Source: Rhodocyclaceae bacterium
GTDB taxonomy: Bacteria > Pseudomonadota > Gammaproteobacteria > Burkholderiales > Rhodocyclaceae
NCBI GenBank assembly: GCA_030682175.1
Contig: JAUXOM010000152.1
Span: 28,787 to 92,786 of the forward strand
Direction of reading: 5' to 3'
DNA length: 64,000 nt
Part shown: positions 1 to 64,000 of the stretch, piece by piece
Numbering within the stretch: position 1 is the stretch's first letter
How the letters are laid out: every line of letters begins with the position of its first letter
Translations under genes and position numbers: made by a program
The notes under the pieces: model-generated
What the model saw: the letters and a program-made list of their open reading frames with translations, nothing else
Told to the model about the DNA's origin: nothing
Database searches by the model: none

Positions 1-53
1 GGGCGTCCGCCGCGTTTGCCGGGTTCGAGCGTGATCCGGTCTGAAATGATCAT
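1..53 (-). CDS. DUF433-family protein, N-terminal fragment cut by window edge
   Basis: Reverse complement of 1-53 reads MIISDRITLEPGKRGGRP, resembling the DUF433 N-terminus (..RITINPEVCGGKPCIRG..), preceded by an AAGGAGA ribosome-binding site. Confidence 0.6.
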   Translation of the reverse strand, partial: MIISDRITLEPGKRGGR

Positions 54-100
54 TGGGTTCTCCTTGAACGCGATACCTACGGGGCGACCTTACACGAAGA

Positions 101-529
101 TCAACGCTGTGGCGCGGGGCGATGCACGCGGATTTCGCCGCCCGCCAGTCCGCCAGCGGTTTCGCGCGTGGCGCGGTTGATGGTTTCACCGACGGCCAGG
201 TTGGCCGGGGTTTCCTCGCCGGTGATGAGTGTGGCGCGGCCGTGTTTGCCCTGGCTGGGCGAAACCAGCACACCGGTGTCGCGACTGGTTTCGGTTTGCG
301 GCCGGTTGTTTACCCAGACGGTAGCCTTGCCGCTTGAGCGCATTACGACGCCATCGAGACGCATGGCGCCGCCTTCCAGGCTGCGGGCTTCGCGAATATT
401 GAACTGGCGCTGACGTTCGAGGTTGGCGCGCCACTCCGGGGTCATGAACAGACGGCCGAGGCCGGCCGTGGGCTCTGCCGCGATTGCGCCGGTAATGGCC
501 AGGGCACTGGCAATTAGCGTGAAAAACAC
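101..529 (-). CDS. MSHA biogenesis protein MshK-like (hypothetical); start probably at GTG about 529, not 682
   Basis: ORF 101..682; residues before VFFTLIASALAITG are encoded by a dispersed repeat (530-680). Signal peptide-like N-terminus and position in MSHA cluster. Confidence 0.55.
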   Translation of the reverse strand: MFFTLIASALAITGAIAAEPTAGLGRLFMTPEWRANLERQRQFNIREARSLEGGAMRLDGVVMRSSGKATVWVNNRPQTETSRDTGVLVSPSQGKHGRATLITGEETPANLAVGETINRATRETAGGLAGGEIRVHRPAPQR

Positions 530-684
530 AGCGTTTGCGCCGGGCCGCCCCAAGCAAACGCGGCACGCGGCGCCAGCCGCAACCCGCACCGAAGCGACAA
601 ACGTACGCCACGTGCTACATGAGCGCAGCGAGCCGTTTAGAACCCCCCGCAAGGGGGGGGAAGAGGGGCGGGTGTCTTTCATGG

Positions 685-1323
685 TTATTGCCCGAGCAAG
701 GGGGTGGCCTTCCCTGTGGTTACGTTCTCCTGCAGTGTAATCCAGTCGATTTCACAGTGCGCCTGCAAGCTGGCTGTCGGGTGTTGCGGGTCGGCGGGGT
801 TGCGTTCGAGTTTGCAGCTTCTTACGCTGACCAGCGCTTGCACCTGTGCCGACAGATCGGCGAGCAGGCCGAGCAGGTCGTCCTCGTGCAACAGGGGCAG
901 GTCCAGCTTCATCGGGCTGGCGAGAAAGTCATAGCCGCCGGTCGTGAGGGCCTTTTCGTCCAGCGGACGTTGCGGGGAGATTTCGTAGTCGAGGTCCAGC
1001 AGCCGGCGCGATTCCTTGATCCGGCGCAGGGTTTCGACCCATTCAAGGCGTTTTTCCGGTTCAGTGCGCCCTTGCCGAACCAGTTCCTGATAGATGTTGA
1101 TCTTGGCGCGTATCTTGCGCTCGTCGTCATGGACGCGATCCAGCTTGGCCCGGGTCTCGGCCTGCCGTGTCAGGGCTTGCTGATGGGCCAATCCGGCCTG
1201 GCGGTCGAAATGAGCGGTGGCGGCCAGCAAGCCAGCAGCCAATAGCAGGGCAAGCAATAACAGGGCGAGGTGCCAGCGTAGGGCAACTAGGCTGATGACG
1301 GAACGCTTGTCGGGGCTGTTCAT
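685..1323 (-). CDS. MSHA biogenesis protein MshJ-like (PilO-like bitopic membrane protein)
   Basis: Single N-terminal TM helix followed by coiled coil; operon position between MshI-like and MshK-like genes. Confidence 0.5.
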   Translation of the reverse strand: MNSPDKRSVISLVALRWHLALLLLALLLAAGLLAATAHFDRQAGLAHQQALTRQAETRAKLDRVHDDERKIRAKINIYQELVRQGRTEPEKRLEWVETLRRIKESRRLLDLDYEISPQRPLDEKALTTGGYDFLASPMKLDLPLLHEDDLLGLLADLSAQVQALVSVRSCKLERNPADPQHPTASLQAHCEIDWITLQENVTTGKATPLLGQ

Positions 1324-1334
1324 GTTTTTGGCCC

Positions 1335-2867
1335 TTAAAGTTTGCGTGTCAGCCGAAATGAAAACCGGGGTGCTTCTACGGCACGTTTTTCATCGCCGCT
1401 TTTGAGGGTCTGGCCGGATTGGGTATCCACCGGCTGCTGCATTATCGCCACCAGAGTATTGGGCGTCGCGCCGAGGTGTTGGGCAAAGTCGGCCACCCGG
1501 GCAAGCTGGCCGCGCTGGTCGCCCGCCATCCTGGGGGGCAGCCGCGCCTCGACCCGGGTCTGGGCATAGGGCCCGCCAGCCATGCCTGGCGAAAGTGGCA
1601 GCTGGTTCGGCGCGGTCTGCGGTGTTGCGGGCAGTTGTTCGACGATGCCCCATTCAATGCGCTCGATGGCGATGTCCGGAAAAGCGTCGAGCGACTGGCT
1701 GAGCTGGATCAGCAAGGGGGCGGGACCGGACGACCGCTGCAGCAGCGCTTCATAGCGATTGACCAGTGCGAGCAGGTTGTCGGTCGAGAGCGGAATTTTG
1801 GGCAGCGTCAGCAGCGCGGAGTCGTAGCGCCGTTGGTCGAGGCGCGTTTGTTGTTCGATCTGTTCAATGGCGTTATGCGCCTGCAGTATGTCCAGGCCTT
1901 GCTTCGCCGCAAACAGCAAGGCTCCGGCCAGAATCAGGCCGCTGGCACTTTTCAGGAAGAGCCGTAATTGCCAGAGCCGATAAAACTGCCGCTCGGTGGC
2001 GGCCACAAACTGGCCCGCAGGGGTTTTTTTGACCAGCGAGTGACAGAACAGCATTTCCGCGTGCGAATCGGCCAGCGGTGTCCGCAAGCCGGCCCGTTTG
2101 GCTTCGGCCAGCAGGTCAATGAAGTCGAATTTCAGCTCGGCCGCGTCGCGGCAGCGTTCGCGCATGACGGCGATCTGGTCGGGGTGTACCAGGACGCGCG
2201 TTGGCAACGCCTGGCCACGTTCGATGAGTCGCTGGCCGACCAGATACTGGTGCATCTTGACAGCTTCCAGCAGGGTGGCGCTGGCCGATTCTTCGGCAGT
2301 CCCGGTAGCCAGTGCGGTCAGCCGTGAAAAATGGAGCTGGCCATTGACGAAAAAAGTCTGGCGCAGGCCGCCGCGCGTCAGGGTGACGATCAGCAAACGC
2401 GGCGGCACCTCCTTCGGCAGCAGGCAGGTGAGCGTCTGCGGCAGCGAATACACGCCGGCCAGCGCGATCCCGGCGGCATCGAGGATGCCCAGCCAGGGTT
2501 CGAAGTGCTGCGGCCGGGTCAGCGCCAGCAGAAGCAGGCGCTCGTCGCGACGCCCCTCCTTGAGCCGTCCTTGCGAAATGGCCATCGCCAGGGGGGTGCC
2601 GTAAAAATACTGTGCCAGCTTGCGTTTGATCAGTGCCGCGCGATCCCGGCCGGAACTGCGTGGAATATTTTCGAGGTGGAAGCCCTCCTCCGCGACATCG
2701 GCCAGCAGCATGAATACGCCAGCGCGATGCTGCGCGACATATTCGCCAAAGGCTTCGAGACCCACTTCGTCAGGGGAGAAAGTTCCCCCGGCCAGCAGCA
2801 CGTTGCCCCTGACCTGATAGGCGGTCAGGTGGTTCGCGTCGAGGAAGAGAACGTGGCGATCGGGCAT
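1335..2867 (-). CDS. MSHA biogenesis protein MshI-like (PilM/PilN-type)
   Basis: 510 aa ORF; actin-like PilM-type N-terminal region plus TM/PilN-like C-terminal region; operon context. Confidence 0.55.
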   Translation of the reverse strand: MPDRHVLFLDANHLTAYQVRGNVLLAGGTFSPDEVGLEAFGEYVAQHRAGVFMLLADVAEEGFHLENIPRSSGRDRAALIKRKLAQYFYGTPLAMAISQGRLKEGRRDERLLLLALTRPQHFEPWLGILDAAGIALAGVYSLPQTLTCLLPKEVPPRLLIVTLTRGGLRQTFFVNGQLHFSRLTALATGTAEESASATLLEAVKMHQYLVGQRLIERGQALPTRVLVHPDQIAVMRERCRDAAELKFDFIDLLAEAKRAGLRTPLADSHAEMLFCHSLVKKTPAGQFVAATERQFYRLWQLRLFLKSASGLILAGALLFAAKQGLDILQAHNAIEQIEQQTRLDQRRYDSALLTLPKIPLSTDNLLALVNRYEALLQRSSGPAPLLIQLSQSLDAFPDIAIERIEWGIVEQLPATPQTAPNQLPLSPGMAGGPYAQTRVEARLPPRMAGDQRGQLARVADFAQHLGATPNTLVAIMQQPVDTQSGQTLKSGDEKRAVEAPRFSFRLTRKL

Positions 2868-2887
2868 GCGCGGATATTGAATCGGTA

Positions 2888-4087
2888 TCAGAACTTGAGT
2901 TTCGTGATGGTGTCGTAAATCGGGCCGAGTACCGAGAGCATCACCCAGCCGAGGATGATGCCGACCACGATGGTCATGGCCGGTTCGATCATGGCCTGCA
3001 CGCGACTGATCGACTCGCGCACATCGCGGTTGTAGAAATAGCTGACATTGGTGAGCGCGGTGTCGAGCGAGCCGGTATTTTCACCGACCTTGAGCATGCG
3101 GATCACCAGTGGCGGAAACAGGCCGACGTTCTGGAAGGCGACCGTGACGTTCTGGCCCTCGCTGATCATTTCTTCGACGCGCTGCAGGCCTTCCTTGATG
3201 ACGACGTTGCCGACAATGTCCTGCGTGGTGCGGATCGAGTCAAGAATGGAGATTCCCGATGCATACATCATGGCAAACACGCCGGCAAAGCGCGACAGGA
3301 TGATCTTGGTGAGGATCTCGCCGAGCCACGGGAATGACAGTTTGGCGGCATCGAAGCGGTAGCGGGCGCGTGGATTGGTCTTCACCGCAACCGCGATGAT
3401 GCTGGCGACGATGATGGGCAGGCCGATGGCGATGTACCAGTAATTCACGAAAAAATTCGACGTAGCGATCAGTATCTGGGTGTGTAGCGGTAGTTCCTGC
3501 CCCATGTTCTTGATGAAGCCGACCATCTTGGGAACGAGGTAGAGCATCATGAACAGGGTGACCAGAATCACCACCGTGCCCATGAACGCCGGATACATCA
3601 CGAGCTTCTTGGTTTGTGCGGCCAGTTCGTCCTGCCACTTGAGCGTTTCGCCGAGGTTGTGCAGTACTTCGGTGAGGTTGCCGGATTCCTCGCCAGCCTT
3701 GACGAGGCTGATGAACACGCCGTCAAAAACTTGCGGGTGCTCGCTCATTGCCTGGGAAAGCGTTTTGCCGCCTTCGACACTCTCGATCAGGCCGGCCAGT
3801 ACTTCGCGGAAACGGGGATTCTCGAGGCTGTCCCGCAAGTCGGTAAGACTTTCGATGATCGGCACGCCAGCGCGCGAGAGTTGTTCGAGGTGGAAGCAGA
3901 AGGTGATCAATTCGCGGCGGTCGATCTTCATGCCGCCCCAGCCATGCTGCTTGACCGGACCGCCGTTGATGAAGTCCAGCTCCATGCGCTTCAGGCGCAT
4001 TTCGAGATCGACCGGGTTGATCGCGTCCATGCGCCCAAAGACCAGCCGGCCCTGGGCGTCCATCGCTTTATAGGCGTAGAGGGACAC
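2888..4087 (-). CDS. mshG: type II secretion/type IV pilus inner-membrane platform protein (PilC/GspF; MshG-like)
   Basis: SLYAYKAMDAQGRLVFGRMDA.., repeated GspF domains with G-E-SG motifs; start set at GTG 4087 because upstream residues are repeat-encoded. Confidence 0.85.
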   Translation of the reverse strand: MSLYAYKAMDAQGRLVFGRMDAINPVDLEMRLKRMELDFINGGPVKQHGWGGMKIDRRELITFCFHLEQLSRAGVPIIESLTDLRDSLENPRFREVLAGLIESVEGGKTLSQAMSEHPQVFDGVFISLVKAGEESGNLTEVLHNLGETLKWQDELAAQTKKLVMYPAFMGTVVILVTLFMMLYLVPKMVGFIKNMGQELPLHTQILIATSNFFVNYWYIAIGLPIIVASIIAVAVKTNPRARYRFDAAKLSFPWLGEILTKIILSRFAGVFAMMYASGISILDSIRTTQDIVGNVVIKEGLQRVEEMISEGQNVTVAFQNVGLFPPLVIRMLKVGENTGSLDTALTNVSYFYNRDVRESISRVQAMIEPAMTIVVGIILGWVMLSVLGPIYDTITKLKF

Positions 4088-4196
4088 GGCTATGCCTCCG
4101 CCGGGCCGCCCCAAGGAGGCATACACCCCCCTGTGGGGGGCAGCGAGCCGGGTTTGTGACCGAAGGAAATCCCTGTGGGACGAGCGTGGGGGGGCA

Positions 4197-5900
4197 TTAC
4201 ATGCGCTCCGTCAGGTCAACGACCCGGGCAACCTCTTCGAGCGAGGTGGCGCCCTCGATGACGCGCCGCAAGCCATCTTCGGCCAAAGGGCGGAATCCCT
4301 TGGCGACGGCGACGTTGCGTATCTCGCGGCTGGTGGCGCGGCGCACGATCAGTTCGTCGATGTCACCGTCGAGCCGCAGAATTTCCATGATGGCGAGGCG
4401 CCCCTTGTAGCCCTGATACTCGCACAACTCGCAACCCGAGGGCCGATAGAAAATCGGCATCTGGCGAAAGCGCTCGGTGCCGATCATGCGCAATTCCTCC
4501 TTGCCTGCCGGGTAGGGTTTGCGGCAGTGCGGACAAAGCTTGCGCACCAGCCGCTGCGCAATGATGCCGATGATGTTGCCGGACATGATGTCAGGCAATA
4601 CGCCGATGTCGAGCAGGCGGGGAATGGCACCCAACGCCGAGTTGGTGTGCAGCGTGGAAAATACCTGGTGACCGGTCATGGCCGCGCGGAAAGCCATCTC
4701 GGCGGTGTCGGCATCGCGAATCTCGCCAACGAGAATGACGTCCGGATCCTGGCGCATCATCGAGCGGATGCCGTCGGCGAAGTCGAGCTTGGTTGTTTCG
4801 GAAACCGAGGTCTGGCGGATCATCGGCATCGGATATTCGACCGGATCCTCCAGGGTCATGATGTTGATGCTCTCGTCGTTGATCTGGCTCAACATCGAGT
4901 AGAGCGTGGTGGTCTTGCCGCTGCCGGTGGGACCGGTGACGAGAATGATGCCTTCGGGGCGCGCCATCATGCGCCGCAACTGCTCCTGTTGCACCTCGTC
5001 CAGGCCGATCTTGTCAAGCGGGACGATGCCCTTTTGCCGGTCGAGAATGCGCAGCACCAGATTTTCGCCATGGATGGTCGGTTGTGCCGAACACCGGAAG
5101 TCGACCGCGCGGCCGCTGATGTTCATCGAGATGCGGCCATCCTGCGGGGCACGGGTTTCCGCGATGTTCATGCCGCTGATCACCTTGAGCCGGACCGCCA
5201 TGGCCGCCCAGTAAGACTTGTGCAGGGCGCGGATCTGTCGCAGGATGCCGTCGATGCGGTAGCGGATGCGCAAGAAGCTCGCTTCCGGTTCGAAGTGGAT
5301 GTCGGAGGCGTCGCGCTTGACGGCGTCGGTGAGCAAGGCGTCGACCAGGCGTACCACCGGCTGGCTATATTCGTCGGAAGTGACGGACAGACTGTGAAAG
5401 TCGATTTCGCCGGTCTCGATCTCGTTCAGAATGCCGTCGATCGACAATTCATGGCCGTAATGCTGGTCGATGCTGCGGGCGATTTCCGATTCTCCGGCCA
5501 GCACGGTTTCGACCTGCAGGTCGGAGGAGATCAGCGCACGCATCTGATCTATCGCGACCAGATCGTTGGGGTCGGCGATGGCAATGGTCAGCTGCCGCCG
5601 TTCCGGGGAATAGTCAAGCGGCAGCAGGCGGTGGCGCTTGGCGATGTCGCGTGGCACCAGGCGCAGCGCCACGGGGTCGACCGTGGCGCGGGAGAGGTCG
5701 ATGGATTTTTGTCCCAGCGACACGCCGAGCGCATCGCGCAAGGTTGCCTCGGAGACGAAGCCCAGACTCACCAGCAGTTTGCCGACCGGCTGGTTGCACT
5801 TCATCTGCTCCAGGAGCGCAATGCGCAACTGATCTTCGCTGATGACGCCCTGCGCGATCAGAACCTGGCCGATGGGTTGACGATTAGTATTGGTGCTCAT
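4197..5900 (-). CDS. mshE: type IV pilus assembly ATPase (GspE/PilB; MshE-like)
   Basis: Walker A GPTGSGKTTTLYSML, Asp/His boxes, C-terminal tetracysteine CPHC..CELC; N-terminal GspE_N/MshEN-like region. Confidence 0.9.
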   Translation of the reverse strand: MSTNTNRQPIGQVLIAQGVISEDQLRIALLEQMKCNQPVGKLLVSLGFVSEATLRDALGVSLGQKSIDLSRATVDPVALRLVPRDIAKRHRLLPLDYSPERRQLTIAIADPNDLVAIDQMRALISSDLQVETVLAGESEIARSIDQHYGHELSIDGILNEIETGEIDFHSLSVTSDEYSQPVVRLVDALLTDAVKRDASDIHFEPEASFLRIRYRIDGILRQIRALHKSYWAAMAVRLKVISGMNIAETRAPQDGRISMNISGRAVDFRCSAQPTIHGENLVLRILDRQKGIVPLDKIGLDEVQQEQLRRMMARPEGIILVTGPTGSGKTTTLYSMLSQINDESINIMTLEDPVEYPMPMIRQTSVSETTKLDFADGIRSMMRQDPDVILVGEIRDADTAEMAFRAAMTGHQVFSTLHTNSALGAIPRLLDIGVLPDIMSGNIIGIIAQRLVRKLCPHCRKPYPAGKEELRMIGTERFRQMPIFYRPSGCELCEYQGYKGRLAIMEILRLDGDIDELIVRRATSREIRNVAVAKGFRPLAEDGLRRVIEGATSLEEVARVVDLTERM

Positions 5901-5986
5901 CACTGGGCTACTTTTTCCCTACCGCTCATTATTTCCGTGGCGCTACCGACAAAAACCTTAGCCTGCATCCGTGCCAAGCGACAAGC

Positions 5987-7339
5987 TTACTGGCCCGCCT
6001 GGAGGATTTTCAGTCGCGCCGCAACCTGGGCGGGATCAAAGCCGACCGGCTGCAGCGTTACAGCACCCAGCGCCTGATTGTAATACTGGATGGCCAGGCG
6101 CGATTGACGCAACTGATCGAGGCTCACAGCAAGGTTGAACAGGTAATCGGGATTTCGCGGGTCGGCAACATGGGCCCTGAAGTAGGCCTGTTGAGCGTCA
6201 GCCCAGCGCGTATTCCGTGCGTAAAGGTTGCCGAGGGCGAAGTTAAGGTAAGGTGAATCCGGCTGTTCCGCCAGCAGGGTCTTGAGCCGGCTCTCGGTCT
6301 GCTGCGGATCGGCATTGCCCTTGAGGCTGGTCAGCCCGGACAGTGCCAGCGCATCCTTGGGGTTGGCTTCAAGCGCCCTCAGATAATAATCGGCAGCCAG
6401 GTTCGGTTGTTGGTGTTGCAGGGCGATCGCGGCCAGACCGTATAAGGCATCCGAATTCTTTGGATCGGACTCGAGCACCCGTTGCCACGCAGCCTGTGCC
6501 AGATTCATCTCGCCACGGTTGAAAGCCAGGAAGGCCTGCTCCAATGACGGATTGAGCTTCTGGGGGGCTGCGCTGACACGGATTGAATCGGCGGGTCGGG
6601 CGACGCCGGGTGGCGTCGCGACTGATGCCGACATTGCCCTGCGAGTTTCGCGCCTGGGGGGTGTCAGCCCATCCGGGTCGCCAGACTTGCCGCTGGCGGA
6701 CGCTGTAGTTGCGGGGTGGTCCGCACTGTCCGGGGTGGTGGTGGCTGCGGACTGTCCGGAAGCGCCAGCCGTTACGGCCGGCGCAGCTGCCGTGATGGAG
6801 GGGGTCGGAGCAGCTGAGGGCAGGGCCGCCATGCCGCTGGTGGCGAGGCCTCCTGCCGGTGGCTGCATCTGCCACCAGAAATAACCACCGATGCCCACAG
6901 TGGCCACCAAAGTGAGCAAGCCGACGGCAATGGCAAAGTTGCGACTGTCTTTTTGCGCGGGATGCTTGGCCGCGAAGAGCGACCGCGCTGCCGCGCGCGA
7001 TGCAGCAGCCGTGCTTGCTTTACTTTCCTGTGAAGCGGCGGGCTCTGCCTTGGGTGCCGCGGTAGTCGGCCGCGCTGCCTGCTTTACCCTGCGGTCAGGG
7101 CTGACGAACTGCGCATCGAGATCCTCAAGCCGGGTCGGCAACTCGGGCAGGCGGGTTGAGCCTGCCTTGCTTGCCCCCTCTGGCGGCATGGAACTGGCCG
7201 GAGCCGAATCGGCTTGCGTGGCCAGCGGCTCAAGTGCCAGCTTTGCCGAAGCTGCGCTCTGCCCGGGCTGATGCTCTTGTGCCGCGCTGTCTCGCTTCTG
7301 CTGCTCCGCTTTGCGGAGCGCATCCATCAGCAGACTCAC
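5987..7339 (-). CDS. TPR-repeat protein, MshN-like
   Basis: MSLLMDALRKAEQQKRD start, single TM, Pro/Ala-rich linker, C-terminal TPRs (SDALYGLAAIALQHQQPNLAADYYLRALEANPKDA). Confidence 0.7.
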   Translation of the reverse strand: MSLLMDALRKAEQQKRDSAAQEHQPGQSAASAKLALEPLATQADSAPASSMPPEGASKAGSTRLPELPTRLEDLDAQFVSPDRRVKQAARPTTAAPKAEPAASQESKASTAAASRAAARSLFAAKHPAQKDSRNFAIAVGLLTLVATVGIGGYFWWQMQPPAGGLATSGMAALPSAAPTPSITAAAPAVTAGASGQSAATTTPDSADHPATTASASGKSGDPDGLTPPRRETRRAMSASVATPPGVARPADSIRVSAAPQKLNPSLEQAFLAFNRGEMNLAQAAWQRVLESDPKNSDALYGLAAIALQHQQPNLAADYYLRALEANPKDALALSGLTSLKGNADPQQTESRLKTLLAEQPDSPYLNFALGNLYARNTRWADAQQAYFRAHVADPRNPDYLFNLAVSLDQLRQSRLAIQYYNQALGAVTLQPVGFDPAQVAARLKILQAGQ

Positions 7340-9159
7340 CGCGCTTGCTCCCTGTCGATTTCGATGTAAGGGGGCTGCGGACCGGGATTGTTGGCGAAAA
7401 AATCCTTGTTTGGCAACTGGCCGGCAAAACCCCGATAGTCGCCGGCGACACTCGGATCCCGGATGACCGTGGGCTTGAGGAAGATCACCAATTCGGTTTT
7501 GGTGCCAACGTCCTTCCGCTGGGTGAAGAAGTTGCCGATACCAGGTACTTTCGACAGGAACGGGACGGCATCTGTGGTGTTGTCGATCCGATCTTCCATC
7601 AACCCCCCCATGACAGCGATTTCTCCATCGGTGAGGCGCAGCATGGATTCCATTTCACGTGTCTGGATTTCCGGCACGATATTCTGTATGTCTGACGGAA
7701 TGCTCGGGTTGGGATCTCGTTTCCCAGGGCCTTTCAGGCTCGAAATTGTTGGGCGTACGTTGAGCAGGATAATGTTGGTATCGCTGATCTGTGGCGTCAC
7801 GCTCATTACCAGCCCGACAGAAACTGAATTTGGTGTGGTTGTCACTGTAGTCTGCGTCGGACCGCTGGCGGTGGTCGTGGTGTCGGCCTTGACGGTGAAA
7901 TAGACAATATTCTCCACCACCTTGAGCATGGCGGTCTGGTTGTTGAGCACGCTGATCTTCGGGCTGGACAATACCTTGACGTTACCGAAGGTCTCCAGCA
8001 ATTTCAGGGTGCCTGCAATATTGAGGCCGGGAGCAACGTAGTTGAGCAGGAACGACTTGCTGGTATCGGCGCCGCCAGTTGCCGAAAATACAGGACCGGA
8101 TGGCGACTGCGTCATGGAGAATCCCGCGCTGCCGGTGCGTAACCGTTGCCAGTTGATGCCTTGCTCGTATTGGTCGGTAAGTCGTACTTCTGCAATGGTC
8201 GCTTCGATCATTACTTGCCGCCGCGAGTTTGTGAGCACCTGATCAAGGAACCCCTGTACTTTCTCATGCTGTCGTGCGGTGGCGCGCACGACGATGACGC
8301 CGGCCTCCGGATTGACGATGACCGAGGCGGCCTCGCGGAAGGTGGTGCGCCGGGTGACCGTCGTGCCGCTTTGCTGAAAAGCCGCCGGGTTGGGGCTGGC
8401 AGCCAGATTCTGTGCTGCATTGACGCCGCGCCCCGTTGTCACTGGCTGGGGCGCGCCCGTGCCGGTCGTGGCTTGTTCATCCTGTCGCTCCACAACGGTT
8501 TCGCTGGAGCCTTCGGGCAGGATTTTGTCTGTTTCACGCAGGATGTCCTTGAGGTTCTTTTCGAGCGACTCCCAGAAGTTGTTCTTGGCTTTGCTGGTCA
8601 CGGTGGTTGAAGAATTATTGCCGCCGCCCGCCGTGCCACCGCCGGTCGTCGCAGCCGGACTGGCTGAAGCAATCTGGGTGTTGATCGCCACGGTGCCGGA
8701 TACTTCACGCGACATATTGACGTAATCGACCCGGTAGTTTCTCAGGAATGGCGAATCCGGCATGACGGCCAGATTGGGCCCGTCGAGTTCCCAGCGCACA
8801 TCGACCTGCTTGGTGATGCGGGTCAGCAGTTGTTGCAGCGTCTGGTCGATGGCATTCAAGGTCACCACCCCTTCGATGCCAGGGTGGATGTCGACGTTGA
8901 GCTTGGCATCGCGGGCGAGGGCAAAGAGTAATTCCTGCACGCGGACGTTGTTGACGACAACGCTGTAGGTCTCGACCTTGGGAGTTGCTTTGGGTTTGGG
9001 CAGTGCCAGGATTTGCTGGACCGGCGCCGGAATGGACGCCGTATCGCCAGCGCCGACTTTTTCGGCACTTAAATGGCCGCTGCCCGGCTGCTGGATCGGC
9101 GCATTGCTGCAAGCGGAGACGAACAACACCAGTGCAGGAATGAGGGGCAGTCTGTTCAT
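7336..9159 (-). CDS. mshL: secretin, PilQ/MshL-like outer-membrane channel
   Basis: Lipoprotein signal (LVLFVSACSN), secretin domain (RQVMIEATIAEVRLTDQYEQGINW; VPFLSKVPGIGNFFTQRKDVGTKTELVIFLKPTVI). Confidence 0.85.
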   Translation of the reverse strand: MNRLPLIPALVLFVSACSNAPIQQPGSGHLSAEKVGAGDTASIPAPVQQILALPKPKATPKVETYSVVVNNVRVQELLFALARDAKLNVDIHPGIEGVVTLNAIDQTLQQLLTRITKQVDVRWELDGPNLAVMPDSPFLRNYRVDYVNMSREVSGTVAINTQIASASPAATTGGGTAGGGNNSSTTVTSKAKNNFWESLEKNLKDILRETDKILPEGSSETVVERQDEQATTGTGAPQPVTTGRGVNAAQNLAASPNPAAFQQSGTTVTRRTTFREAASVIVNPEAGVIVVRATARQHEKVQGFLDQVLTNSRRQVMIEATIAEVRLTDQYEQGINWQRLRTGSAGFSMTQSPSGPVFSATGGADTSKSFLLNYVAPGLNIAGTLKLLETFGNVKVLSSPKISVLNNQTAMLKVVENIVYFTVKADTTTTASGPTQTTVTTTPNSVSVGLVMSVTPQISDTNIILLNVRPTISSLKGPGKRDPNPSIPSDIQNIVPEIQTREMESMLRLTDGEIAVMGGLMEDRIDNTTDAVPFLSKVPGIGNFFTQRKDVGTKTELVIFLKPTVIRDPSVAGDYRGFAGQLPNKDFFANNPGPQPPYIEIDREQAR

Positions 9160-9275
9160 GAGTGTTTGGCAACCAGCAAGATTGACGATTGCATTGAGCA
9201 TAACACGCGAGAATTCGAATGCAATTGATTGAAATGCATAAGCTTGGCTTTCGACCGAAACTGTTGTTTGTTGGC

Positions 9276-10742
9276 TTACCTCAGTTGTATAACCTGCCTG
9301 GCGTAGGGGTTATGCGACCTGAGTGCCGGGGGGAGGTTCTTCAGTTCATTTACGGCATCCAAGCGTGTCGCATAATCGCCGTAGATTACCCCGTAGCGGG
9401 CGGTACCGCTCAGGCTGGAGTGGAATACCCGTAGCTTGTCCATGTCCGCCCCGGCGTTATGCGCCCTGACAAGAAAGGCCTCCACCAATTCGGGATGAAT
9501 GGCCACGGTTGTGAGCAACTGCAGAAACCACTTGTGTTGTGGAGCTGAATCGAGCCATGGCTGGCTTTCCGCCAGGGACTTTTCCAGCCGGGGCGGAAGC
9601 GTGCCCGGTGGAGACACAGACGGCGGCGAGGGGTTTTCCGTTTTGGGAGTGTTGCGCGCAGTGGGCGATGTTTCCGCGGGTTGGCGTGAGACTGGCTGCA
9701 GGGGGGGCTGCGCGAGGGGCATGTCCAACTGGATTGTCTGTTGCTGCTGAATGACCTCGCTGGTAGTGGCAGTAGCGGACTGTGTCAGCGGAGGCAAGCT
9801 TGCCGGGGTGGGGGTTGCCGCGGGCGGTTCAGCCAGGCGCCAGGCACCGACTATTGCCAGCATCACCATTGCTCCGCCGCCCGCCCAGAAGAGCGCGTGC
9901 AATGGGCGCAGTCCGGGCCCTTTTGTATGGAGAGTGGCAAATTCCGAATCCCGAATCGCTGCCCTGACTTCTTTTGCACCGACCTGGTGCCCTCCTGCCG
10001 CAAAAGCCGCCAGTAAGGCCTTGTCGGCGAGAATGTTGATGCGACGGGTCAGTCCCTGCGAAGCCTCGGTGATCAGTTTGATGGCGGCCGGGGCGAAGAT
10101 GTTGGGGCCCCGGTAGCCTCCGGCGCGCATGCGAAAATCCAGATACTGGGCGATGTCATCGCGCACCAGCGGTTCGAGGCCGAAATTATGGGTGATGCGC
10201 TCACGCAACTGGCGCATGTCGGAACGTGCCAGGGCTGCGTTGATCTCGGGCTGCCCGAACAGGACCAGTTGCAGCAATTTGTGCCGGTTTGACTCAAGAT
10301 TCGACAGCAGGCGGATTTCTTCCAGCGTTTCATTCGGCATGGCATGCGCTTCGTCGATCAGGACGACGACCTGCTTGCCCGCGGCATAGAGGCTGACCAG
10401 CTGATCCTGCAAGGCACGCATGACGGTGCTGGCGCGGCTGTGTTCAGGAACGGCAATATCCAGTTCATCGGCCAGCGTGAAGAGAATATCTTCGCGCGAG
10501 AGGGACGGATTGGCGAGGTAGATGGTGACTACATTCTCTGGCAGGCGTTCCAGCAGCACCCGACACAGCATGGTCTTGCCGCTGCCGACTTCACCGCTGA
10601 CCTTGACAATGCCCTCATCATGGATGATGGCGTAGAGCAGGGCCTCGAGCGTGGCGCCGCGGTTCGCGCCGGTGAAGAAGAAATCCGTGTGCGGCGTGAT
10701 GCGGAAAGGGGCTTCGCTGAGGCCGTAATGTTCCAGGTACAT
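9276..10742 (-). CDS. mshM: AAA+ ATPase of ExeA/MshM type
   Basis: MYLEHYGLSEAPFRITPHTDFFF, Walker A GEVGSGKTMLCR, Walker B VVLIDEAHAMP. Confidence 0.85.
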   Translation of the reverse strand: MYLEHYGLSEAPFRITPHTDFFFTGANRGATLEALLYAIIHDEGIVKVSGEVGSGKTMLCRVLLERLPENVVTIYLANPSLSREDILFTLADELDIAVPEHSRASTVMRALQDQLVSLYAAGKQVVVLIDEAHAMPNETLEEIRLLSNLESNRHKLLQLVLFGQPEINAALARSDMRQLRERITHNFGLEPLVRDDIAQYLDFRMRAGGYRGPNIFAPAAIKLITEASQGLTRRINILADKALLAAFAAGGHQVGAKEVRAAIRDSEFATLHTKGPGLRPLHALFWAGGGAMVMLAIVGAWRLAEPPAATPTPASLPPLTQSATATTSEVIQQQQTIQLDMPLAQPPLQPVSRQPAETSPTARNTPKTENPSPPSVSPPGTLPPRLEKSLAESQPWLDSAPQHKWFLQLLTTVAIHPELVEAFLVRAHNAGADMDKLRVFHSSLSGTARYGVIYGDYATRLDAVNELKNLPPALRSHNPYARQVIQLR

Positions 10743-10749
10743 AGGGGCG

Positions 10750-12249
10750 TTACCTCATTGGATCATCGGCGGGCCAGTTGGACAGCGCACCGTTCACGCG
10801 CTCGCGGGCGAGAGTGTCCAGGCGGTTGTAAAGGGTCGTGCGATTGATGCCCAGCAAGCGGGCAGCCTGGCTGATGTTGCCATTTGCCAGCCGGCGCGCA
10901 GCTTCAATATAAGCGTCTTCCCAGCGCAGCAGGTTGGCGTTGAGGTCGAATCCCGCGCCCCTGGCCAATTGACTACTGGCATTTTCGATCAGAGTCTCGC
11001 GATTGACAGCCGGCAAACCTGACAACGGCGTTAACCGATTGTCAGAAACAGACCGGGCGACGGGTTCGGCTGGATCGAACTCTTCGCCCAGGACGGCAAC
11101 CGGTACGGTTTGCCCCGCGTATTGGGTGGCAAGCCGTATGACGATATTGCGGAGTTCGCGCACATTGCCGGGAAATCCATAGGCCAGCCAGAGAATTTCA
11201 GCTTCCGGGGAAAGTGAAAAACTTGGCTGGTTGAGTTGTGCGGCTAGCTGCTGACGGAAGTAATCGAGTAGGCGCAGCCGATCTTCGCCCAGGTCGCGTA
11301 GTGGCGGCACGCTGATCGTGAATACTGACAGCCGGTGATAAAGGTCGGCCCGGAATCGGCCGGCGCGCACCTCCTGTTTGAGGTCGCGATTGGTTGCGGC
11401 AATGACGCGCGCGCGCGACAGGCGTGACTGGGTGTCGCCGACGCGCTGGTATTCGCCATTCTCGATGACGCGCAGCAGCTTGGATTGCAGTTCGAAGGGC
11501 AACTCGCCGATTTCATCGAGCAACAAGGTGCCGTCTCCGGCCTCTTCGAAATAGCCGGCACGCATGCCTGTTGCGCCGGTGAATGCGCCCTTGGCATGGC
11601 CGAACAGGGCTGGTTCAATCAGGGTGGGTGCGATTGCTGCACAATTCAGGACAAGGTAGGGTTGTGCCTTGCGTGCCGACAGGCCATGCAGGGCGGCGGC
11701 GGCCAGTTCCTTGCCACTGCCGGATTCGCCCTCGATCAATACCGGGAAGGGCGAGTCGGCATATTGCCTGAGTTGGGTGCGCAACTTTTGCAGTGCCAGG
11801 CTTTCGCCCACCATTAACGAATCGGTGGGCGTGGCTTGCTTCCGTTCGATGTTGAGGAGACGTAACAACAGTTCCCGCAAACGCTCTGGCGCTGCCGGTT
11901 TGGCGATGAAGTCGACCGCGCCCAGCGTGCGTGCATGGCGGGCATTGGTCGCGTCATTCTGCCCTGACAAGACGACGATCCGGATTGCCGGCGCCCGTGT
12001 CAGGAGTTCGCTGATGAGCGCAAAGCCTTCTTCTGGCCGATGCGGCGTAGGTGGCAGGCCGAGATCAACCAGCGCCAACTGTGGTGGAACGTCCCGGCTT
12101 TGCAACCACTCGATTGCTTTGGAGCGACTGCCCGCGGTAAAAACCTGAAAATCCACCCCAAGGTAATACCCGAGTGTGTCGGCGATCAACGGATCGTCAT
12201 CGACCAGGAGGAGGGCCGGCTTGTCCGCGGCAGGGCTAGGGTCACTCAT
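10750..12249 (-). CDS. sigma54-dependent response regulator (REC-AAA+-Fis HTH)
   Basis: Receiver domain LLLVDDDPLIADTL, Walker A GESGSGKE, GAFTGA motif, C-terminal Fis-like HTH. Confidence 0.88.
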   Translation of the reverse strand: MSDPSPAADKPALLLVDDDPLIADTLGYYLGVDFQVFTAGSRSKAIEWLQSRDVPPQLALVDLGLPPTPHRPEEGFALISELLTRAPAIRIVVLSGQNDATNARHARTLGAVDFIAKPAAPERLRELLLRLLNIERKQATPTDSLMVGESLALQKLRTQLRQYADSPFPVLIEGESGSGKELAAAALHGLSARKAQPYLVLNCAAIAPTLIEPALFGHAKGAFTGATGMRAGYFEEAGDGTLLLDEIGELPFELQSKLLRVIENGEYQRVGDTQSRLSRARVIAATNRDLKQEVRAGRFRADLYHRLSVFTISVPPLRDLGEDRLRLLDYFRQQLAAQLNQPSFSLSPEAEILWLAYGFPGNVRELRNIVIRLATQYAGQTVPVAVLGEEFDPAEPVARSVSDNRLTPLSGLPAVNRETLIENASSQLARGAGFDLNANLLRWEDAYIEAARRLANGNISQAARLLGINRTTLYNRLDTLARERVNGALSNWPADDPMR

Positions 12250-12379
12250 GGCGCAAGATATTAACCGATGCTTGCGGGCCAAACAGTGGGTGAAGGCGGG
12301 GCTTTTGCCCGCAAATTATGCTCCGCAAATCGCATCAACAGCCGGCTTGGGTATAATCGGCGACCGATTTCCGCCTGCC

Positions 12380-13231
12380 ATGCCGTCTTTGATAGCCACT
12401 TCAGTGTCCGCCGATCCCCTGGTCCAGATTAGCGATCTCAACTTTGCCTACGACAGCCGCTCGATCCTGTCCGGAATCAACATCACGATTCCGCGTGGCA
12501 AGGTAGTGGCCATCATGGGGCCGAGCGGTTGCGGTAAGACCACGACCTTGCGCCTGATTGGCGGCCAGTTGCGGCCGACCTCGGGGGAGGTGCGGGTGGC
12601 CGGGCAGGTCGTGCATGAGTGCGATGATGACGGCCTGTACCTGATGCGTCGGCGCATGGGTATGTTGTTCCAGTTCGGCGCCCTGTTTACCGACATGTCG
12701 GTGTTCGACAATGTTGCCTTCCAGATGCGCGAACACACCAATCTGCCCGAAGAATTGATCCATGATCTGGTGTTGATGAAACTCCATGCCGTCGGCTTGC
12801 GCGGCGCACACAAACTGATGCCCGCCGAGCTTTCGGGCGGCATGGCGCGCCGCGTGGCGCTGGCGCGGGCGATCGCGCTCGACCCGATGCTGATCATGTA
12901 TGACGAGCCGTTTGCCGGCCTCGACCCGATTTCACTGTCCATCATTGGCGAATTGATCCGCACGCTCAATGATGCGCTGGGCGCCAGTTCCATCGTGGTC
13001 ACGCACGACGTGCATGAATCGCTGAAGATCGTCGATTACATTTACTTCGTGTCCGAGGGCAAGATCGTCGCCGAAGGTACGGCGGAGGAAATCAAGGAAT
13101 CGCAGGCCCCTTATGTGCATCAATTTGTCTGGGGCGAGGCCGATGGTCCGGTGCCTTTCCAATATCCGGCGCGTCCCTATGGTGAGGAAATGATGGAGCA
13201 GCCCAGCAAGCCGCGGCGGTGGTGGTCATGA
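12380..13231 (+). CDS. mlaF: phospholipid ABC transporter ATP-binding protein MlaF
   Basis: Walker [13 protein letters not shown], signature [14 protein letters not shown], Walker [14 protein letters not shown]; followed by mlaEDACB. Confidence 0.93.
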
Positions 13232-14019
13232 ACACCGCACAAAAATTATTGCGGCAACTCGGGCATCAGGTCACCGAGCGCCTGTGGCGGCTGGGTTTTG
13301 CCAGCCGGTTCCTGTTGATGACGGTGCTGTATTCCGGCACTGCCTTGCGGCGCTTCCATCTGACGATCCGCGAGATTTACTTCACCGGCGTTTTGAGCCT
13401 GATCATCATTCTGGTGTCCGGAATGTTCGTCGGCATGGTGCTGGGTTTGCAGGGCTACGATACCCTGCAACGCTATGGCTCTTCCGAGGCGCTGGGCGTT
13501 CTGGTGGCACTCTCGCTGGTGCGCGAACTCGGGCCGGTGGTCGCGGCGCTGCTGTTTGCCAGCCGGGCCGGCTCGGCCATTACCGCCGAGATTGGCCTGA
13601 TGAAGGCCACCGAACAACTTTCGGCCATGGAAATGATGGCTGTCAGCCCGATCGCGCGCGTCGTTGCACCCCGCTTCTGGGCCGGCGTGATTTCCATGCC
13701 GATCCTGGCGGCGCTGTTTTCGGCGATGGGCGTGCTGGGCGGCTACCTGGTGGGCGTGCAGTTGATCGGCGTGGATGAGGGCGCGTTCTGGTCGCAGATG
13801 CAGGCCGCCGTCGATTTCCGCGAGGACATCATGAATGGCGTGATCAAAAGCTTTGTGTTTGGCGTGCTGGTGTCCTGGATCGCGGTTTTCGAGGGCTATG
13901 ACGCCGATCCGACCGCCGAGGGCGTGTCGCGCGCCACGACGCGTACCGTGGTGACTTCTTCGTTGGCGATCTTGGCCGCCGACTTTGTCTTGACCGCATT
14001 CATGTTCAGGGGAATCTGA
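13228..14019 (+). CDS. mlaE: phospholipid ABC transporter permease MlaE
   Basis: MlaE/permease family ([40 protein letters not shown]); ATGA overlap with mlaF. Confidence 0.93.
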
Positions 14020-14486
14020 TGAATCGTGCCGCAATTGATCTCTGGGTGGGCTTGTTTGTTGCGCTGGGCCTGGCCGCGCTGTTGTTTTTAGGACTCAAGG
14101 TGGGCAATCTGAGCTCGACGGATGTCGGCGAAACGTATGCCCTGCAGGCGCGCTTTGATAACATCGGTGGCCTGAAGGTGCGTGCGCCGGTGAAAAGCGC
14201 CGGTGTCGTGGTGGGAAGGGTCGGCGAGATTCGTTTCGATGCAGAGAGCTATATGGCGCTGGTGTCGTTGAATGTTGACAAGCGTTATCAGTTCCCGCGC
14301 GATACTTTTGCCACCATCAATACTTCTGGTTTATTGGGCGAGCAGTATGTTGGTTTCGAAGTCGGTGGCGATCCTGATATGCTCAAGGCGGGTGATACAT
14401 TGAAGAAGACTCAATCTGCCGTGGTACTGGAAAAGCTGATCAGCCAGTTCATGTTCGACAAGGCATCTGGAGACGAAGGCAAGTGA
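14019..14486 (+). CDS. mlaD: outer membrane lipid asymmetry protein MlaD (MCE domain)
   Basis: N-terminal TM plus MCE domain (ARFDNIGGLKVRAPVKSAGVVVGRV). Confidence 0.93.
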   Translation: MNRAAIDLWVGLFVALGLAALLFLGLKVGNLSSTDVGETYALQARFDNIGGLKVRAPVKSAGVVVGRVGEIRFDAESYMALVSLNVDKRYQFPRDTFATINTSGLLGEQYVGFEVGGDPDMLKAGDTLKKTQSAVVLEKLISQFMFDKASGDEGK

Positions 14487-14489
14487 TAA

Positions 14490-15218
14490 ATGGCTAATGA
14501 CATGAAGCAGACACAAACCCCGAAGCGTCTCCGATCCGCGATGCTCGTGATTGCGCTGGCCGGCATGCTTGGCGGCTGCGCTACCTCGGGCAATCCCAAA
14601 GATCCCATCGAAGGCTTCAACCGCGCCATGTATGGCTTCAACGAGGCGGTTGATACGGCGGTGATCAAGCCGGTCGCCCAAGGCTATGATTACGTGCTGC
14701 CCGCGCCGGTGCGTACCGGCGTGACGAATTTCTTTGGCAACATCGCGGACCTGTTCATCGGCGTGAATAATCTGCTGCAGGGCAAACCCGATCAGGCGGT
14801 GAGCGATCTCGGGCGTGTCCTGATTAACAGCACGGTTGGTATTCTCGGCCTGTTTGATGTGGCCACCCCGGCCGGGCTGGAAAAACACGAGGAAGATTTC
14901 GGCCAGACCTTCGGCCGCTGGGGCGTCGGCAATGGCGCCTATGTGGTACTGCCAATTGTCGGTCCGCGCACGGTACGCGACACCGCCGGTTTCTTGCTCG
15001 ACGTAACCGTTGACCCGGTCGCCAATCTCGGCCATGTGCCGACCCGCAATGTCCTGCTGGCGTTGCGTCTGGTTGATACGCGCGCGGATCTGCTGCCTGC
15101 CGACAAGGTGATCGAAGAGGCCGCCCTGGACAAATATTCCTATGTTCGCGACGGTTATCTGCAGCGTCGCCGCAGTTTGGTATATGACGGTAATGCGCCA
15201 CGTGAAGCGCTCGACTGA
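14490..15218 (+). CDS. mlaA: VacJ/MlaA lipoprotein
   Basis: Lipobox LGGCA; DPIEGFNRAMYGFNEAVD, NLLQGK motifs. Confidence 0.93.
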   Translation: MANDMKQTQTPKRLRSAMLVIALAGMLGGCATSGNPKDPIEGFNRAMYGFNEAVDTAVIKPVAQGYDYVLPAPVRTGVTNFFGNIADLFIGVNNLLQGKPDQAVSDLGRVLINSTVGILGLFDVATPAGLEKHEEDFGQTFGRWGVGNGAYVVLPIVGPRTVRDTAGFLLDVTVDPVANLGHVPTRNVLLALRLVDTRADLLPADKVIEEAALDKYSYVRDGYLQRRRSLVYDGNAPREALD

Positions 15219-15249
15219 TGTTCTGAAATCTGCTTACGAAAGAGACAAA

Positions 15250-15879
15250 ATGAAGTATTTGATTGGCCTGCTGGCGGCGTGTTTGTTTGCGACTGGTGCG
15301 GCAGCGACTGGCGTGGCTGCCGATGTGGCCCCCGATGCGTTGGTCAAAAATGTGACGAACGAGGTGTTGGAAATCGTTCGCAAGGACAAGGATATTCAGG
15401 CCGGCAACACCAGGAAAACGCTGGAACTGGTGGAAGCCAAGGTTCTTCCGCATTTCAATTTTCAGCGCATGACCCTGTTGTCGCTGGGGCGTGAAGGGCG
15501 TCAGGTGACCCCTGAGCAGCTTGTGGTTCTGTCCGGCGAGTTTCGCGATCTGCTGGTCCGCACCTATTCCAAGGCTCTCACCGAGTTCCGCGATCAGGAA
15601 ATATCCTTCAAGCCATTCAAGATGGCGGCAACAGACACCGACGTCAGGGTCCGTACTGAAATCAAGCAGACCGGCGGCAAACCCGCCCAGCTTGATTACT
15701 ATCTTGAGAGAAATGGAAAGTCCTGGAAGGTCTACGACATCGAGGTGGGTGGCATCAGCCTGGTGACCAACTATCGCAGCACCTTCGCCCAGGAAATTCG
15801 CGCCGGCGGCATTGATGGTCTGATTCGTACCTTGCAGGAAAAGAACAAGGCTGCCGATACCTCCAGCAAGGCGAAATGA
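15250..15879 (+). CDS. mlaC: MlaC phospholipid-binding protein
   Basis: Signal peptide; MlaC (Tol-Tpn Ttg2) family sequence; operon position. Confidence 0.9.
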   Translation: MKYLIGLLAACLFATGAAATGVAADVAPDALVKNVTNEVLEIVRKDKDIQAGNTRKTLELVEAKVLPHFNFQRMTLLSLGREGRQVTPEQLVVLSGEFRDLLVRTYSKALTEFRDQEISFKPFKMAATDTDVRVRTEIKQTGGKPAQLDYYLERNGKSWKVYDIEVGGISLVTNYRSTFAQEIRAGGIDGLIRTLQEKNKAADTSSKAK

Positions 15880-16178
15880 GCGCGCAGATACAGCGTGCCG
15901 AGGGCCGCTTGGCCGTCTCGGGAAGCATGACGCTGGAAACCGCAAGCGGATTGCTGGCGGATGGAACAGCGGCGATTGGCGAAGCTGCAACTGGCACGGA
16001 GACAGTAATTGACCTGGCGGCGGTAGCCGATGTCGACTCCTCCGGCCTGGCCGTGCTGTTTGGCTGGCAGCGTGCCGCCAGCGCACAGGGGAAGGCGCTG
16101 CGGGTCGCCAATCCGCCCGGCAGTCTGGTCAGTCTTGCCGAGGTCTACGGTGCCACCGAGTTGCTGCCGCTGTCTTGA
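15876..16178 (+). CDS. mlaB: STAS-domain protein MlaB
   Basis: STAS fold sequence (VIDLAAVADVDSSGLAVLFGW); operon position. Confidence 0.85.
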   Translation: MSAQIQRAEGRLAVSGSMTLETASGLLADGTAAIGEAATGTETVIDLAAVADVDSSGLAVLFGWQRAASAQGKALRVANPPGSLVSLAEVYGATELLPLS

Positions 16179-16213
16179 ATCCGGGTATTGGGTGGCCGCC
16201 GCGCGCGTCCGCC

Positions 16214-17119
16214 ATGCATCCTGCCATCCGCATCAATTCCGTCACCAAGCACTTTGGCGCGACGCTGGCACTGGCCGGCATCGATCTTGAAATTGCCCAG
16301 GGCGAGTTTTTCGGACTGCTGGGCCCGAATGGGGCTGGCAAAACCACACTGATTTCCGCGCTGGCCGGATTGATTCGCGTCGATTCGGGTTCCCTGGCTG
16401 TAATGGGCCATGATGTGCAGTCTGCTTACCGGTCGGCGCGTCGCCAGTTGGGCGTGGTGCCGCAGGAGCTGGTATTCGATCCGTTTTTTACCGTGCGCGA
16501 AACCTTGCGGATGCAGTCGGGTTATTACGGCATCCGCAATAACGCGGCGTGGATCGACGAGGTTATCGAGTCACTCGATCTGGGCGACAAGGCCGCAGCC
16601 AGCATGCGCACACTGTCTGGCGGCATGAAGCGCCGCGTGTTGGTGGCGCAGGCTTTGGTGCATCGGCCGCCGGTGATTGTGCTCGATGAGCCGACGGCGG
16701 GTGTGGATGTCGAGTTGCGGCAAACTTTATGGCGCTTCATCCGCCGACTGAACGGGGAGGGCCACACCATCGTGCTGACTACCCACTACCTTGAGGAGGC
16801 CGAAAGCTACTGCGGGCGCATCGCCATGCTGAAACAGGGGCGGATCGTCGCGCTCGATACCACGGCAAATCTGCTGCGGCAATTCGCCGTGCATCGCTTG
16901 CGTCTGCGGCTGGCGGTGGGCGGCGAACTGCCGCCAGCGTTGCGCGCGCGCGCCGTCGAAGATGCCGGCTGCTGGGTGTTGTCCTTCGCTGATTTTGCCG
17001 AGGTCGAGGTCATGCTGGCGCAACTGCGTGAAGCGCGGTGCCCCATCAGCGAGATCAACATCGGCCAGCCGGAACTCGAAGAGGCTTTTCTTGCCGTGAT
17101 GCAGCGGGACGCAGAATGA
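16214..17119 (+). CDS. ABC transporter ATP-binding protein (YadG-like)
   Basis: GPNGAGKTTLI, LSGGMKRRVLVAQAL, VLDEPTAGVD. Confidence 0.88.
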   Translation: MHPAIRINSVTKHFGATLALAGIDLEIAQGEFFGLLGPNGAGKTTLISALAGLIRVDSGSLAVMGHDVQSAYRSARRQLGVVPQELVFDPFFTVRETLRMQSGYYGIRNNAAWIDEVIESLDLGDKAAASMRTLSGGMKRRVLVAQALVHRPPVIVLDEPTAGVDVELRQTLWRFIRRLNGEGHTIVLTTHYLEEAESYCGRIAMLKQGRIVALDTTANLLRQFAVHRLRLRLAVGGELPPALRARAVEDAGCWVLSFADFAEVEVMLAQLREARCPISEINIGQPELEEAFLAVMQRDAE

Positions 17120-17871
17120 CGGGTTTTCGTACGTTGCTCTACAAGGAAGTGCTGCGTTTCTGGAAAGTCAGCTTCCAGACCATCGCCGCACCGGTATTGA
17201 CCGCGCTTCTGTATCTGCTGATCTTTTCCCATGTCCTCGAAGATCATGTGCAGGTCTATGATTCGATCAGTTATGCTGCCTTTCTGGTGCCGGGGCTGGT
17301 CATGATGTCAATCTTGCAAAATGCCTTCGCCAATAGCTCGTCCTCGTTGATTCAATCAAAGGTAACGGGCAACATTGTTTTTGTGCTGCTGTCGCCGATC
17401 TCCTACGCAGAATTCTGGCTGGCCTATGTCCTGGCGGCGGTGTTGCGCGGCCTGGTCGTCGGGCTTGGTGTACTGGCGGTGACCTTGTTCTGGGATACCC
17501 CGCTGCTTGTCGCGCCACTGTGGATCGTTGTCTTTGCCGTGCTGGGCGGTGCAATCCTGGGCACACTGGGTATCATTGCCGGCGTCTGGGCAGACAAGTA
17601 CGACCAGCTGGCGGCGTTCCAGAATTTCATCATTGTTCCGCTCACCTTCCTGTCGGGCGTGTTCTATTCAATCCATTCATTGCCGCCTTTTTGGCAATCG
17701 CTCTCGCACTGGAATCCGGTGTTCTATATGATCGACGGTTTTCGCTACGGCTTTTTCGGCATTTCGGATGTGTCACCCTGGCTGAGTGTGCTGGTGACAG
17801 GCGCAAGTTTTGCCGTACTCGCCGGGCTGACCCTGGCGATGTTGAAAAGTGGATATAAATTAAGGAGTTGA
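17116..17871 (+). CDS. ABC-2 type permease (YadH-like)
   Basis: Six-TM ABC-2 permease; ATG overlaps previous TGA. Confidence 0.88.
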   Translation: MTGFRTLLYKEVLRFWKVSFQTIAAPVLTALLYLLIFSHVLEDHVQVYDSISYAAFLVPGLVMMSILQNAFANSSSSLIQSKVTGNIVFVLLSPISYAEFWLAYVLAAVLRGLVVGLGVLAVTLFWDTPLLVAPLWIVVFAVLGGAILGTLGIIAGVWADKYDQLAAFQNFIIVPLTFLSGVFYSIHSLPPFWQSLSHWNPVFYMIDGFRYGFFGISDVSPWLSVLVTGASFAVLAGLTLAMLKSGYKLRS

Positions 17872-17874
17872 TAA

Positions 17875-19423
<1,549 letters not shown>

Positions 19424-19427
19424 AAGC

Positions 19428-20063
19428 ATGATTACCATCGCTCTATCGAAGGGCCGTATCTTCGAGGAAACCCTGCCGCTGCTGGCTGCTGCAGGTATCG
19501 TGCCCCTTGAAAATCCCGAAGATTCGCGCAAGCTCATCATCGGCACCAGCCGCCCCGATGTGCGCGTCGTCATCGTGCGCGCCTCCGACGTGCCGACCTA
19601 TGTGCAATATGGCGCCGCCGATCTCGGCATCGCCGGCAAGGACGTGCTGATCGAGCATGGCGGCACCGGCCTCTATCAGCCGCTCGACCTGAAAATTGCC
19701 CAATGCCGCATGTGCGTGGCCACGCCCGCCGGCTTCGATTACGCCGCCGCGGTGCGCCGCGGCGCCCGCCTGCGCGTCGCCACCAAATACATCAACACCG
19801 CCCGCGAGCACTTTGCCGCCAAGGGCGTGCATGTCGATCTGATCAAGCTTTACGGCTCGATGGAACTGGCGCCGCTGGCCGGCCTGGCCGATGCCATCGT
19901 CGACCTGGTTTCCAGCGGCGGCACCTTGCGCGCCAATAATCTCGTCGAGGTCGAGGACATCATGCCGATTTCCTCGCGCCTGATCGTCAATCAGGCCAGT
20001 TTGAAAATGAAACGGGGCACCTTGCAGCCCGTCATCGACGCCATAGAAACAGCCATTCAGTGA
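19428..20063 (+). CDS. hisG: ATP phosphoribosyltransferase (short form) HisG
   Basis: [34 protein letters not shown]. Confidence 0.95.
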
Positions 20064-20073
20064 GCGCTAGCCA

Positions 20074-21375
20074 ATGAGTCTGACCGTCCGTCGCCTGTCT
20101 TCCCGCGAACCAGAATTCCTGTCGACGCTCGACGCCTTGCTTGCCTTCGATAATTCGACGGATGAAGCCATCGAACGCACCGTTGCCGAAGTGCTGGCGA
20201 ATGTGCGCCGTCTGGGCGATGCTGCCGTACTCGAATACACGCAGCGTTTCGACAGGCTCACTGTCACAACCATGGCAGAACTCGAACTGCCGCTGGCAGA
20301 ACTTGCTAGCGCCCATGCCAATCTGCCGCACGAACAGCGCGCGGCCCTGCGGCAGGCTGCCGAGCGCATCCGCATTTACCATGAGCGGCAAAAAATCGAG
20401 TCGTGGGAGTACACCGAAGCCGACGGCACGCGCCTGGGGCAGAAGGTCACCGCGCTTGATCGCGTCGGGCTGTATGTGCCGGGCGGCAAGGCCGCCTACC
20501 CCAGCTCGGTGCTGATGAACGCCATCCCGGCCAAGGTGGCGGGGGTCAAGGAACTCATCATGGTGGTGCCCACGCCGGGGGGCGTGAAAAATGCGCTGGT
20601 GCTGGCGGCTGCGCACCTCGCCGGCGTTGACCGGGTGTTCACCATCGGCGGTGCCCAGGCGGTGGCGGCGCTGGCCTATGGCACCCAGACCATTCCCCAG
20701 GTCGACAAGATCGTCGGTCCGGGCAATGCCTATGTTGCCAGCGCCAAGCGCCGGGTTTTCGGCACGGTCGGCATCGATATGGTGGCCGGGCCTTCCGAGG
20801 TGCTGGTGATCGCCGATGGCTCAGGCGACCCGGACTGGACCGCCATCGACCTGTTTGCCCAGGCCGAGCACGACGAACTGGCGCAGGCTATCCTGCTCTG
20901 TCCCGATGCGGCTTACCTTGACCGCGTGGCGGCCAGCATCGAAAAACTGTTGCCGACCATGCCGCGCCGCGCAGTGATTGCCGCGTCGCTCGGTGGGCGC
21001 GGTGCCCTGATCCATGTCACCGATCTGGCCGAGGCCTGTACCATCGCCAATCGCATCGCGCCCGAGCATCTGGAGTTGTCAGTCGAGAATCCACGCGCGC
21101 TGGTCGACAAGATTCGTCACGCCGGCGCGATTTTCATGGGCCACCATAGTTCGGAGTCGCTCGGCGACTATTGCGCCGGCCCGAATCATGTGTTGCCCAC
21201 CTCGCGCAGTGCGCGTTTCTCCAGTCCGCTGGGTGTCTACGATTTCCAGAAGCGTACCAGCCTGATCGAGGTCTCCGCAGCCGGCGCTCAGACGCTGGGG
21301 CCCATTGCCGCCACACTCGCACACGGCGAGGGCCTGACGGCGCACGCCCGCGCGGCGGAGCTGCGTATCAAGTGA
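20074..21375 (+). CDS. hisD: histidinol dehydrogenase HisD
   Basis: [42 protein letters not shown]. Confidence 0.95.
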
Positions 21376-21412
21376 GATGTAGCTGATCACACCGGCTCGT
21401 CCGGCATGGAAG

Positions 21413-22294
21413 TCAAGCACGCTTGGATAGCATTGGGAGGTCCCGGACCGAAACAAGGAAAACTCCGGTTGCAGCCACGCCTATCCCGGCCGCGGCGGAC
21501 GCATCGATAGTTTGACCAAACAAGGCGAATGCAGTGATTGCCGCGGAAACCGGCACAAGGTAGAAAATGCTGGCGACCCGGCTGACTTCACCGCGACGAA
21601 TCATCACATGGAGAATGCTGACCGCCCCGACGGAAACGATCACGGTCATCCAGAACAGCGCGATGATGAATTCCGTTGTCCAGCGCACCTCGCCGGACTC
21701 AACAAGCGCCGCGCCGATGAACATTGTCAGGGCGCAGACCGCACACTGGATCGCTCCGCCCGAGAAGACGTTCATCTTCATGCAGCGGGCTTTCTGGTAG
21801 AGATTGCCGGACGATAAACCGATCAAGCCGATCACCGACAACAGCGCTGCCTGCACATAGCCGGGGTCGATGAGCAGGCGCGCGCGCAGGACGAGATAAA
21901 CGCCGATTAGCCCCAGAAGAAGGCCGCTCCATTGTCGCGCGTCCATCCGCTCGCCAAGCAGCACGCCAGCGCCGAGGGCAACGAGTATCGGGTGCAGGGC
22001 GATGATCAATGCCGAGACGGCCGGCGGCACGCCCAGGGCGATGCTGTAGAACACGCCAGCCGAAAATACACCAATGGTCAGCAGTCCGGCACCGGCAATA
22101 TGCAGGAACTCGCGGCGATTGCCTGGCCAGGGTGAACCCAGCAACCAGGCGATCAGGCCGAGAATCACGGCAGCCAGTGAGAAGCGGAGCGCCAGGAAAA
22201 TCAATGGCTCGGCATGGGGCAGCCCAAGTTTGGCGCCGACAAAGCCGGCGCCATAGAGGGTGACAAACAGCAGTGGGAGCAGGAGATGCGACAT
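21413..22294 (-). CDS. EamA/DMT-family transporter
   Basis: 10 TM ORF with EamA-like repeats. Confidence 0.8.
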   Translation of the reverse strand: MSHLLLPLLFVTLYGAGFVGAKLGLPHAEPLIFLALRFSLAAVILGLIAWLLGSPWPGNRREFLHIAGAGLLTIGVFSAGVFYSIALGVPPAVSALIIALHPILVALGAGVLLGERMDARQWSGLLLGLIGVYLVLRARLLIDPGYVQAALLSVIGLIGLSSGNLYQKARCMKMNVFSGGAIQCAVCALTMFIGAALVESGEVRWTTEFIIALFWMTVIVSVGAVSILHVMIRRGEVSRVASIFYLVPVSAAITAFALFGQTIDASAAAGIGVAATGVFLVSVRDLPMLSKRA

Positions 22295-22309
22295 GACTGC
22301 TGGCCCCGG

Positions 22310-22711
22310 CTACAAGCCGCCGCCGGCCTGACGCCGTGCGGCCTGGGTGCTGCCCGCATAGCCCCAATCTGTGGCGGGCAATTCGCGAATCACCACATAG
22401 CTTGCTTCGGGCAGGACACCCAGTTCCTTGCCAAGCATTGCATGCATTGCGGCGATCATCTGCGATTTCTCCTCGCTGCTGTTGGTACCCGCCGTGATGA
22501 GGATATCGGTATGCACATGCGTCAATGCGGAGTCGTCGGGCGGTTCTCCATTGATGGTCCAGCCGTTATTGGCGACGGACTCGACAAGTACCGAAGTAAC
22601 TTCGCGGCGCTTTGCCAGACGGTCGGCAATCAATTGCGTTGCCTGCCTGCAGACACGCTGCTTGCCTGGGCCTGACAGTGGCTTTCCAACGGTGATGTGG
22701 ATAAAGGGCAT
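22310..22711 (-). CDS. 4-oxalocrotonate tautomerase-family protein
   Basis: PFIHITVGKPLSGPGKQRVCRQATQLIADRL with Pro1 after Met. Confidence 0.7.
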   Translation of the reverse strand: MPFIHITVGKPLSGPGKQRVCRQATQLIADRLAKRREVTSVLVESVANNGWTINGEPPDDSALTHVHTDILITAGTNSSEEKSQMIAAMHAMLGKELGVLPEASYVVIRELPATDWGYAGSTQAARRQAGGGL

Positions 22712-22805
22712 GCTTGTCTCCAGGGGTTGATCCGGGGCCACTGTAACGGGTAGTATTAAATTTGCAAAACTAATATATTCACTTTCAAAATACTAAACAA
22801 AAATT

Positions 22806-23690
22806 ATGTCAAAACGTAATCTCGACATGGAAGCACTCCGCGCCCTGGTGGCGATTGCCGATACGGCGAGCTTTTCGGCAGCGGCCCTGCAGTTGGGCAG
22901 AACGCAGTCGGCAATCAGTCTGCAGATCAAGCGGTTGGAGGCAATGCTTGGGCAGACTCTGCTGCGCAGAGTCCAGGGGCGGGTCGACGGAGCGACTGCC
23001 GAGGGCCACGCATTCATCTCGTATGCGCGGCAAATCCTGCGCTTGAACGATGAGGCCTACAGTGCTGTTGCCGAGGATACGGCGGCGGGCACACTGCGCG
23101 TCGGGTTGCCGGAAGAGTTGATGGAAAGCGTCTTTCCTTCGGCCATGTCACGCTTCCAGGCGCTCTATCCGCGCATGCGCTTGCGCCTGCAATCGGATGT
23201 ATCGGCCAATCTGCGGCAAGGGCTCGACAGCGGCGAACTCGACCTGATCCTGTTCAAGCACTGCGACAGATTGGTTCCCGCTTCGGCATTGTCGGTTTGG
23301 CAGGAACCTCTGGTCTGGATGGCGGGGGAGGCCTATGCGGCCAACCTGCCGACACCGGTTCCGCTTGCTCTGTTCGGCGAGAACTGCGCATTCCGCAGCG
23401 CGGCGACCAGTGCGCTGGCAAAGGCCGGACTGGCCTGGCAACTGACCTATAGCGGCAGCAGTACAACCGGTTTGCGACACGCCGTCCGGTGTGGTTTGGG
23501 GGTCACCGCACTGCCGGGTAGTTTGCTGATTCCGGGGATGGTCGTGGTCGAGGCAGGCTTGCCGGGCTTGCCAAATGCCCGGATTGCCGCTCGTCATGGG
23601 CCAGGGGAGGTGCATCCGGCTGCGGATAGATTCGTGGCATTGCTTGGCGAAGAAATCCGTAGTCAGCGTGGAATGCCGACTTTAACGTAG
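22806..23690 (+). CDS. LysR-family transcriptional regulator
   Basis: N-terminal HTH MEALRALVAIADTASFSAAALQLGRTQSAISLQIKRLE. Confidence 0.9.
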   Translation: MSKRNLDMEALRALVAIADTASFSAAALQLGRTQSAISLQIKRLEAMLGQTLLRRVQGRVDGATAEGHAFISYARQILRLNDEAYSAVAEDTAAGTLRVGLPEELMESVFPSAMSRFQALYPRMRLRLQSDVSANLRQGLDSGELDLILFKHCDRLVPASALSVWQEPLVWMAGEAYAANLPTPVPLALFGENCAFRSAATSALAKAGLAWQLTYSGSSTTGLRHAVRCGLGVTALPGSLLIPGMVVVEAGLPGLPNARIAARHGPGEVHPAADRFVALLGEEIRSQRGMPTLT

Positions 23691-23789
23691 CCGGATAGTG
23701 TCGCGATGTTGTCGGGAGTCCCCCATGTGAGTTCTATTGACACTGTAACTGCATTGATTACAATGCATGGCTATTGATTACACAACGTC

Positions 23790-24068
23790 ATGATTCTGAC
23801 ATTCAAACACCGGGGTCTTGAACGGTTCTTCAGGAAGGGCGACCACCGCGGTATTCTGGCCAGAAGCGAGGCCAGGATCGAGCGTTTACTCGATCGCCTG
23901 GATACCGCCGTGAAGCCTGAAGACATGAACATTCCCGGCTACAAGTTCCATCGCTTGACGGGTGCCCGCAAGGACATCTACGCCGTGACGGTGACTGGAA
24001 ACTGGCGCATCACCTTTCGCTTTGAAGGCGAAGACGCAAGCGAAGTTGACCTGGAGGACTACCATTGA
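23790..24068 (+). CDS. higB: HigB/RelE-family toxin
   Basis: ILTFKHRGLERFFRKGDHRGI..WRITFRFEGEDASEVDLEDYH; overlaps the HigA-like gene. Confidence 0.88.
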   Translation: MILTFKHRGLERFFRKGDHRGILARSEARIERLLDRLDTAVKPEDMNIPGYKFHRLTGARKDIYAVTVTGNWRITFRFEGEDASEVDLEDYH

Positions 24069-24385
24069 TGAAAACCCTGCGCGACCCGAAACGCCGGCCG
24101 ACGCATCCCGGCGCGATCTTGCGTGAAGATGTGCTGCCCGGGCTCGCAATGACTCAGACCGAGTTCGCCCAACGCCTCGGCGTGTCGCGGCTCTCGGTGT
24201 CTGATCTACTGCACGAGAAGCGCGCCATGACGCCAGAGATGGCGGCGCGCGTCGGCAAGCTGCTCAATACGACGCCAGAGAGTTGGCTGCGCATGCAGGA
24301 AGCCGTCGATCTGTGGGAGGTGCGGCAGACTCCGGAAAAGTTTTCCGGCATCAAGCCAATCGAGGCTGAACTGCTGGCTGCTTAA
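24068..24385 (+). CDS. higA: HigA-family antitoxin (XRE HTH)
   Basis: RPTHPGAILREDVLPGLAMTQTEFAQRLGVSRLSVSDLLHEKRAMTPEMAARVGKLLNTTPESWLRMQ. Confidence 0.9.
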   Translation: MKTLRDPKRRPTHPGAILREDVLPGLAMTQTEFAQRLGVSRLSVSDLLHEKRAMTPEMAARVGKLLNTTPESWLRMQEAVDLWEVRQTPEKFSGIKPIEAELLAA

Positions 24386-24410
24386 AACCATGTGGGAAAG
24401 TGGCCTGCCG

Positions 24411-25487
24411 CTAGCGGCGGCCTGAAGCATCGACAATTTCCCGCAACGCGGCCACCAGCGCCGCGCACTGTTCGTCGGTTCCCACGGTGATGCGCAGGAA
24501 CTGTTCGATGCGCGGCAGCTTGAAGTGCCGCACGATGATGCCGCGCTGCCGTAGCGCCAGCGCCGACTTTTCGGCGTCGTGTTTGGGATGGCGGGCAAAC
24601 ACGAAATTGGCCGCCGAAGGCAGTACCTCAAATCCCAGCGATTCCAGGTCGCGTGTCAATGCAGTGCGGGTGGCGATCACCGCTTGCCGGGTACGCTCGA
24701 ACCATTCGCGATCCTCGATGGCGGCGGTGGCGCCGACGCTGGCCAGACGGTCGAGCGGATAGGAGTTGAAACTGTTCTTGACACGCTGCAGGGCATCGAT
24801 CAAATCGGCATGACCGACGGCAAACCCGACGCGCAGTCCGGCGAGCGAACGCGACTTGGAGAAGGTCTGCACCACCAGCAGGTTGGGATAGCTATTGACC
24901 AGCGCGATGGCTGATTCACCGCCGAAGTCGATGTAGGCCTCGTCGACAATGACCACCGCATCCGGATTGGCCTTGAGCAGTGCCTCGATGTCGGCGCGCG
25001 GCAGGGCACTTCCGGTCGGGGCGTTCGGATTGGGAAAGATGATGCCGCCGTTGGGCCGGGAATAATCGGCCACCCGCAGGGCGAAGTTGTCGTCAAGCGG
25101 GACGGTCTGATGCTCGATGCCATAGAGCCGGCAATAGGCTGGATAGAAACTGTAGGTGATATCGGGAAACAGGATCGGCAAGTCATGTTTCAGCAGGGCC
25201 AGAAAGGCGTGCGCCAGCACCTCGTCCGAGCCATTGCCGATGAAGATCTGATTGGGTGCGAGATTGCCGAAAAAGGCCGCGATGGCCTCGCGCAGCCGGG
25301 TACTTTCCGGGTCTGGATACAGTCGCAAAGAATCGTTGATCTCACCACGCAAAGCTTCCAGGGCAAGTGGGCTCGGACCATACGGATTCTCGTTGGTATT
25401 GAGCTTGACGAGATTGGGCAGTTTGGGTTGTTCGCCCGGTACATAGGGCTGCAAGGCGCGGACAGTCGCGCTCCAGAATCGGCTCAT
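24411..25487 (-). CDS. hisC: histidinol-phosphate aminotransferase HisC (inverted relative to the other his genes)
   Basis: [32 protein letters not shown] (PLP lysine). Confidence 0.93.
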
Positions 25488-25575
25488 GGCAAGGGTTTGG
25501 CGGTAAGGGTTGCAAGCGGAACGAAATGGTATCATGGGCTTGTTTGCTAACTTGGTCGCAACCTCCCAACTTCCG

Positions 25576-26175
25576 ATGGCTACTCCGCTCCGCACCGCAG
25601 ACGTAAACCGAACCACGCTGGAAACGCAGGTTCACGTCAAGCTTGATCTGGCCGGTACCGGCAAGTCGCAACTGGCGACGGGCATCGGTTTCTTCGATCA
25701 CATGCTCGATCAGATTGCCCGGCATGGCTTGATCGACTTGCAAGTCGATGCGCGTGGCGACCTGCATATTGACGCGCATCATACCGTCGAGGATGTTGGC
25801 ATTACGCTCGGTCAGGCGCTGGCCCAGGCCCTGGGCGACAAGAAGGGTCTGACCCGCTACGGGCATGCCTATGTGCCGCTCGATGAGGCGTTGTCGCGCG
25901 TCGTGGTCGACCTTTCCGGTCGCCCCGGCCTGTCTTTCAATGTCGTCTTCGCCCGTGCGCGCATTGGCGAGTTCGATGTCGATCTGTTCCGCGAATTCTT
26001 CCAGGCTATCGTCAACCATGCCGGCATCACCGTGCACATCGACAATCTGCGGGGTGACAACGCACACCATCAGGCCGAAACCGTCTTCAAGGCGTTTGCC
26101 CGGGCCCTGCGCATGGCCATTACGGCCGATCCGCGCATCGGCGATGCCGTACCTTCGACAAAGGGTAGTCTCTAA
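25576..26175 (+). CDS. hisB: imidazoleglycerol-phosphate dehydratase HisB
   Basis: [31 protein letters not shown]. Confidence 0.95.
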
Positions 26176-26216
26176 CCGGATTGGCGGCACCGTAACAACT
26201 CTTTTATGAATTCCAG

Positions 26217-26855
26217 ATGAAAACTGTCGCGATCGTCGATTACGGCATGGGCAATCTGCGTTCGGTGGCCAAGGCCGTCGAGCATGTTGCCCCCGATCAC
26301 CAGGTCGTGGTCACCGCCGACCCTGCCGCACTGACTGCCGCCGACCGGATCATTGTGCCCGGGCAGGGCGCAATGCCCGATTGCATGCGCGAACTCCGGG
26401 CGCGCGGTCTTGACCAGGCCGTCATCCTTGCGGCGGCAACCAGGCCCTTCCTGGGCATCTGCATTGGCTTGCAGATGCTCTTCGAGCACAGTGACGAAGG
26501 TAATGTCGCGGGCTTGGGGGTTTTTCCGGGGCAGGTGCGACATTTTCCCGAAGAAGCCATGCATGATTCTGCTGGTGTGCGCCTCAAGGTGCCGCACATG
26601 GGCTGGAATGAAGTGCATCAGGCCATCAGTCACCCGCTCTGGAGCGGTGTTGCCGACGGCTCGCGCTTCTATTTCGTGCATAGTTATTACGTCGAACCGG
26701 CCGCTGCCGACGTGATTGCCGGTTCGACGCTCTACGGCATTTCCTTTACCAGTGCCGTGGCACGCGCTAACATATTTGCCGTCCAGTTCCATCCGGAAAA
26801 AAGCGCGGCTGCCGGCCTCCGCTTGCTCGGTAATTTCATGCGCTGGCAACCCTGA
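26217..26855 (+). CDS. hisH: imidazole glycerol phosphate synthase subunit HisH
   Basis: VDYGMGNLRSV; FLGICIGLQMLFE; FHPEKS. Confidence 0.95.
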   Translation: MKTVAIVDYGMGNLRSVAKAVEHVAPDHQVVVTADPAALTAADRIIVPGQGAMPDCMRELRARGLDQAVILAAATRPFLGICIGLQMLFEHSDEGNVAGLGVFPGQVRHFPEEAMHDSAGVRLKVPHMGWNEVHQAISHPLWSGVADGSRFYFVHSYYVEPAAADVIAGSTLYGISFTSAVARANIFAVQFHPEKSAAAGLRLLGNFMRWQP

Positions 26856-26936
26856 TTTTGGTTACGGCATGACGCCTGGCAACGCCGGCATTTTGTCTTC
26901 TCTGAAACCTCGTATCCCGATCGAATATTGACTCCC

Positions 26937-27683
26937 ATGCTGATAATTCCCGCGATTGACTTGAAAGATGGGCATTGTGTCCGCCTCAAACAAGGTGCGA
27001 TGGACGATGCCACGGTGTTTTCCGAAAATCCTGGCGCCATGGCCCGCCACTGGATCGAGCAGGGCGCACGCCGCCTGCATCTGGTCGACCTGAACGGGGC
27101 CTTTGCCGGCAAGCCAAAGAACGAGCCGGCGATCAAGGCGATTCTGCAAGAGGTCGGCGAGGAAATCCCGGTGCAACTGGGTGGCGGGATTCGCGACCTC
27201 GACACTATCGAACGCTGTCTCGACGACGGCATCACCTACATCATCATTGGTACGGCAGCGGTCAAGAATCCAGGCTTCCTGCACGATGCCTGTACCGCCT
27301 TCCCCGGTCATATCATTGTTGGGTTGGATGCCAAGGACGGCAAGGTAGCGGTCGATGGCTGGTCGAAAATGACGGGCCATGACGTGATCGATCTGGCAAA
27401 AAAATTCGAGGACTATGGTGTCGAAGGCATTATTTATACCGATATCGGCCGCGACGGCATGCTCTCCGGCGTGAATATCGAGGCTACCGTGAAGCTGGCG
27501 CAGGCACTGCGGATTCCGGTAATCGCCAGCGGCGGCATCGCCAGCCTGGCTGATGTCAAGGCGCTGTGTTCCGTTGCCGATGAGGGCATCATGGGCGCCA
27601 TTACCGGCCGCGCGATTTACGAAGGCAAGCTGGATTTCCGCATGGCGCAGGCCGAAGCGGACAAGTGCGCCAGCAGCCAATAA
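26937..27683 (+). CDS. hisA: phosphoribosylformimino-AICAR-P isomerase HisA
   Basis: [20 protein letters not shown]; operon position. Confidence 0.95.
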
Positions 27684-27701
27684 CATCCCTGCCTGTCAAA
27701 T

Positions 27702-28460
27702 ATGCTTGCCAAACGCATCATTCCCTGCCTCGATGTCAATGCCGGACGGGTCGTCAAGGGTGTCAATTTTGTCGCCCTGCGCGATGCCGGCGACCCGGTC
27801 GAGATCGCGCGTCGCTATGACGAGCAGGGTGCCGACGAGATCACCTTTCTCGATATCACGGCCAGTTCCGACGCCCGTGACATCATCCTCCACATCGTCG
27901 AGGCAGTCGCCTCCGAAGTGTTCATCCCTTTGACGGTCGGCGGGGGCGTACGCAAGGTCGAGGATGTCCGTCGCCTGCTGAATGCCGGAGCCGACAAGGT
28001 TGGCATGAACACCGCCGCCGTGCAGAATCCGCAGCTGGTGGCCGATGCCGCCGCCAAGGTTGGCAGCCAGTGCATTGTCGTTGCCATCGACGCCAAGCAG
28101 ACCAGTCCCGGCAAATGGGAGGTTTTCACCCATGGCGGGCGTAACAATACGCACCTCGATGCCATCGACTGGGCCCGCAAGGTGGCCGAACTGGGCGCCG
28201 GGGAAATCCTGCTGACCAGCATGGATCGCGATGGTACCAAGAACGGTTTTGACCTCAGTTTGACGCGGGCGGTGGCCGAGGCTGTAGCCATTCCGGTGAT
28301 TGCCAGCGGCGGGGTCGGCAACCTGCAGCATCTGGCCGACGGCGTGACCGAGGGGCGCGCCGATGCCGTGCTGGCCGCCAGCATTTTCCATTACGGCGAA
28401 TACACCGTCCGGCAGGCCAAGGAATTTATGCGCGCACAGGGGATCGAAGTACGTTTATGA
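27702..28460 (+). CDS. hisF: imidazole glycerol phosphate synthase subunit HisF
   Basis: [34 protein letters not shown]. Confidence 0.95.
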
Positions 28461-28840
28461 CAAAGTGGCTAAATGAAGTGAAATGGGATGAGCAGGGCCT
28501 GGTCCCGGCGATTGCCCAGGATGCCAAAACCGGTGAAGTCCTGATGTTCGCCTGGATGAATCGCGAGGCGCTGGAGAAGACGGCCGAGCTTGGCCATGCG
28601 GTTTATTGGTCACGATCGCGCAGGAAACTGTGGCACAAGGGCGAGGAATCCGGGCATACGCAGACGGTTCTCGAAATTCGCACCGATTGCGACAGTGATG
28701 TTGTGTTGCTCAAGATCGAGCAAACCGGCGGTATTGCCTGTCACACGGGTCGCCGCAGCTGTTTTTTCCACAAACTTGAAAAAGATTGCTGGCAGGATGT
28801 CGAGCCGGTCCTGAAAGATCCCAAGGAAATATACAAATGA
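28457..28840 (+). CDS. hisI: phosphoribosyl-AMP cyclohydrolase HisI
   Basis: [32 protein letters not shown]. Confidence 0.95.
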
Positions 28841-29160
28841 TCGATCTTGAAGTCATTCGCCGCATTCAGGAAACCCTGATCGAACGCAAGGGCGCGGCGC
28901 CCGGTTCCTCCTATGTGGCCAGCCTGTATGCGAAGGGCACCGACACCATGTGCAAGAAGGTGGCCGAAGAGGCTGCCGAGGTCATCATGGCGGCGAAGGA
29001 CGGCGATCGCTTGCATCTGGTGCGGGAAACCTGCGACCTGTGGTTCCACAGCCTCGTTCTGCTCACCCATTTCGACATCGGCGTCGATGACATCATGGTC
29101 GAGTTCCGGCGCCGTGAGGGAATTTCCGGGATCGACGAGAAGGCCAGCCGGGGAAAGTGA
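28837..29160 (+). CDS. hisE: phosphoribosyl-ATP diphosphatase HisE
   Basis: [33 protein letters not shown]. Confidence 0.93.
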
Positions 29161-29161
29161 C

Positions 29162-29515
29162 ATGAACGACTGTATATTTTGCAAGATTATTGCCGGTGAA
29201 ATTCCCTGCAAGAAAGTCTATGAAGACGACGATCTGTTCGCCTTCCACGATATCAATCCGATGGCCCCGGTGCATTTCATGGTGGTGCCCAAACAGCATA
29301 TCGCTTCATTGGCCGAGACCGACGCCAGCCATGCGCCGGTGCTGGGCAAGCTGTTTGCCAAGCTGGGCGAATTGGCGAAAAGCCAGGGTCTGCCCGACGG
29401 TTTTCGCACCATCATCAACACGGGGCGGGTCGGGCGGCAAGAGGTGTATCATCTTCACGTACATATCGTCGGCGGGCCCGATCAACTGGGCCACATGTTG
29501 CCGCGCAACAAATAA
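29162..29515 (+). CDS. HIT-family (histidine triad) protein
   Basis: DCIFCKIIAGEIPCKKVYEDDDLFAFHDINP; YHLHVHIVGG. Confidence 0.93.
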   Translation: MNDCIFCKIIAGEIPCKKVYEDDDLFAFHDINPMAPVHFMVVPKQHIASLAETDASHAPVLGKLFAKLGELAKSQGLPDGFRTIINTGRVGRQEVYHLHVHIVGGPDQLGHMLPRNK

Positions 29516-29530
29516 TTTAAGGAGATTCTG

Positions 29531-29761
29531 ATGGGTGCATGGAGTATTTGGCATTGGCTGGTCGTGCTGGTCATCGTCATGCTGGTGTTTGGTACCAAGA
29601 AACTGCGCAACATCGGCCAGGATCTGGGTGGTGCGGTCAAAGACTTCAAGGAAGGCATGGATACCGGCGCCGGAGCAAAAAAACAGGTCGAGGACCAGGC
29701 GGGTACCACGACGGGTACCACCGTCGAGGGCGAAGCCCGCAAGGAGCAGACAAAATCATAG
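29531..29761 (+). CDS. tatA: Sec-independent translocase TatA
   Basis: [36 protein letters not shown]. Confidence 0.93.
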
Positions 29762-29891
29762 CTTGGCTGGGCCACATACCGAGCAGAGTGGTGATGGCCC
29801 ATGAATGGCTGACCAAGCTCCGGCTGTTGGCAAGGGGGCATGCCCCCTTGCAAATTTCCCAGTAACCCGTTCCCTGATCGAATAATCCGCA

Positions 29892-30278
29892 GTGTTCGAC
29901 ATCGGTTTTAGCGAACTAATGCTGATCGCCCTGGTTGGGCTGATCGTTATCGGACCCGAGCGCATGCCCAAGGTGGCGCGCACGGTTGGTCATCTGCTCG
30001 GTCGGTTGCAGCGTTACGTCGGTGACGTCAAGGCAGATATCAAGCGTGAAATGCAGCTCGATGAGCTGAAAAAATTGCAAGCCGACATGGCTGCGCAGGC
30101 GCACGACATGGAAAGCCGGGTCAATGAGCAGATGAAAGAGACTGAAACCTCGCTGCATCAATCGATCATGCCCCCCAGCGAAACCACGGCCGGCGAAGCT
30201 GCTGCCGGCGCAACCCCTGCAATTTCGGCTGAAAACGCAACCAGCGAGTTGCCTACCCGTACCCCACCTGCCGTCTGA
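29892..30278 (+). CDS. tatB: Sec-independent translocase TatB (GTG start)
   Basis: MFDIGFSELMLIALVGLIVIGPERMPKVART. Confidence 0.92.
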   Translation: MFDIGFSELMLIALVGLIVIGPERMPKVARTVGHLLGRLQRYVGDVKADIKREMQLDELKKLQADMAAQAHDMESRVNEQMKETETSLHQSIMPPSETTAGEAAAGATPAISAENATSELPTRTPPAV

Positions 30279-31057
30279 TGGAAGCGCGCGAAGAGAGTTT
30301 CATTTCCCATCTGGTCGAATTGCGTGACCGGTTGATCCGCACCCTGGTGGTAATGCTGGTGATTTTTCTCGGCCTCGTCCATTGGGCACGGGACATCTAC
30401 TCGCTGTTGGCGGCGCCCATGCTCGCCGCGCTGCCCGAGGGCGGCCACATGATCGCCACCGATGTGGTCGGCGCCTTTTTCGTGCCGATCAAGGTGACCA
30501 TGATGGTTTCCTTCCTGATCGCCCTGCCGTATGTGCTCCATCAGGCCTGGTCCTTTGTCGCACCGGGCCTGTATGCCCACGAGAAGAAACTCGCCGTACC
30601 GCTGCTGTTCGCCAGCGTCGTGCTGTTCTTCATCGGCATGTCCTTTGCCTACTTCATTGTCTTCCCGACGGTGTTTGCCTTCATCAATGCTTTCGCTCCG
30701 GAAGGGGTGGCGGTGATGACGGACATCGAGAAATATCTTTCCTTCGTCCTGACGACTTTTTTGGCTTTTGGCCTCACCTTCGAAGTGCCGGTAGTGGTGA
30801 TCGTGCTGGTGCGGGTGGGTTTGGTGACGGTGGAGAAGCTGAAGGAAATCCGCCCCTACTTCATTGTCGGTGCCTTCATTGTCGGCGCCATCTTCACCCC
30901 GCCGGACGTACTTTCCCAATTCATGCTGGCGGTGCCGATGTGGCTGCTCTATGAATTAGGCATCCTCATGGCACAGGTGATCGGCAAGTCTTCCCGTGCC
31001 GAGGATGGTGCCTATCGGCCCGCCCCTCCCGACCTCCCCTCGCGGGGAGGTGACTGA
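30278..31057 (+). CDS. tatC: Sec-independent translocase TatC
   Basis: ESFISHLVELRDRLIRTL; six-TM TatC sequence. Confidence 0.95.
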   Translation: MEAREESFISHLVELRDRLIRTLVVMLVIFLGLVHWARDIYSLLAAPMLAALPEGGHMIATDVVGAFFVPIKVTMMVSFLIALPYVLHQAWSFVAPGLYAHEKKLAVPLLFASVVLFFIGMSFAYFIVFPTVFAFINAFAPEGVAVMTDIEKYLSFVLTTFLAFGLTFEVPVVVIVLVRVGLVTVEKLKEIRPYFIVGAFIVGAIFTPPDVLSQFMLAVPMWLLYELGILMAQVIGKSSRAEDGAYRPAPPDLPSRGGD

Positions 31058-31272
31058 GTTTTTGCCTACGGCCGACGCTACGCGTCTTAACGCCGGTAGT
31101 GCCGGCATTAGCCTGCGCCGCAACGGCGCGACTTACGTCGCTTGTTGTCGCTACGCTCGTTCGTTACGGGACACTGCGTGGTGATTTTGGCGCGGATTGC
31201 GGCTGGCGCCGCGTGCCGCCTTTCCTCATTGGCCAATGAGGGCGGCCCGGCGGAAAGGCTACTGCGCCGGAA

Positions 31273-32424
<1,152 letters not shown>

Positions 32425-32457
32425 GGATGAATGAACCTGGCGGGAAGGAGTAGAAAG

Positions 32458-33225
32458 ATGCTGCGTGATGATCTGGGCGCCTATCTGGACGGCTTGCTGG
32501 AAACGGCGCGCTTTCGGGATTATTGCCCAAACGGGTTGCAAGTGGAAGGGCGCGCCGAGGTGCGACGCATCGTCTGTGGCGTTACCGCCAGCCAGGCATT
32601 GATCGAGGCGGCGCTGGCAGTCGCGGCCGATGCGATCCTGGTACATCACGGCTGGTTCTGGAAGAACGAGGATGGCCGGGTCACCGGGTTTCGCAAGCGC
32701 CGCATGCAGGCCTTGCTGGCGCATGACATCAACCTGTTCGCTTATCACCTGCCGCTCGATGCGCACGGCGAACTCGGCAATAACGCCCAACTGGCCACGC
32801 GGCTGGGGTGGACCGTGACAGGGCGATTTGCCGAGCAGGATATCGGTTTCCTCGGCGTTCCCGCTGCGGGGCATTTCATACCGCCAGCGCCGACTTTGGC
32901 CGACGACCTGGCGGTGCAGGTCGGGCAGGTGTTGGGGCGCACCCCGCTTCTGGTGGGCGATGGCCGGCGTATCGTGAAGACCGTGGCCTGGTGTACCGGT
33001 GGTGCCCAGAGCTATTTCGAGCAGGCCATTCTGGCGGGTGCCGATCTGTATGTCAGTGGCGAGATTTCAGAAAACACCGTGCATCTGGCGCGGGAGTCGG
33101 GTGTGCCTTATCTCGCGGCCGGGCACCATGCCACCGAGCGTTATGGTGTGATGGCACTGGGGCGGCATCTGGCCGAGCGCTTCGATGTGGTCTGCGATTT
33201 TGTCGAACTCGACAACCCCGTGTAG
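32458..33225 (+). CDS. Nif3-like dinuclear metal centre protein
   Basis: [41 protein letters not shown]. Confidence 0.92.
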
Positions 33226-33253
33226 CCGCCGGCCTGACCGTCAGGTCCGGTCT

Positions 33254-34405
33254 TCAGATACGCTTGTCGGTCTTGATTGCCGCGGCAGCCTGTTCGACAG
33301 TTCCTTCATTGGTCAGCATTGCCATGAGTAGAAGCAACTCTTCGGCCACCGCTTGCGGGAAGCCGGTGCGGACGCCGTCGCGATTGTCGTTGAGCAAATT
33401 GCCGAGATAGCTGGTGCAAGCGGGTTTGCCCCACAACTCCGACAAGCGCGCGGCGATGTGCGGATAGTCTTCGATGCTGCGCTGCATCTCGGTCTGAACC
33501 TGCCAGTCCTCGGGCAGCACGTTGAAGACTTGGCGCAGCTCTTCGGCTGAGCGTTCGAACTCATCCTGTTGTCCGTTCTGCCGATAGATCTCCAGCAACT
33601 TCAACCAATTGCGCAGCGCCGGCTTGGGCTCTTTCTGGATATGCTCGGTCAGGGTTTGCGCCGCGCCTTGCCCCAGGCCCATGGCAAGCATGATCTCGGC
33701 GAGTTCCAGAGCCTGATCGCTTGATTGTGCCGTCGCGTTGCCACGGCCAGTTTCGGCGTGTGGTTTGACCAGGGTTTGCTCCGAAAAGCTCAGGTCGGTT
33801 AGGGGTTCGACAGCCGGCACCGGCTTGCTTTCTGCTGCAGCGGGCTGCTGTGGCGCGGGGGGCGGTATGGCCGCTGCGACTGGCTTGACGTCCCTGGCTT
33901 GCAACTCACGCAGCCGGGCTGCTTTGCGGCGCCGCGACCAGAGCAGCAGCGTCAGCAACAGCAGCAGTCCGGCACCGGCCAACTGGACTTGCCGGTTCTC
34001 CAGCAGAGCCGGGATGTCCATTGTTGCCTCGAGATTGCTGGTTGCGGGAACGGTGCCAGGAGTTGGCACAGCTTGCGCAATCGCTGCCGCGGGTGCCGCC
34101 GGAGTTTGTAATTGCAGCACCAGCCGGTGGATGTCCCGGACCAGTGCCTCGATGCGAGACAGCCGCACCAGGATGTCGTCGAGTACGCTGTCCTGTTCCT
34201 TGAACCACATCCGCAACGGGTCGTCCAGTTCGACAGGCACCGTGCTGCTGACTTTGACCTGTGCCGGTGCGGCAGTTGCCTGTTCCTGGGCGGTAGCGAA
34301 TTGCGGCCATGCCATGACCAGGCAGGTCAGGACAGCGGTTCTCAGGTAGCGCGCAGAATTGGTCAAGACAATGAAACCCCGGACGAAAATGCCAGATGCG
34401 AGCAT
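33254..34405 (-). CDS. FimV-C-like/tetratricopeptide membrane protein (hypothetical)
   Basis: Signal peptide, coiled coil, TM (LLLLLTLLLWSRRRK), C-terminal LAEIMLAMGLGQGAAQTLTEHIQKEPKPALRNWLKLLEIYRQNGQQDEFE. Confidence 0.6.
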   Translation of the reverse strand: MLASGIFVRGFIVLTNSARYLRTAVLTCLVMAWPQFATAQEQATAAPAQVKVSSTVPVELDDPLRMWFKEQDSVLDDILVRLSRIEALVRDIHRLVLQLQTPAAPAAAIAQAVPTPGTVPATSNLEATMDIPALLENRQVQLAGAGLLLLLTLLLWSRRRKAARLRELQARDVKPVAAAIPPPAPQQPAAAESKPVPAVEPLTDLSFSEQTLVKPHAETGRGNATAQSSDQALELAEIMLAMGLGQGAAQTLTEHIQKEPKPALRNWLKLLEIYRQNGQQDEFERSAEELRQVFNVLPEDWQVQTEMQRSIEDYPHIAARLSELWGKPACTSYLGNLLNDNRDGVRTGFPQAVAEELLLLMAMLTNEGTVEQAAAAIKTDKRI

Positions 34406-34458
34406 TCTGCCGGTCTGGGTTTATCGTAATACTCAGAACACAGCGAGAATACGCGTTC

Positions 34459-35010
34459 TCAGCCGGGCTTTAGGCGCTCGGTAAAACGTTTGCGCAGCTT
34501 CGCCACCTTGGGTGCGACAACGGCCTGGCAATAGCCTTGCGTGGGGTTGCGGGCAAAGTAATTCTGGTGATATTCCTCGGCGGGCCAGAAAGTCGGCGCT
34601 GGCAGGACGGCGGTCACGATCGGAGCGGACCAGATGCGCGCTGCGTCGAACTCCTTGATCAGGGCTTGTGCCTCCGCAGCCTGTGCCGATGAATGGGCGA
34701 ATACCACCGAGCGGTATTGGCTGCCAATATCATTACCCTGGCGGTTCAGCGTCGTCGGATCATGTATGGTGAAAAAGGCCGTGAGCAGGGTGCGATAGTC
34801 GATGATGGATGGATCGAAGTCGACGCGCACTACTTCGGCATGGCCGGTATCGCCAGTACAAATCTGCTGGTAAGTCGGGTTTTCGACCGCACCACCGCTA
34901 TAGCCCGAGGTGACCGCGATCACCCCGTCGAGCAGTTTGAGAGCCGCCTCGATGCACCAGAAACAGCCGCCACCCAGAGTAGCCTGGGCGGCTGGGACAA
35001 TGGTGGTCAT
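34459..35010 (-). CDS. msrA: peptide-methionine (S)-S-oxide reductase MsrA
   Basis: LGGGCFWCIEAAL; YHQNYFARNP. Confidence 0.95.
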   Translation of the reverse strand: MTTIVPAAQATLGGGCFWCIEAALKLLDGVIAVTSGYSGGAVENPTYQQICTGDTGHAEVVRVDFDPSIIDYRTLLTAFFTIHDPTTLNRQGNDIGSQYRSVVFAHSSAQAAEAQALIKEFDAARIWSAPIVTAVLPAPTFWPAEEYHQNYFARNPTQGYCQAVVAPKVAKLRKRFTERLKPG

Positions 35011-35343
35011 GGCCGGGGCGGGGCTTTAACGTGAAACAACATCGTAGCGTTTGCGAAGGGACGCCCCGAGCAAACGCGGCACGCGGCGAAGCCGCAAACC
35101 GCACCTGTGCCAGAAAGAGCGCCCCGTGACAGACGAGCGCAGCGAGCATTCCCGAACCCCCCGCGAGGGGGGGGGAGGGGGGTGGGCCACTTTCATGATC
35201 GGGGGCGAAGCCAACGCATCATGAAAGTTAAGCGAGATGCCCGAACCAGATGCCTTCATGTTTTTTGCCTCCCGGGGTGTGGGTAAAAATGGTGGCAGCG
35301 CAATAAGCAATACAACAATAAAATTGAGCATGCGAACTCTATC

Positions 35344-37065
35344 ATGCAGCTCATTCCGGAGACCGCCATGGCCCATTCCTGGTTCGATAATCATCGCGCT
35401 CTGCTCGACCATGCCCAGGCCGCGATTGCCTGCCGCACCCACTGGTCGCCCTATGCCGAGAATCCGCGCAGCTATGGCGAGATGGCATTGGAAGATGGTC
35501 TGGCGGCGTTCGAGGCTTATCGCCATGCCCAGTTCTATCTCGACCAGCCTGGCGTGGACGGGCGCTGTGGCGGCGAAGTTTCGCCCTATGGCCTGCCATT
35601 GAATGTGAGCTATCCGCGCTGCAGCCCCGAGGGGCTGATTGCTGCGGCCAAGGTGGCGATGCTGCCTTGGGTGCGCGCCGGCATCGAGACGCGCACCGGC
35701 GTCTGCCTCGAAGTGCTCGCCCGCCTGAATGCCGGTAGCGCCGAAATGGCCTATGCGCTCATGCATACCACCGGCCAGAGCCTGGGGCTCGCATTTCTCA
35801 CCGGTGGCCCGCGGGCGCAGGCGCGCGGGCTGGAAGCCCTGGCCTGGGCCTATCGGATGATGACCCAGATTCCCGCCCAGGCCACGTGGCAGCGCAATAT
35901 CAGCCAGCGCCTGGAGAAGCGCTACATGGTCGCTCCGCTGGGCGTATCCCTGGTCATCGGCTGCGCCACCCAGCCCACCTGGCACGCCTACCCCGCGATC
36001 TTCGCTAGCCTGTCGACGGGCAATCCGGTGATCGTCAAGCCGCTCCCGACCGCCGTGCTGCCACTGGCGTTAACGGTGGCTATCACGCGCCAGGTGCTCA
36101 AGGAGTCGGGCTTCGATTCCAACCTGATAACTTTGCTGGTCGGCGATCCCGACGATACCCCGGTATTGCGTGATATCGCGCGTCGCCCGGACATCCGCCT
36201 GATCGACTATGCCGGTGCGCCCGACATGGGCGACTGGCTGCGTGCCAATGCGCGCCAGGCCCGCCTCTTCCTGGAAACCGGCGGCGTCAACTGCGTGCTG
36301 GTCGACTCCAGCTACGACTACAAGGCGCTGCTCAAGAATCTGGTGTTGTCGCTATGCCTCGATTCCGGCCAGTTGCGCACGACACCGCGGGTCATTTTCG
36401 TCAGCCGCGAAGGCATCGAGACACCTGACGGCCTGGTCGATCCTGAACAGTTCGGGCGCGATCTGGCCATGGCACTGGGCAAGTTTGTCGCAGAGCCGGC
36501 CCGTGCTGCCGAAGTGCTGGGGGCCATTCAGTCGCCGGCGACGGTGGCCCGCATCGCGGCAGTCAGCGAACTGGCCGAAGCGACGGCGGAAATACTGCGT
36601 CCTTCCGCCACCCTAGCCCATCCGCAATGGCCTGCCGCGCGCATGCATACCCCGCTGCTGCTGGGCGCCTCCGCCGAGCAGCGCGAATTTTTCATGGAAG
36701 AACGTTTTGGCCCGATCGCCATCGTCGTCACCACCGCGAACACGGCGACCAGCCTGGCTCTGGCGGAATCCACCATGCGCGACAAGGGCGCGCTCAACTT
36801 TCTCGTGCATGCAACACGCCCCCATGTTCAGCAATTTGCCGAGGATGTTGCCTTGCGTGCGGGGGTGTCGCTCTCGCTCAACCTGACCGGGGCGGCGCTC
36901 ATCAATCAGCCTGCCGGTTTCTCGGATTTCCATGCCAGCGGCGCCAATCCGGCCGCCAGTTGCAGCATGATCGACGCTGCCTTCGTCGCCAACCGCTTCT
37001 ATTTCTCGCAGGTGCAGCAGCATTATCTGCCGCCATCGAGCATTGACTGGCTGGTTGATCAGTAG
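35344..37065 (+). CDS. PaaN-like aldehyde dehydrogenase-family protein; expected catalytic Cys replaced by Arg
   Basis: HSWFDNHRALLDHAQAAIACRTHWSPYAENPR; LFLETGGVNCVLVDSS; SGQLRTTPR where PaaN has SGQMCT.P. Confidence 0.75.
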   Translation: MQLIPETAMAHSWFDNHRALLDHAQAAIACRTHWSPYAENPRSYGEMALEDGLAAFEAYRHAQFYLDQPGVDGRCGGEVSPYGLPLNVSYPRCSPEGLIAAAKVAMLPWVRAGIETRTGVCLEVLARLNAGSAEMAYALMHTTGQSLGLAFLTGGPRAQARGLEALAWAYRMMTQIPAQATWQRNISQRLEKRYMVAPLGVSLVIGCATQPTWHAYPAIFASLSTGNPVIVKPLPTAVLPLALTVAITRQVLKESGFDSNLITLLVGDPDDTPVLRDIARRPDIRLIDYAGAPDMGDWLRANARQARLFLETGGVNCVLVDSSYDYKALLKNLVLSLCLDSGQLRTTPRVIFVSREGIETPDGLVDPEQFGRDLAMALGKFVAEPARAAEVLGAIQSPATVARIAAVSELAEATAEILRPSATLAHPQWPAARMHTPLLLGASAEQREFFMEERFGPIAIVVTTANTATSLALAESTMRDKGALNFLVHATRPHVQQFAEDVALRAGVSLSLNLTGAALINQPAGFSDFHASGANPAASCSMIDAAFVANRFYFSQVQQHYLPPSSIDWLVDQ

Positions 37066-37132
37066 GGGCAAGCATCAACAAGTCGAAGGTGTTGGATGCA
37101 ACAGCGAAGTAGATTTCAACGTTAAAGCAGAC

Positions 37133-38378
37133 CAGGGTAATCGCATGAATGCCAATGTCGTTGACCGTGAAAAATAATCGTTCACGCTCAACGACTTACA
37201 AAGGGACTGCTCACAGCCCTTGATTTTGTGTAGTTTTCTGTCTTTTTGGGGTGGCTCATGGAGACGGAAGGCAAGCTGTGCATCGCGGACGTATTTGTGG
37301 GGATTGGCGATCCACGGCAGGCGAAAAAGGTACGGCACAATCTGGTTGAACTGCTGGTGGTGGCGATCTGTGCGGTGGTTTCGGGAGCGGACACTTTTGT
37401 TGAAGTGGAGGCGTGGGGCAAGGCGAAGCTGGACTGGTTACGGCGCTACTTGCGACTTGAGCACGGTATTCCGTCGCACGACACGTTTAGCCGGGTCTTT
37501 GCCGCGATAGACGCCGATCGATTTAGCGCGGCGTTCCGACGCTGGGTCAGCACCGTATTGCCAACCGTGGCCGATGGTGCGGTGGTGGCGATCGATGGCA
37601 AGACCAGTCCCGCTAAATCTGGTCAGCGCCTTTGCTGCTGGCGCGGCTCTGGTGCTTGGACAACGCGCCACGGCTCAGAAGTCCAACGAGAAGACGGCGA
37701 TACCGGAATTGCTGGCTACCCTGGCGCTTGAAGGCTGCATTGTGATTATCGATGCCATGGGTACCCAACCGAATATCGCCCAGGCAATCCGTGCCCGCGG
37801 TGCCGTCTATGTGCTGTCGGTGAAAGATAATCAACCCGAACTGGCCGAGTCGATACAGGACTTCATGACGGCCTTCGTCGCCCCGCCCATAAAACCCCGC
37901 ATGGTTTCGATGAGGTTGTCGAGAAGGATCACGGCCGCATCGAAACCCGGCGCTGCTTCACCTTCGATCAAGTAGATTGCCTGCATGCGTCCGAACGCTG
38001 GACCGACCTGAAATCCTTCACGGTCATCGTTTCCGAGCGCACCGTCAATGACAAGACCACAACCGAGCAGCGCTGCTACATTTCCAGCCTGCCAGCGGAT
38101 GCCGCCCGGATCAATGCGGCTGTGCGCCAGCATTGGCGCGTCGAGAATAGCTTGCACTGGTGCATGGATGTGGCGTTCAACGATGACCAAATGCGCCTGC
38201 GAACCGATCACGCCGCCCATAACCTCGCCGTCTTGCGACAACTTGCACTCAATGCCATCCGCCATGCCCCAGCCCCTTGCAAGGGCGGACTCAAGACCCG
38301 GCGACTCTTCGCCGCATCCTCTGACGACTACCGTGCTCTCATCCTCGGTCTTGTATAAGATTCATGCGACTTGCCCTG
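37133..38378 (+). mobile_element. ISAs1-family insertion sequence with terminal inverted repeats and flanking direct repeat
   Basis: Left end CAGGGTAA-TCGCATGAAT; right end (reverse complement) CAGGGCAAGTCGCATGAAT; TAAAGCAG at 37123-37130 and 38379-38386. Confidence 0.85.
37246..38358 (+). pseudogene. ISAs1-family transposase, frameshifted out of and back into frame
   Basis: Fragments ..VRHNLVELLVVAICAVVSGADTFVEVEAWG.., ..VSAFAAGAALVLGQ..IIDAMGTQPNIAQAI.. (frame change), ..INAAVRQHWRVENSLHWCMDVAFNDDQMRLR... Confidence 0.88.
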
Positions 38379-38456
38379 TAAAGCAGGACCGGCTTTCCCC
38401 TTTATGTTAAAGGCCATGCTAGGATTTATTTTCTTGATGTCGATCAGGGGGGGTAT

Positions 38457-39557
38457 ATGTTCTCGAACATTCGCATTTCGGTTCGTCTGGCGGCGGGTAT
38501 TGCGTTAACGTTGCTGGTTGTCGTGCTGGTGTTGCTGCCAGCGGTTCTCGGGCAGTTGGGGAATGTCAGCAAGCAAGCTGAAGCCCGCCAGCTCGATGAA
38601 TTGCATGCCACCCTGCGGGCCAGCGTCCGGGATGCTTCTGCATCCGCCCTAGTGGCCATCACCTCGGTAGTGAATGCCAAGGGCGTTACGGAAGCTTTTG
38701 CCAACAGGGATCGCGCACAGCTTCAGGCGCTGACTTCACCCGTATTCGATGCGCTGAAGAAGAATCACAACATCAGCCAGTTCCAGTTCCATTTGCCGCC
38801 CGCTACCTCATTCCTGCGTCTACACGACCTGGCCAAGTTCGGCGATGATCTGTCGGGATTTCGTGCCACCGTCGTCAAGACCAATGAGCTGGTGCAGCCG
38901 CAAAGCGGCCTGGAAAGCGGTGTAGCCGGCATTGGCTTGCGTGGCGTCATCCCGGTTTCTCATGAGGGCAGGCATGTTGGTTCGGCCGAGATCGGCGTTA
39001 CCTTTGGCCAGGAATTTTTCGACTCCTTCAAGACGCAGTTCAAGGCGCCCGCCGCACTGCACATCCGTGCCGCTTCGGACTTCAGCATCTTCGCGACGAC
39101 GATTCCCGGCAAGACCACGCTAAGCCCCGAGCAGATTGCCGCCGCCCTCGGGGGGCAAGTGATTACCTCCCAAGTGAAAATCGCTGGCCAGGACTGGTCG
39201 GTGATGGCCAAATCCGTGCCGGACTTTTCGGGCAAACCGATTGCTGTTGCTGAGATTCTGATCGACCGCTCTTACTATGCGACGAGCTATCGGAATACCC
39301 TGCTGCAAATTCTGGGCATCGGGCTGGTCGCACTGCTTGTCGGGCTGATGCTGGCATGGCTATTGAGCCGAAGCATCACCAAGCCGATCGAGCAACTCAC
39401 GCATGCGGCCGCCGAGATCAGCCGCGGCAAGATCGAGGAAAAGATTGCGGGTACCGAACGGAAGGATGAGATCGGCGACTTGGCACGTGCGCTCGAGCGC
39501 ATGTCCGCCAGCATCAAGATCGCCATGGACCGGATCAGAAAACTTTCCGCTTCTTGA
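38457..39557 (+). CDS. membrane sensor: periplasmic Cache-like domain, TM, HAMP; ends without output domain
   Basis: Two TM helices and HAMP SRSITKPIEQLTHAAAEISRGKIEEKIAGTERKDEIGDLARALERM followed by stop. Confidence 0.75.
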   Translation: MFSNIRISVRLAAGIALTLLVVVLVLLPAVLGQLGNVSKQAEARQLDELHATLRASVRDASASALVAITSVVNAKGVTEAFANRDRAQLQALTSPVFDALKKNHNISQFQFHLPPATSFLRLHDLAKFGDDLSGFRATVVKTNELVQPQSGLESGVAGIGLRGVIPVSHEGRHVGSAEIGVTFGQEFFDSFKTQFKAPAALHIRAASDFSIFATTIPGKTTLSPEQIAAALGGQVITSQVKIAGQDWSVMAKSVPDFSGKPIAVAEILIDRSYYATSYRNTLLQILGIGLVALLVGLMLAWLLSRSITKPIEQLTHAAAEISRGKIEEKIAGTERKDEIGDLARALERMSASIKIAMDRIRKLSAS

Positions 39558-39592
39558 GAGCGATTGCCCACTCTACTGCGAGGTGATTGGCT

Positions 39593-40057
39593 ATGGACAA
39601 GACTGCAGTATTTGTGAAATCGGCCAAGGGGCAGGGCGCGATCAAGGCTAATTCGCGTGAAATATCCATGAATGACAGGCACATCCTGATCATGGTCGAC
39701 GGCAAGCGCAACGTCGAAACCCTGCTGAAGGATGCCGCCATTTTTCGCGATGTCGAGGCGACGCTGGATCGATTGTATCAATCTGGCTACATTGATCCCA
39801 TTGGCGGCGCTGAACGCAGCACCCTTGGTGCGACGCCCGCCCCAACCCCCGGTGGCGCCCTCAGCAGGGAGACGAAAGCGCTGATCGAGCAGGAGCTCGT
39901 GGAGTTTTTGGGGCCGATCGCTTCCCTGCTGTGCGAAGAGACTCTGGCGACTGCGGGTTCTCTTGATGAGGCCTTGTCAGCTTTGGGTTCGCAATTGGAT
40001 GCCCAGCAGGCCAAGCAATTCAAGCAAAAAATTGTTGAGCGGATGGCCCGTAGCTGA
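39593..40057 (+). CDS. hypothetical protein linked to the HAMP sensor gene
   Basis: 154 aa ORF with ATG at 39593, 35 bp after the HAMP gene. Confidence 0.65.
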   Translation: MDKTAVFVKSAKGQGAIKANSREISMNDRHILIMVDGKRNVETLLKDAAIFRDVEATLDRLYQSGYIDPIGGAERSTLGATPAPTPGGALSRETKALIEQELVEFLGPIASLLCEETLATAGSLDEALSALGSQLDAQQAKQFKQKIVERMARS

Positions 40058-40210
40058 GGGTTTCCTACAAGCAGCCGCGCCGCCTCAGCAGAGCGGACCA
40101 GTTGACGGTTAGGCGCAGCCACTGTGCTGCACCCCTGACCGGCTGGCATCCGACGGGAATGCCGCATAGCTTTTGTTGATGCCTGTATCATCGCTTGCCA
40201 AGCAACACAC

Positions 40211-40233
40211 ATGGCCCGCAATGTGCGGGCCAT
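40211..40233. promoter_or_regulatory. hairpin in sucC 5' leader
   Basis: ATGGCCCGCA-ATG-TGCGGGCCAT, perfect 10-bp arms, 34 bp before the sucC ATG. Confidence 0.45.
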
Positions 40234-40267
40234 GTTCCCATATCAAGTCACCCGACAAGGAAGATCC

Positions 40268-41443
<1,176 letters not shown>

Positions 41444-41463
41444 GGTGAAGTGAGGAATATCAA

Positions 41464-42357
41464 ATGTCGATCCTGATCAACAAGAACACCAAAGTGATTA
41501 CCCAGGGCATCACCGGCAAGACCGGCCAGTTCCATACCGAGAAGTGCATCGAGTACGCCAATGGCAAGAACTGCTTCGTTGCCGGCGTGAACCCGAAGAA
41601 GGCCGGCGAGAAGATATTCGACGTGCCGATCTTTGCCTCGGTGAAGGATGCCAAGGCCGCCAGCGGCGCCACTGTTTCGGTGATCTACGTGCCGCCGGCC
41701 GGCGCGGCGGACGCGATCTGGGAAGCCTGCGAGGCGGACATCGATCTGGCGATCTGCATCACCGAGGGCATCCCCGTGCGTGACATGCTGATCGTGCGCA
41801 ACAAAATGAAGCAGAAGGTCGCCAGGGGTGGCAAGGAGACCTTGCTGCTCGGTCCGAACTGCCCCGGCCTGATCACGCCGGAAGAAATCAAGATCGGCAT
41901 CATGCCGGGCCACATCCACCGCAAGGGCCGCATTGGCGTGGTTTCGCGTTCCGGCACGCTGACCTATGAAGCCGTTGCCCAGGTGACCGAATTGGGCCTT
42001 GGCCAGTCTTCGGCAATCGGCATTGGCGGCGATCCGATCAACGGGCTCAAGCACATCGACATCATGCGCATGTTCAACGACGATCCCGACACCGATGCAG
42101 TCATCATGATCGGCGAAATTGGCGGGCCGGATGAGGCGGAGGCGGCGCGCTGGTGCAAGGACCACATGAAGAAGCCGGTGGTCGGTTTCATCGCCGGCGT
42201 CACCGCGCCCGCCGGCAAGCGCATGGGACATGCCGGCGCACTGATCTCGGGGGGTGCCGACACGGCGGAGGCCAAGCTGGCCATCATGGAAGAGTGCGGT
42301 TTCACGGTGACGCGCAATCCGTCGGAAATGGGCAAACTGCTGAAGTCGCTGCTCTAG
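41464..42357 (+). CDS. sucD: succinyl-CoA synthetase alpha subunit SucD
   Basis: MSILINKNTKVITQGITGKTGQFHTEKC; GHAGALISGG. Confidence 0.95.
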   Translation: MSILINKNTKVITQGITGKTGQFHTEKCIEYANGKNCFVAGVNPKKAGEKIFDVPIFASVKDAKAASGATVSVIYVPPAGAADAIWEACEADIDLAICITEGIPVRDMLIVRNKMKQKVARGGKETLLLGPNCPGLITPEEIKIGIMPGHIHRKGRIGVVSRSGTLTYEAVAQVTELGLGQSSAIGIGGDPINGLKHIDIMRMFNDDPDTDAVIMIGEIGGPDEAEAARWCKDHMKKPVVGFIAGVTAPAGKRMGHAGALISGGADTAEAKLAIMEECGFTVTRNPSEMGKLLKSLL

Positions 42358-42373
42358 CACTTGCAACAGAATT

Positions 42374-42397
42374 CAAGGCGGGCTGCGGCCCGCCTTG
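42374..42397 (+). terminator. putative terminator after sucD
   Basis: CAAGGCGGGC-TGCG-GCCCGCCTTG then TTCC. Confidence 0.6.
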
Positions 42398-42426
42398 TTC
42401 CGGTTGATTGATCGGGAGCAGATTCA

Positions 42427-43380
42427 ATGGCACTGTTTCTATCCGAAACCGATGTGCGCCAGTTACTGACCATGGATCTGGCGCTCGAAGCCGTCACCAC
42501 AGCGCATGCCGCCCATGGCCACAATCGCGCCATCGACATTGCCCGCCAGCGCACCCGGACGCCGACATCCACGCTGCATATCCTGCAAGCTGCGCTGCTC
42601 GACGAGGGCGTGATTGGTTACAAGGCTTACACGACAGCGCGTGCGGGCAAACGCTTCATGGTGCACCTGTTCAACGCGGCGACCGGCACACCGCTGGCGG
42701 CGATCGAGGCCGATTTCCTGGGGATGATGCGCACCGGCGCTGCCGGCGGGGTGGCGGCAAAAGTTTTATCCCGGCCGGAAAGTGCGGTGGTTGGCCTGAT
42801 CGGCGCCGGCTGGCAAGCCCAGGGCCAATTGGAGGCGCTGTGTCGGGTCCGCTCGATCCGACAAGTCAGGCTGTATGCGCGCGATGCCGGGAAGCGCCGT
42901 CGCGCCAGCGCCGACTTTTCAAGTCGCTTCGGCGTCGAAGTGATTCCCGTGGATAGCGCAGAAGCCGCAGTGCGCGACTGCGATATCGTTGTCACCATCA
43001 CCGCAGCGGCCACGCCATTGTTCGACGGCAGTTGGCTGGCGGCAGGAACCCATATCAATGCTGCCGGCTCGAATGCCCTGATCCGCCGTGAGATCGACGA
43101 GGAGACGGTGGCCCGTGCGGCCGTGGTGTGCGTGGATAGTCGGCCGACTGCCATGCGCGAGGCGGGCGACTTGCTACCGGCGCTGGAAAAGGGGCGCCTT
43201 GCCGAAGGCCAACTTGTCGAACTGGGCGAGATCATTGCCGGCATCCGGCCGGGACGACCGGATGCCGGAGCAATCACCCTGTTCGAATCGCAGGGCATGG
43301 CCATCCAGGACCTGGCGGTCGGGGTACGCCTGCTCAAACTGGCACAGCAGCAGGGACTTGGTGCGGAATTGCCCTATTGA
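42427..43380 (+). CDS. ornithine cyclodeaminase/mu-crystallin family protein
   Basis: VGLIGAGWQAQGQLEAL; AAGTHINAAGSNALIRREID. Confidence 0.88.
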   Translation: MALFLSETDVRQLLTMDLALEAVTTAHAAHGHNRAIDIARQRTRTPTSTLHILQAALLDEGVIGYKAYTTARAGKRFMVHLFNAATGTPLAAIEADFLGMMRTGAAGGVAAKVLSRPESAVVGLIGAGWQAQGQLEALCRVRSIRQVRLYARDAGKRRRASADFSSRFGVEVIPVDSAEAAVRDCDIVVTITAAATPLFDGSWLAAGTHINAAGSNALIRREIDEETVARAAVVCVDSRPTAMREAGDLLPALEKGRLAEGQLVELGEIIAGIRPGRPDAGAITLFESQGMAIQDLAVGVRLLKLAQQQGLGAELPY

Positions 43381-43595
43381 GAGCGCTTTTCGTCTTCGCT
43401 ACGTGAAAAAGCATTGACTCACTTAATGTCTGGCTGTAAGAATGAAGCATATCGCACTGTTTCTGCAAAAGGTTTGAATGTGTTGAAGTGGGATTGTTTA
43501 ACGGGGGGCGTATCGAACACTGTGGTCGGCAAGGCAAGCCTGATACTGCAAACACACGACTGGGGTACCCGTCGGTGGGTGGGTGTTTGCCTGCG

Positions 43596-44441
43596 ATGGC
43601 GCTGATCGACCTTTCCGCGGCGATCGAAATGGCTGCCTGCAGCGACCCCGGTCAAGTGCGCCCGCTCAACGAAGATTCGGTGCTGGCCAACAATGTGCTG
43701 GGGCTGGCCATACTGGCGGATGGCATGGGTGGCTACAATGCCGGCGAAGTTGCCAGCAGCATGGCCACCACGGTGCTGGGCAGCGAGCTTGCACACATGT
43801 TCGAAACCCGGGCCCCCGGTGAACTCGCCGCAAGCGGTCAGGCCTGGGCGCGGCAAGCGTTGAGCGATGTCGTTGCACGCACCAATGCGGCGATCCATCA
43901 GGCAGCGCAAAGTCAGTCTGAATACACGGGGATGGGCACGACACTGGTCGCCGCCCAGTTTTATGATGACCATCTGGTGGTCGCGCACATCGGTGATTCC
44001 AGGCTGTATCGTCTGCGCGGGGAAGAACTGCGGCAACTGACGCGCGACCACTCCCTGTTGCAGGAGCAGATCGACGCTGGCATGATTACTTCCGAGCAGG
44101 CACGTTTTTCGCTCAACAAAAATCTGGTGACGCGTGCGCTGGGCGTTGACCCTACCGTGGACCTTGAGTTGAATGAATACGATGTACTTCCTGGCGATGT
44201 TTACCTGCTCTGTTCGGATGGCCTCAACGATATGATGGCGGATGAGGAGATTGCCCTGACACTGTTGGCACTTTCGGTCAATCTGCCGCTCTGTGCAATG
44301 CAACTGGTGCAGCAGGCGAATGACAATGGTGGTCGCGACAACGTTTCGGTTATTCTCGTCAAAATCAAGGAAGCCTATCCGGCACCCCGGGGTTCCCGTG
44401 GGGCAGGCTGGTGGCGACGTGTGCAGTCTTGGTTCGGTTAA
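43596..44441 (+). CDS. PP2C-family Ser/Thr protein phosphatase
   Basis: SDPGQVRPLNEDSVLA, LADGMGGYNAGEVAS, HIGDSRLYRLR, DNVSVILV. Confidence 0.92.
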   Translation: MALIDLSAAIEMAACSDPGQVRPLNEDSVLANNVLGLAILADGMGGYNAGEVASSMATTVLGSELAHMFETRAPGELAASGQAWARQALSDVVARTNAAIHQAAQSQSEYTGMGTTLVAAQFYDDHLVVAHIGDSRLYRLRGEELRQLTRDHSLLQEQIDAGMITSEQARFSLNKNLVTRALGVDPTVDLELNEYDVLPGDVYLLCSDGLNDMMADEEIALTLLALSVNLPLCAMQLVQQANDNGGRDNVSVILVKIKEAYPAPRGSRGAGWWRRVQSWFG

Positions 44442-44467
44442 CGATGGTGTTTTGAAGGACGCTCAAG

Positions 44468-45196
44468 ATGGCTAAGCTCATACTCAGCATGGACAATCTG
44501 GTGCTCAAGGAAATTCCCTTGAACAAGGAGCGCACCACGCTCGGTCGCAAGGCGCACAACGACATCCAGATCGACAATCTGGCGGTCTCGGGTGAGCATG
44601 CCGTGATCGTGAGCATCCTCAATGATTCATTCCTGGAGGACCTCAACAGCACCAATGGCACCTTCGTCAATGGTCAGCAGATCAAAAAACACTTCCTGCA
44701 AAACAATGATGTCATCGAACTGGGCAAGTACCGTCTCAAATACATCAACGAGGCAGCCCAGAGCGCCACGCAGGCCGATTTCGAAAAGACCATGGTGTTG
44801 CGCCCCGACATGCTGAGAAAAACGGCCGAAACCGTGTCAGCGAAACCATCTGGCGCAACCGCGCCACCGGTGATGGCCGATCCGGTCCCCGGCGTCCCTG
44901 CCGGCGCAACAGCGCCGACGGCTCCCGCGCTGCCTTGCGGCGCGATCCAGATCCTGACCGGCAGCAACATCGGCAGACGGCTAGAGTTGACGAAATCCCT
45001 TACCACACTTGGCAAGCCGGGCGTCCAGGTGGCGGTCATTGCGCGACGCCCCATCGGCTACTTCCTCACGCATGTCGAAGGTGCCCGGTATCCAATCGTG
45101 AATGGTTCTGCCATTCATACCCAGGCGCGTGAACTCTTGGACCACGACGTCATTGAGTTGGCCGGCGTGAAAATGGAGTTTTCCCTCAAGGCCTGA
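44468..45196 (+). CDS. FHA-domain protein
   Basis: TLGRKAHNDIQIDNLAVSGEHAVIV..LEDLNSTNGTFVNGQ. Confidence 0.93.
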   Translation: MAKLILSMDNLVLKEIPLNKERTTLGRKAHNDIQIDNLAVSGEHAVIVSILNDSFLEDLNSTNGTFVNGQQIKKHFLQNNDVIELGKYRLKYINEAAQSATQADFEKTMVLRPDMLRKTAETVSAKPSGATAPPVMADPVPGVPAGATAPTAPALPCGAIQILTGSNIGRRLELTKSLTTLGKPGVQVAVIARRPIGYFLTHVEGARYPIVNGSAIHTQARELLDHDVIELAGVKMEFSLKA

Positions 45197-45350
45197 TGCG
45201 GGCTGAAACGAAAAGGTATCAGGTGCCGTGCACGGGGGGTCTGCCGCCGCGGCCATATTACTTATATGATACGTTCGATGAACGGATTGCACTTTTGTGC
45301 CTGGATACGCCAGGCGCAGTGTGGTTTCGTGATCATCGGGACGGAATAGC

Positions 45351-46118
45351 ATGAAAATTCGTATTCTCGGTTGCAGTGGCGGCATTGGCGGCCGCCACTT
45401 GCGGACCACCTCGATCCTGGTCGACAACGACATCATGATCGATTGCGGGACCGGGGTGGCCGACCTTTCCATTGCCGAGCTCGCTCAGGTTGATCATATC
45501 TTCCTGACCCATAGCCATATGGACCATATCGCCTGTTTGCCCCTGTTGATCGATACGGTGGGTGACATGCGCAATCGTCCGCTGATCATTCATGCGACGC
45601 CATCCGTCGAAGAAATTTTGCGCGCGCACATTTTCAACTGGGCGATCTGGCCTGACTTCACTGAAATCCCGTCACCGGAAATGCCGTGCCTGCGCTTTGC
45701 GTCGATTGCCGTTGGACAGGCCGTCGAGTTGCGCGGACGACGGATCGTCCCCCTGCCGGTCGCGCATACCGTTCCGGCAGTCGGCTATCAACTCGACTCG
45801 GGGCGCGCCAGCCTGGTGTTTTCCGGTGATACCGGCCCCTGCCCGGCGTTTTGGCAGGCCGTGAATGCAATCGGTGATCTGAAGACTCTGATCATCGAAA
45901 CCGCCTTTTCCAATCGTGAACGCAAACTGGCGGAAGAATCTTGCCACCTGTGTCCCAGCATGTTGCTGGAAGAGTTGCGTTATCTGCAATCCAGACCGGA
46001 GATTTTCATTACCCACCTCAAGCCTGGCCAGATCGAATTGACCATGCAGGAAATCGAAGAAAGCATCGGTGAGTTCAGGCCGCGCATGCTACAAAACAAT
46101 CAGGTATTCGAACTATGA
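45351..46118 (+). CDS. metallo-beta-lactamase-fold protein, class II cyclic-nucleotide phosphodiesterase-like
   Basis: FLTHSHMDHIACLPLLID; SGDTGPCPAFW; ITHLKPGQ. Confidence 0.8.
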   Translation: MKIRILGCSGGIGGRHLRTTSILVDNDIMIDCGTGVADLSIAELAQVDHIFLTHSHMDHIACLPLLIDTVGDMRNRPLIIHATPSVEEILRAHIFNWAIWPDFTEIPSPEMPCLRFASIAVGQAVELRGRRIVPLPVAHTVPAVGYQLDSGRASLVFSGDTGPCPAFWQAVNAIGDLKTLIIETAFSNRERKLAEESCHLCPSMLLEELRYLQSRPEIFITHLKPGQIELTMQEIEESIGEFRPRMLQNNQVFEL

Positions 46119-47179
46119 ACGCATTGCCGGTATCCCCCCAAACCCTGGCGCGACTGTCGCCCCTGGCCGGGCTGGGAGAGGACTTTCTGCGCCAGCTCGC
46201 GTCCCTGGCCAGAGTGGAGAGTTTTCTTCCTGGCCCCCAGACTCTTGATTTTGTCTGGCAGCACAAGTCGGTGTATCTCCTCAAGGGTGAGTTGAAGCTC
46301 GATTATCCGGCCGGCGGCATGAAGATTCTGGTCGGTGGCTGGGATGACGCGCTTTGTCCCCTGAATCGCCGCGGCATGGATCCGCTGCGCGCGCGGGCGA
46401 TTACCGATGTCGAGATATTGTGGTTCGATGCCAATATCCTGGACATTCTGGTCACCTGGCATCAGGCGGCACCCTTGATGCCGGCCCAGTCCGATGCCGG
46501 TTCGACGGCCTGGCGTGCGCTCCCCGGCATCTTCGATGCGCGGCAACTGACGGCGGGGGCATTTGCCAGCCTGCCGGCGGCGAACATCGACAGTCTGCTG
46601 GCCTGTTTCAAGCGGCAAGTCGTCACCCGCGGGGAAGTGATCGTGCGCCAGAACGACCCGGGCGACAATTATTACGTCATCGAACGCGGGCGTGCCCAGG
46701 TAACCCGCGAAGTGACCGGGGCACAGGTTGAACTGGCGGAATTGCGTGCCGGCGACGCGTTCGGGGAAGAAGCCCTGATTGCCGAAACCGTGCGCAATGC
46801 CACGGTGACCATGGCAACGGATGGTGTGCTGTTGCGGCTCGCCAATGCCGATTTTGTCAGCCTGTTGCGCGAGCCACTGCTGCAACGTGTTGGAGCAGAA
46901 GAGGCTTGGCGGCGAGTGGCGGCGGGGGCCGTCTGGCTGGATGTCCGATTCCCCGCCGAGTACCAGCATGATGGACTCCCCGGTGCGCTCAACATCCCCT
47001 TGAATGAACTGCGCGACGCCCTGCCCAATCTGCCGGCGGATCGGGAGTATGTGACGTATTGCCAGACCGGTCGGCGCAGTTCGGCGGCGGCTTTCCTGCT
47101 ATCTCACCGCGGCTTTTCCGCCAGCTTGCTGGCGGAAGGATTGAATTCCATTCACACAGAGAAGATGATTTCAAAATGA
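46115..47179 (+). CDS. cyclic-nucleotide-binding domain fused to rhodanese domain
   Basis: VVTRGEVIVRQNDPGDNYYVIERGRAQV..GDAFGEEALI.. then AVWLDVRFPAEYQHDGLPGALNIPLNELR..YCQTGRRSS. Confidence 0.88.
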   Translation: MNALPVSPQTLARLSPLAGLGEDFLRQLASLARVESFLPGPQTLDFVWQHKSVYLLKGELKLDYPAGGMKILVGGWDDALCPLNRRGMDPLRARAITDVEILWFDANILDILVTWHQAAPLMPAQSDAGSTAWRALPGIFDARQLTAGAFASLPAANIDSLLACFKRQVVTRGEVIVRQNDPGDNYYVIERGRAQVTREVTGAQVELAELRAGDAFGEEALIAETVRNATVTMATDGVLLRLANADFVSLLREPLLQRVGAEEAWRRVAAGAVWLDVRFPAEYQHDGLPGALNIPLNELRDALPNLPADREYVTYCQTGRRSSAAAFLLSHRGFSASLLAEGLNSIHTEKMISK

Positions 47180-49581
47180 GTGCAGTATTGAATCCGGATT
47201 CGACCGGCCGGGCCGGCGGTGATCCCGTCAGCGCGGGTGATCTTGGCAGTCGTCTGGCTTTTTTCAAGAATCTGCAGGCGGTCACCAACAAAATCCATGC
47301 GACCGCCAACATCGACGAGATCATGCTGGAACTGTCGCAGGATGTCTGCGCCCTGTTCAATGCCGACCGCCTGACCGTTTATTCGCTCAGCGAAGACAAA
47401 ACCTCGATCACTTCGAAGGTCAAGACCGGACTTAATTCCTTCCGCGACCTGAAACTGCCGATTGCCGACCAAAGCATCGCCGGGTATGTGGCCCTGGCCA
47501 AAAAAATCATCAACATCCGCGATGTCTACGATGACGCCGAACTGCGGAAGATCAATCCCGACATGCACTTTCTCCAGGAAGTCGACAAGCGCACGGGCTA
47601 CCGCACCAGGCAAATGCTGGTTGCCCCCATCACCGATGTCCAGACCAATGATCTGCTGGGCGTTGTGCAGATCATCAACAACAAGGCTGGCGTTCCTTTT
47701 GCCGCGGTGGCCGAGGAAGGCGTCAAGAGTTTGTGCGAAACGCTGGCGATTGCCTTTGCCCAGCGCAGCAAGCCGGCGCAAACGATCAAGACAAAATATG
47801 ACCACCTGGTGCTCGACGCAGTGGTTGCGGCGCAGGAAATGGAACTCGCCACACGCACGGCAAGGCGCAAGAATATAGACGTCGAAGAAGCCTTGGTCAC
47901 CGAATTCCAGGTCAAATTACCGGCGATCGGTGCGGCGCTGGCGAAGTTTTTCGGGGTGCCCTACGAACCCTTCAAGCCTGACCGCATGAAGCCGCTCGAC
48001 CTGATGAAGAACCTGCGTCGCGAGTACGTCGAGCAGAATCTCTGGTTGCCCGTAGACGAAACCCCCGAGGGCATCATCATTCTTTGCATGGATCCCGAGC
48101 AGGTCAAGAGCTCGCGCATCGTCAACAACATCTTTGCCCGCAGCAAGATCGCCTACCGGGTCACCACGAATCGCGAATTCAAGCAGACGGTTGACCAGTT
48201 CTTTGGCGGCGGCGGCGGGTTTACCGACGACACGAATGTCGGTGATCTGCTGTCGGCAATGGATGAGGGTGAGATTGAAATCGATAGTGGCAGTGATGAC
48301 GTCTCCGCTGCCGCCGACAACGAACTGGTCAAGCTGGTCAACAAGGTCATCATCGATGCCTACCAGCAGGGCGCCTCGGATATCCATATCGAACCGGGCA
48401 TGGGCAAGGACCGGGTGCTGATCCGCCTGCGCAAGGACGGTACGCTATCTAAGTACATCGAAATTCCGGCGAGTTTCCGGCAGGCCCTGGTTGCGCGTAT
48501 CAAGATCATGTGCGATCTGGATATTTCCGAGAAACGCCGGCCGCAGGACGGCAAGATCAAGTTCAAGAAATTCGGCCCCCTCGACATCGAGCTGCGGGTC
48601 GCGACCTTGCCCACCGCCGGCAGCGTCGAAGATGTGGTGATGCGTATCCTGGCTGCCGGCGAACCCATTCCCATGAACAAGCTCGGCTTGTTGCCGCACA
48701 ACCTGGAGCGCCTGAAGGGGGCCGTTTCCAAGCCCTATGGCCTGTTTTTCGTCTGCGGTCCGACCGGTTCCGGTAAAACGACGACCTTGCACTCGGTGCT
48801 CAAGCATCTCAACACGGTCGACACCAAGATCTGGACGGCCGAAGACCCGGTCGAGATTACGCAGAAGGGCCTGCGCCAGGTGCAGATCAACAAGAAGGCC
48901 GGCCTCGACTTTCCGGTCATCATGAAAGCCTTCCTGCGCGCCGACCCGGACATCATCATGGTGGGCGAGATGCGCGATGCCGAAACCACCAAAATCGGCA
49001 TCGAGGCGTCGCTCACCGGCCACCTGGTGTTCGCCACCCTGCACACCAACAGCGCGCCGGAATCGATTGTGCGCCTGCTCGACATGGGCATGGACCCGTT
49101 CAACTTCTCCGATGCCCTGCTCGGCATTCTGGCCCAGCGCCTGGCCAAGCGACTGTGCAAGTGCAAGGAGGCTTACACCGCAAGTGCCGAGGAAATGCAG
49201 CACCTTCTCGCCGAGTACTGCGAGGAACTGGCGAACACCGAAACCTTCAAGCGTGACGGCAAGGCGGCTTTTGATGCGGTATATCAGGAATGGGTGAAGA
49301 AATACGCCAACGACAAGGGCGAGTTCACGCTCTACCGCCCCAAGGAAAAAGGGGATTGCGAAGCCTGTGGTGGTTCGGGCTACAAAGGGCGGATGGGTCT
49401 GCACGAACTGATGATCGGCACCGATGCGGTGAAGAAACTGGTTCAGGAACATTCCCGCGTCGCCCTCCTCGTCGCCCAGGCGCTCGAAGACGGTATGCGT
49501 ACCCTCAAGCAGGATGGCATGGAAAAGGTGTTGCAGGGCGTAACCGACATGAAGCAGGTGCGTGCGGTCTGCATCAAGTAG
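47176..49581 (+). CDS. GAF-domain-containing GspE/PilB-family ATPase
   Basis: N-terminal GAF (LSQDVCALFNADRLTVYSLSEDKT..), GspE core GPTGSGKTTTLHSVL, ASDIHIEP, DPDIIMVGEMRDAET. Confidence 0.9.
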   Translation: MSAVLNPDSTGRAGGDPVSAGDLGSRLAFFKNLQAVTNKIHATANIDEIMLELSQDVCALFNADRLTVYSLSEDKTSITSKVKTGLNSFRDLKLPIADQSIAGYVALAKKIINIRDVYDDAELRKINPDMHFLQEVDKRTGYRTRQMLVAPITDVQTNDLLGVVQIINNKAGVPFAAVAEEGVKSLCETLAIAFAQRSKPAQTIKTKYDHLVLDAVVAAQEMELATRTARRKNIDVEEALVTEFQVKLPAIGAALAKFFGVPYEPFKPDRMKPLDLMKNLRREYVEQNLWLPVDETPEGIIILCMDPEQVKSSRIVNNIFARSKIAYRVTTNREFKQTVDQFFGGGGGFTDDTNVGDLLSAMDEGEIEIDSGSDDVSAAADNELVKLVNKVIIDAYQQGASDIHIEPGMGKDRVLIRLRKDGTLSKYIEIPASFRQALVARIKIMCDLDISEKRRPQDGKIKFKKFGPLDIELRVATLPTAGSVEDVVMRILAAGEPIPMNKLGLLPHNLERLKGAVSKPYGLFFVCGPTGSGKTTTLHSVLKHLNTVDTKIWTAEDPVEITQKGLRQVQINKKAGLDFPVIMKAFLRADPDIIMVGEMRDAETTKIGIEASLTGHLVFATLHTNSAPESIVRLLDMGMDPFNFSDALLGILAQRLAKRLCKCKEAYTASAEEMQHLLAEYCEELANTETFKRDGKAAFDAVYQEWVKKYANDKGEFTLYRPKEKGDCEACGGSGYKGRMGLHELMIGTDAVKKLVQEHSRVALLVAQALEDGMRTLKQDGMEKVLQGVTDMKQVRAVCIK

Positions 49582-49692
49582 TGGCCCCCCACACTCGCAA
49601 AACCGGCGCGCTGCCCCCCACCCCCGGAGGGGGCAATCCGCGCACGCCGCTTTGGGGCGGTCCGGCGGTGGCGTGGATCAACGGAGTTGCTA

Positions 49693-51306
49693 ATGGACGC
49701 TGACGGATTGCCAGACTGCCTGTTCCGCCGGCTGGAACAACTCAACGAGATTGGCGCGGCGCTTTCCAGCGAACGGGATATCGATCGCCTGCTGGAAAAA
49801 ATCCTGCTGGCGGCCAAGACCATCACTCGCGCCGATGGCGGCACGCTCTATCGCATGACTGACAACCGTCAGGCGCTGCGCTTCGAAATCGTCCGCAACG
49901 ACAGCCTCGGCATCGCCCTGGGTGGCACGTCCGGCAATCCGATCGACTATCCTGACCTGCCCTTGCAGGACGAGCAGGGCGCGCCCAACAATTCGCTGGT
50001 CGCTGCCTTTGCCGCCCTCAATGACAGCACCGTCAATATCGCCGATGCCTACAGCGCGGCTGGTTTCGATTTTTCCGGGACGCGCAAATTCGATGCGCGC
50101 ACCGGCTATCGTTCGTGCTCGTTCCTCACCGTGCCGATGAAGAACCATGAGCACGAAATCATCGGTGTCCTGCAACTGATCAATGCGATCCACCCCGAGA
50201 CTGCTGCCGTCGTACCGTTTTCGCTGGCTGCGCAGCGCCTGGCCGAATCGCTGGCCTCGCAGGCCGCCATCGCACTGACCAATCGCCTGCTGATTTCCCA
50301 GCTGGAGATACTCTTCGAATCATTCATCAGGCTCATCAATCACGCCATCGACGAAAAATCGCCTTACACCGGCGGCCACTGTCAGCGGGTGCCGGCCTTG
50401 ACGATGATGATGGCCGATGCGGTCAATGCAACAAGCGCGGGGCCGCTCGCCGATTTCACGATGTCCGAGAGCGACCTCTATGAACTGAAGATTGCCGGGC
50501 TGCTGCATGACTGCGGCAAGGTGACCACGCCCGTGCATGTGGTCGACAAGGCCACCAAGCTGCAAACCCTGTTCGATCGCATCGAGCTCATCGATACCCG
50601 CTTTGAAGTGCTCAAGCGCGATGTACAGATTGCCGCCCTGCGCAAGCAGCTCGAGCTGCGCGCAAGTACGGACCCCGCAGCCGAAAGTGCCTGCTGGGCC
50701 GAGTGCCGCCAGGAACAGGCCGCGCTCGACGATGAGCGGGCCTTCCTGCGCCGCGCCAACATCGGCAGCGAGGCGATGAGCCAGGCAGACCAGCAACGCG
50801 TGCGCGACATCGGCACGACCCGCAACTGGCGCAACCCGGCCGGCGTCGATGCCGATTTTTTGACGGCCGAGGAAATCGAGAATCTTGCCATTCGTTCCGG
50901 TACCCTAACCGCCCGGGAACGCGAGACCATCAACCATCACATCGTTGCCACCAACAAGATGCTCGAGGCGCTGCCGTGGCCCAAGCACCTGCAACGTGTG
51001 CCCGAATATGCCGGCGGTCACCACGAACGCATGGATGGCACCGGCTACCCGAAGGGCCTGACCCGCGAGCAGATGTCGCTGCAGGCCCGCATGATGGGTA
51101 TTGCCGACATTTTCGAGGCGCTGACGGCCCAGGACCGGCCCTACAAGTCAGGCATGCTGCTGTCGCAGGCCATCGAAATCATGAAAAAATTCAGCAAGAA
51201 CGGCCACATCGACCCCGATCTCTTCGCGGTGTTTTTAAGGGAAGGTGTGCATCTCCGCTACGCGGAATGTTTTCTCGATCCGGCGCAGATCGATCTGGTG
51301 AACTAA
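49693..51306 (+). CDS. GAF + HD-GYP domain protein (putative cyclic-di-GMP phosphodiesterase)
   Basis: GAF N-terminus; LLHDCGKVTTP; GGHHERMDGTGYPKGL. Confidence 0.9.
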   Translation: MDADGLPDCLFRRLEQLNEIGAALSSERDIDRLLEKILLAAKTITRADGGTLYRMTDNRQALRFEIVRNDSLGIALGGTSGNPIDYPDLPLQDEQGAPNNSLVAAFAALNDSTVNIADAYSAAGFDFSGTRKFDARTGYRSCSFLTVPMKNHEHEIIGVLQLINAIHPETAAVVPFSLAAQRLAESLASQAAIALTNRLLISQLEILFESFIRLINHAIDEKSPYTGGHCQRVPALTMMMADAVNATSAGPLADFTMSESDLYELKIAGLLHDCGKVTTPVHVVDKATKLQTLFDRIELIDTRFEVLKRDVQIAALRKQLELRASTDPAAESACWAECRQEQAALDDERAFLRRANIGSEAMSQADQQRVRDIGTTRNWRNPAGVDADFLTAEEIENLAIRSGTLTARERETINHHIVATNKMLEALPWPKHLQRVPEYAGGHHERMDGTGYPKGLTREQMSLQARMMGIADIFEALTAQDRPYKSGMLLSQAIEIMKKFSKNGHIDPDLFAVFLREGVHLRYAECFLDPAQIDLVN

Positions 51307-51428
51307 AAGTCGGCGTGACCGCAGGGAATCCCGTGGGACTGGCGGGACGGCGAGCGAGATCACCGATGGACTTTAGCTGGGAGGCCTGCCAGGATTAGTC
51401 CAGTTGCTTAACCAAGTTGGAGGCGGTG

Positions 51429-51671
51429 ATGTCCGTGATTGTGAATGTGCATGATGCCAAGACCCATTTTTCACGCTTGCTCGATCAGGCGCATGCGGGC
51501 CAGGAAATCATTCTTGCCAAGGCCGGCAAGCCTTATGCGCGTCTGGTGCCGCTTTCTCCCGGTAAAGGCCAGCGCCAGGCGGGCCGTTTGAAAGGGCGAA
51601 TTGGCTGCATTGGCCCGGAATTCTTCGAGCCCTTGCCGCAATCCGAGTTGGACGCTTGGGAAAGTCAATGA
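51429..51671 (+). CDS. Phd/YefM-family antitoxin
   Basis: VNVHDAKTHFSRLLDQAHAGQEIILAKAGKPYARLVPL. Confidence 0.88.
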   Translation: MSVIVNVHDAKTHFSRLLDQAHAGQEIILAKAGKPYARLVPLSPGKGQRQAGRLKGRIGCIGPEFFEPLPQSELDAWESQ

Positions 51672-52054
51672 GGTATTTGCTCGATACCCACGCCTTGCTG
51701 TTGTGGTGGACCGACGACTCACAGCTTTCGCCCTTGGCGCGCGCCGCGATCGAACTGCAAACGAACCAGATATTGGTGAGTGCGGCGAGCGCCTGCGAAA
51801 TCGCCACAAAACTTCGTCTGGGAAAATTGGCCGAGGCGGACGAAGCCGTGCGGCGGTTTAACGAATTGGTCGCGGCGGATGGCTTTGAGCATTTGCCCAT
51901 CAGTTACCTGCATGCATTGCGAGCAGGCAATTATGAATGTCAACATCGTGATCCGTTTGACCGCATGCTGGCGGCACAAGCCGAGTTGGATGCCCTGGTG
52001 TTGCTGACATGCGATCCGGTATTTGCGGCCTGCGGAACCCGAGTCGCTTGGTAG
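51668..52054 (+). CDS. PIN-domain toxin (VapC-like)
   Basis: RYLLDTHALLLWWTDD; DPFDRMLAAQA; ATGA overlap with antitoxin. Confidence 0.9.
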   Translation: MRYLLDTHALLLWWTDDSQLSPLARAAIELQTNQILVSAASACEIATKLRLGKLAEADEAVRRFNELVAADGFEHLPISYLHALRAGNYECQHRDPFDRMLAAQAELDALVLLTCDPVFAACGTRVAW

Positions 52055-52363
52055 GCAGTTACAGCAAGGTCAAACGATGGTTGAAAGTAGGCGTTGGCTG
52101 CACGGAGAGTGACGAAAATTGGCACATTCTGACGCGGGATGCAGCCAAACCGGCTGGATTGCCGGATCGTGAAAGGGCATCAGGGAGTGCGCGGCGAGTG
52201 TTTGTAATTGCCAAACCGCTTGTCAGGCACGGCAAATAACCGGCATGTGCCATGTCTGGCGCGGAGATCGGCAATAAAAATAGCTCTGTTCCCGAAGCTG
52301 GCACAACAGTTGCTCTATTCTTACCAGCACGATTGAAGTGCTTTACCTTAAAGGAGAGATACC

Positions 52364-52789
52364 ATGCGTAAGATTCAACAGGGCTTTACCCTCATCGAAC
52401 TGATGATCGTTGTCGCGATTATTGGTATTTTGGCTGCGGTGGCGTTGCCGGCTTATCAGGACTACACGATTCGCGCTAAAGTTTCTGAGCTATTGATTTC
52501 AGCTGGAAATTCAAGAACTTGCGTAACCGAGGCCTTCCAGGCAACTGGTGGCGCCGCTGTAGCCCTCACAGCCGATGATATTACTGCTTGCACACCACCT
52601 ATTCTTGGTAAGGTTACTGCCTCTACCTTAGCCAATGATGGCACAATAACAGTTACTGGGACAACGGCCGCTACCTCTGTAGGTGCTAATGTGGTAATTA
52701 CTTTGGCGCCGACGGTTTCTGGTCAATCGTTAACATGGGCTTGCACGAGTAGCGTAGCTAAGTATGCCCCTGCCTCTTGTAGGTCTTAA
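52364..52789 (+). CDS. type IV pilin (PilA-like)
   Basis: [40 protein letters not shown]-terminal Cys pair. Confidence 0.93.
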
Positions 52790-52794
52790 AAATT

Positions 52795-52842
52795 AATCAG
52801 TAAAAGGGGCCAGGCTCGAATCAGTAAAAGGGGCCAGGCTCG
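52795..52842. repeat. 24-bp perfect tandem repeat, two units (AATCAGTAAAAGGGGCCAGGCTCG)
   Basis: Units 52795-52818 and 52819-52842, followed by AATTAAATTAA. Confidence 0.9.
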
Positions 52843-52872
52843 AATTAAATTAAGCCCACTCCTGGCAACACC

Positions 52873-52896
52873 AACCCCCGCCTTGGCGGGGGTTTT
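52873..52896 (+). terminator. Rho-independent terminator downstream of pilin gene
   Basis: AACCCCCGCC-TT-GGCGGGGGTTTT. Confidence 0.85.
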
Positions 52897-52925
52897 GCTT
52901 TCTGCGCTGCTGAATTCGGGGTGAA

Positions 52926-53390
52926 TCAGCGCAGCATTTCCGGATTCATCACCGCCCGTAATACCGTTTGATCCTGTCCTTCGCGGCTGCGCCTGGAGAA
53001 CCACCAGACGCCGCCTTTCTTGATGATCCAGTCGGCTTCGCATCCGCCCAGCAGCAGGGCGGCGAGCCTGCCGAGCGCGGGTTGATGGCCAACCAGTAAA
53101 ATGGCGCCCGAGTAAGCCGGCCATTCAGTGACGGCGATCAGATGGGCGGCATCGGCCCCGACGGCCATCCTGGATTCGACTTCGAAAGGCAGGGCGAGCG
53201 TGTGTGCGGTTTGCAGGGCGCGCACCGCCGGGCTGACCAGTATTTTGACTTTTTTCGGCATCTGCGACTTGAGCCATTTGGCCATGTCGTGGGCCTGTTT
53301 TTCGCCGCGCGCGGTCAGGCGGCGTTTCTTGTCCGGGAGGTTTTTGCCAGCTTCCTCGGCTTCGGCATGGCGCCATAAAATCAGGTCCAT
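52926..53390 (-). CDS. SixA-type histidine phosphatase (copy 1)
   Basis: MDLILWRHAEAEE..LTARGEKQAHDMAKWLK..LVGHQPALGRLAALLL. Confidence 0.88.
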   Translation of the reverse strand: MDLILWRHAEAEEAGKNLPDKKRRLTARGEKQAHDMAKWLKSQMPKKVKILVSPAVRALQTAHTLALPFEVESRMAVGADAAHLIAVTEWPAYSGAILLVGHQPALGRLAALLLGGCEADWIIKKGGVWWFSRRSREGQDQTVLRAVMNPEMLR

Positions 53391-53571
53391 TCATCTCTCC
53401 TGGTTTTTTTAGTATTTGCGGGAGCGGAAAGATAGCCTGCCAAGGTTATCGCCTGATGACAAACCGGCGCCGTCTCGCCAGCGCCGACTTTCAGTTACGC
53501 TTGCCGCCAGATCCTTTAAACAGTCTTGCACGCCTGTGCGCGAATGACCGGGTATGGATATTCCGAACGGA

Positions 53572-53961
53572 TCACGTGCCGTCTGGCAAGGTTTTCACGA
53601 AATACTTCACCTGCGGCAATCCCTCGAAATGGGCATCCTGGGTAAGGATCGTGGCGTTGTGCAGGATGGCGGTGGCGTAGATCAGCGCATCGGCCATGGG
53701 CAGCTGTTTTTCGATACTGATTTTCCCGGCATACAAGGCAATGGCTTCATTCACATCGAGCACTTGCCCCTGCTTGAGTTGGGCAATAGCCTGAAATGCC
53801 TTGTTTTCGTCGTACGCGAGGGTAATTTTCTTGAAGACTTCGTACAGCACGATGCTGGGCACCAGCAGTTCATCGGTATTCTCGATGGCGGTGGCGTAAT
53901 TCTCGGCAAGCGGCGAGTCCGCGAAGTATTCCAGCCAGCCGGATGTGTCCACGATGTTCAT
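53572..53961 (-). CDS. PIN-domain toxin
   Basis: MNIVDTSGWLEYFADSPLAENY; overlaps the AbrB-like antitoxin gene. Confidence 0.88.
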   Translation of the reverse strand: MNIVDTSGWLEYFADSPLAENYATAIENTDELLVPSIVLYEVFKKITLAYDENKAFQAIAQLKQGQVLDVNEAIALYAGKISIEKQLPMADALIYATAILHNATILTQDAHFEGLPQVKYFVKTLPDGT

Positions 53962-54173
53962 GGGCGATCGTCTTCCCGGTCGAAGTCGGTGTCCATGCCT
54001 TTGAGCATACCACGGGCCGCTTGCATCGGCCGGACAGGGATGAACTCGATGCGGTCACCGTATTGAACGACTTGCATGTGAGTGCCAGCTTTGAGCTTCA
54101 TTGCTTCGCGAATGTGCTTGGGTATCACGAGCTGGAACTTGGGGGAAAGTGTGAGCGTGTTCATGGCATCCAT
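53958..54173 (-). CDS. AbrB/MazE-family antitoxin
   Basis: MNTLTLSPKFQLVIPKHIREAMKLKAGTHMQVVQYGDRIEFIPV. Confidence 0.9.
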   Translation of the reverse strand: MDAMNTLTLSPKFQLVIPKHIREAMKLKAGTHMQVVQYGDRIEFIPVRPMQAARGMLKGMDTDFDREDDRP

Positions 54174-54290
54174 CCTTCAATTGGGTAACGAAGTATAGAT
54201 CGATAAGTAAATAGTGGGTAAATGGGTGACGGTCATGGGCTGATCGGCAATGCGCTGCTTTTGCCTTGACCTGCCTGTGTCGAAGCCGAG

Positions 54291-54779
54291 TCAGCGCAGC
54301 ATTTCCGGATTCATCACCGCCCGCAATACGGCCAGATCGTGATTCTCGCGATTGCGCCTGGCCAGCCACCAGATGGCGCCTTTCTTGATGCTCCAGTCGG
54401 CTGCCGTGCCCGAAAGCAGCAGGGCGGCAAGTTGGCCGAGCGTGGGTTGGTGGCCGACCAGCATGACGGCGCCAGAAGCCTCGGCTGCCTTGGCTGCAGA
54501 TTGTCCAGACAGGCGCGCGGCATCGATGAGGGCGGCGATATCCGCGCCGCAGGCAATCCGTGGCTCGATCTCGAAAGGCAGCGCCAGGGCGTGAGCGGTT
54601 TGCTGGGTGCGCGCGGCGGGGCTGACCAGTATCTTCAACTTTTTCGGCAGCCGTGGCTTCAGCCACTTGGCCATGTCGCGCGCTTGTTTTTCGCCGCGCG
54701 CGGTGAGGCGGCGCTCGGCATCGGGCACGTCGAAACCACCGTCTTCGGCTTCGGCGTGGCGCCAGAGAATCAGGTCCAT
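54291..54779 (-). CDS. SixA-type histidine phosphatase (copy 2)
   Basis: MDLILWRHAEAEDGGFDVPDAERRLTARGEKQARDMAKWLK; identical C-terminus VLRAVMNPEMLR to copy 1. Confidence 0.88.
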   Translation of the reverse strand: MDLILWRHAEAEDGGFDVPDAERRLTARGEKQARDMAKWLKPRLPKKLKILVSPAARTQQTAHALALPFEIEPRIACGADIAALIDAARLSGQSAAKAAEASGAVMLVGHQPTLGQLAALLLSGTAADWSIKKGAIWWLARRNRENHDLAVLRAVMNPEMLR

Positions 54780-54781
54780 CG

Positions 54782-56389
54782 TTATTTGCTCCGTGTGTTG
54801 TCTGCTGCGCCGGCCAGTTTCGGCAGGCGCAGCCGGCCCAGTTGCTTGAGTCCGGCCGGCACGGCCTTCAGCAGCTTGTGGTGGCGCGGTCCATGCCAGC
54901 CGCCGATCAGGGTGACGGCTTCGCGCAGGCGCGGGTCGCCGCCCTGTTCGTGGGCGCAGTCCATCAGCAATTCGCCCGCGCTGGCGAGGTCGTTGATCTG
55001 TCCCAGCGTGTCTTGCAGCTGGGTCAGGTGGGCGAGCATGCGGCGCATGGCTTTGGGCGCGGCGAGCGGGGTGAAGAACTCCAAGGCATAGCGCAGCCGC
55101 TTGATATCGATGCGCAGCGCGTGCAGGGACGGCGGATTGTCGACGCGGGTTTGCGCGGCGAGTGCCAGCACCTTCTTGCGCAGGCGGCGCAGACGGCTTC
55201 TGGCGAAGGCCAGCAGGGTGATCGATTCCTCGTGCGTTTCTTTTGTCGCCGTCTCGCCAGTCCCACGGGGATTTCCTGCGGTCACGCCGACTTTTGCGGA
55301 TACGAGTGGCGCATGCAGCGCCGCCAGCGCCTGCAGGACGATGCTGCCGTAGCGCGGTGAGGCCATGAAGCGCAGGGCTTCCTGCCGGGCAGCGAAGCGG
55401 CGCTCGGTGATGATGCCGACCAGGGCGGCGAGGCGTGGTTCTTTGGGCAGGGCTTCCAACACCGGCGCGGCGATTTCGGCGAGTAAAACGTCGAAATCTC
55501 GGGCCTGGCCCAACACATTCATCAGATCGCGCAGCGGTTGCAACAGTTGTGCGGCGAAACCTTCCGGCAATATGGGGCCGAAGAGCCGCACCGCGGCGCG
55601 CAAGCGGCGCGTCGCGATGCGCATCTGGTGGATATATTCGGGGTCGGCGCTGTTGCAGGCAAGCGCGCCCGGATGATTGCGCTGCAGGTGGTCGAGGCAG
55701 CCCAGCGCAATCTGGCGGAAGGCCGCGGCGGGTGCCGCGCCGGCATCGAGTGGCATGGCAACGGCCTTGACCGGCGCATTGGGTGCCTGCTTGAACAGCT
55801 GGCTGCCGCGATCGGCTTTCGACAATGGTGCCGGCGCCAGCGGGATGCGTTCGGCGAAGGTTTGCGCCAAGGCGAGCAACTGCATCGGGTCGCCTTCGAT
55901 CAGCTCGATCTCGACTTCCGAGATGGCCTGGCGCTGGCCGGCGGCGGCGATCCAGCCACGGTCGAGCATCACCGCGATGCGCGTGCCGGGCGTCGTGGTG
56001 AAGAACCAGGTGATGCGCAGGAAATTGGTCTCGAAGATCGGTGCGATGTTTGTCTTGAGCTTGGGGCGGTCAAGCCATGAGCGAACTGCGTCATCGTCGA
56101 TGGCGCTAAAGTCGAAGTGCCCGGCGTAGGGCGTTTCCCACTCGGGTCGGGCGGAGAGCCCACCCGCCGCGTGGCCGGAGCATTTGACCGTCTGCAGCCA
56201 CTGCCCGTTCTTCGCGCGCAGCCGCAAGCCGATGCCGCGTTCCCGCAGTGCGAGCCGTGGGGTGTCGTAATACAGGTTGATCAGGCGGAACGATTGCTTG
56301 TTCGTTGCCTGCCGGAGCAGCGGGTGACGCAAAAACTTGCGCTGGGCATCTTCCGGCAGGGCCAGTTTGAGTTCGATTTCTTCAGCCAT
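54782..56389 (-). CDS. CYTH and CHAD domain protein, with repeat-encoded in-frame segment
   Basis: MAEEIELKLALPEDAQ (CYTH ExExK), IHQMRIATRRLRAAVRLF and LHALRIDIKRLRYALEFF (CHAD); KVGVTAGNPRGTGETA encoded at 55247-55294. Confidence 0.9.
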   Translation of the reverse strand: MAEEIELKLALPEDAQRKFLRHPLLRQATNKQSFRLINLYYDTPRLALRERGIGLRLRAKNGQWLQTVKCSGHAAGGLSARPEWETPYAGHFDFSAIDDDAVRSWLDRPKLKTNIAPIFETNFLRITWFFTTTPGTRIAVMLDRGWIAAAGQRQAISEVEIELIEGDPMQLLALAQTFAERIPLAPAPLSKADRGSQLFKQAPNAPVKAVAMPLDAGAAPAAAFRQIALGCLDHLQRNHPGALACNSADPEYIHQMRIATRRLRAAVRLFGPILPEGFAAQLLQPLRDLMNVLGQARDFDVLLAEIAAPVLEALPKEPRLAALVGIITERRFAARQEALRFMASPRYGSIVLQALAALHAPLVSAKVGVTAGNPRGTGETATKETHEESITLLAFARSRLRRLRKKVLALAAQTRVDNPPSLHALRIDIKRLRYALEFFTPLAAPKAMRRMLAHLTQLQDTLGQINDLASAGELLMDCAHEQGGDPRLREAVTLIGGWHGPRHHKLLKAVPAGLKQLGRLRLPKLAGAADNTRSK

Positions 56390-56399
56390 GAGATTTCCC

Positions 56400-56730
56400 T
56401 TTAGTCTTTCCGCCGGGCCGCCGCACCATGTCCAATGAGGCAAGACGGCACGCGGCGCCAGCCGCAACCCCCACCGTAGCACCAAGAGTGCTCCCCGTGA
56501 TAAACGAGCATAGCGAGTCAACAGTCACCTCCCCGCGAGGGGAGGACGGGAGGGGCGGGTGGGACGGGAGAGGTGGGTATAGCCTTGCCGCCGGGCCGCC
56601 CCAAGGCAAGGCGGCACGCGGCGCCAGCCGCACTCCGCTCCCCAGCACGAACGGAGCGCCCCGTAACAGACGAGCGCAGCGAGCAACAGTCACCTCCCCG
56701 CGAGGGGAGGACGGGAGGGGCGGGCGTCTA
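56400..56730. repeat. two adjacent copies of a dispersed GC-rich intergenic repeat
   Basis: GGCACGCGGCGCCAGCCGCA..CGAGCGCAGCGAGCAACAGTCACCTCCCCGCGAGGGGAGGACGGGAGGGGCGGG present twice; core also at 541-585, 31196-31255, 35062-35100 and 60300-60345. Confidence 0.88.
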
Positions 56731-57966
56731 CTCATGTCGCAGTGCCTCGATAGGCGACAGGCGCGCGGCCTGGCGGGCCGGATAGTAGCCGAAGAAAATG
56801 CCGATGGCGGCGGCGAAGCTCACCGCCAGCGCCGTGGCGAAGGGTGACAGCTTGATCGGCCATTCGGCCAGTGCACCGATCAGTTCCGCGCCCAGGCTAC
56901 CCAGCAGCACGCCGATCAGCCCGCCGATCAGCGAGAGGGTAATGGCTTCGATGAGGAACTGGCGCAGGATGTCGCCCGATTTCGCGCCGACCGCGCGGCG
57001 CAGCCCGATTTCGCGCGTGCGCTCGGTGACCGACACCAGCATGATGTTCATGATGCCGATGCCGCCGACCAGCAGAGAAACCGAGGCCACCGCGGCCAGC
57101 AGCATGGCCATCACCCGTGACGAGTCCTCGCGCGCCTGCAGGATTTCGGTGAGGTTGCGCAGGTTGAAGTCGTCTTCCTGGCCCGGTTGCAGGCGATGCC
57201 GCTGGCGCAGCAGATCGCGCACCTTCTCCTCGGCGATTTTCAGGTCGACGCCATCGCGCGCCTTGATGCTGATCGAGCCGACCGAACGCGACTTAGCCAG
57301 CACCGTGGCTCCCAGCACGCGGTTGCGTGCGGTGCTGATCGGCATCAGCACAACATCGTCCTGATCGCTGCCGGACAGGTTCTGCCCCTTGCCGGCCAGC
57401 ACGCCGATGACGGTCAGTGGCACGTTGCGGATGCGGATCACCTGGTCAATCGGGCTTTCGTCGCCGAACAGGCTGGTGGCGACCGTCTGGCCGATGATCG
57501 CGACTTTTGCCGCGCCGTTGATTTCCGCCGGATCGAAATAGCGGCCATCGGCCAGCGTCCACGCGCGCACCTCGAAATAGTCGGGCGTGATGCCATAAAA
57601 AGTGGTCGACCAGTTGCTGTTGCCGGCCACCACCTGGCCGCTGCCGCGCAGGGTAGGGGCTGCGCCGACGAGATACTCGGGCAATTCGCGGGCGATGGCG
57701 TAGGCATCGTCCTCGCTGATGGTGTGGGTGGCACCGGCCGCCGAGCGGGCGCCGCCCTGGGATGCCGAGGCAGAAAAAACAATGAGCAGATTCGAACCGA
57801 GACTTTTTATCTGCGCTTCGACCTTCTCCTGGGCGCCGCTGCCGACGGCGATCATGATGATCACGGCGGCCACGCCGATGATGATGCCGAGCATGGTCAG
57901 TGCCGAGCGCAGCAGATTGACGCGCAGTGCTTTCAGCGCGATCAACAGGGTGGCGTAGAAGTTCAT
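56728..57966 (-). CDS. MacB-family ABC transporter permease
   Basis: MNFYATLLIALKALRVNLLRSALTMLGIIIGVAAVI; MNIMLVSVTERTREIGLRRAVGAK. Confidence 0.92.
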   Translation of the reverse strand: MNFYATLLIALKALRVNLLRSALTMLGIIIGVAAVIIMIAVGSGAQEKVEAQIKSLGSNLLIVFSASASQGGARSAAGATHTISEDDAYAIARELPEYLVGAAPTLRGSGQVVAGNSNWSTTFYGITPDYFEVRAWTLADGRYFDPAEINGAAKVAIIGQTVATSLFGDESPIDQVIRIRNVPLTVIGVLAGKGQNLSGSDQDDVVLMPISTARNRVLGATVLAKSRSVGSISIKARDGVDLKIAEEKVRDLLRQRHRLQPGQEDDFNLRNLTEILQAREDSSRVMAMLLAAVASVSLLVGGIGIMNIMLVSVTERTREIGLRRAVGAKSGDILRQFLIEAITLSLIGGLIGVLLGSLGAELIGALAEWPIKLSPFATALAVSFAAAIGIFFGYYPARQAARLSPIEALRHE

Positions 57967-58049
57967 GGCAGCGCCCGGTCGCCCGAAGCTGCCATGCGTC
58001 CCTCCGGGGGAGGGCAGCGAGTTGTTGTTACGAGCGTGGGGGGGCATTT

Positions 58050-58790
58050 TCATGCCGCGGCCGGATCTGGCAGAGCGGCCAGGTCGGCGCTGGCATCATG
58101 CGGCGTGTTGGGCCGGTCATTGACCACGCGGCCGTCGAGAAAGCTGATGATGCGGCTGGCGTAGGCGGCGATGTCGTGTTCGTGCGTCACGACCACGATG
58201 GTCATGCCGTCGCGATTGAGGGTCTGCAGCAGCGCCATGATCTCGATGCCGGTGCGCGAGTCGAGTGCGCCGGTCGGCTCGTCGGCCAGCACCAGTGCCG
58301 GGTCGTTGGCCAGTGCGCGGGCGATGGCGACGCGCTGCTGCTGGCCGCCCGACAGTTGCGCCGGGTGATGTCCTGCGCGCTCGGTCAAGCCGACCTGGGC
58401 GAGGCGCTGTGCGGCGCGTGCATGGCGGTCAGCCAGTGCCAGCCCGCGATACAGCAGGGGCAGGGCGACATTGTCGAGCGCCGAAGTGCGCGGCAACAGA
58501 TTGAAATGCTGAAAGATGAAGCCGATGCGCCGGTTGCGCAATCCCGCCAGCGCGTCATCCGACAGGCGTGCGACCGCTTCGCCATCCAGCCAGTATTCGC
58601 CGCCACTGGGATGGTCGAGACAGCCCAGCAGATTCATGAAGGTGGACTTGCCCGAGCCCGACGGCCCCATCACGGCGACAAATTCGCCGCGCGCGATTTC
58701 CAGCGACACCCCCTGCAAGGCCGGCACGCGCGTGTCGCCGAGCAGATAGTCCTTGGTGAGAGCAACGGTGCGGATCAGTGGCGCGTTCAT
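58050..58790 (-). CDS. MacB-type ABC transporter ATP-binding protein
   Basis: [46 protein letters not shown]. Confidence 0.92.
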
Positions 58791-58797
58791 GCCACGC

Positions 58798-60069
58798 TCA
58801 GAACATCCGTGGGGTCGCCAGCTTCGGCTTTTCGGCTGCAGCCGTGCCGACAATGAATTCGCGGCCCTCGGCCAGATCGCCGTCGAGCAGTTCGGTCTGG
58901 GTGCCATCGTTGATGCCGGTCTTGACCTCGATGAGCGTCGGCTTGCCATCCTTGCCAAGCATCCAGAGCTTCCCGCTGGTGCCCGCTCGGTTTCCGCCTT
59001 TGCCCATGCCGCTACCGCCGCCTCCACCACTGCCCGGCTGCCGTGCTGCCGGCGCCGACTTTTCATCGCTGGGCGGGCGGAAGCGCAGCGCGGCGTTGGC
59101 GATCTTCAGCACGCTGTCCTTATGGGCGGTGGTGATGCGCACATTGGCCGTCATGCCGGGCAGCAGGATCAGGTCGGGGTTGGCGGCATCGATGATGACG
59201 GTGTAGGAGACGACGTTCGACACGACCAGTGCCGACTTGCGCACCTGGGTAACGGTGCCCTTGAAGCGTTTGCCGGGGAAGGCATCGACGGTAAACGTCG
59301 CCTCCTGGCCAGTCTTGAGCCGGCCGACATCGGCTTCGTCGATGGCGGTTTCGACCCGCATGTCGGCAAGGTTCCTGGCGATGACGAACATTTCTGGCGC
59401 CTGCAGGCTGGCCGCCACGGTCTGCCCCGGTTCGACGCTGCGCTTGATGACGATGCCATCGGCCGGAGCGCGAATTTCGGTGCGACCAAGATCGACCTGG
59501 GCCTGTCCGAGCTGCGCGCTGCGCTGCTTGACGAGCGCCTCGCTATTTCTTCCCTGCGCCTCGACGACGCGCTGCTGGGCGCGCGCGGCTTCGAGCAGGG
59601 TCTGCGCCTTATCGAGTTCGGCCGGAGAAATGAAATTCTTGTCCACCAGGGTTTTCTTGCGCGTGTAATCGCGCTCGGCATCCATGAGATTGACCTTGGC
59701 GCGATACAACTCGGCCTGCTGCACGGACACCGTGGCGCGCGCCGCCTCAAGGTCTGCCTCGGCCTGCCGCACGCGGTGCTCATATGTTTCCGGGGCCAGT
59801 TGCGCGAGCAGTTGGCCGGCCTTCACTGCGCTGTTGTAGTCGACCAGTATTTCCCGAATCTGCCCGGAAATCTGCGAGCTGACCTGCACCGACACCACCG
59901 GGCTGAGCGTGCCGGTCGCGGATACCGACGCCGTGATCGGGCCGCGTTCGATGGCGGCGAATTTATAGGCGGTGCTGTCGGCCGGGTCGGCAAAATACCG
60001 ATAGGCGGCATAGCCACCTCCCAGCAGGGCGAGGGTCAGGGCGGCAAGGGTCAGGCGGCGCAGTTTCAT
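58798..60069 (-). CDS. MacA/HlyD-family periplasmic adaptor
   Basis: MKLRRLTLAALTLALLGGGYAAYRYF; SATGTLSPVVSVQVSSQISGQI; operon with ABC genes. Confidence 0.9.
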   Translation of the reverse strand: MKLRRLTLAALTLALLGGGYAAYRYFADPADSTAYKFAAIERGPITASVSATGTLSPVVSVQVSSQISGQIREILVDYNSAVKAGQLLAQLAPETYEHRVRQAEADLEAARATVSVQQAELYRAKVNLMDAERDYTRKKTLVDKNFISPAELDKAQTLLEAARAQQRVVEAQGRNSEALVKQRSAQLGQAQVDLGRTEIRAPADGIVIKRSVEPGQTVAASLQAPEMFVIARNLADMRVETAIDEADVGRLKTGQEATFTVDAFPGKRFKGTVTQVRKSALVVSNVVSYTVIIDAANPDLILLPGMTANVRITTAHKDSVLKIANAALRFRPPSDEKSAPAARQPGSGGGGGSGMGKGGNRAGTSGKLWMLGKDGKPTLIEVKTGINDGTQTELLDGDLAEGREFIVGTAAAEKPKLATPRMF

Positions 60070-60549
60070 TTTTTCATTGTAGCCGAAGCCGCCACCATGA
60101 AAAAACGGCGCCGTACCGCCAGTCCCACGGGGATTCCCTGCGGTCACGCCGACTTTTACAGACCCTTGCGCCTAACTTTCATGATCGGGGGCGAGCGCCT
60201 CCGATCATGAAAACGCCCGCCCCCTTTGCCCCCCTCGCGGGGGGTTCTTAACGGCTCGCTGCGCTCGCGTATCACGGGGTGCTCCGCTCGGATGCATGTG
60301 CGGGTTGCGGCTGGCGCCGCGTGCCGCGTTTGCTTGGCAGCCCTCAATCCCTCTCCCGCAAGCGGGAGAGGGAAGCTATCTGCCTCCTCTCTCCCACTGG
60401 GAGAGAGGTCGGGAGAGAGGGATTGGCCCGGCGCAAACGCTGCGACAGGTGTGGATTTAACGACGTCCCACCAGCGCCGACTTTCACACTAACTTTCATG
60501 GTCGGCAAGGCCGCCCAGAATAATGAAAGTCTTACGTCATGCCAGTTAA

Positions 60550-60596
60550 TGTAGGTCGGGCGCAAGCCCGACTGTCGGGCTTGCGCCCGACCTACA
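60550..60596. repeat. REP-like perfect hairpin, 22-bp arms
   Basis: TGTAGGTCGGGCGCAAGCCCGA-CTG-TCGGGCTTGCGCCCGACCTACA. Confidence 0.9.
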
Positions 60597-60745
60597 CGGG
60601 TGTGTTTCACGCTAACAGGCATGCCCATGGCCGCCACCCCAGATCATGAAAGCCGTCATTCCGGGCTTGACCCGGAATCGTGGTTTTCTTCTGGATACCG
60701 GCCTGCGCCGGTATGACAGGGCAGGAGTGTTTCACGCGACACGCT

Positions 60746-61669
60746 TCAACGACCATACAGCACATCACCGGCTTGCGCGGCAGGGGTTTTCATCTGCGGG
60801 ACAATTTCGGCCAGGCTATGGCGCGGCTGCACGTTCTTGACGATCGCCGTGGCGATCCGCTGGCGAGAGTCGGCGAGTGCTTCGCCTGTTGGCGTCTTGA
60901 GGTTGTTTGCGGCAGCGCGCGTGAGCACCAATTCCGTGCCGACTTCGAGACCGCTCTCGCTGCCCACATCCATGACCAGGCGGCGCCCATCGACCTGAGT
61001 TACCCGGGCGGCAAAGGGCAGGCAAGTCACGGTGCTTTCCACCCAGGCGCCCAGTTCGGCCAGCAACTCATGGTAAACCCTGCCCAGACGCGACTGACGG
61101 AAATCCTCACTGCCCGGCAGCACGGTCTTCGGCAATTGCCCGCTGAACTGCAACTGCCGTGAGAATTCGCGCCGCGCCAGCAGTTCACCGCTGAAACCGT
61201 CATAGATATAGGCCTCCACGATCAATTGGCGCACCGGGAGAAACAGGACATTGCTGGCGGTACCGAAATCGCGGAACACGCCGGCGATCACATACTGCGC
61301 GCGCTCCTGGCTCACCCAGCGGGTCAGTGCCGTGCGCTCAACCTCGGGCGCAGCCTCGATCGACACAAACGGGAAACGCTGTGCCGCCGCAGTCGCGAGC
61401 AAGCTGCCGCGCTGACTGATCTGGTGCGTCAGATCATCCGCCGCCATGTGCGGCCAACCCATGAAGTCGCCAGAACGAATCTGCTCGGGATGGCGCAGGG
61501 GGAACGAGGTCACCACCACCTTGCGCAAGGGCCGCTCGGCGCAAGCTTCGGCAATGGGCTTGATCGCGCCAAGGGAGTCGGCTGTCGGTGATGGGGCGAA
61601 CGCAGTGCAAGCGCCGAGAACCAGCGCAGCGGCGAGGGCAAGCGACGACAATGCTTTATCAGACTTCAT
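60746..61669 (-). CDS. FlgT-like/lipoprotein of possible flagellar assembly or CsgG-like type
   Basis: Lipobox LVLGACTA; PLRKVVVTSFPLRHPEQ; VMDVGSESGLEVGTELVL; DVLYGR C-terminus. Confidence 0.55.
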   Translation of the reverse strand: MKSDKALSSLALAAALVLGACTAFAPSPTADSLGAIKPIAEACAERPLRKVVVTSFPLRHPEQIRSGDFMGWPHMAADDLTHQISQRGSLLATAAAQRFPFVSIEAAPEVERTALTRWVSQERAQYVIAGVFRDFGTASNVLFLPVRQLIVEAYIYDGFSGELLARREFSRQLQFSGQLPKTVLPGSEDFRQSRLGRVYHELLAELGAWVESTVTCLPFAARVTQVDGRRLVMDVGSESGLEVGTELVLTRAAANNLKTPTGEALADSRQRIATAIVKNVQPRHSLAEIVPQMKTPAAQAGDVLYGR

Positions 61670-62074
61670 GCGCGATCCTGGCGAGAAGAAATGCCCCGCA
61701 TGGGGTACTTGTAACAGCCGTCAATTCAACGCCGACAAGGAACCACCAGAAGCAGAAAAAAGAGCGGCAAACCGCTGCGATATCAATCCTTGCCGATCAC
61801 CCGGGCAAGAAAGCGTAAGCGGGCACGGCTCCCGGTACAGTTGGCTGCGCCTGAATACTGTGTGCTTGAGCCGTTGCTCCGTGTCCTCTGTGCTCTCTGT
61901 GCTCTCTGTGGTGCGAACCGGGGTTTTTAACGTGAAACGTGGAACGTTTTCGTGAACCACCATTCAACCATCGTCATTCCCGCGCGTCATTCCCGCATGC
62001 TTTTATCGGGGACGGGAAACCATAGTCCATCAGTCTGACCGCCACAGTATGGATTGCCGCCTGCGCGGGAATGA

Positions 62075-64000
62075 GTGCGCCTGTGAAGGCGCGATAACAG
62101 CATGGTGGAAGTCCGTGTCGGGGCAAGCCAAGACCCCGAAGCTGAAGGTAACTGCGTCGCTGCGAGGCGGGGTGGAGAGCAACCGGAAGCGAACTGGCGG
62201 TCCGCAGGATAACGAACTTGATTCGGCGGGATGTGGCGACGAGCCTGCTCATTTGTGGCGAAGTCTGGAACTCGCCCGGCACGCTGAATTTGGCGTGTAA
62301 AGCGATGCTGGGGCGCATCACGTGGGTGGAGGCGGAACGTTGGGAAGTTGTCGCGAGATAAGCAGGGAGACCTGTCGCTGAAGTGACGGAGGCAGGAGTC
62401 AGAGTCTTTGTAGTACCGCAGGACGGAGAAAGGAAGCCATGGCACAAACCGAGGGAAACCGACGTTCGCGAGCAGGGGAGCCAACCCCGCCTACCGCTTG
62501 CCCTGCCCGTTCGAGACGCACGGAAAGCAAAGCCGCGCCGAGGGAAGGGAGACAGGAAGGTGGACGTGCGAAGACTGGAAAGAGGTAGCGCGTGAGCGAA
62601 GCGACGGCAGTGCCCGAAAGGGCTAAGCAAGACGCAGAAACCCGACCCCGAGACTGGGGATGGGTCGAAACCACGATCTGGACGGAGCGCATGTTGGCGG
62701 CGCTGGCTAACGGCGTCAAAGGAAACAAATGGTTCAGCCTGATCGACAAAGTAGCGCGTACCGACACGCTGCACCTGGCCTGGACGAGAGTGGCCAAGAA
62801 CCGGGGTGCAGCGGGAGTTGACGGGCAAAGCGTGGAGAAGTTTGCGGCGCGTGCAGAAACCTATCTGAAGGAACTGGAACAAGCCTTGAAGGAAGACAGT
62901 TACCGGCCGCTGGCGGTCAAGCGCGTGGACATACCCAAAGGGCCGGGCCAAACCCGCCCGCTGGGCATTCCGGCGGTGAAAGACCGCATCGTGCAGACGG
63001 CAGTCAAGCTGGTGATCGAACCGATCTTCGAGCGCGAGTTTCACGACAGCAGCCATGGGTTTCGTCCCGGACGGGGTTGTAAAAGTGCACTGAGAGAGGT
63101 TAATCGTCTTCTGCTGGACGGGAATATCCACGTTGTTGACGCCGACCTGAAAGGGTATTTCGACAGCATTCCGCACGACAAGCTGATGCAGCAAGTAGAG
63201 ACACGCATCAGCGATGGACGACTGCTTGACCTGCTCCGCAGTTATCTGGAGCAAGACATCGTAAAGGGAATGGCACGATGGACGCCGACGGGAGGGACGC
63301 CGCAAGGAGCGGTGATCAGCCCATTGCTGGCGAACATCTACCTGCACCCGCTCGATGCCATGATGGCGGGGAAGGGCTACCGGATGGTGCGGTATGCGGA
63401 CGACTTTGTGGTTCTGTGCAAAACGGCGAAAGAAGCCCAAGCGGCGCTGACGGACGTGAAGAACTGGGTGCTTGAAGCTGGACTGACTCTGCATCCCGAC
63501 AAGACCCATGTGGGGGACTGCCGGGAAGAAGGACACGGGTTCGACTTTCTGGGCTACCGGTTTGAAGCGGGTCGGCGCTGGGTGCGCAAGAAGAGCCTGA
63601 AAGCCATCAAGGACAAGCTGCGCAGCAAGACCGGGCGCACGCGCGGGGTGAGTCTGAAGCAGATCGTCGACGAGCTCAACCCGATCCTGAAAGGCTGGTT
63701 TGGTTACTTCAAGCACGCGCACCGGTTGGAGTTCAAAAGGCTGGACGGCTTTATCCGCCGCCGCCTGCGAGCACTGCTGCGAAAGCAGCAGAAACGACCG
63801 GGTAATGGGCGATGTCATGCCGATCACATTCGCTGGCCAAATGCTTTCTTCGCTGAATTTGGGCTCTTCACTTTGGCTGGAGCTCATACCTTGGCGAGCC
63901 AATCACGATGTTGAAACCACCGACTGGAGAGCCGTGTGCGGGAGAACCGCACGCACGGTTCGGAGGGAGGGGAGGGCGAGAGCCTTTCTCTACCCCTATC
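62075..64000 (+). mobile_element. group II intron (5' end at GTGCG; 3' end at or just beyond window edge)
   Basis: 5' GTGCGCC; RT ORF; domain V GAGCCGTGTGCGGGAGAACCGCACGCACGGTTC at 63929-63961; domain VI-like stem to the window end. Confidence 0.88.
62592..63914 (+). CDS. group II intron reverse transcriptase/maturase
   Basis: GAAGVDGQSVEKF, RPLGIPAVKDRIVQ, GTPQGAVISPLLANIYL, RYADDFVVLC, LNPILKGWFGYFKHA. Confidence 0.95.
   Translation: MSEATAVPERAKQDAETRPRDWGWVETTIWTERMLAALANGVKGNKWFSLIDKVARTDTLHLAWTRVAKNRGAAGVDGQSVEKFAARAETYLKELEQALKEDSYRPLAVKRVDIPKGPGQTRPLGIPAVKDRIVQTAVKLVIEPIFEREFHDSSHGFRPGRGCKSALREVNRLLLDGNIHVVDADLKGYFDSIPHDKLMQQVETRISDGRLLDLLRSYLEQDIVKGMARWTPTGGTPQGAVISPLLANIYLHPLDAMMAGKGYRMVRYADDFVVLCKTAKEAQAALTDVKNWVLEAGLTLHPDKTHVGDCREEGHGFDFLGYRFEAGRRWVRKKSLKAIKDKLRSKTGRTRGVSLKQIVDELNPILKGWFGYFKHAHRLEFKRLDGFIRRRLRALLRKQQKRPGNGRCHADHIRWPNAFFAEFGLFTLAGAHTLASQSRC

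Follow-up and report, generated by a model that had tools for sequence, protein, structure and literature searches.

The window analysed here, a stretch of 64,000 nucleotides from a Rhodocyclaceae genome, contains a gene for a CYTH/CHAD protein with a 48-bp repeat in its CHAD domain. The question raised by this locus is whether the repeat is present there as a peptide or as a signal at the level of DNA. The features concerned are:

54782..56389 (-): host gene, CYTH/CHAD protein of 535 aa, intact
55247..55294 (-): long form of the repeat (48 bp), read in frame as KVGVTAGNPRGTGETA within the linker of the CHAD domain
55261..55284 (-): nested 24-bp core TGACCGCAGGAAATCCCCGTGGGA, present in no other CHAD orthologue found

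The host protein has a CYTH domain (E 1e-19) and, over residues 227-475, a match to CHAD (E 9e-55); the 16 residues encoded by the repeat occupy positions of about 366-381, in frame within the CHAD domain as the sequence-only reading of this DNA had it. On the minus strand the long form reads AAAGTCGGCG, TGACCGCAGGAAATCCCCGTGGGA and CTGGCGAGACGGCG in succession and is composed of the 24-bp short form into which a 24-bp core is set at a constant position. In the alignment the solved CHAD structure 6qv5 is gapped at the segment, which places it in a variable CHAD loop.

In eleven congeneric orthologues (L101-L111) the same linker contains the short form or a variant of it and reads KVGAGGTA or similar, while the outgroup orthologues (L112-L122) have unrelated, mostly shorter linkers. 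The 16-aa segment occurs in none of these orthologues; the check proposed in the sequence-only reading thus came out in its favour, as no repeat-free orthologue carries the segment and the repeat-bearing ones have the short form or a variant. With the short form or its variants in the eleven congeners and no repeat in the outgroups, the short form is of long standing here, and gain of the 24-bp core in this species is the simplest account. The nested module TGACCGCAGGAAATCCCCGTGGGA preserves the reading frame and adds eight residues to the variable linker. In the congener G009, whose CHAD orthologue is 87% identical overall, the nested unit is another one, GGGATGAAATGCCCCGAAGCGGGTACGGCG, of 21 bp; two further congeneric orthologues have extra units downstream.

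The repeat is not confined to this gene. In the own genome (G000; 3.49 Mb in 153 contigs), searches with up to three mismatches returned 572 short forms, 29 long forms (39-bp pattern) and 54 cores, against no match to the reversed pattern of any of the three; therefore the 48-bp repeat is not due to chance. The 24-bp repeat, AAAGTCGGCGCTGGCGGGACGGCG, accordingly amounts to about 570 copies in a 3.5-Mb genome, and 88-525 copies (up to two mismatches) were present in 17 of 18 congeners. The sole congener without it, G006, has a CHAD orthologue of merely 41% identity and may use another dialect or be misplaced. In sampled sequence (456 kb of G000 including the window, 790 kb of G009 and 800 kb of G028, a member of another genus; genes were called with a simple hexamer caller), the motif formed the most over-represented 12-mer family, providing the top 12-mers in G000, G009 and, in a dialect of its own, G028. 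Its density in the sampled segments was 0.14-0.19 per kb. The 24-bp logo is sharp, with a strong 5' core, a weak spacer and a weaker 3' ACGGCG; its ends, AAAGTC and ACGGCG, are non-complementary, and the short form has neither a palindrome nor terminal inverted repeats. Inverted pairs within less than 100 bp numbered 0, 0 and 1 in 85, 139 and 114 copies, respectively, and no terminator-like pairs were seen.

Copies in the 456 kb of the own genome are genic and intergenic and lie equally on both strands; genes make up 88% of this sequence, yet only about 56% of the copies (up to four mismatches). Genome-wide, the spacing is roughly random. The motif is better conserved between G000 and G009 than its surroundings, with 91.3% identity vs 83.3% in the flanks at 21 in-gene sites, and 88.5% vs 74.8% at intergenic sites, of which there were just four. 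A polar signal of the Chi or KOPS type was rejected, as no replichore polarity was detected in three G028 segments. Gradual drive through many mismatches was likewise discarded: the excess of sequences with 3-5 mismatches also occurs in G028 and is hence compositional. One lower-GC stretch resembling a Mu-like prophage (G000:C25:1-20000, L145) has no strong motif copy, which is consistent with a motif marking resident DNA in this one case (n=1). Motif deserts were set aside as markers of foreign DNA: the largest motif gap in G000 (C25, about 20-44 kb) contains, by inspection, housekeeping genes of the nusA/infB/ftsH type.

Within the window, the following further copies were located:

4157..4180 (+): copy of the 24-bp core within another repeat (CAGCGAGCCGGGTTTG / CGAGCGTGGGGGGG)
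9037..9060 (-): short form, read KVGAGDTA, in the N-terminal linker encoded by an MshL-type secretin gene
18311..18334 (+): murA copy of the short form (KVGAGGTA) with a downstream extension, an insertion of about 16 aa relative to solved MurA
24547..24570 (-): short form (three mismatches) in hisC, frame EKSALALRQ; homologues have the same length
32874..32897 (-): short form plus 21-bp module (GGTATGAAATGCCCC...), just upstream of the gene for a Do-like protease
34589..34612 (+): short form in msrA, read antisense as TAVLPAPTF, ungapped against solved MsrA
42895..42918 (-): short form in a gene of the ornithine-cyclodeaminase family, read antisense as RRRASADF, ungapped against 6t3e
51305..51352 (+): long form whose core lacks one C; it overlaps the TAA stop codon that ends the gene at 49693-51306
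53468..53491 (-): short form, intergenic
59039..59062 (-): degenerate short form (four mismatches) in a HlyD/MacA-type gene
60109..60156 (-): intergenic long form on the upstream side of the HlyD/MacA-type gene, which starts at about 60069
60461..60484 (-): short form (two mismatches), intergenic

The copy at 60109-60156 is real, with a match of 91% over 54 bp, in agreement with its earlier description as nearly identical. Its supposed reading as VTAGNPRGTGGTA in an overlong open reading frame did not hold up: that frame is a mechanical extension, the most likely start of the HlyD/MacA-type gene being 60069 (-), and the copy is therefore intergenic. The degenerate copy at 59039-59062 may be decayed or forming. 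The copy at 51305-51352 shows that outside reading frames the 48-bp length is not strictly maintained.

The CHAD copy was confirmed to be read in the same strand and frame as the copies in murA (18311) and the MshL-type gene (9037). This KVG frame is indeed shared by the three genes, but genome-wide it is just one of four frames used by in-gene copies; KSALAGRR belongs to another, and the two Arg/Trp-rich frames are almost empty. Among the long forms within sampled genes, 13 are read as KVGVTxGNPRGTGGTA, five are antisense, and none lies in the frame with a TGA stop. The use of frames therefore looks like filtering by protein tolerance and not like a designed peptide. With copies on both strands and in four frames, a peptide-coding insertion of fixed strand and frame was rejected.

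The notion that the repeat inserts into proteins was borne out in part. Solved MurA lacks about 16 residues and solved MetH 12 residues at the motif, so the copies in these two genes are real insertions; the additional 12 aa of MetH correspond to a long form in the gene. It is above all copies in the KVG frame that can be of this kind. In contrast, the 24-mer leaves the length unchanged in MsrA (TAVLPAPTF vs TEILPAKKF), in the ornithine-cyclodeaminase-like protein (6t3e) and in HisC, all of which align without gaps to solved homologues at the motif, and which argues that the motif was written there by substitution. The ABC-F copy likewise has the same length as in G028, and of seven in-gene copies of G028 with an orthologue in G000 or G009, six are unchanged in net length, including two located elsewhere in the CYTH/CHAD protein itself; the samples of orthologues for this comparison were small. 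G000 and G009 (86% nucleotide identity) have short motifs mostly at the same sites, and their differences at shared sites are mainly whole 24-bp cores or 21-bp units. The signal thus arises at least partly by substitution within genes, and the several short copies at conserved protein positions of unchanged length point to a signal in the DNA and not in the peptide.

The long forms add a second level. Nearly all of the 40 distinct cores for which sequence was available are within the motif; two, including that at 4157 in the window, are in a different repeat. At the sites compared, the insertion of the core is clean and without target duplication; the 21-bp unit can be tandem. Precise nested micro-insertions lengthen proteins by 7-8 residues. 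Intergenic and genic copies have modules of equal length, except for the 51305 copy, which is one base short, and the module lengths hence look intrinsic and not selected by frame. The core was also observed inside an unrelated GC-rich repeat (CAGCGAGCCGGGGTTG / CGAGCGTGGGGGGG) at window positions 4157-4180 and at L051:1501-1524, suggesting that movement independent of the motif is possible. No transposase was linked to the modules.

G028 contains almost no copies of the 24-mer. Its top over-represented 12-mers define the motif AAAAGTCAGTC-N8-ACGGCG (AAAGTCAGTC-N8-ACGGCG), which is identical to the motif of the own genome in the six bases at each end and in the 24-bp span from AAAGTC to ACGGCG and differs in the middle, which is weakly conserved in G028. 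Across 151 genomes of the family, AAAGTC-N12-ACGGCG occurs in tens to hundreds of copies in about ten genera, compared with single-digit controls. The middle is GGCGCTGGC in g1, g2, g62, g70 and g88, GGTGCTGGC or GGCGCTGGC in g9, GACGCTGG in g69 and AGTC in g11. The ends and the length are common across genera and the middle is genus-specific. Some variation concerns the 3' end: copies in the congener G002 mostly end in ACGGCA, and in G017 exact ACGGCG ends are few and ACGGC many. Four genomes (G034, G096, G097 and G168) contain a few copies of several dialects at once, similar to the 'peregrine' DUS of Neisseria; either transfer or assembly contamination may be the cause. In 398 genomes sampled from the order the signal was limited to the family, save one genome with 18 matches, a weak case. 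A text search of the literature with the motif strings returned unrelated papers only, and the family-wide bipartite signal AAAGTC-N12-ACGGCG is apparently unreported.

Self-specific DNA uptake by genomic tags has been described for Neisseriaceae (PMC3630211) and Pasteurellaceae (PMC1939737), and the motif was compared with both. Similar to the DUS of Neisseriaceae, for which dialects are known and, in Neisseria, about 1900 copies per 2.2-2.3 Mb are reported (PMC3630211), it is the top over-represented motif, occurs on both strands in genic and intergenic DNA, and has lineage dialects around conserved positions; ComEC and ComP_DUS-family pilins are present in the genomes, motif-free ones included. 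Unlike DUS, it is a 24-bp bipartite motif instead of one of 10-12 bp, its density of 0.14-0.19 per kb falls short of the level of about 1 per kb (DUS, about 0.8 per kb or more), inverted terminator pairs are missing, and 24- and 21-bp modules are nested in it. It shares with the USS of Pasteurellaceae (PMC1939737) a long, non-palindromic motif with a strong core and a weaker flank; uptake sequences of that family are reported to evolve by point mutation in genes and proteins (PMC1939737), as at least some of the copies here probably did. Its 15-bp core and fixed second half-site are unlike USS, and no sequence relation is claimed. Hundreds of short dispersed copies are also typical of the REP/REPIN elements moved by RAYT (PMC3116915); in contrast to these, the motif is neither palindromic nor paired and is common in genes. 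Mobilisation of the RAYT/REP type was rejected, PF01797 (Y1_Tnp) having no match in 13 of the 17 motif-carrying congeners, including the closed genome G017. The nested 24-bp core is also like small dispersed repeats in being a tiny precise insertion inside other repeats. Cyanobacterial SDRs are small dispersed repeats of this kind. The core here, in contrast, is almost confined to one motif. Dispersed repeats of about 20 bp that are possibly mobile are mentioned in PMC2884548.

Taken together, a non-palindromic, non-polar, dialectal motif that is apparently largely written by substitution and conserved above its flanks most likely fits uptake sequences better than transposable repeats. The long form in the CHAD gene is, somewhat probably, a site of a dialectal, bipartite signal resembling DNA uptake sequences, with modules nested at fixed positions in some copies. 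With moderate confidence we suggest that the motif works like an uptake sequence; it is not filed as a member of the DUS or USS class because its density is lower, inverted pairs are absent, and it is longer and bipartite. The CHAD long form would then be an old site of the genome-wide 24-bp signal AAAGTC-N12-ACGGCG (AAAGTCGGCGCTGGCgggACGGCG in this genus) that later gained the nested module TGACCGCAGGAAATCCCCGTGGGA in this species with the frame intact. A type IV pilus receptor would prefer DNA bearing the local dialect, and through biased uptake followed by recombination, positions that tolerate the motif would slowly acquire it. A second layer would be formed by the 24- and 21-bp modules, gained or lost precisely at fixed positions inside the motif; their spread by copying from one motif copy to another in the course of recombination is a guess. 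ComEC was found in 149 and a ComP_DUS-family pilin in 139 of the 151 family genomes, the own genome being included in both (pilin gene at G000:C132:41998-42219), and no ComP_DUS match was obtained in G086 (24 motif copies) and G177. Since motif-free relatives possess the competence and pilin genes too, these genes are compatible with uptake and not diagnostic.

Two other readings of the DNA have to be weighed. A very small mobile or selfish element of the RPE, MITE or SDR kind, kept where it falls in frame and with the long form as a composite of two, seems unlikely to us. The residues gained in frame by MurA (about +16 aa) and by MetH (+12 aa), the clean nested 24- and 21-bp insertions at orthologous sites and the core within an unrelated repeat would agree with it, and the Rickettsia palindromic elements, dispersed repeats in frame inside unrelated proteins, provide a precedent for in-frame insertion (PMC10969869). 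However, those elements are about 150 bp long, whereas the forms here measure 24-48 bp, many copies were apparently made by substitution, and genus dialects exist. Several short copies leave the length of conserved proteins unchanged, inverted ends are missing, the short copies are common to G000 and G009 and not polymorphic, RAYT is absent from most carriers (the 13 congeners above), and dialects with fixed ends and length are hard to derive from a transposon. A binding site for a chromosomal protein whose role is not in uptake but in nucleoid organisation, segregation, repair or recombination is similarly improbable: the bipartite, non-palindromic 24-bp layout with a weak middle in G028, the conservation above the flanks and the roughly random spacing would suit such a site, but an orientation bias of the Chi or KOPS kind along the chromosome is lacking, copies in the samples are not restricted to one chromosomal region, high copy number and lineage dialects match uptake sequences better, and no candidate protein was identified.

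A reading of the 16-aa segment as a normal functional element of the CHAD domain, under selection as a peptide, we regard as very improbable. The segment is in frame within an intact, conserved gene; nonetheless, among the orthologues found it is present in this species only, outgroups and 6qv5 have unrelated, mostly shorter linkers, and the same DNA also occurs between genes and in the antisense frame.

Returning to the uptake-like signal, a more far-reaching version holds that the family-wide signal with its genus dialects marks self DNA for uptake, does so independently of the Neisseriaceae and the Pasteurellaceae, and offers a fixed landing site to the 21- and 24-bp micro-modules by which proteins are lengthened in frame; we put it forward tentatively, as possible though rather doubtful. 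If true, the evolution of uptake specificity and of dialects could be tested directly in a further lineage, one that has many sequenced genera and a bipartite signal of different build. Even if the function is other than uptake, in-frame 'repeat peptides' can be by-products of a signal in the DNA.

The window contains other repeats and duplications. At 52926-54779, in an assignment made by eye, two copies of a gene for a SixA-like phosphatase (76-79% identical DNA) flank a toxin-antitoxin pair, with the toxin gene, PIN-domain-like, at 53572-53961 and the antitoxin gene, apparently of AbrB type, at 53958-54173. A further family of dispersed GC-rich repeats (TTGGGGCGGCCC / GGCTGGCGCCGCGTGCCGC), which ranks second among the over-represented 12-mer groups of both the own genome and G009, is located at 530-668, 31018-31235, 35046-35182, 56415-56720 and 60220-60337. 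Lastly, a perfect 24-bp tandem duplication, AATCAGTAAAAGGGGCCAGGCTCG, lies at 52795-52842.
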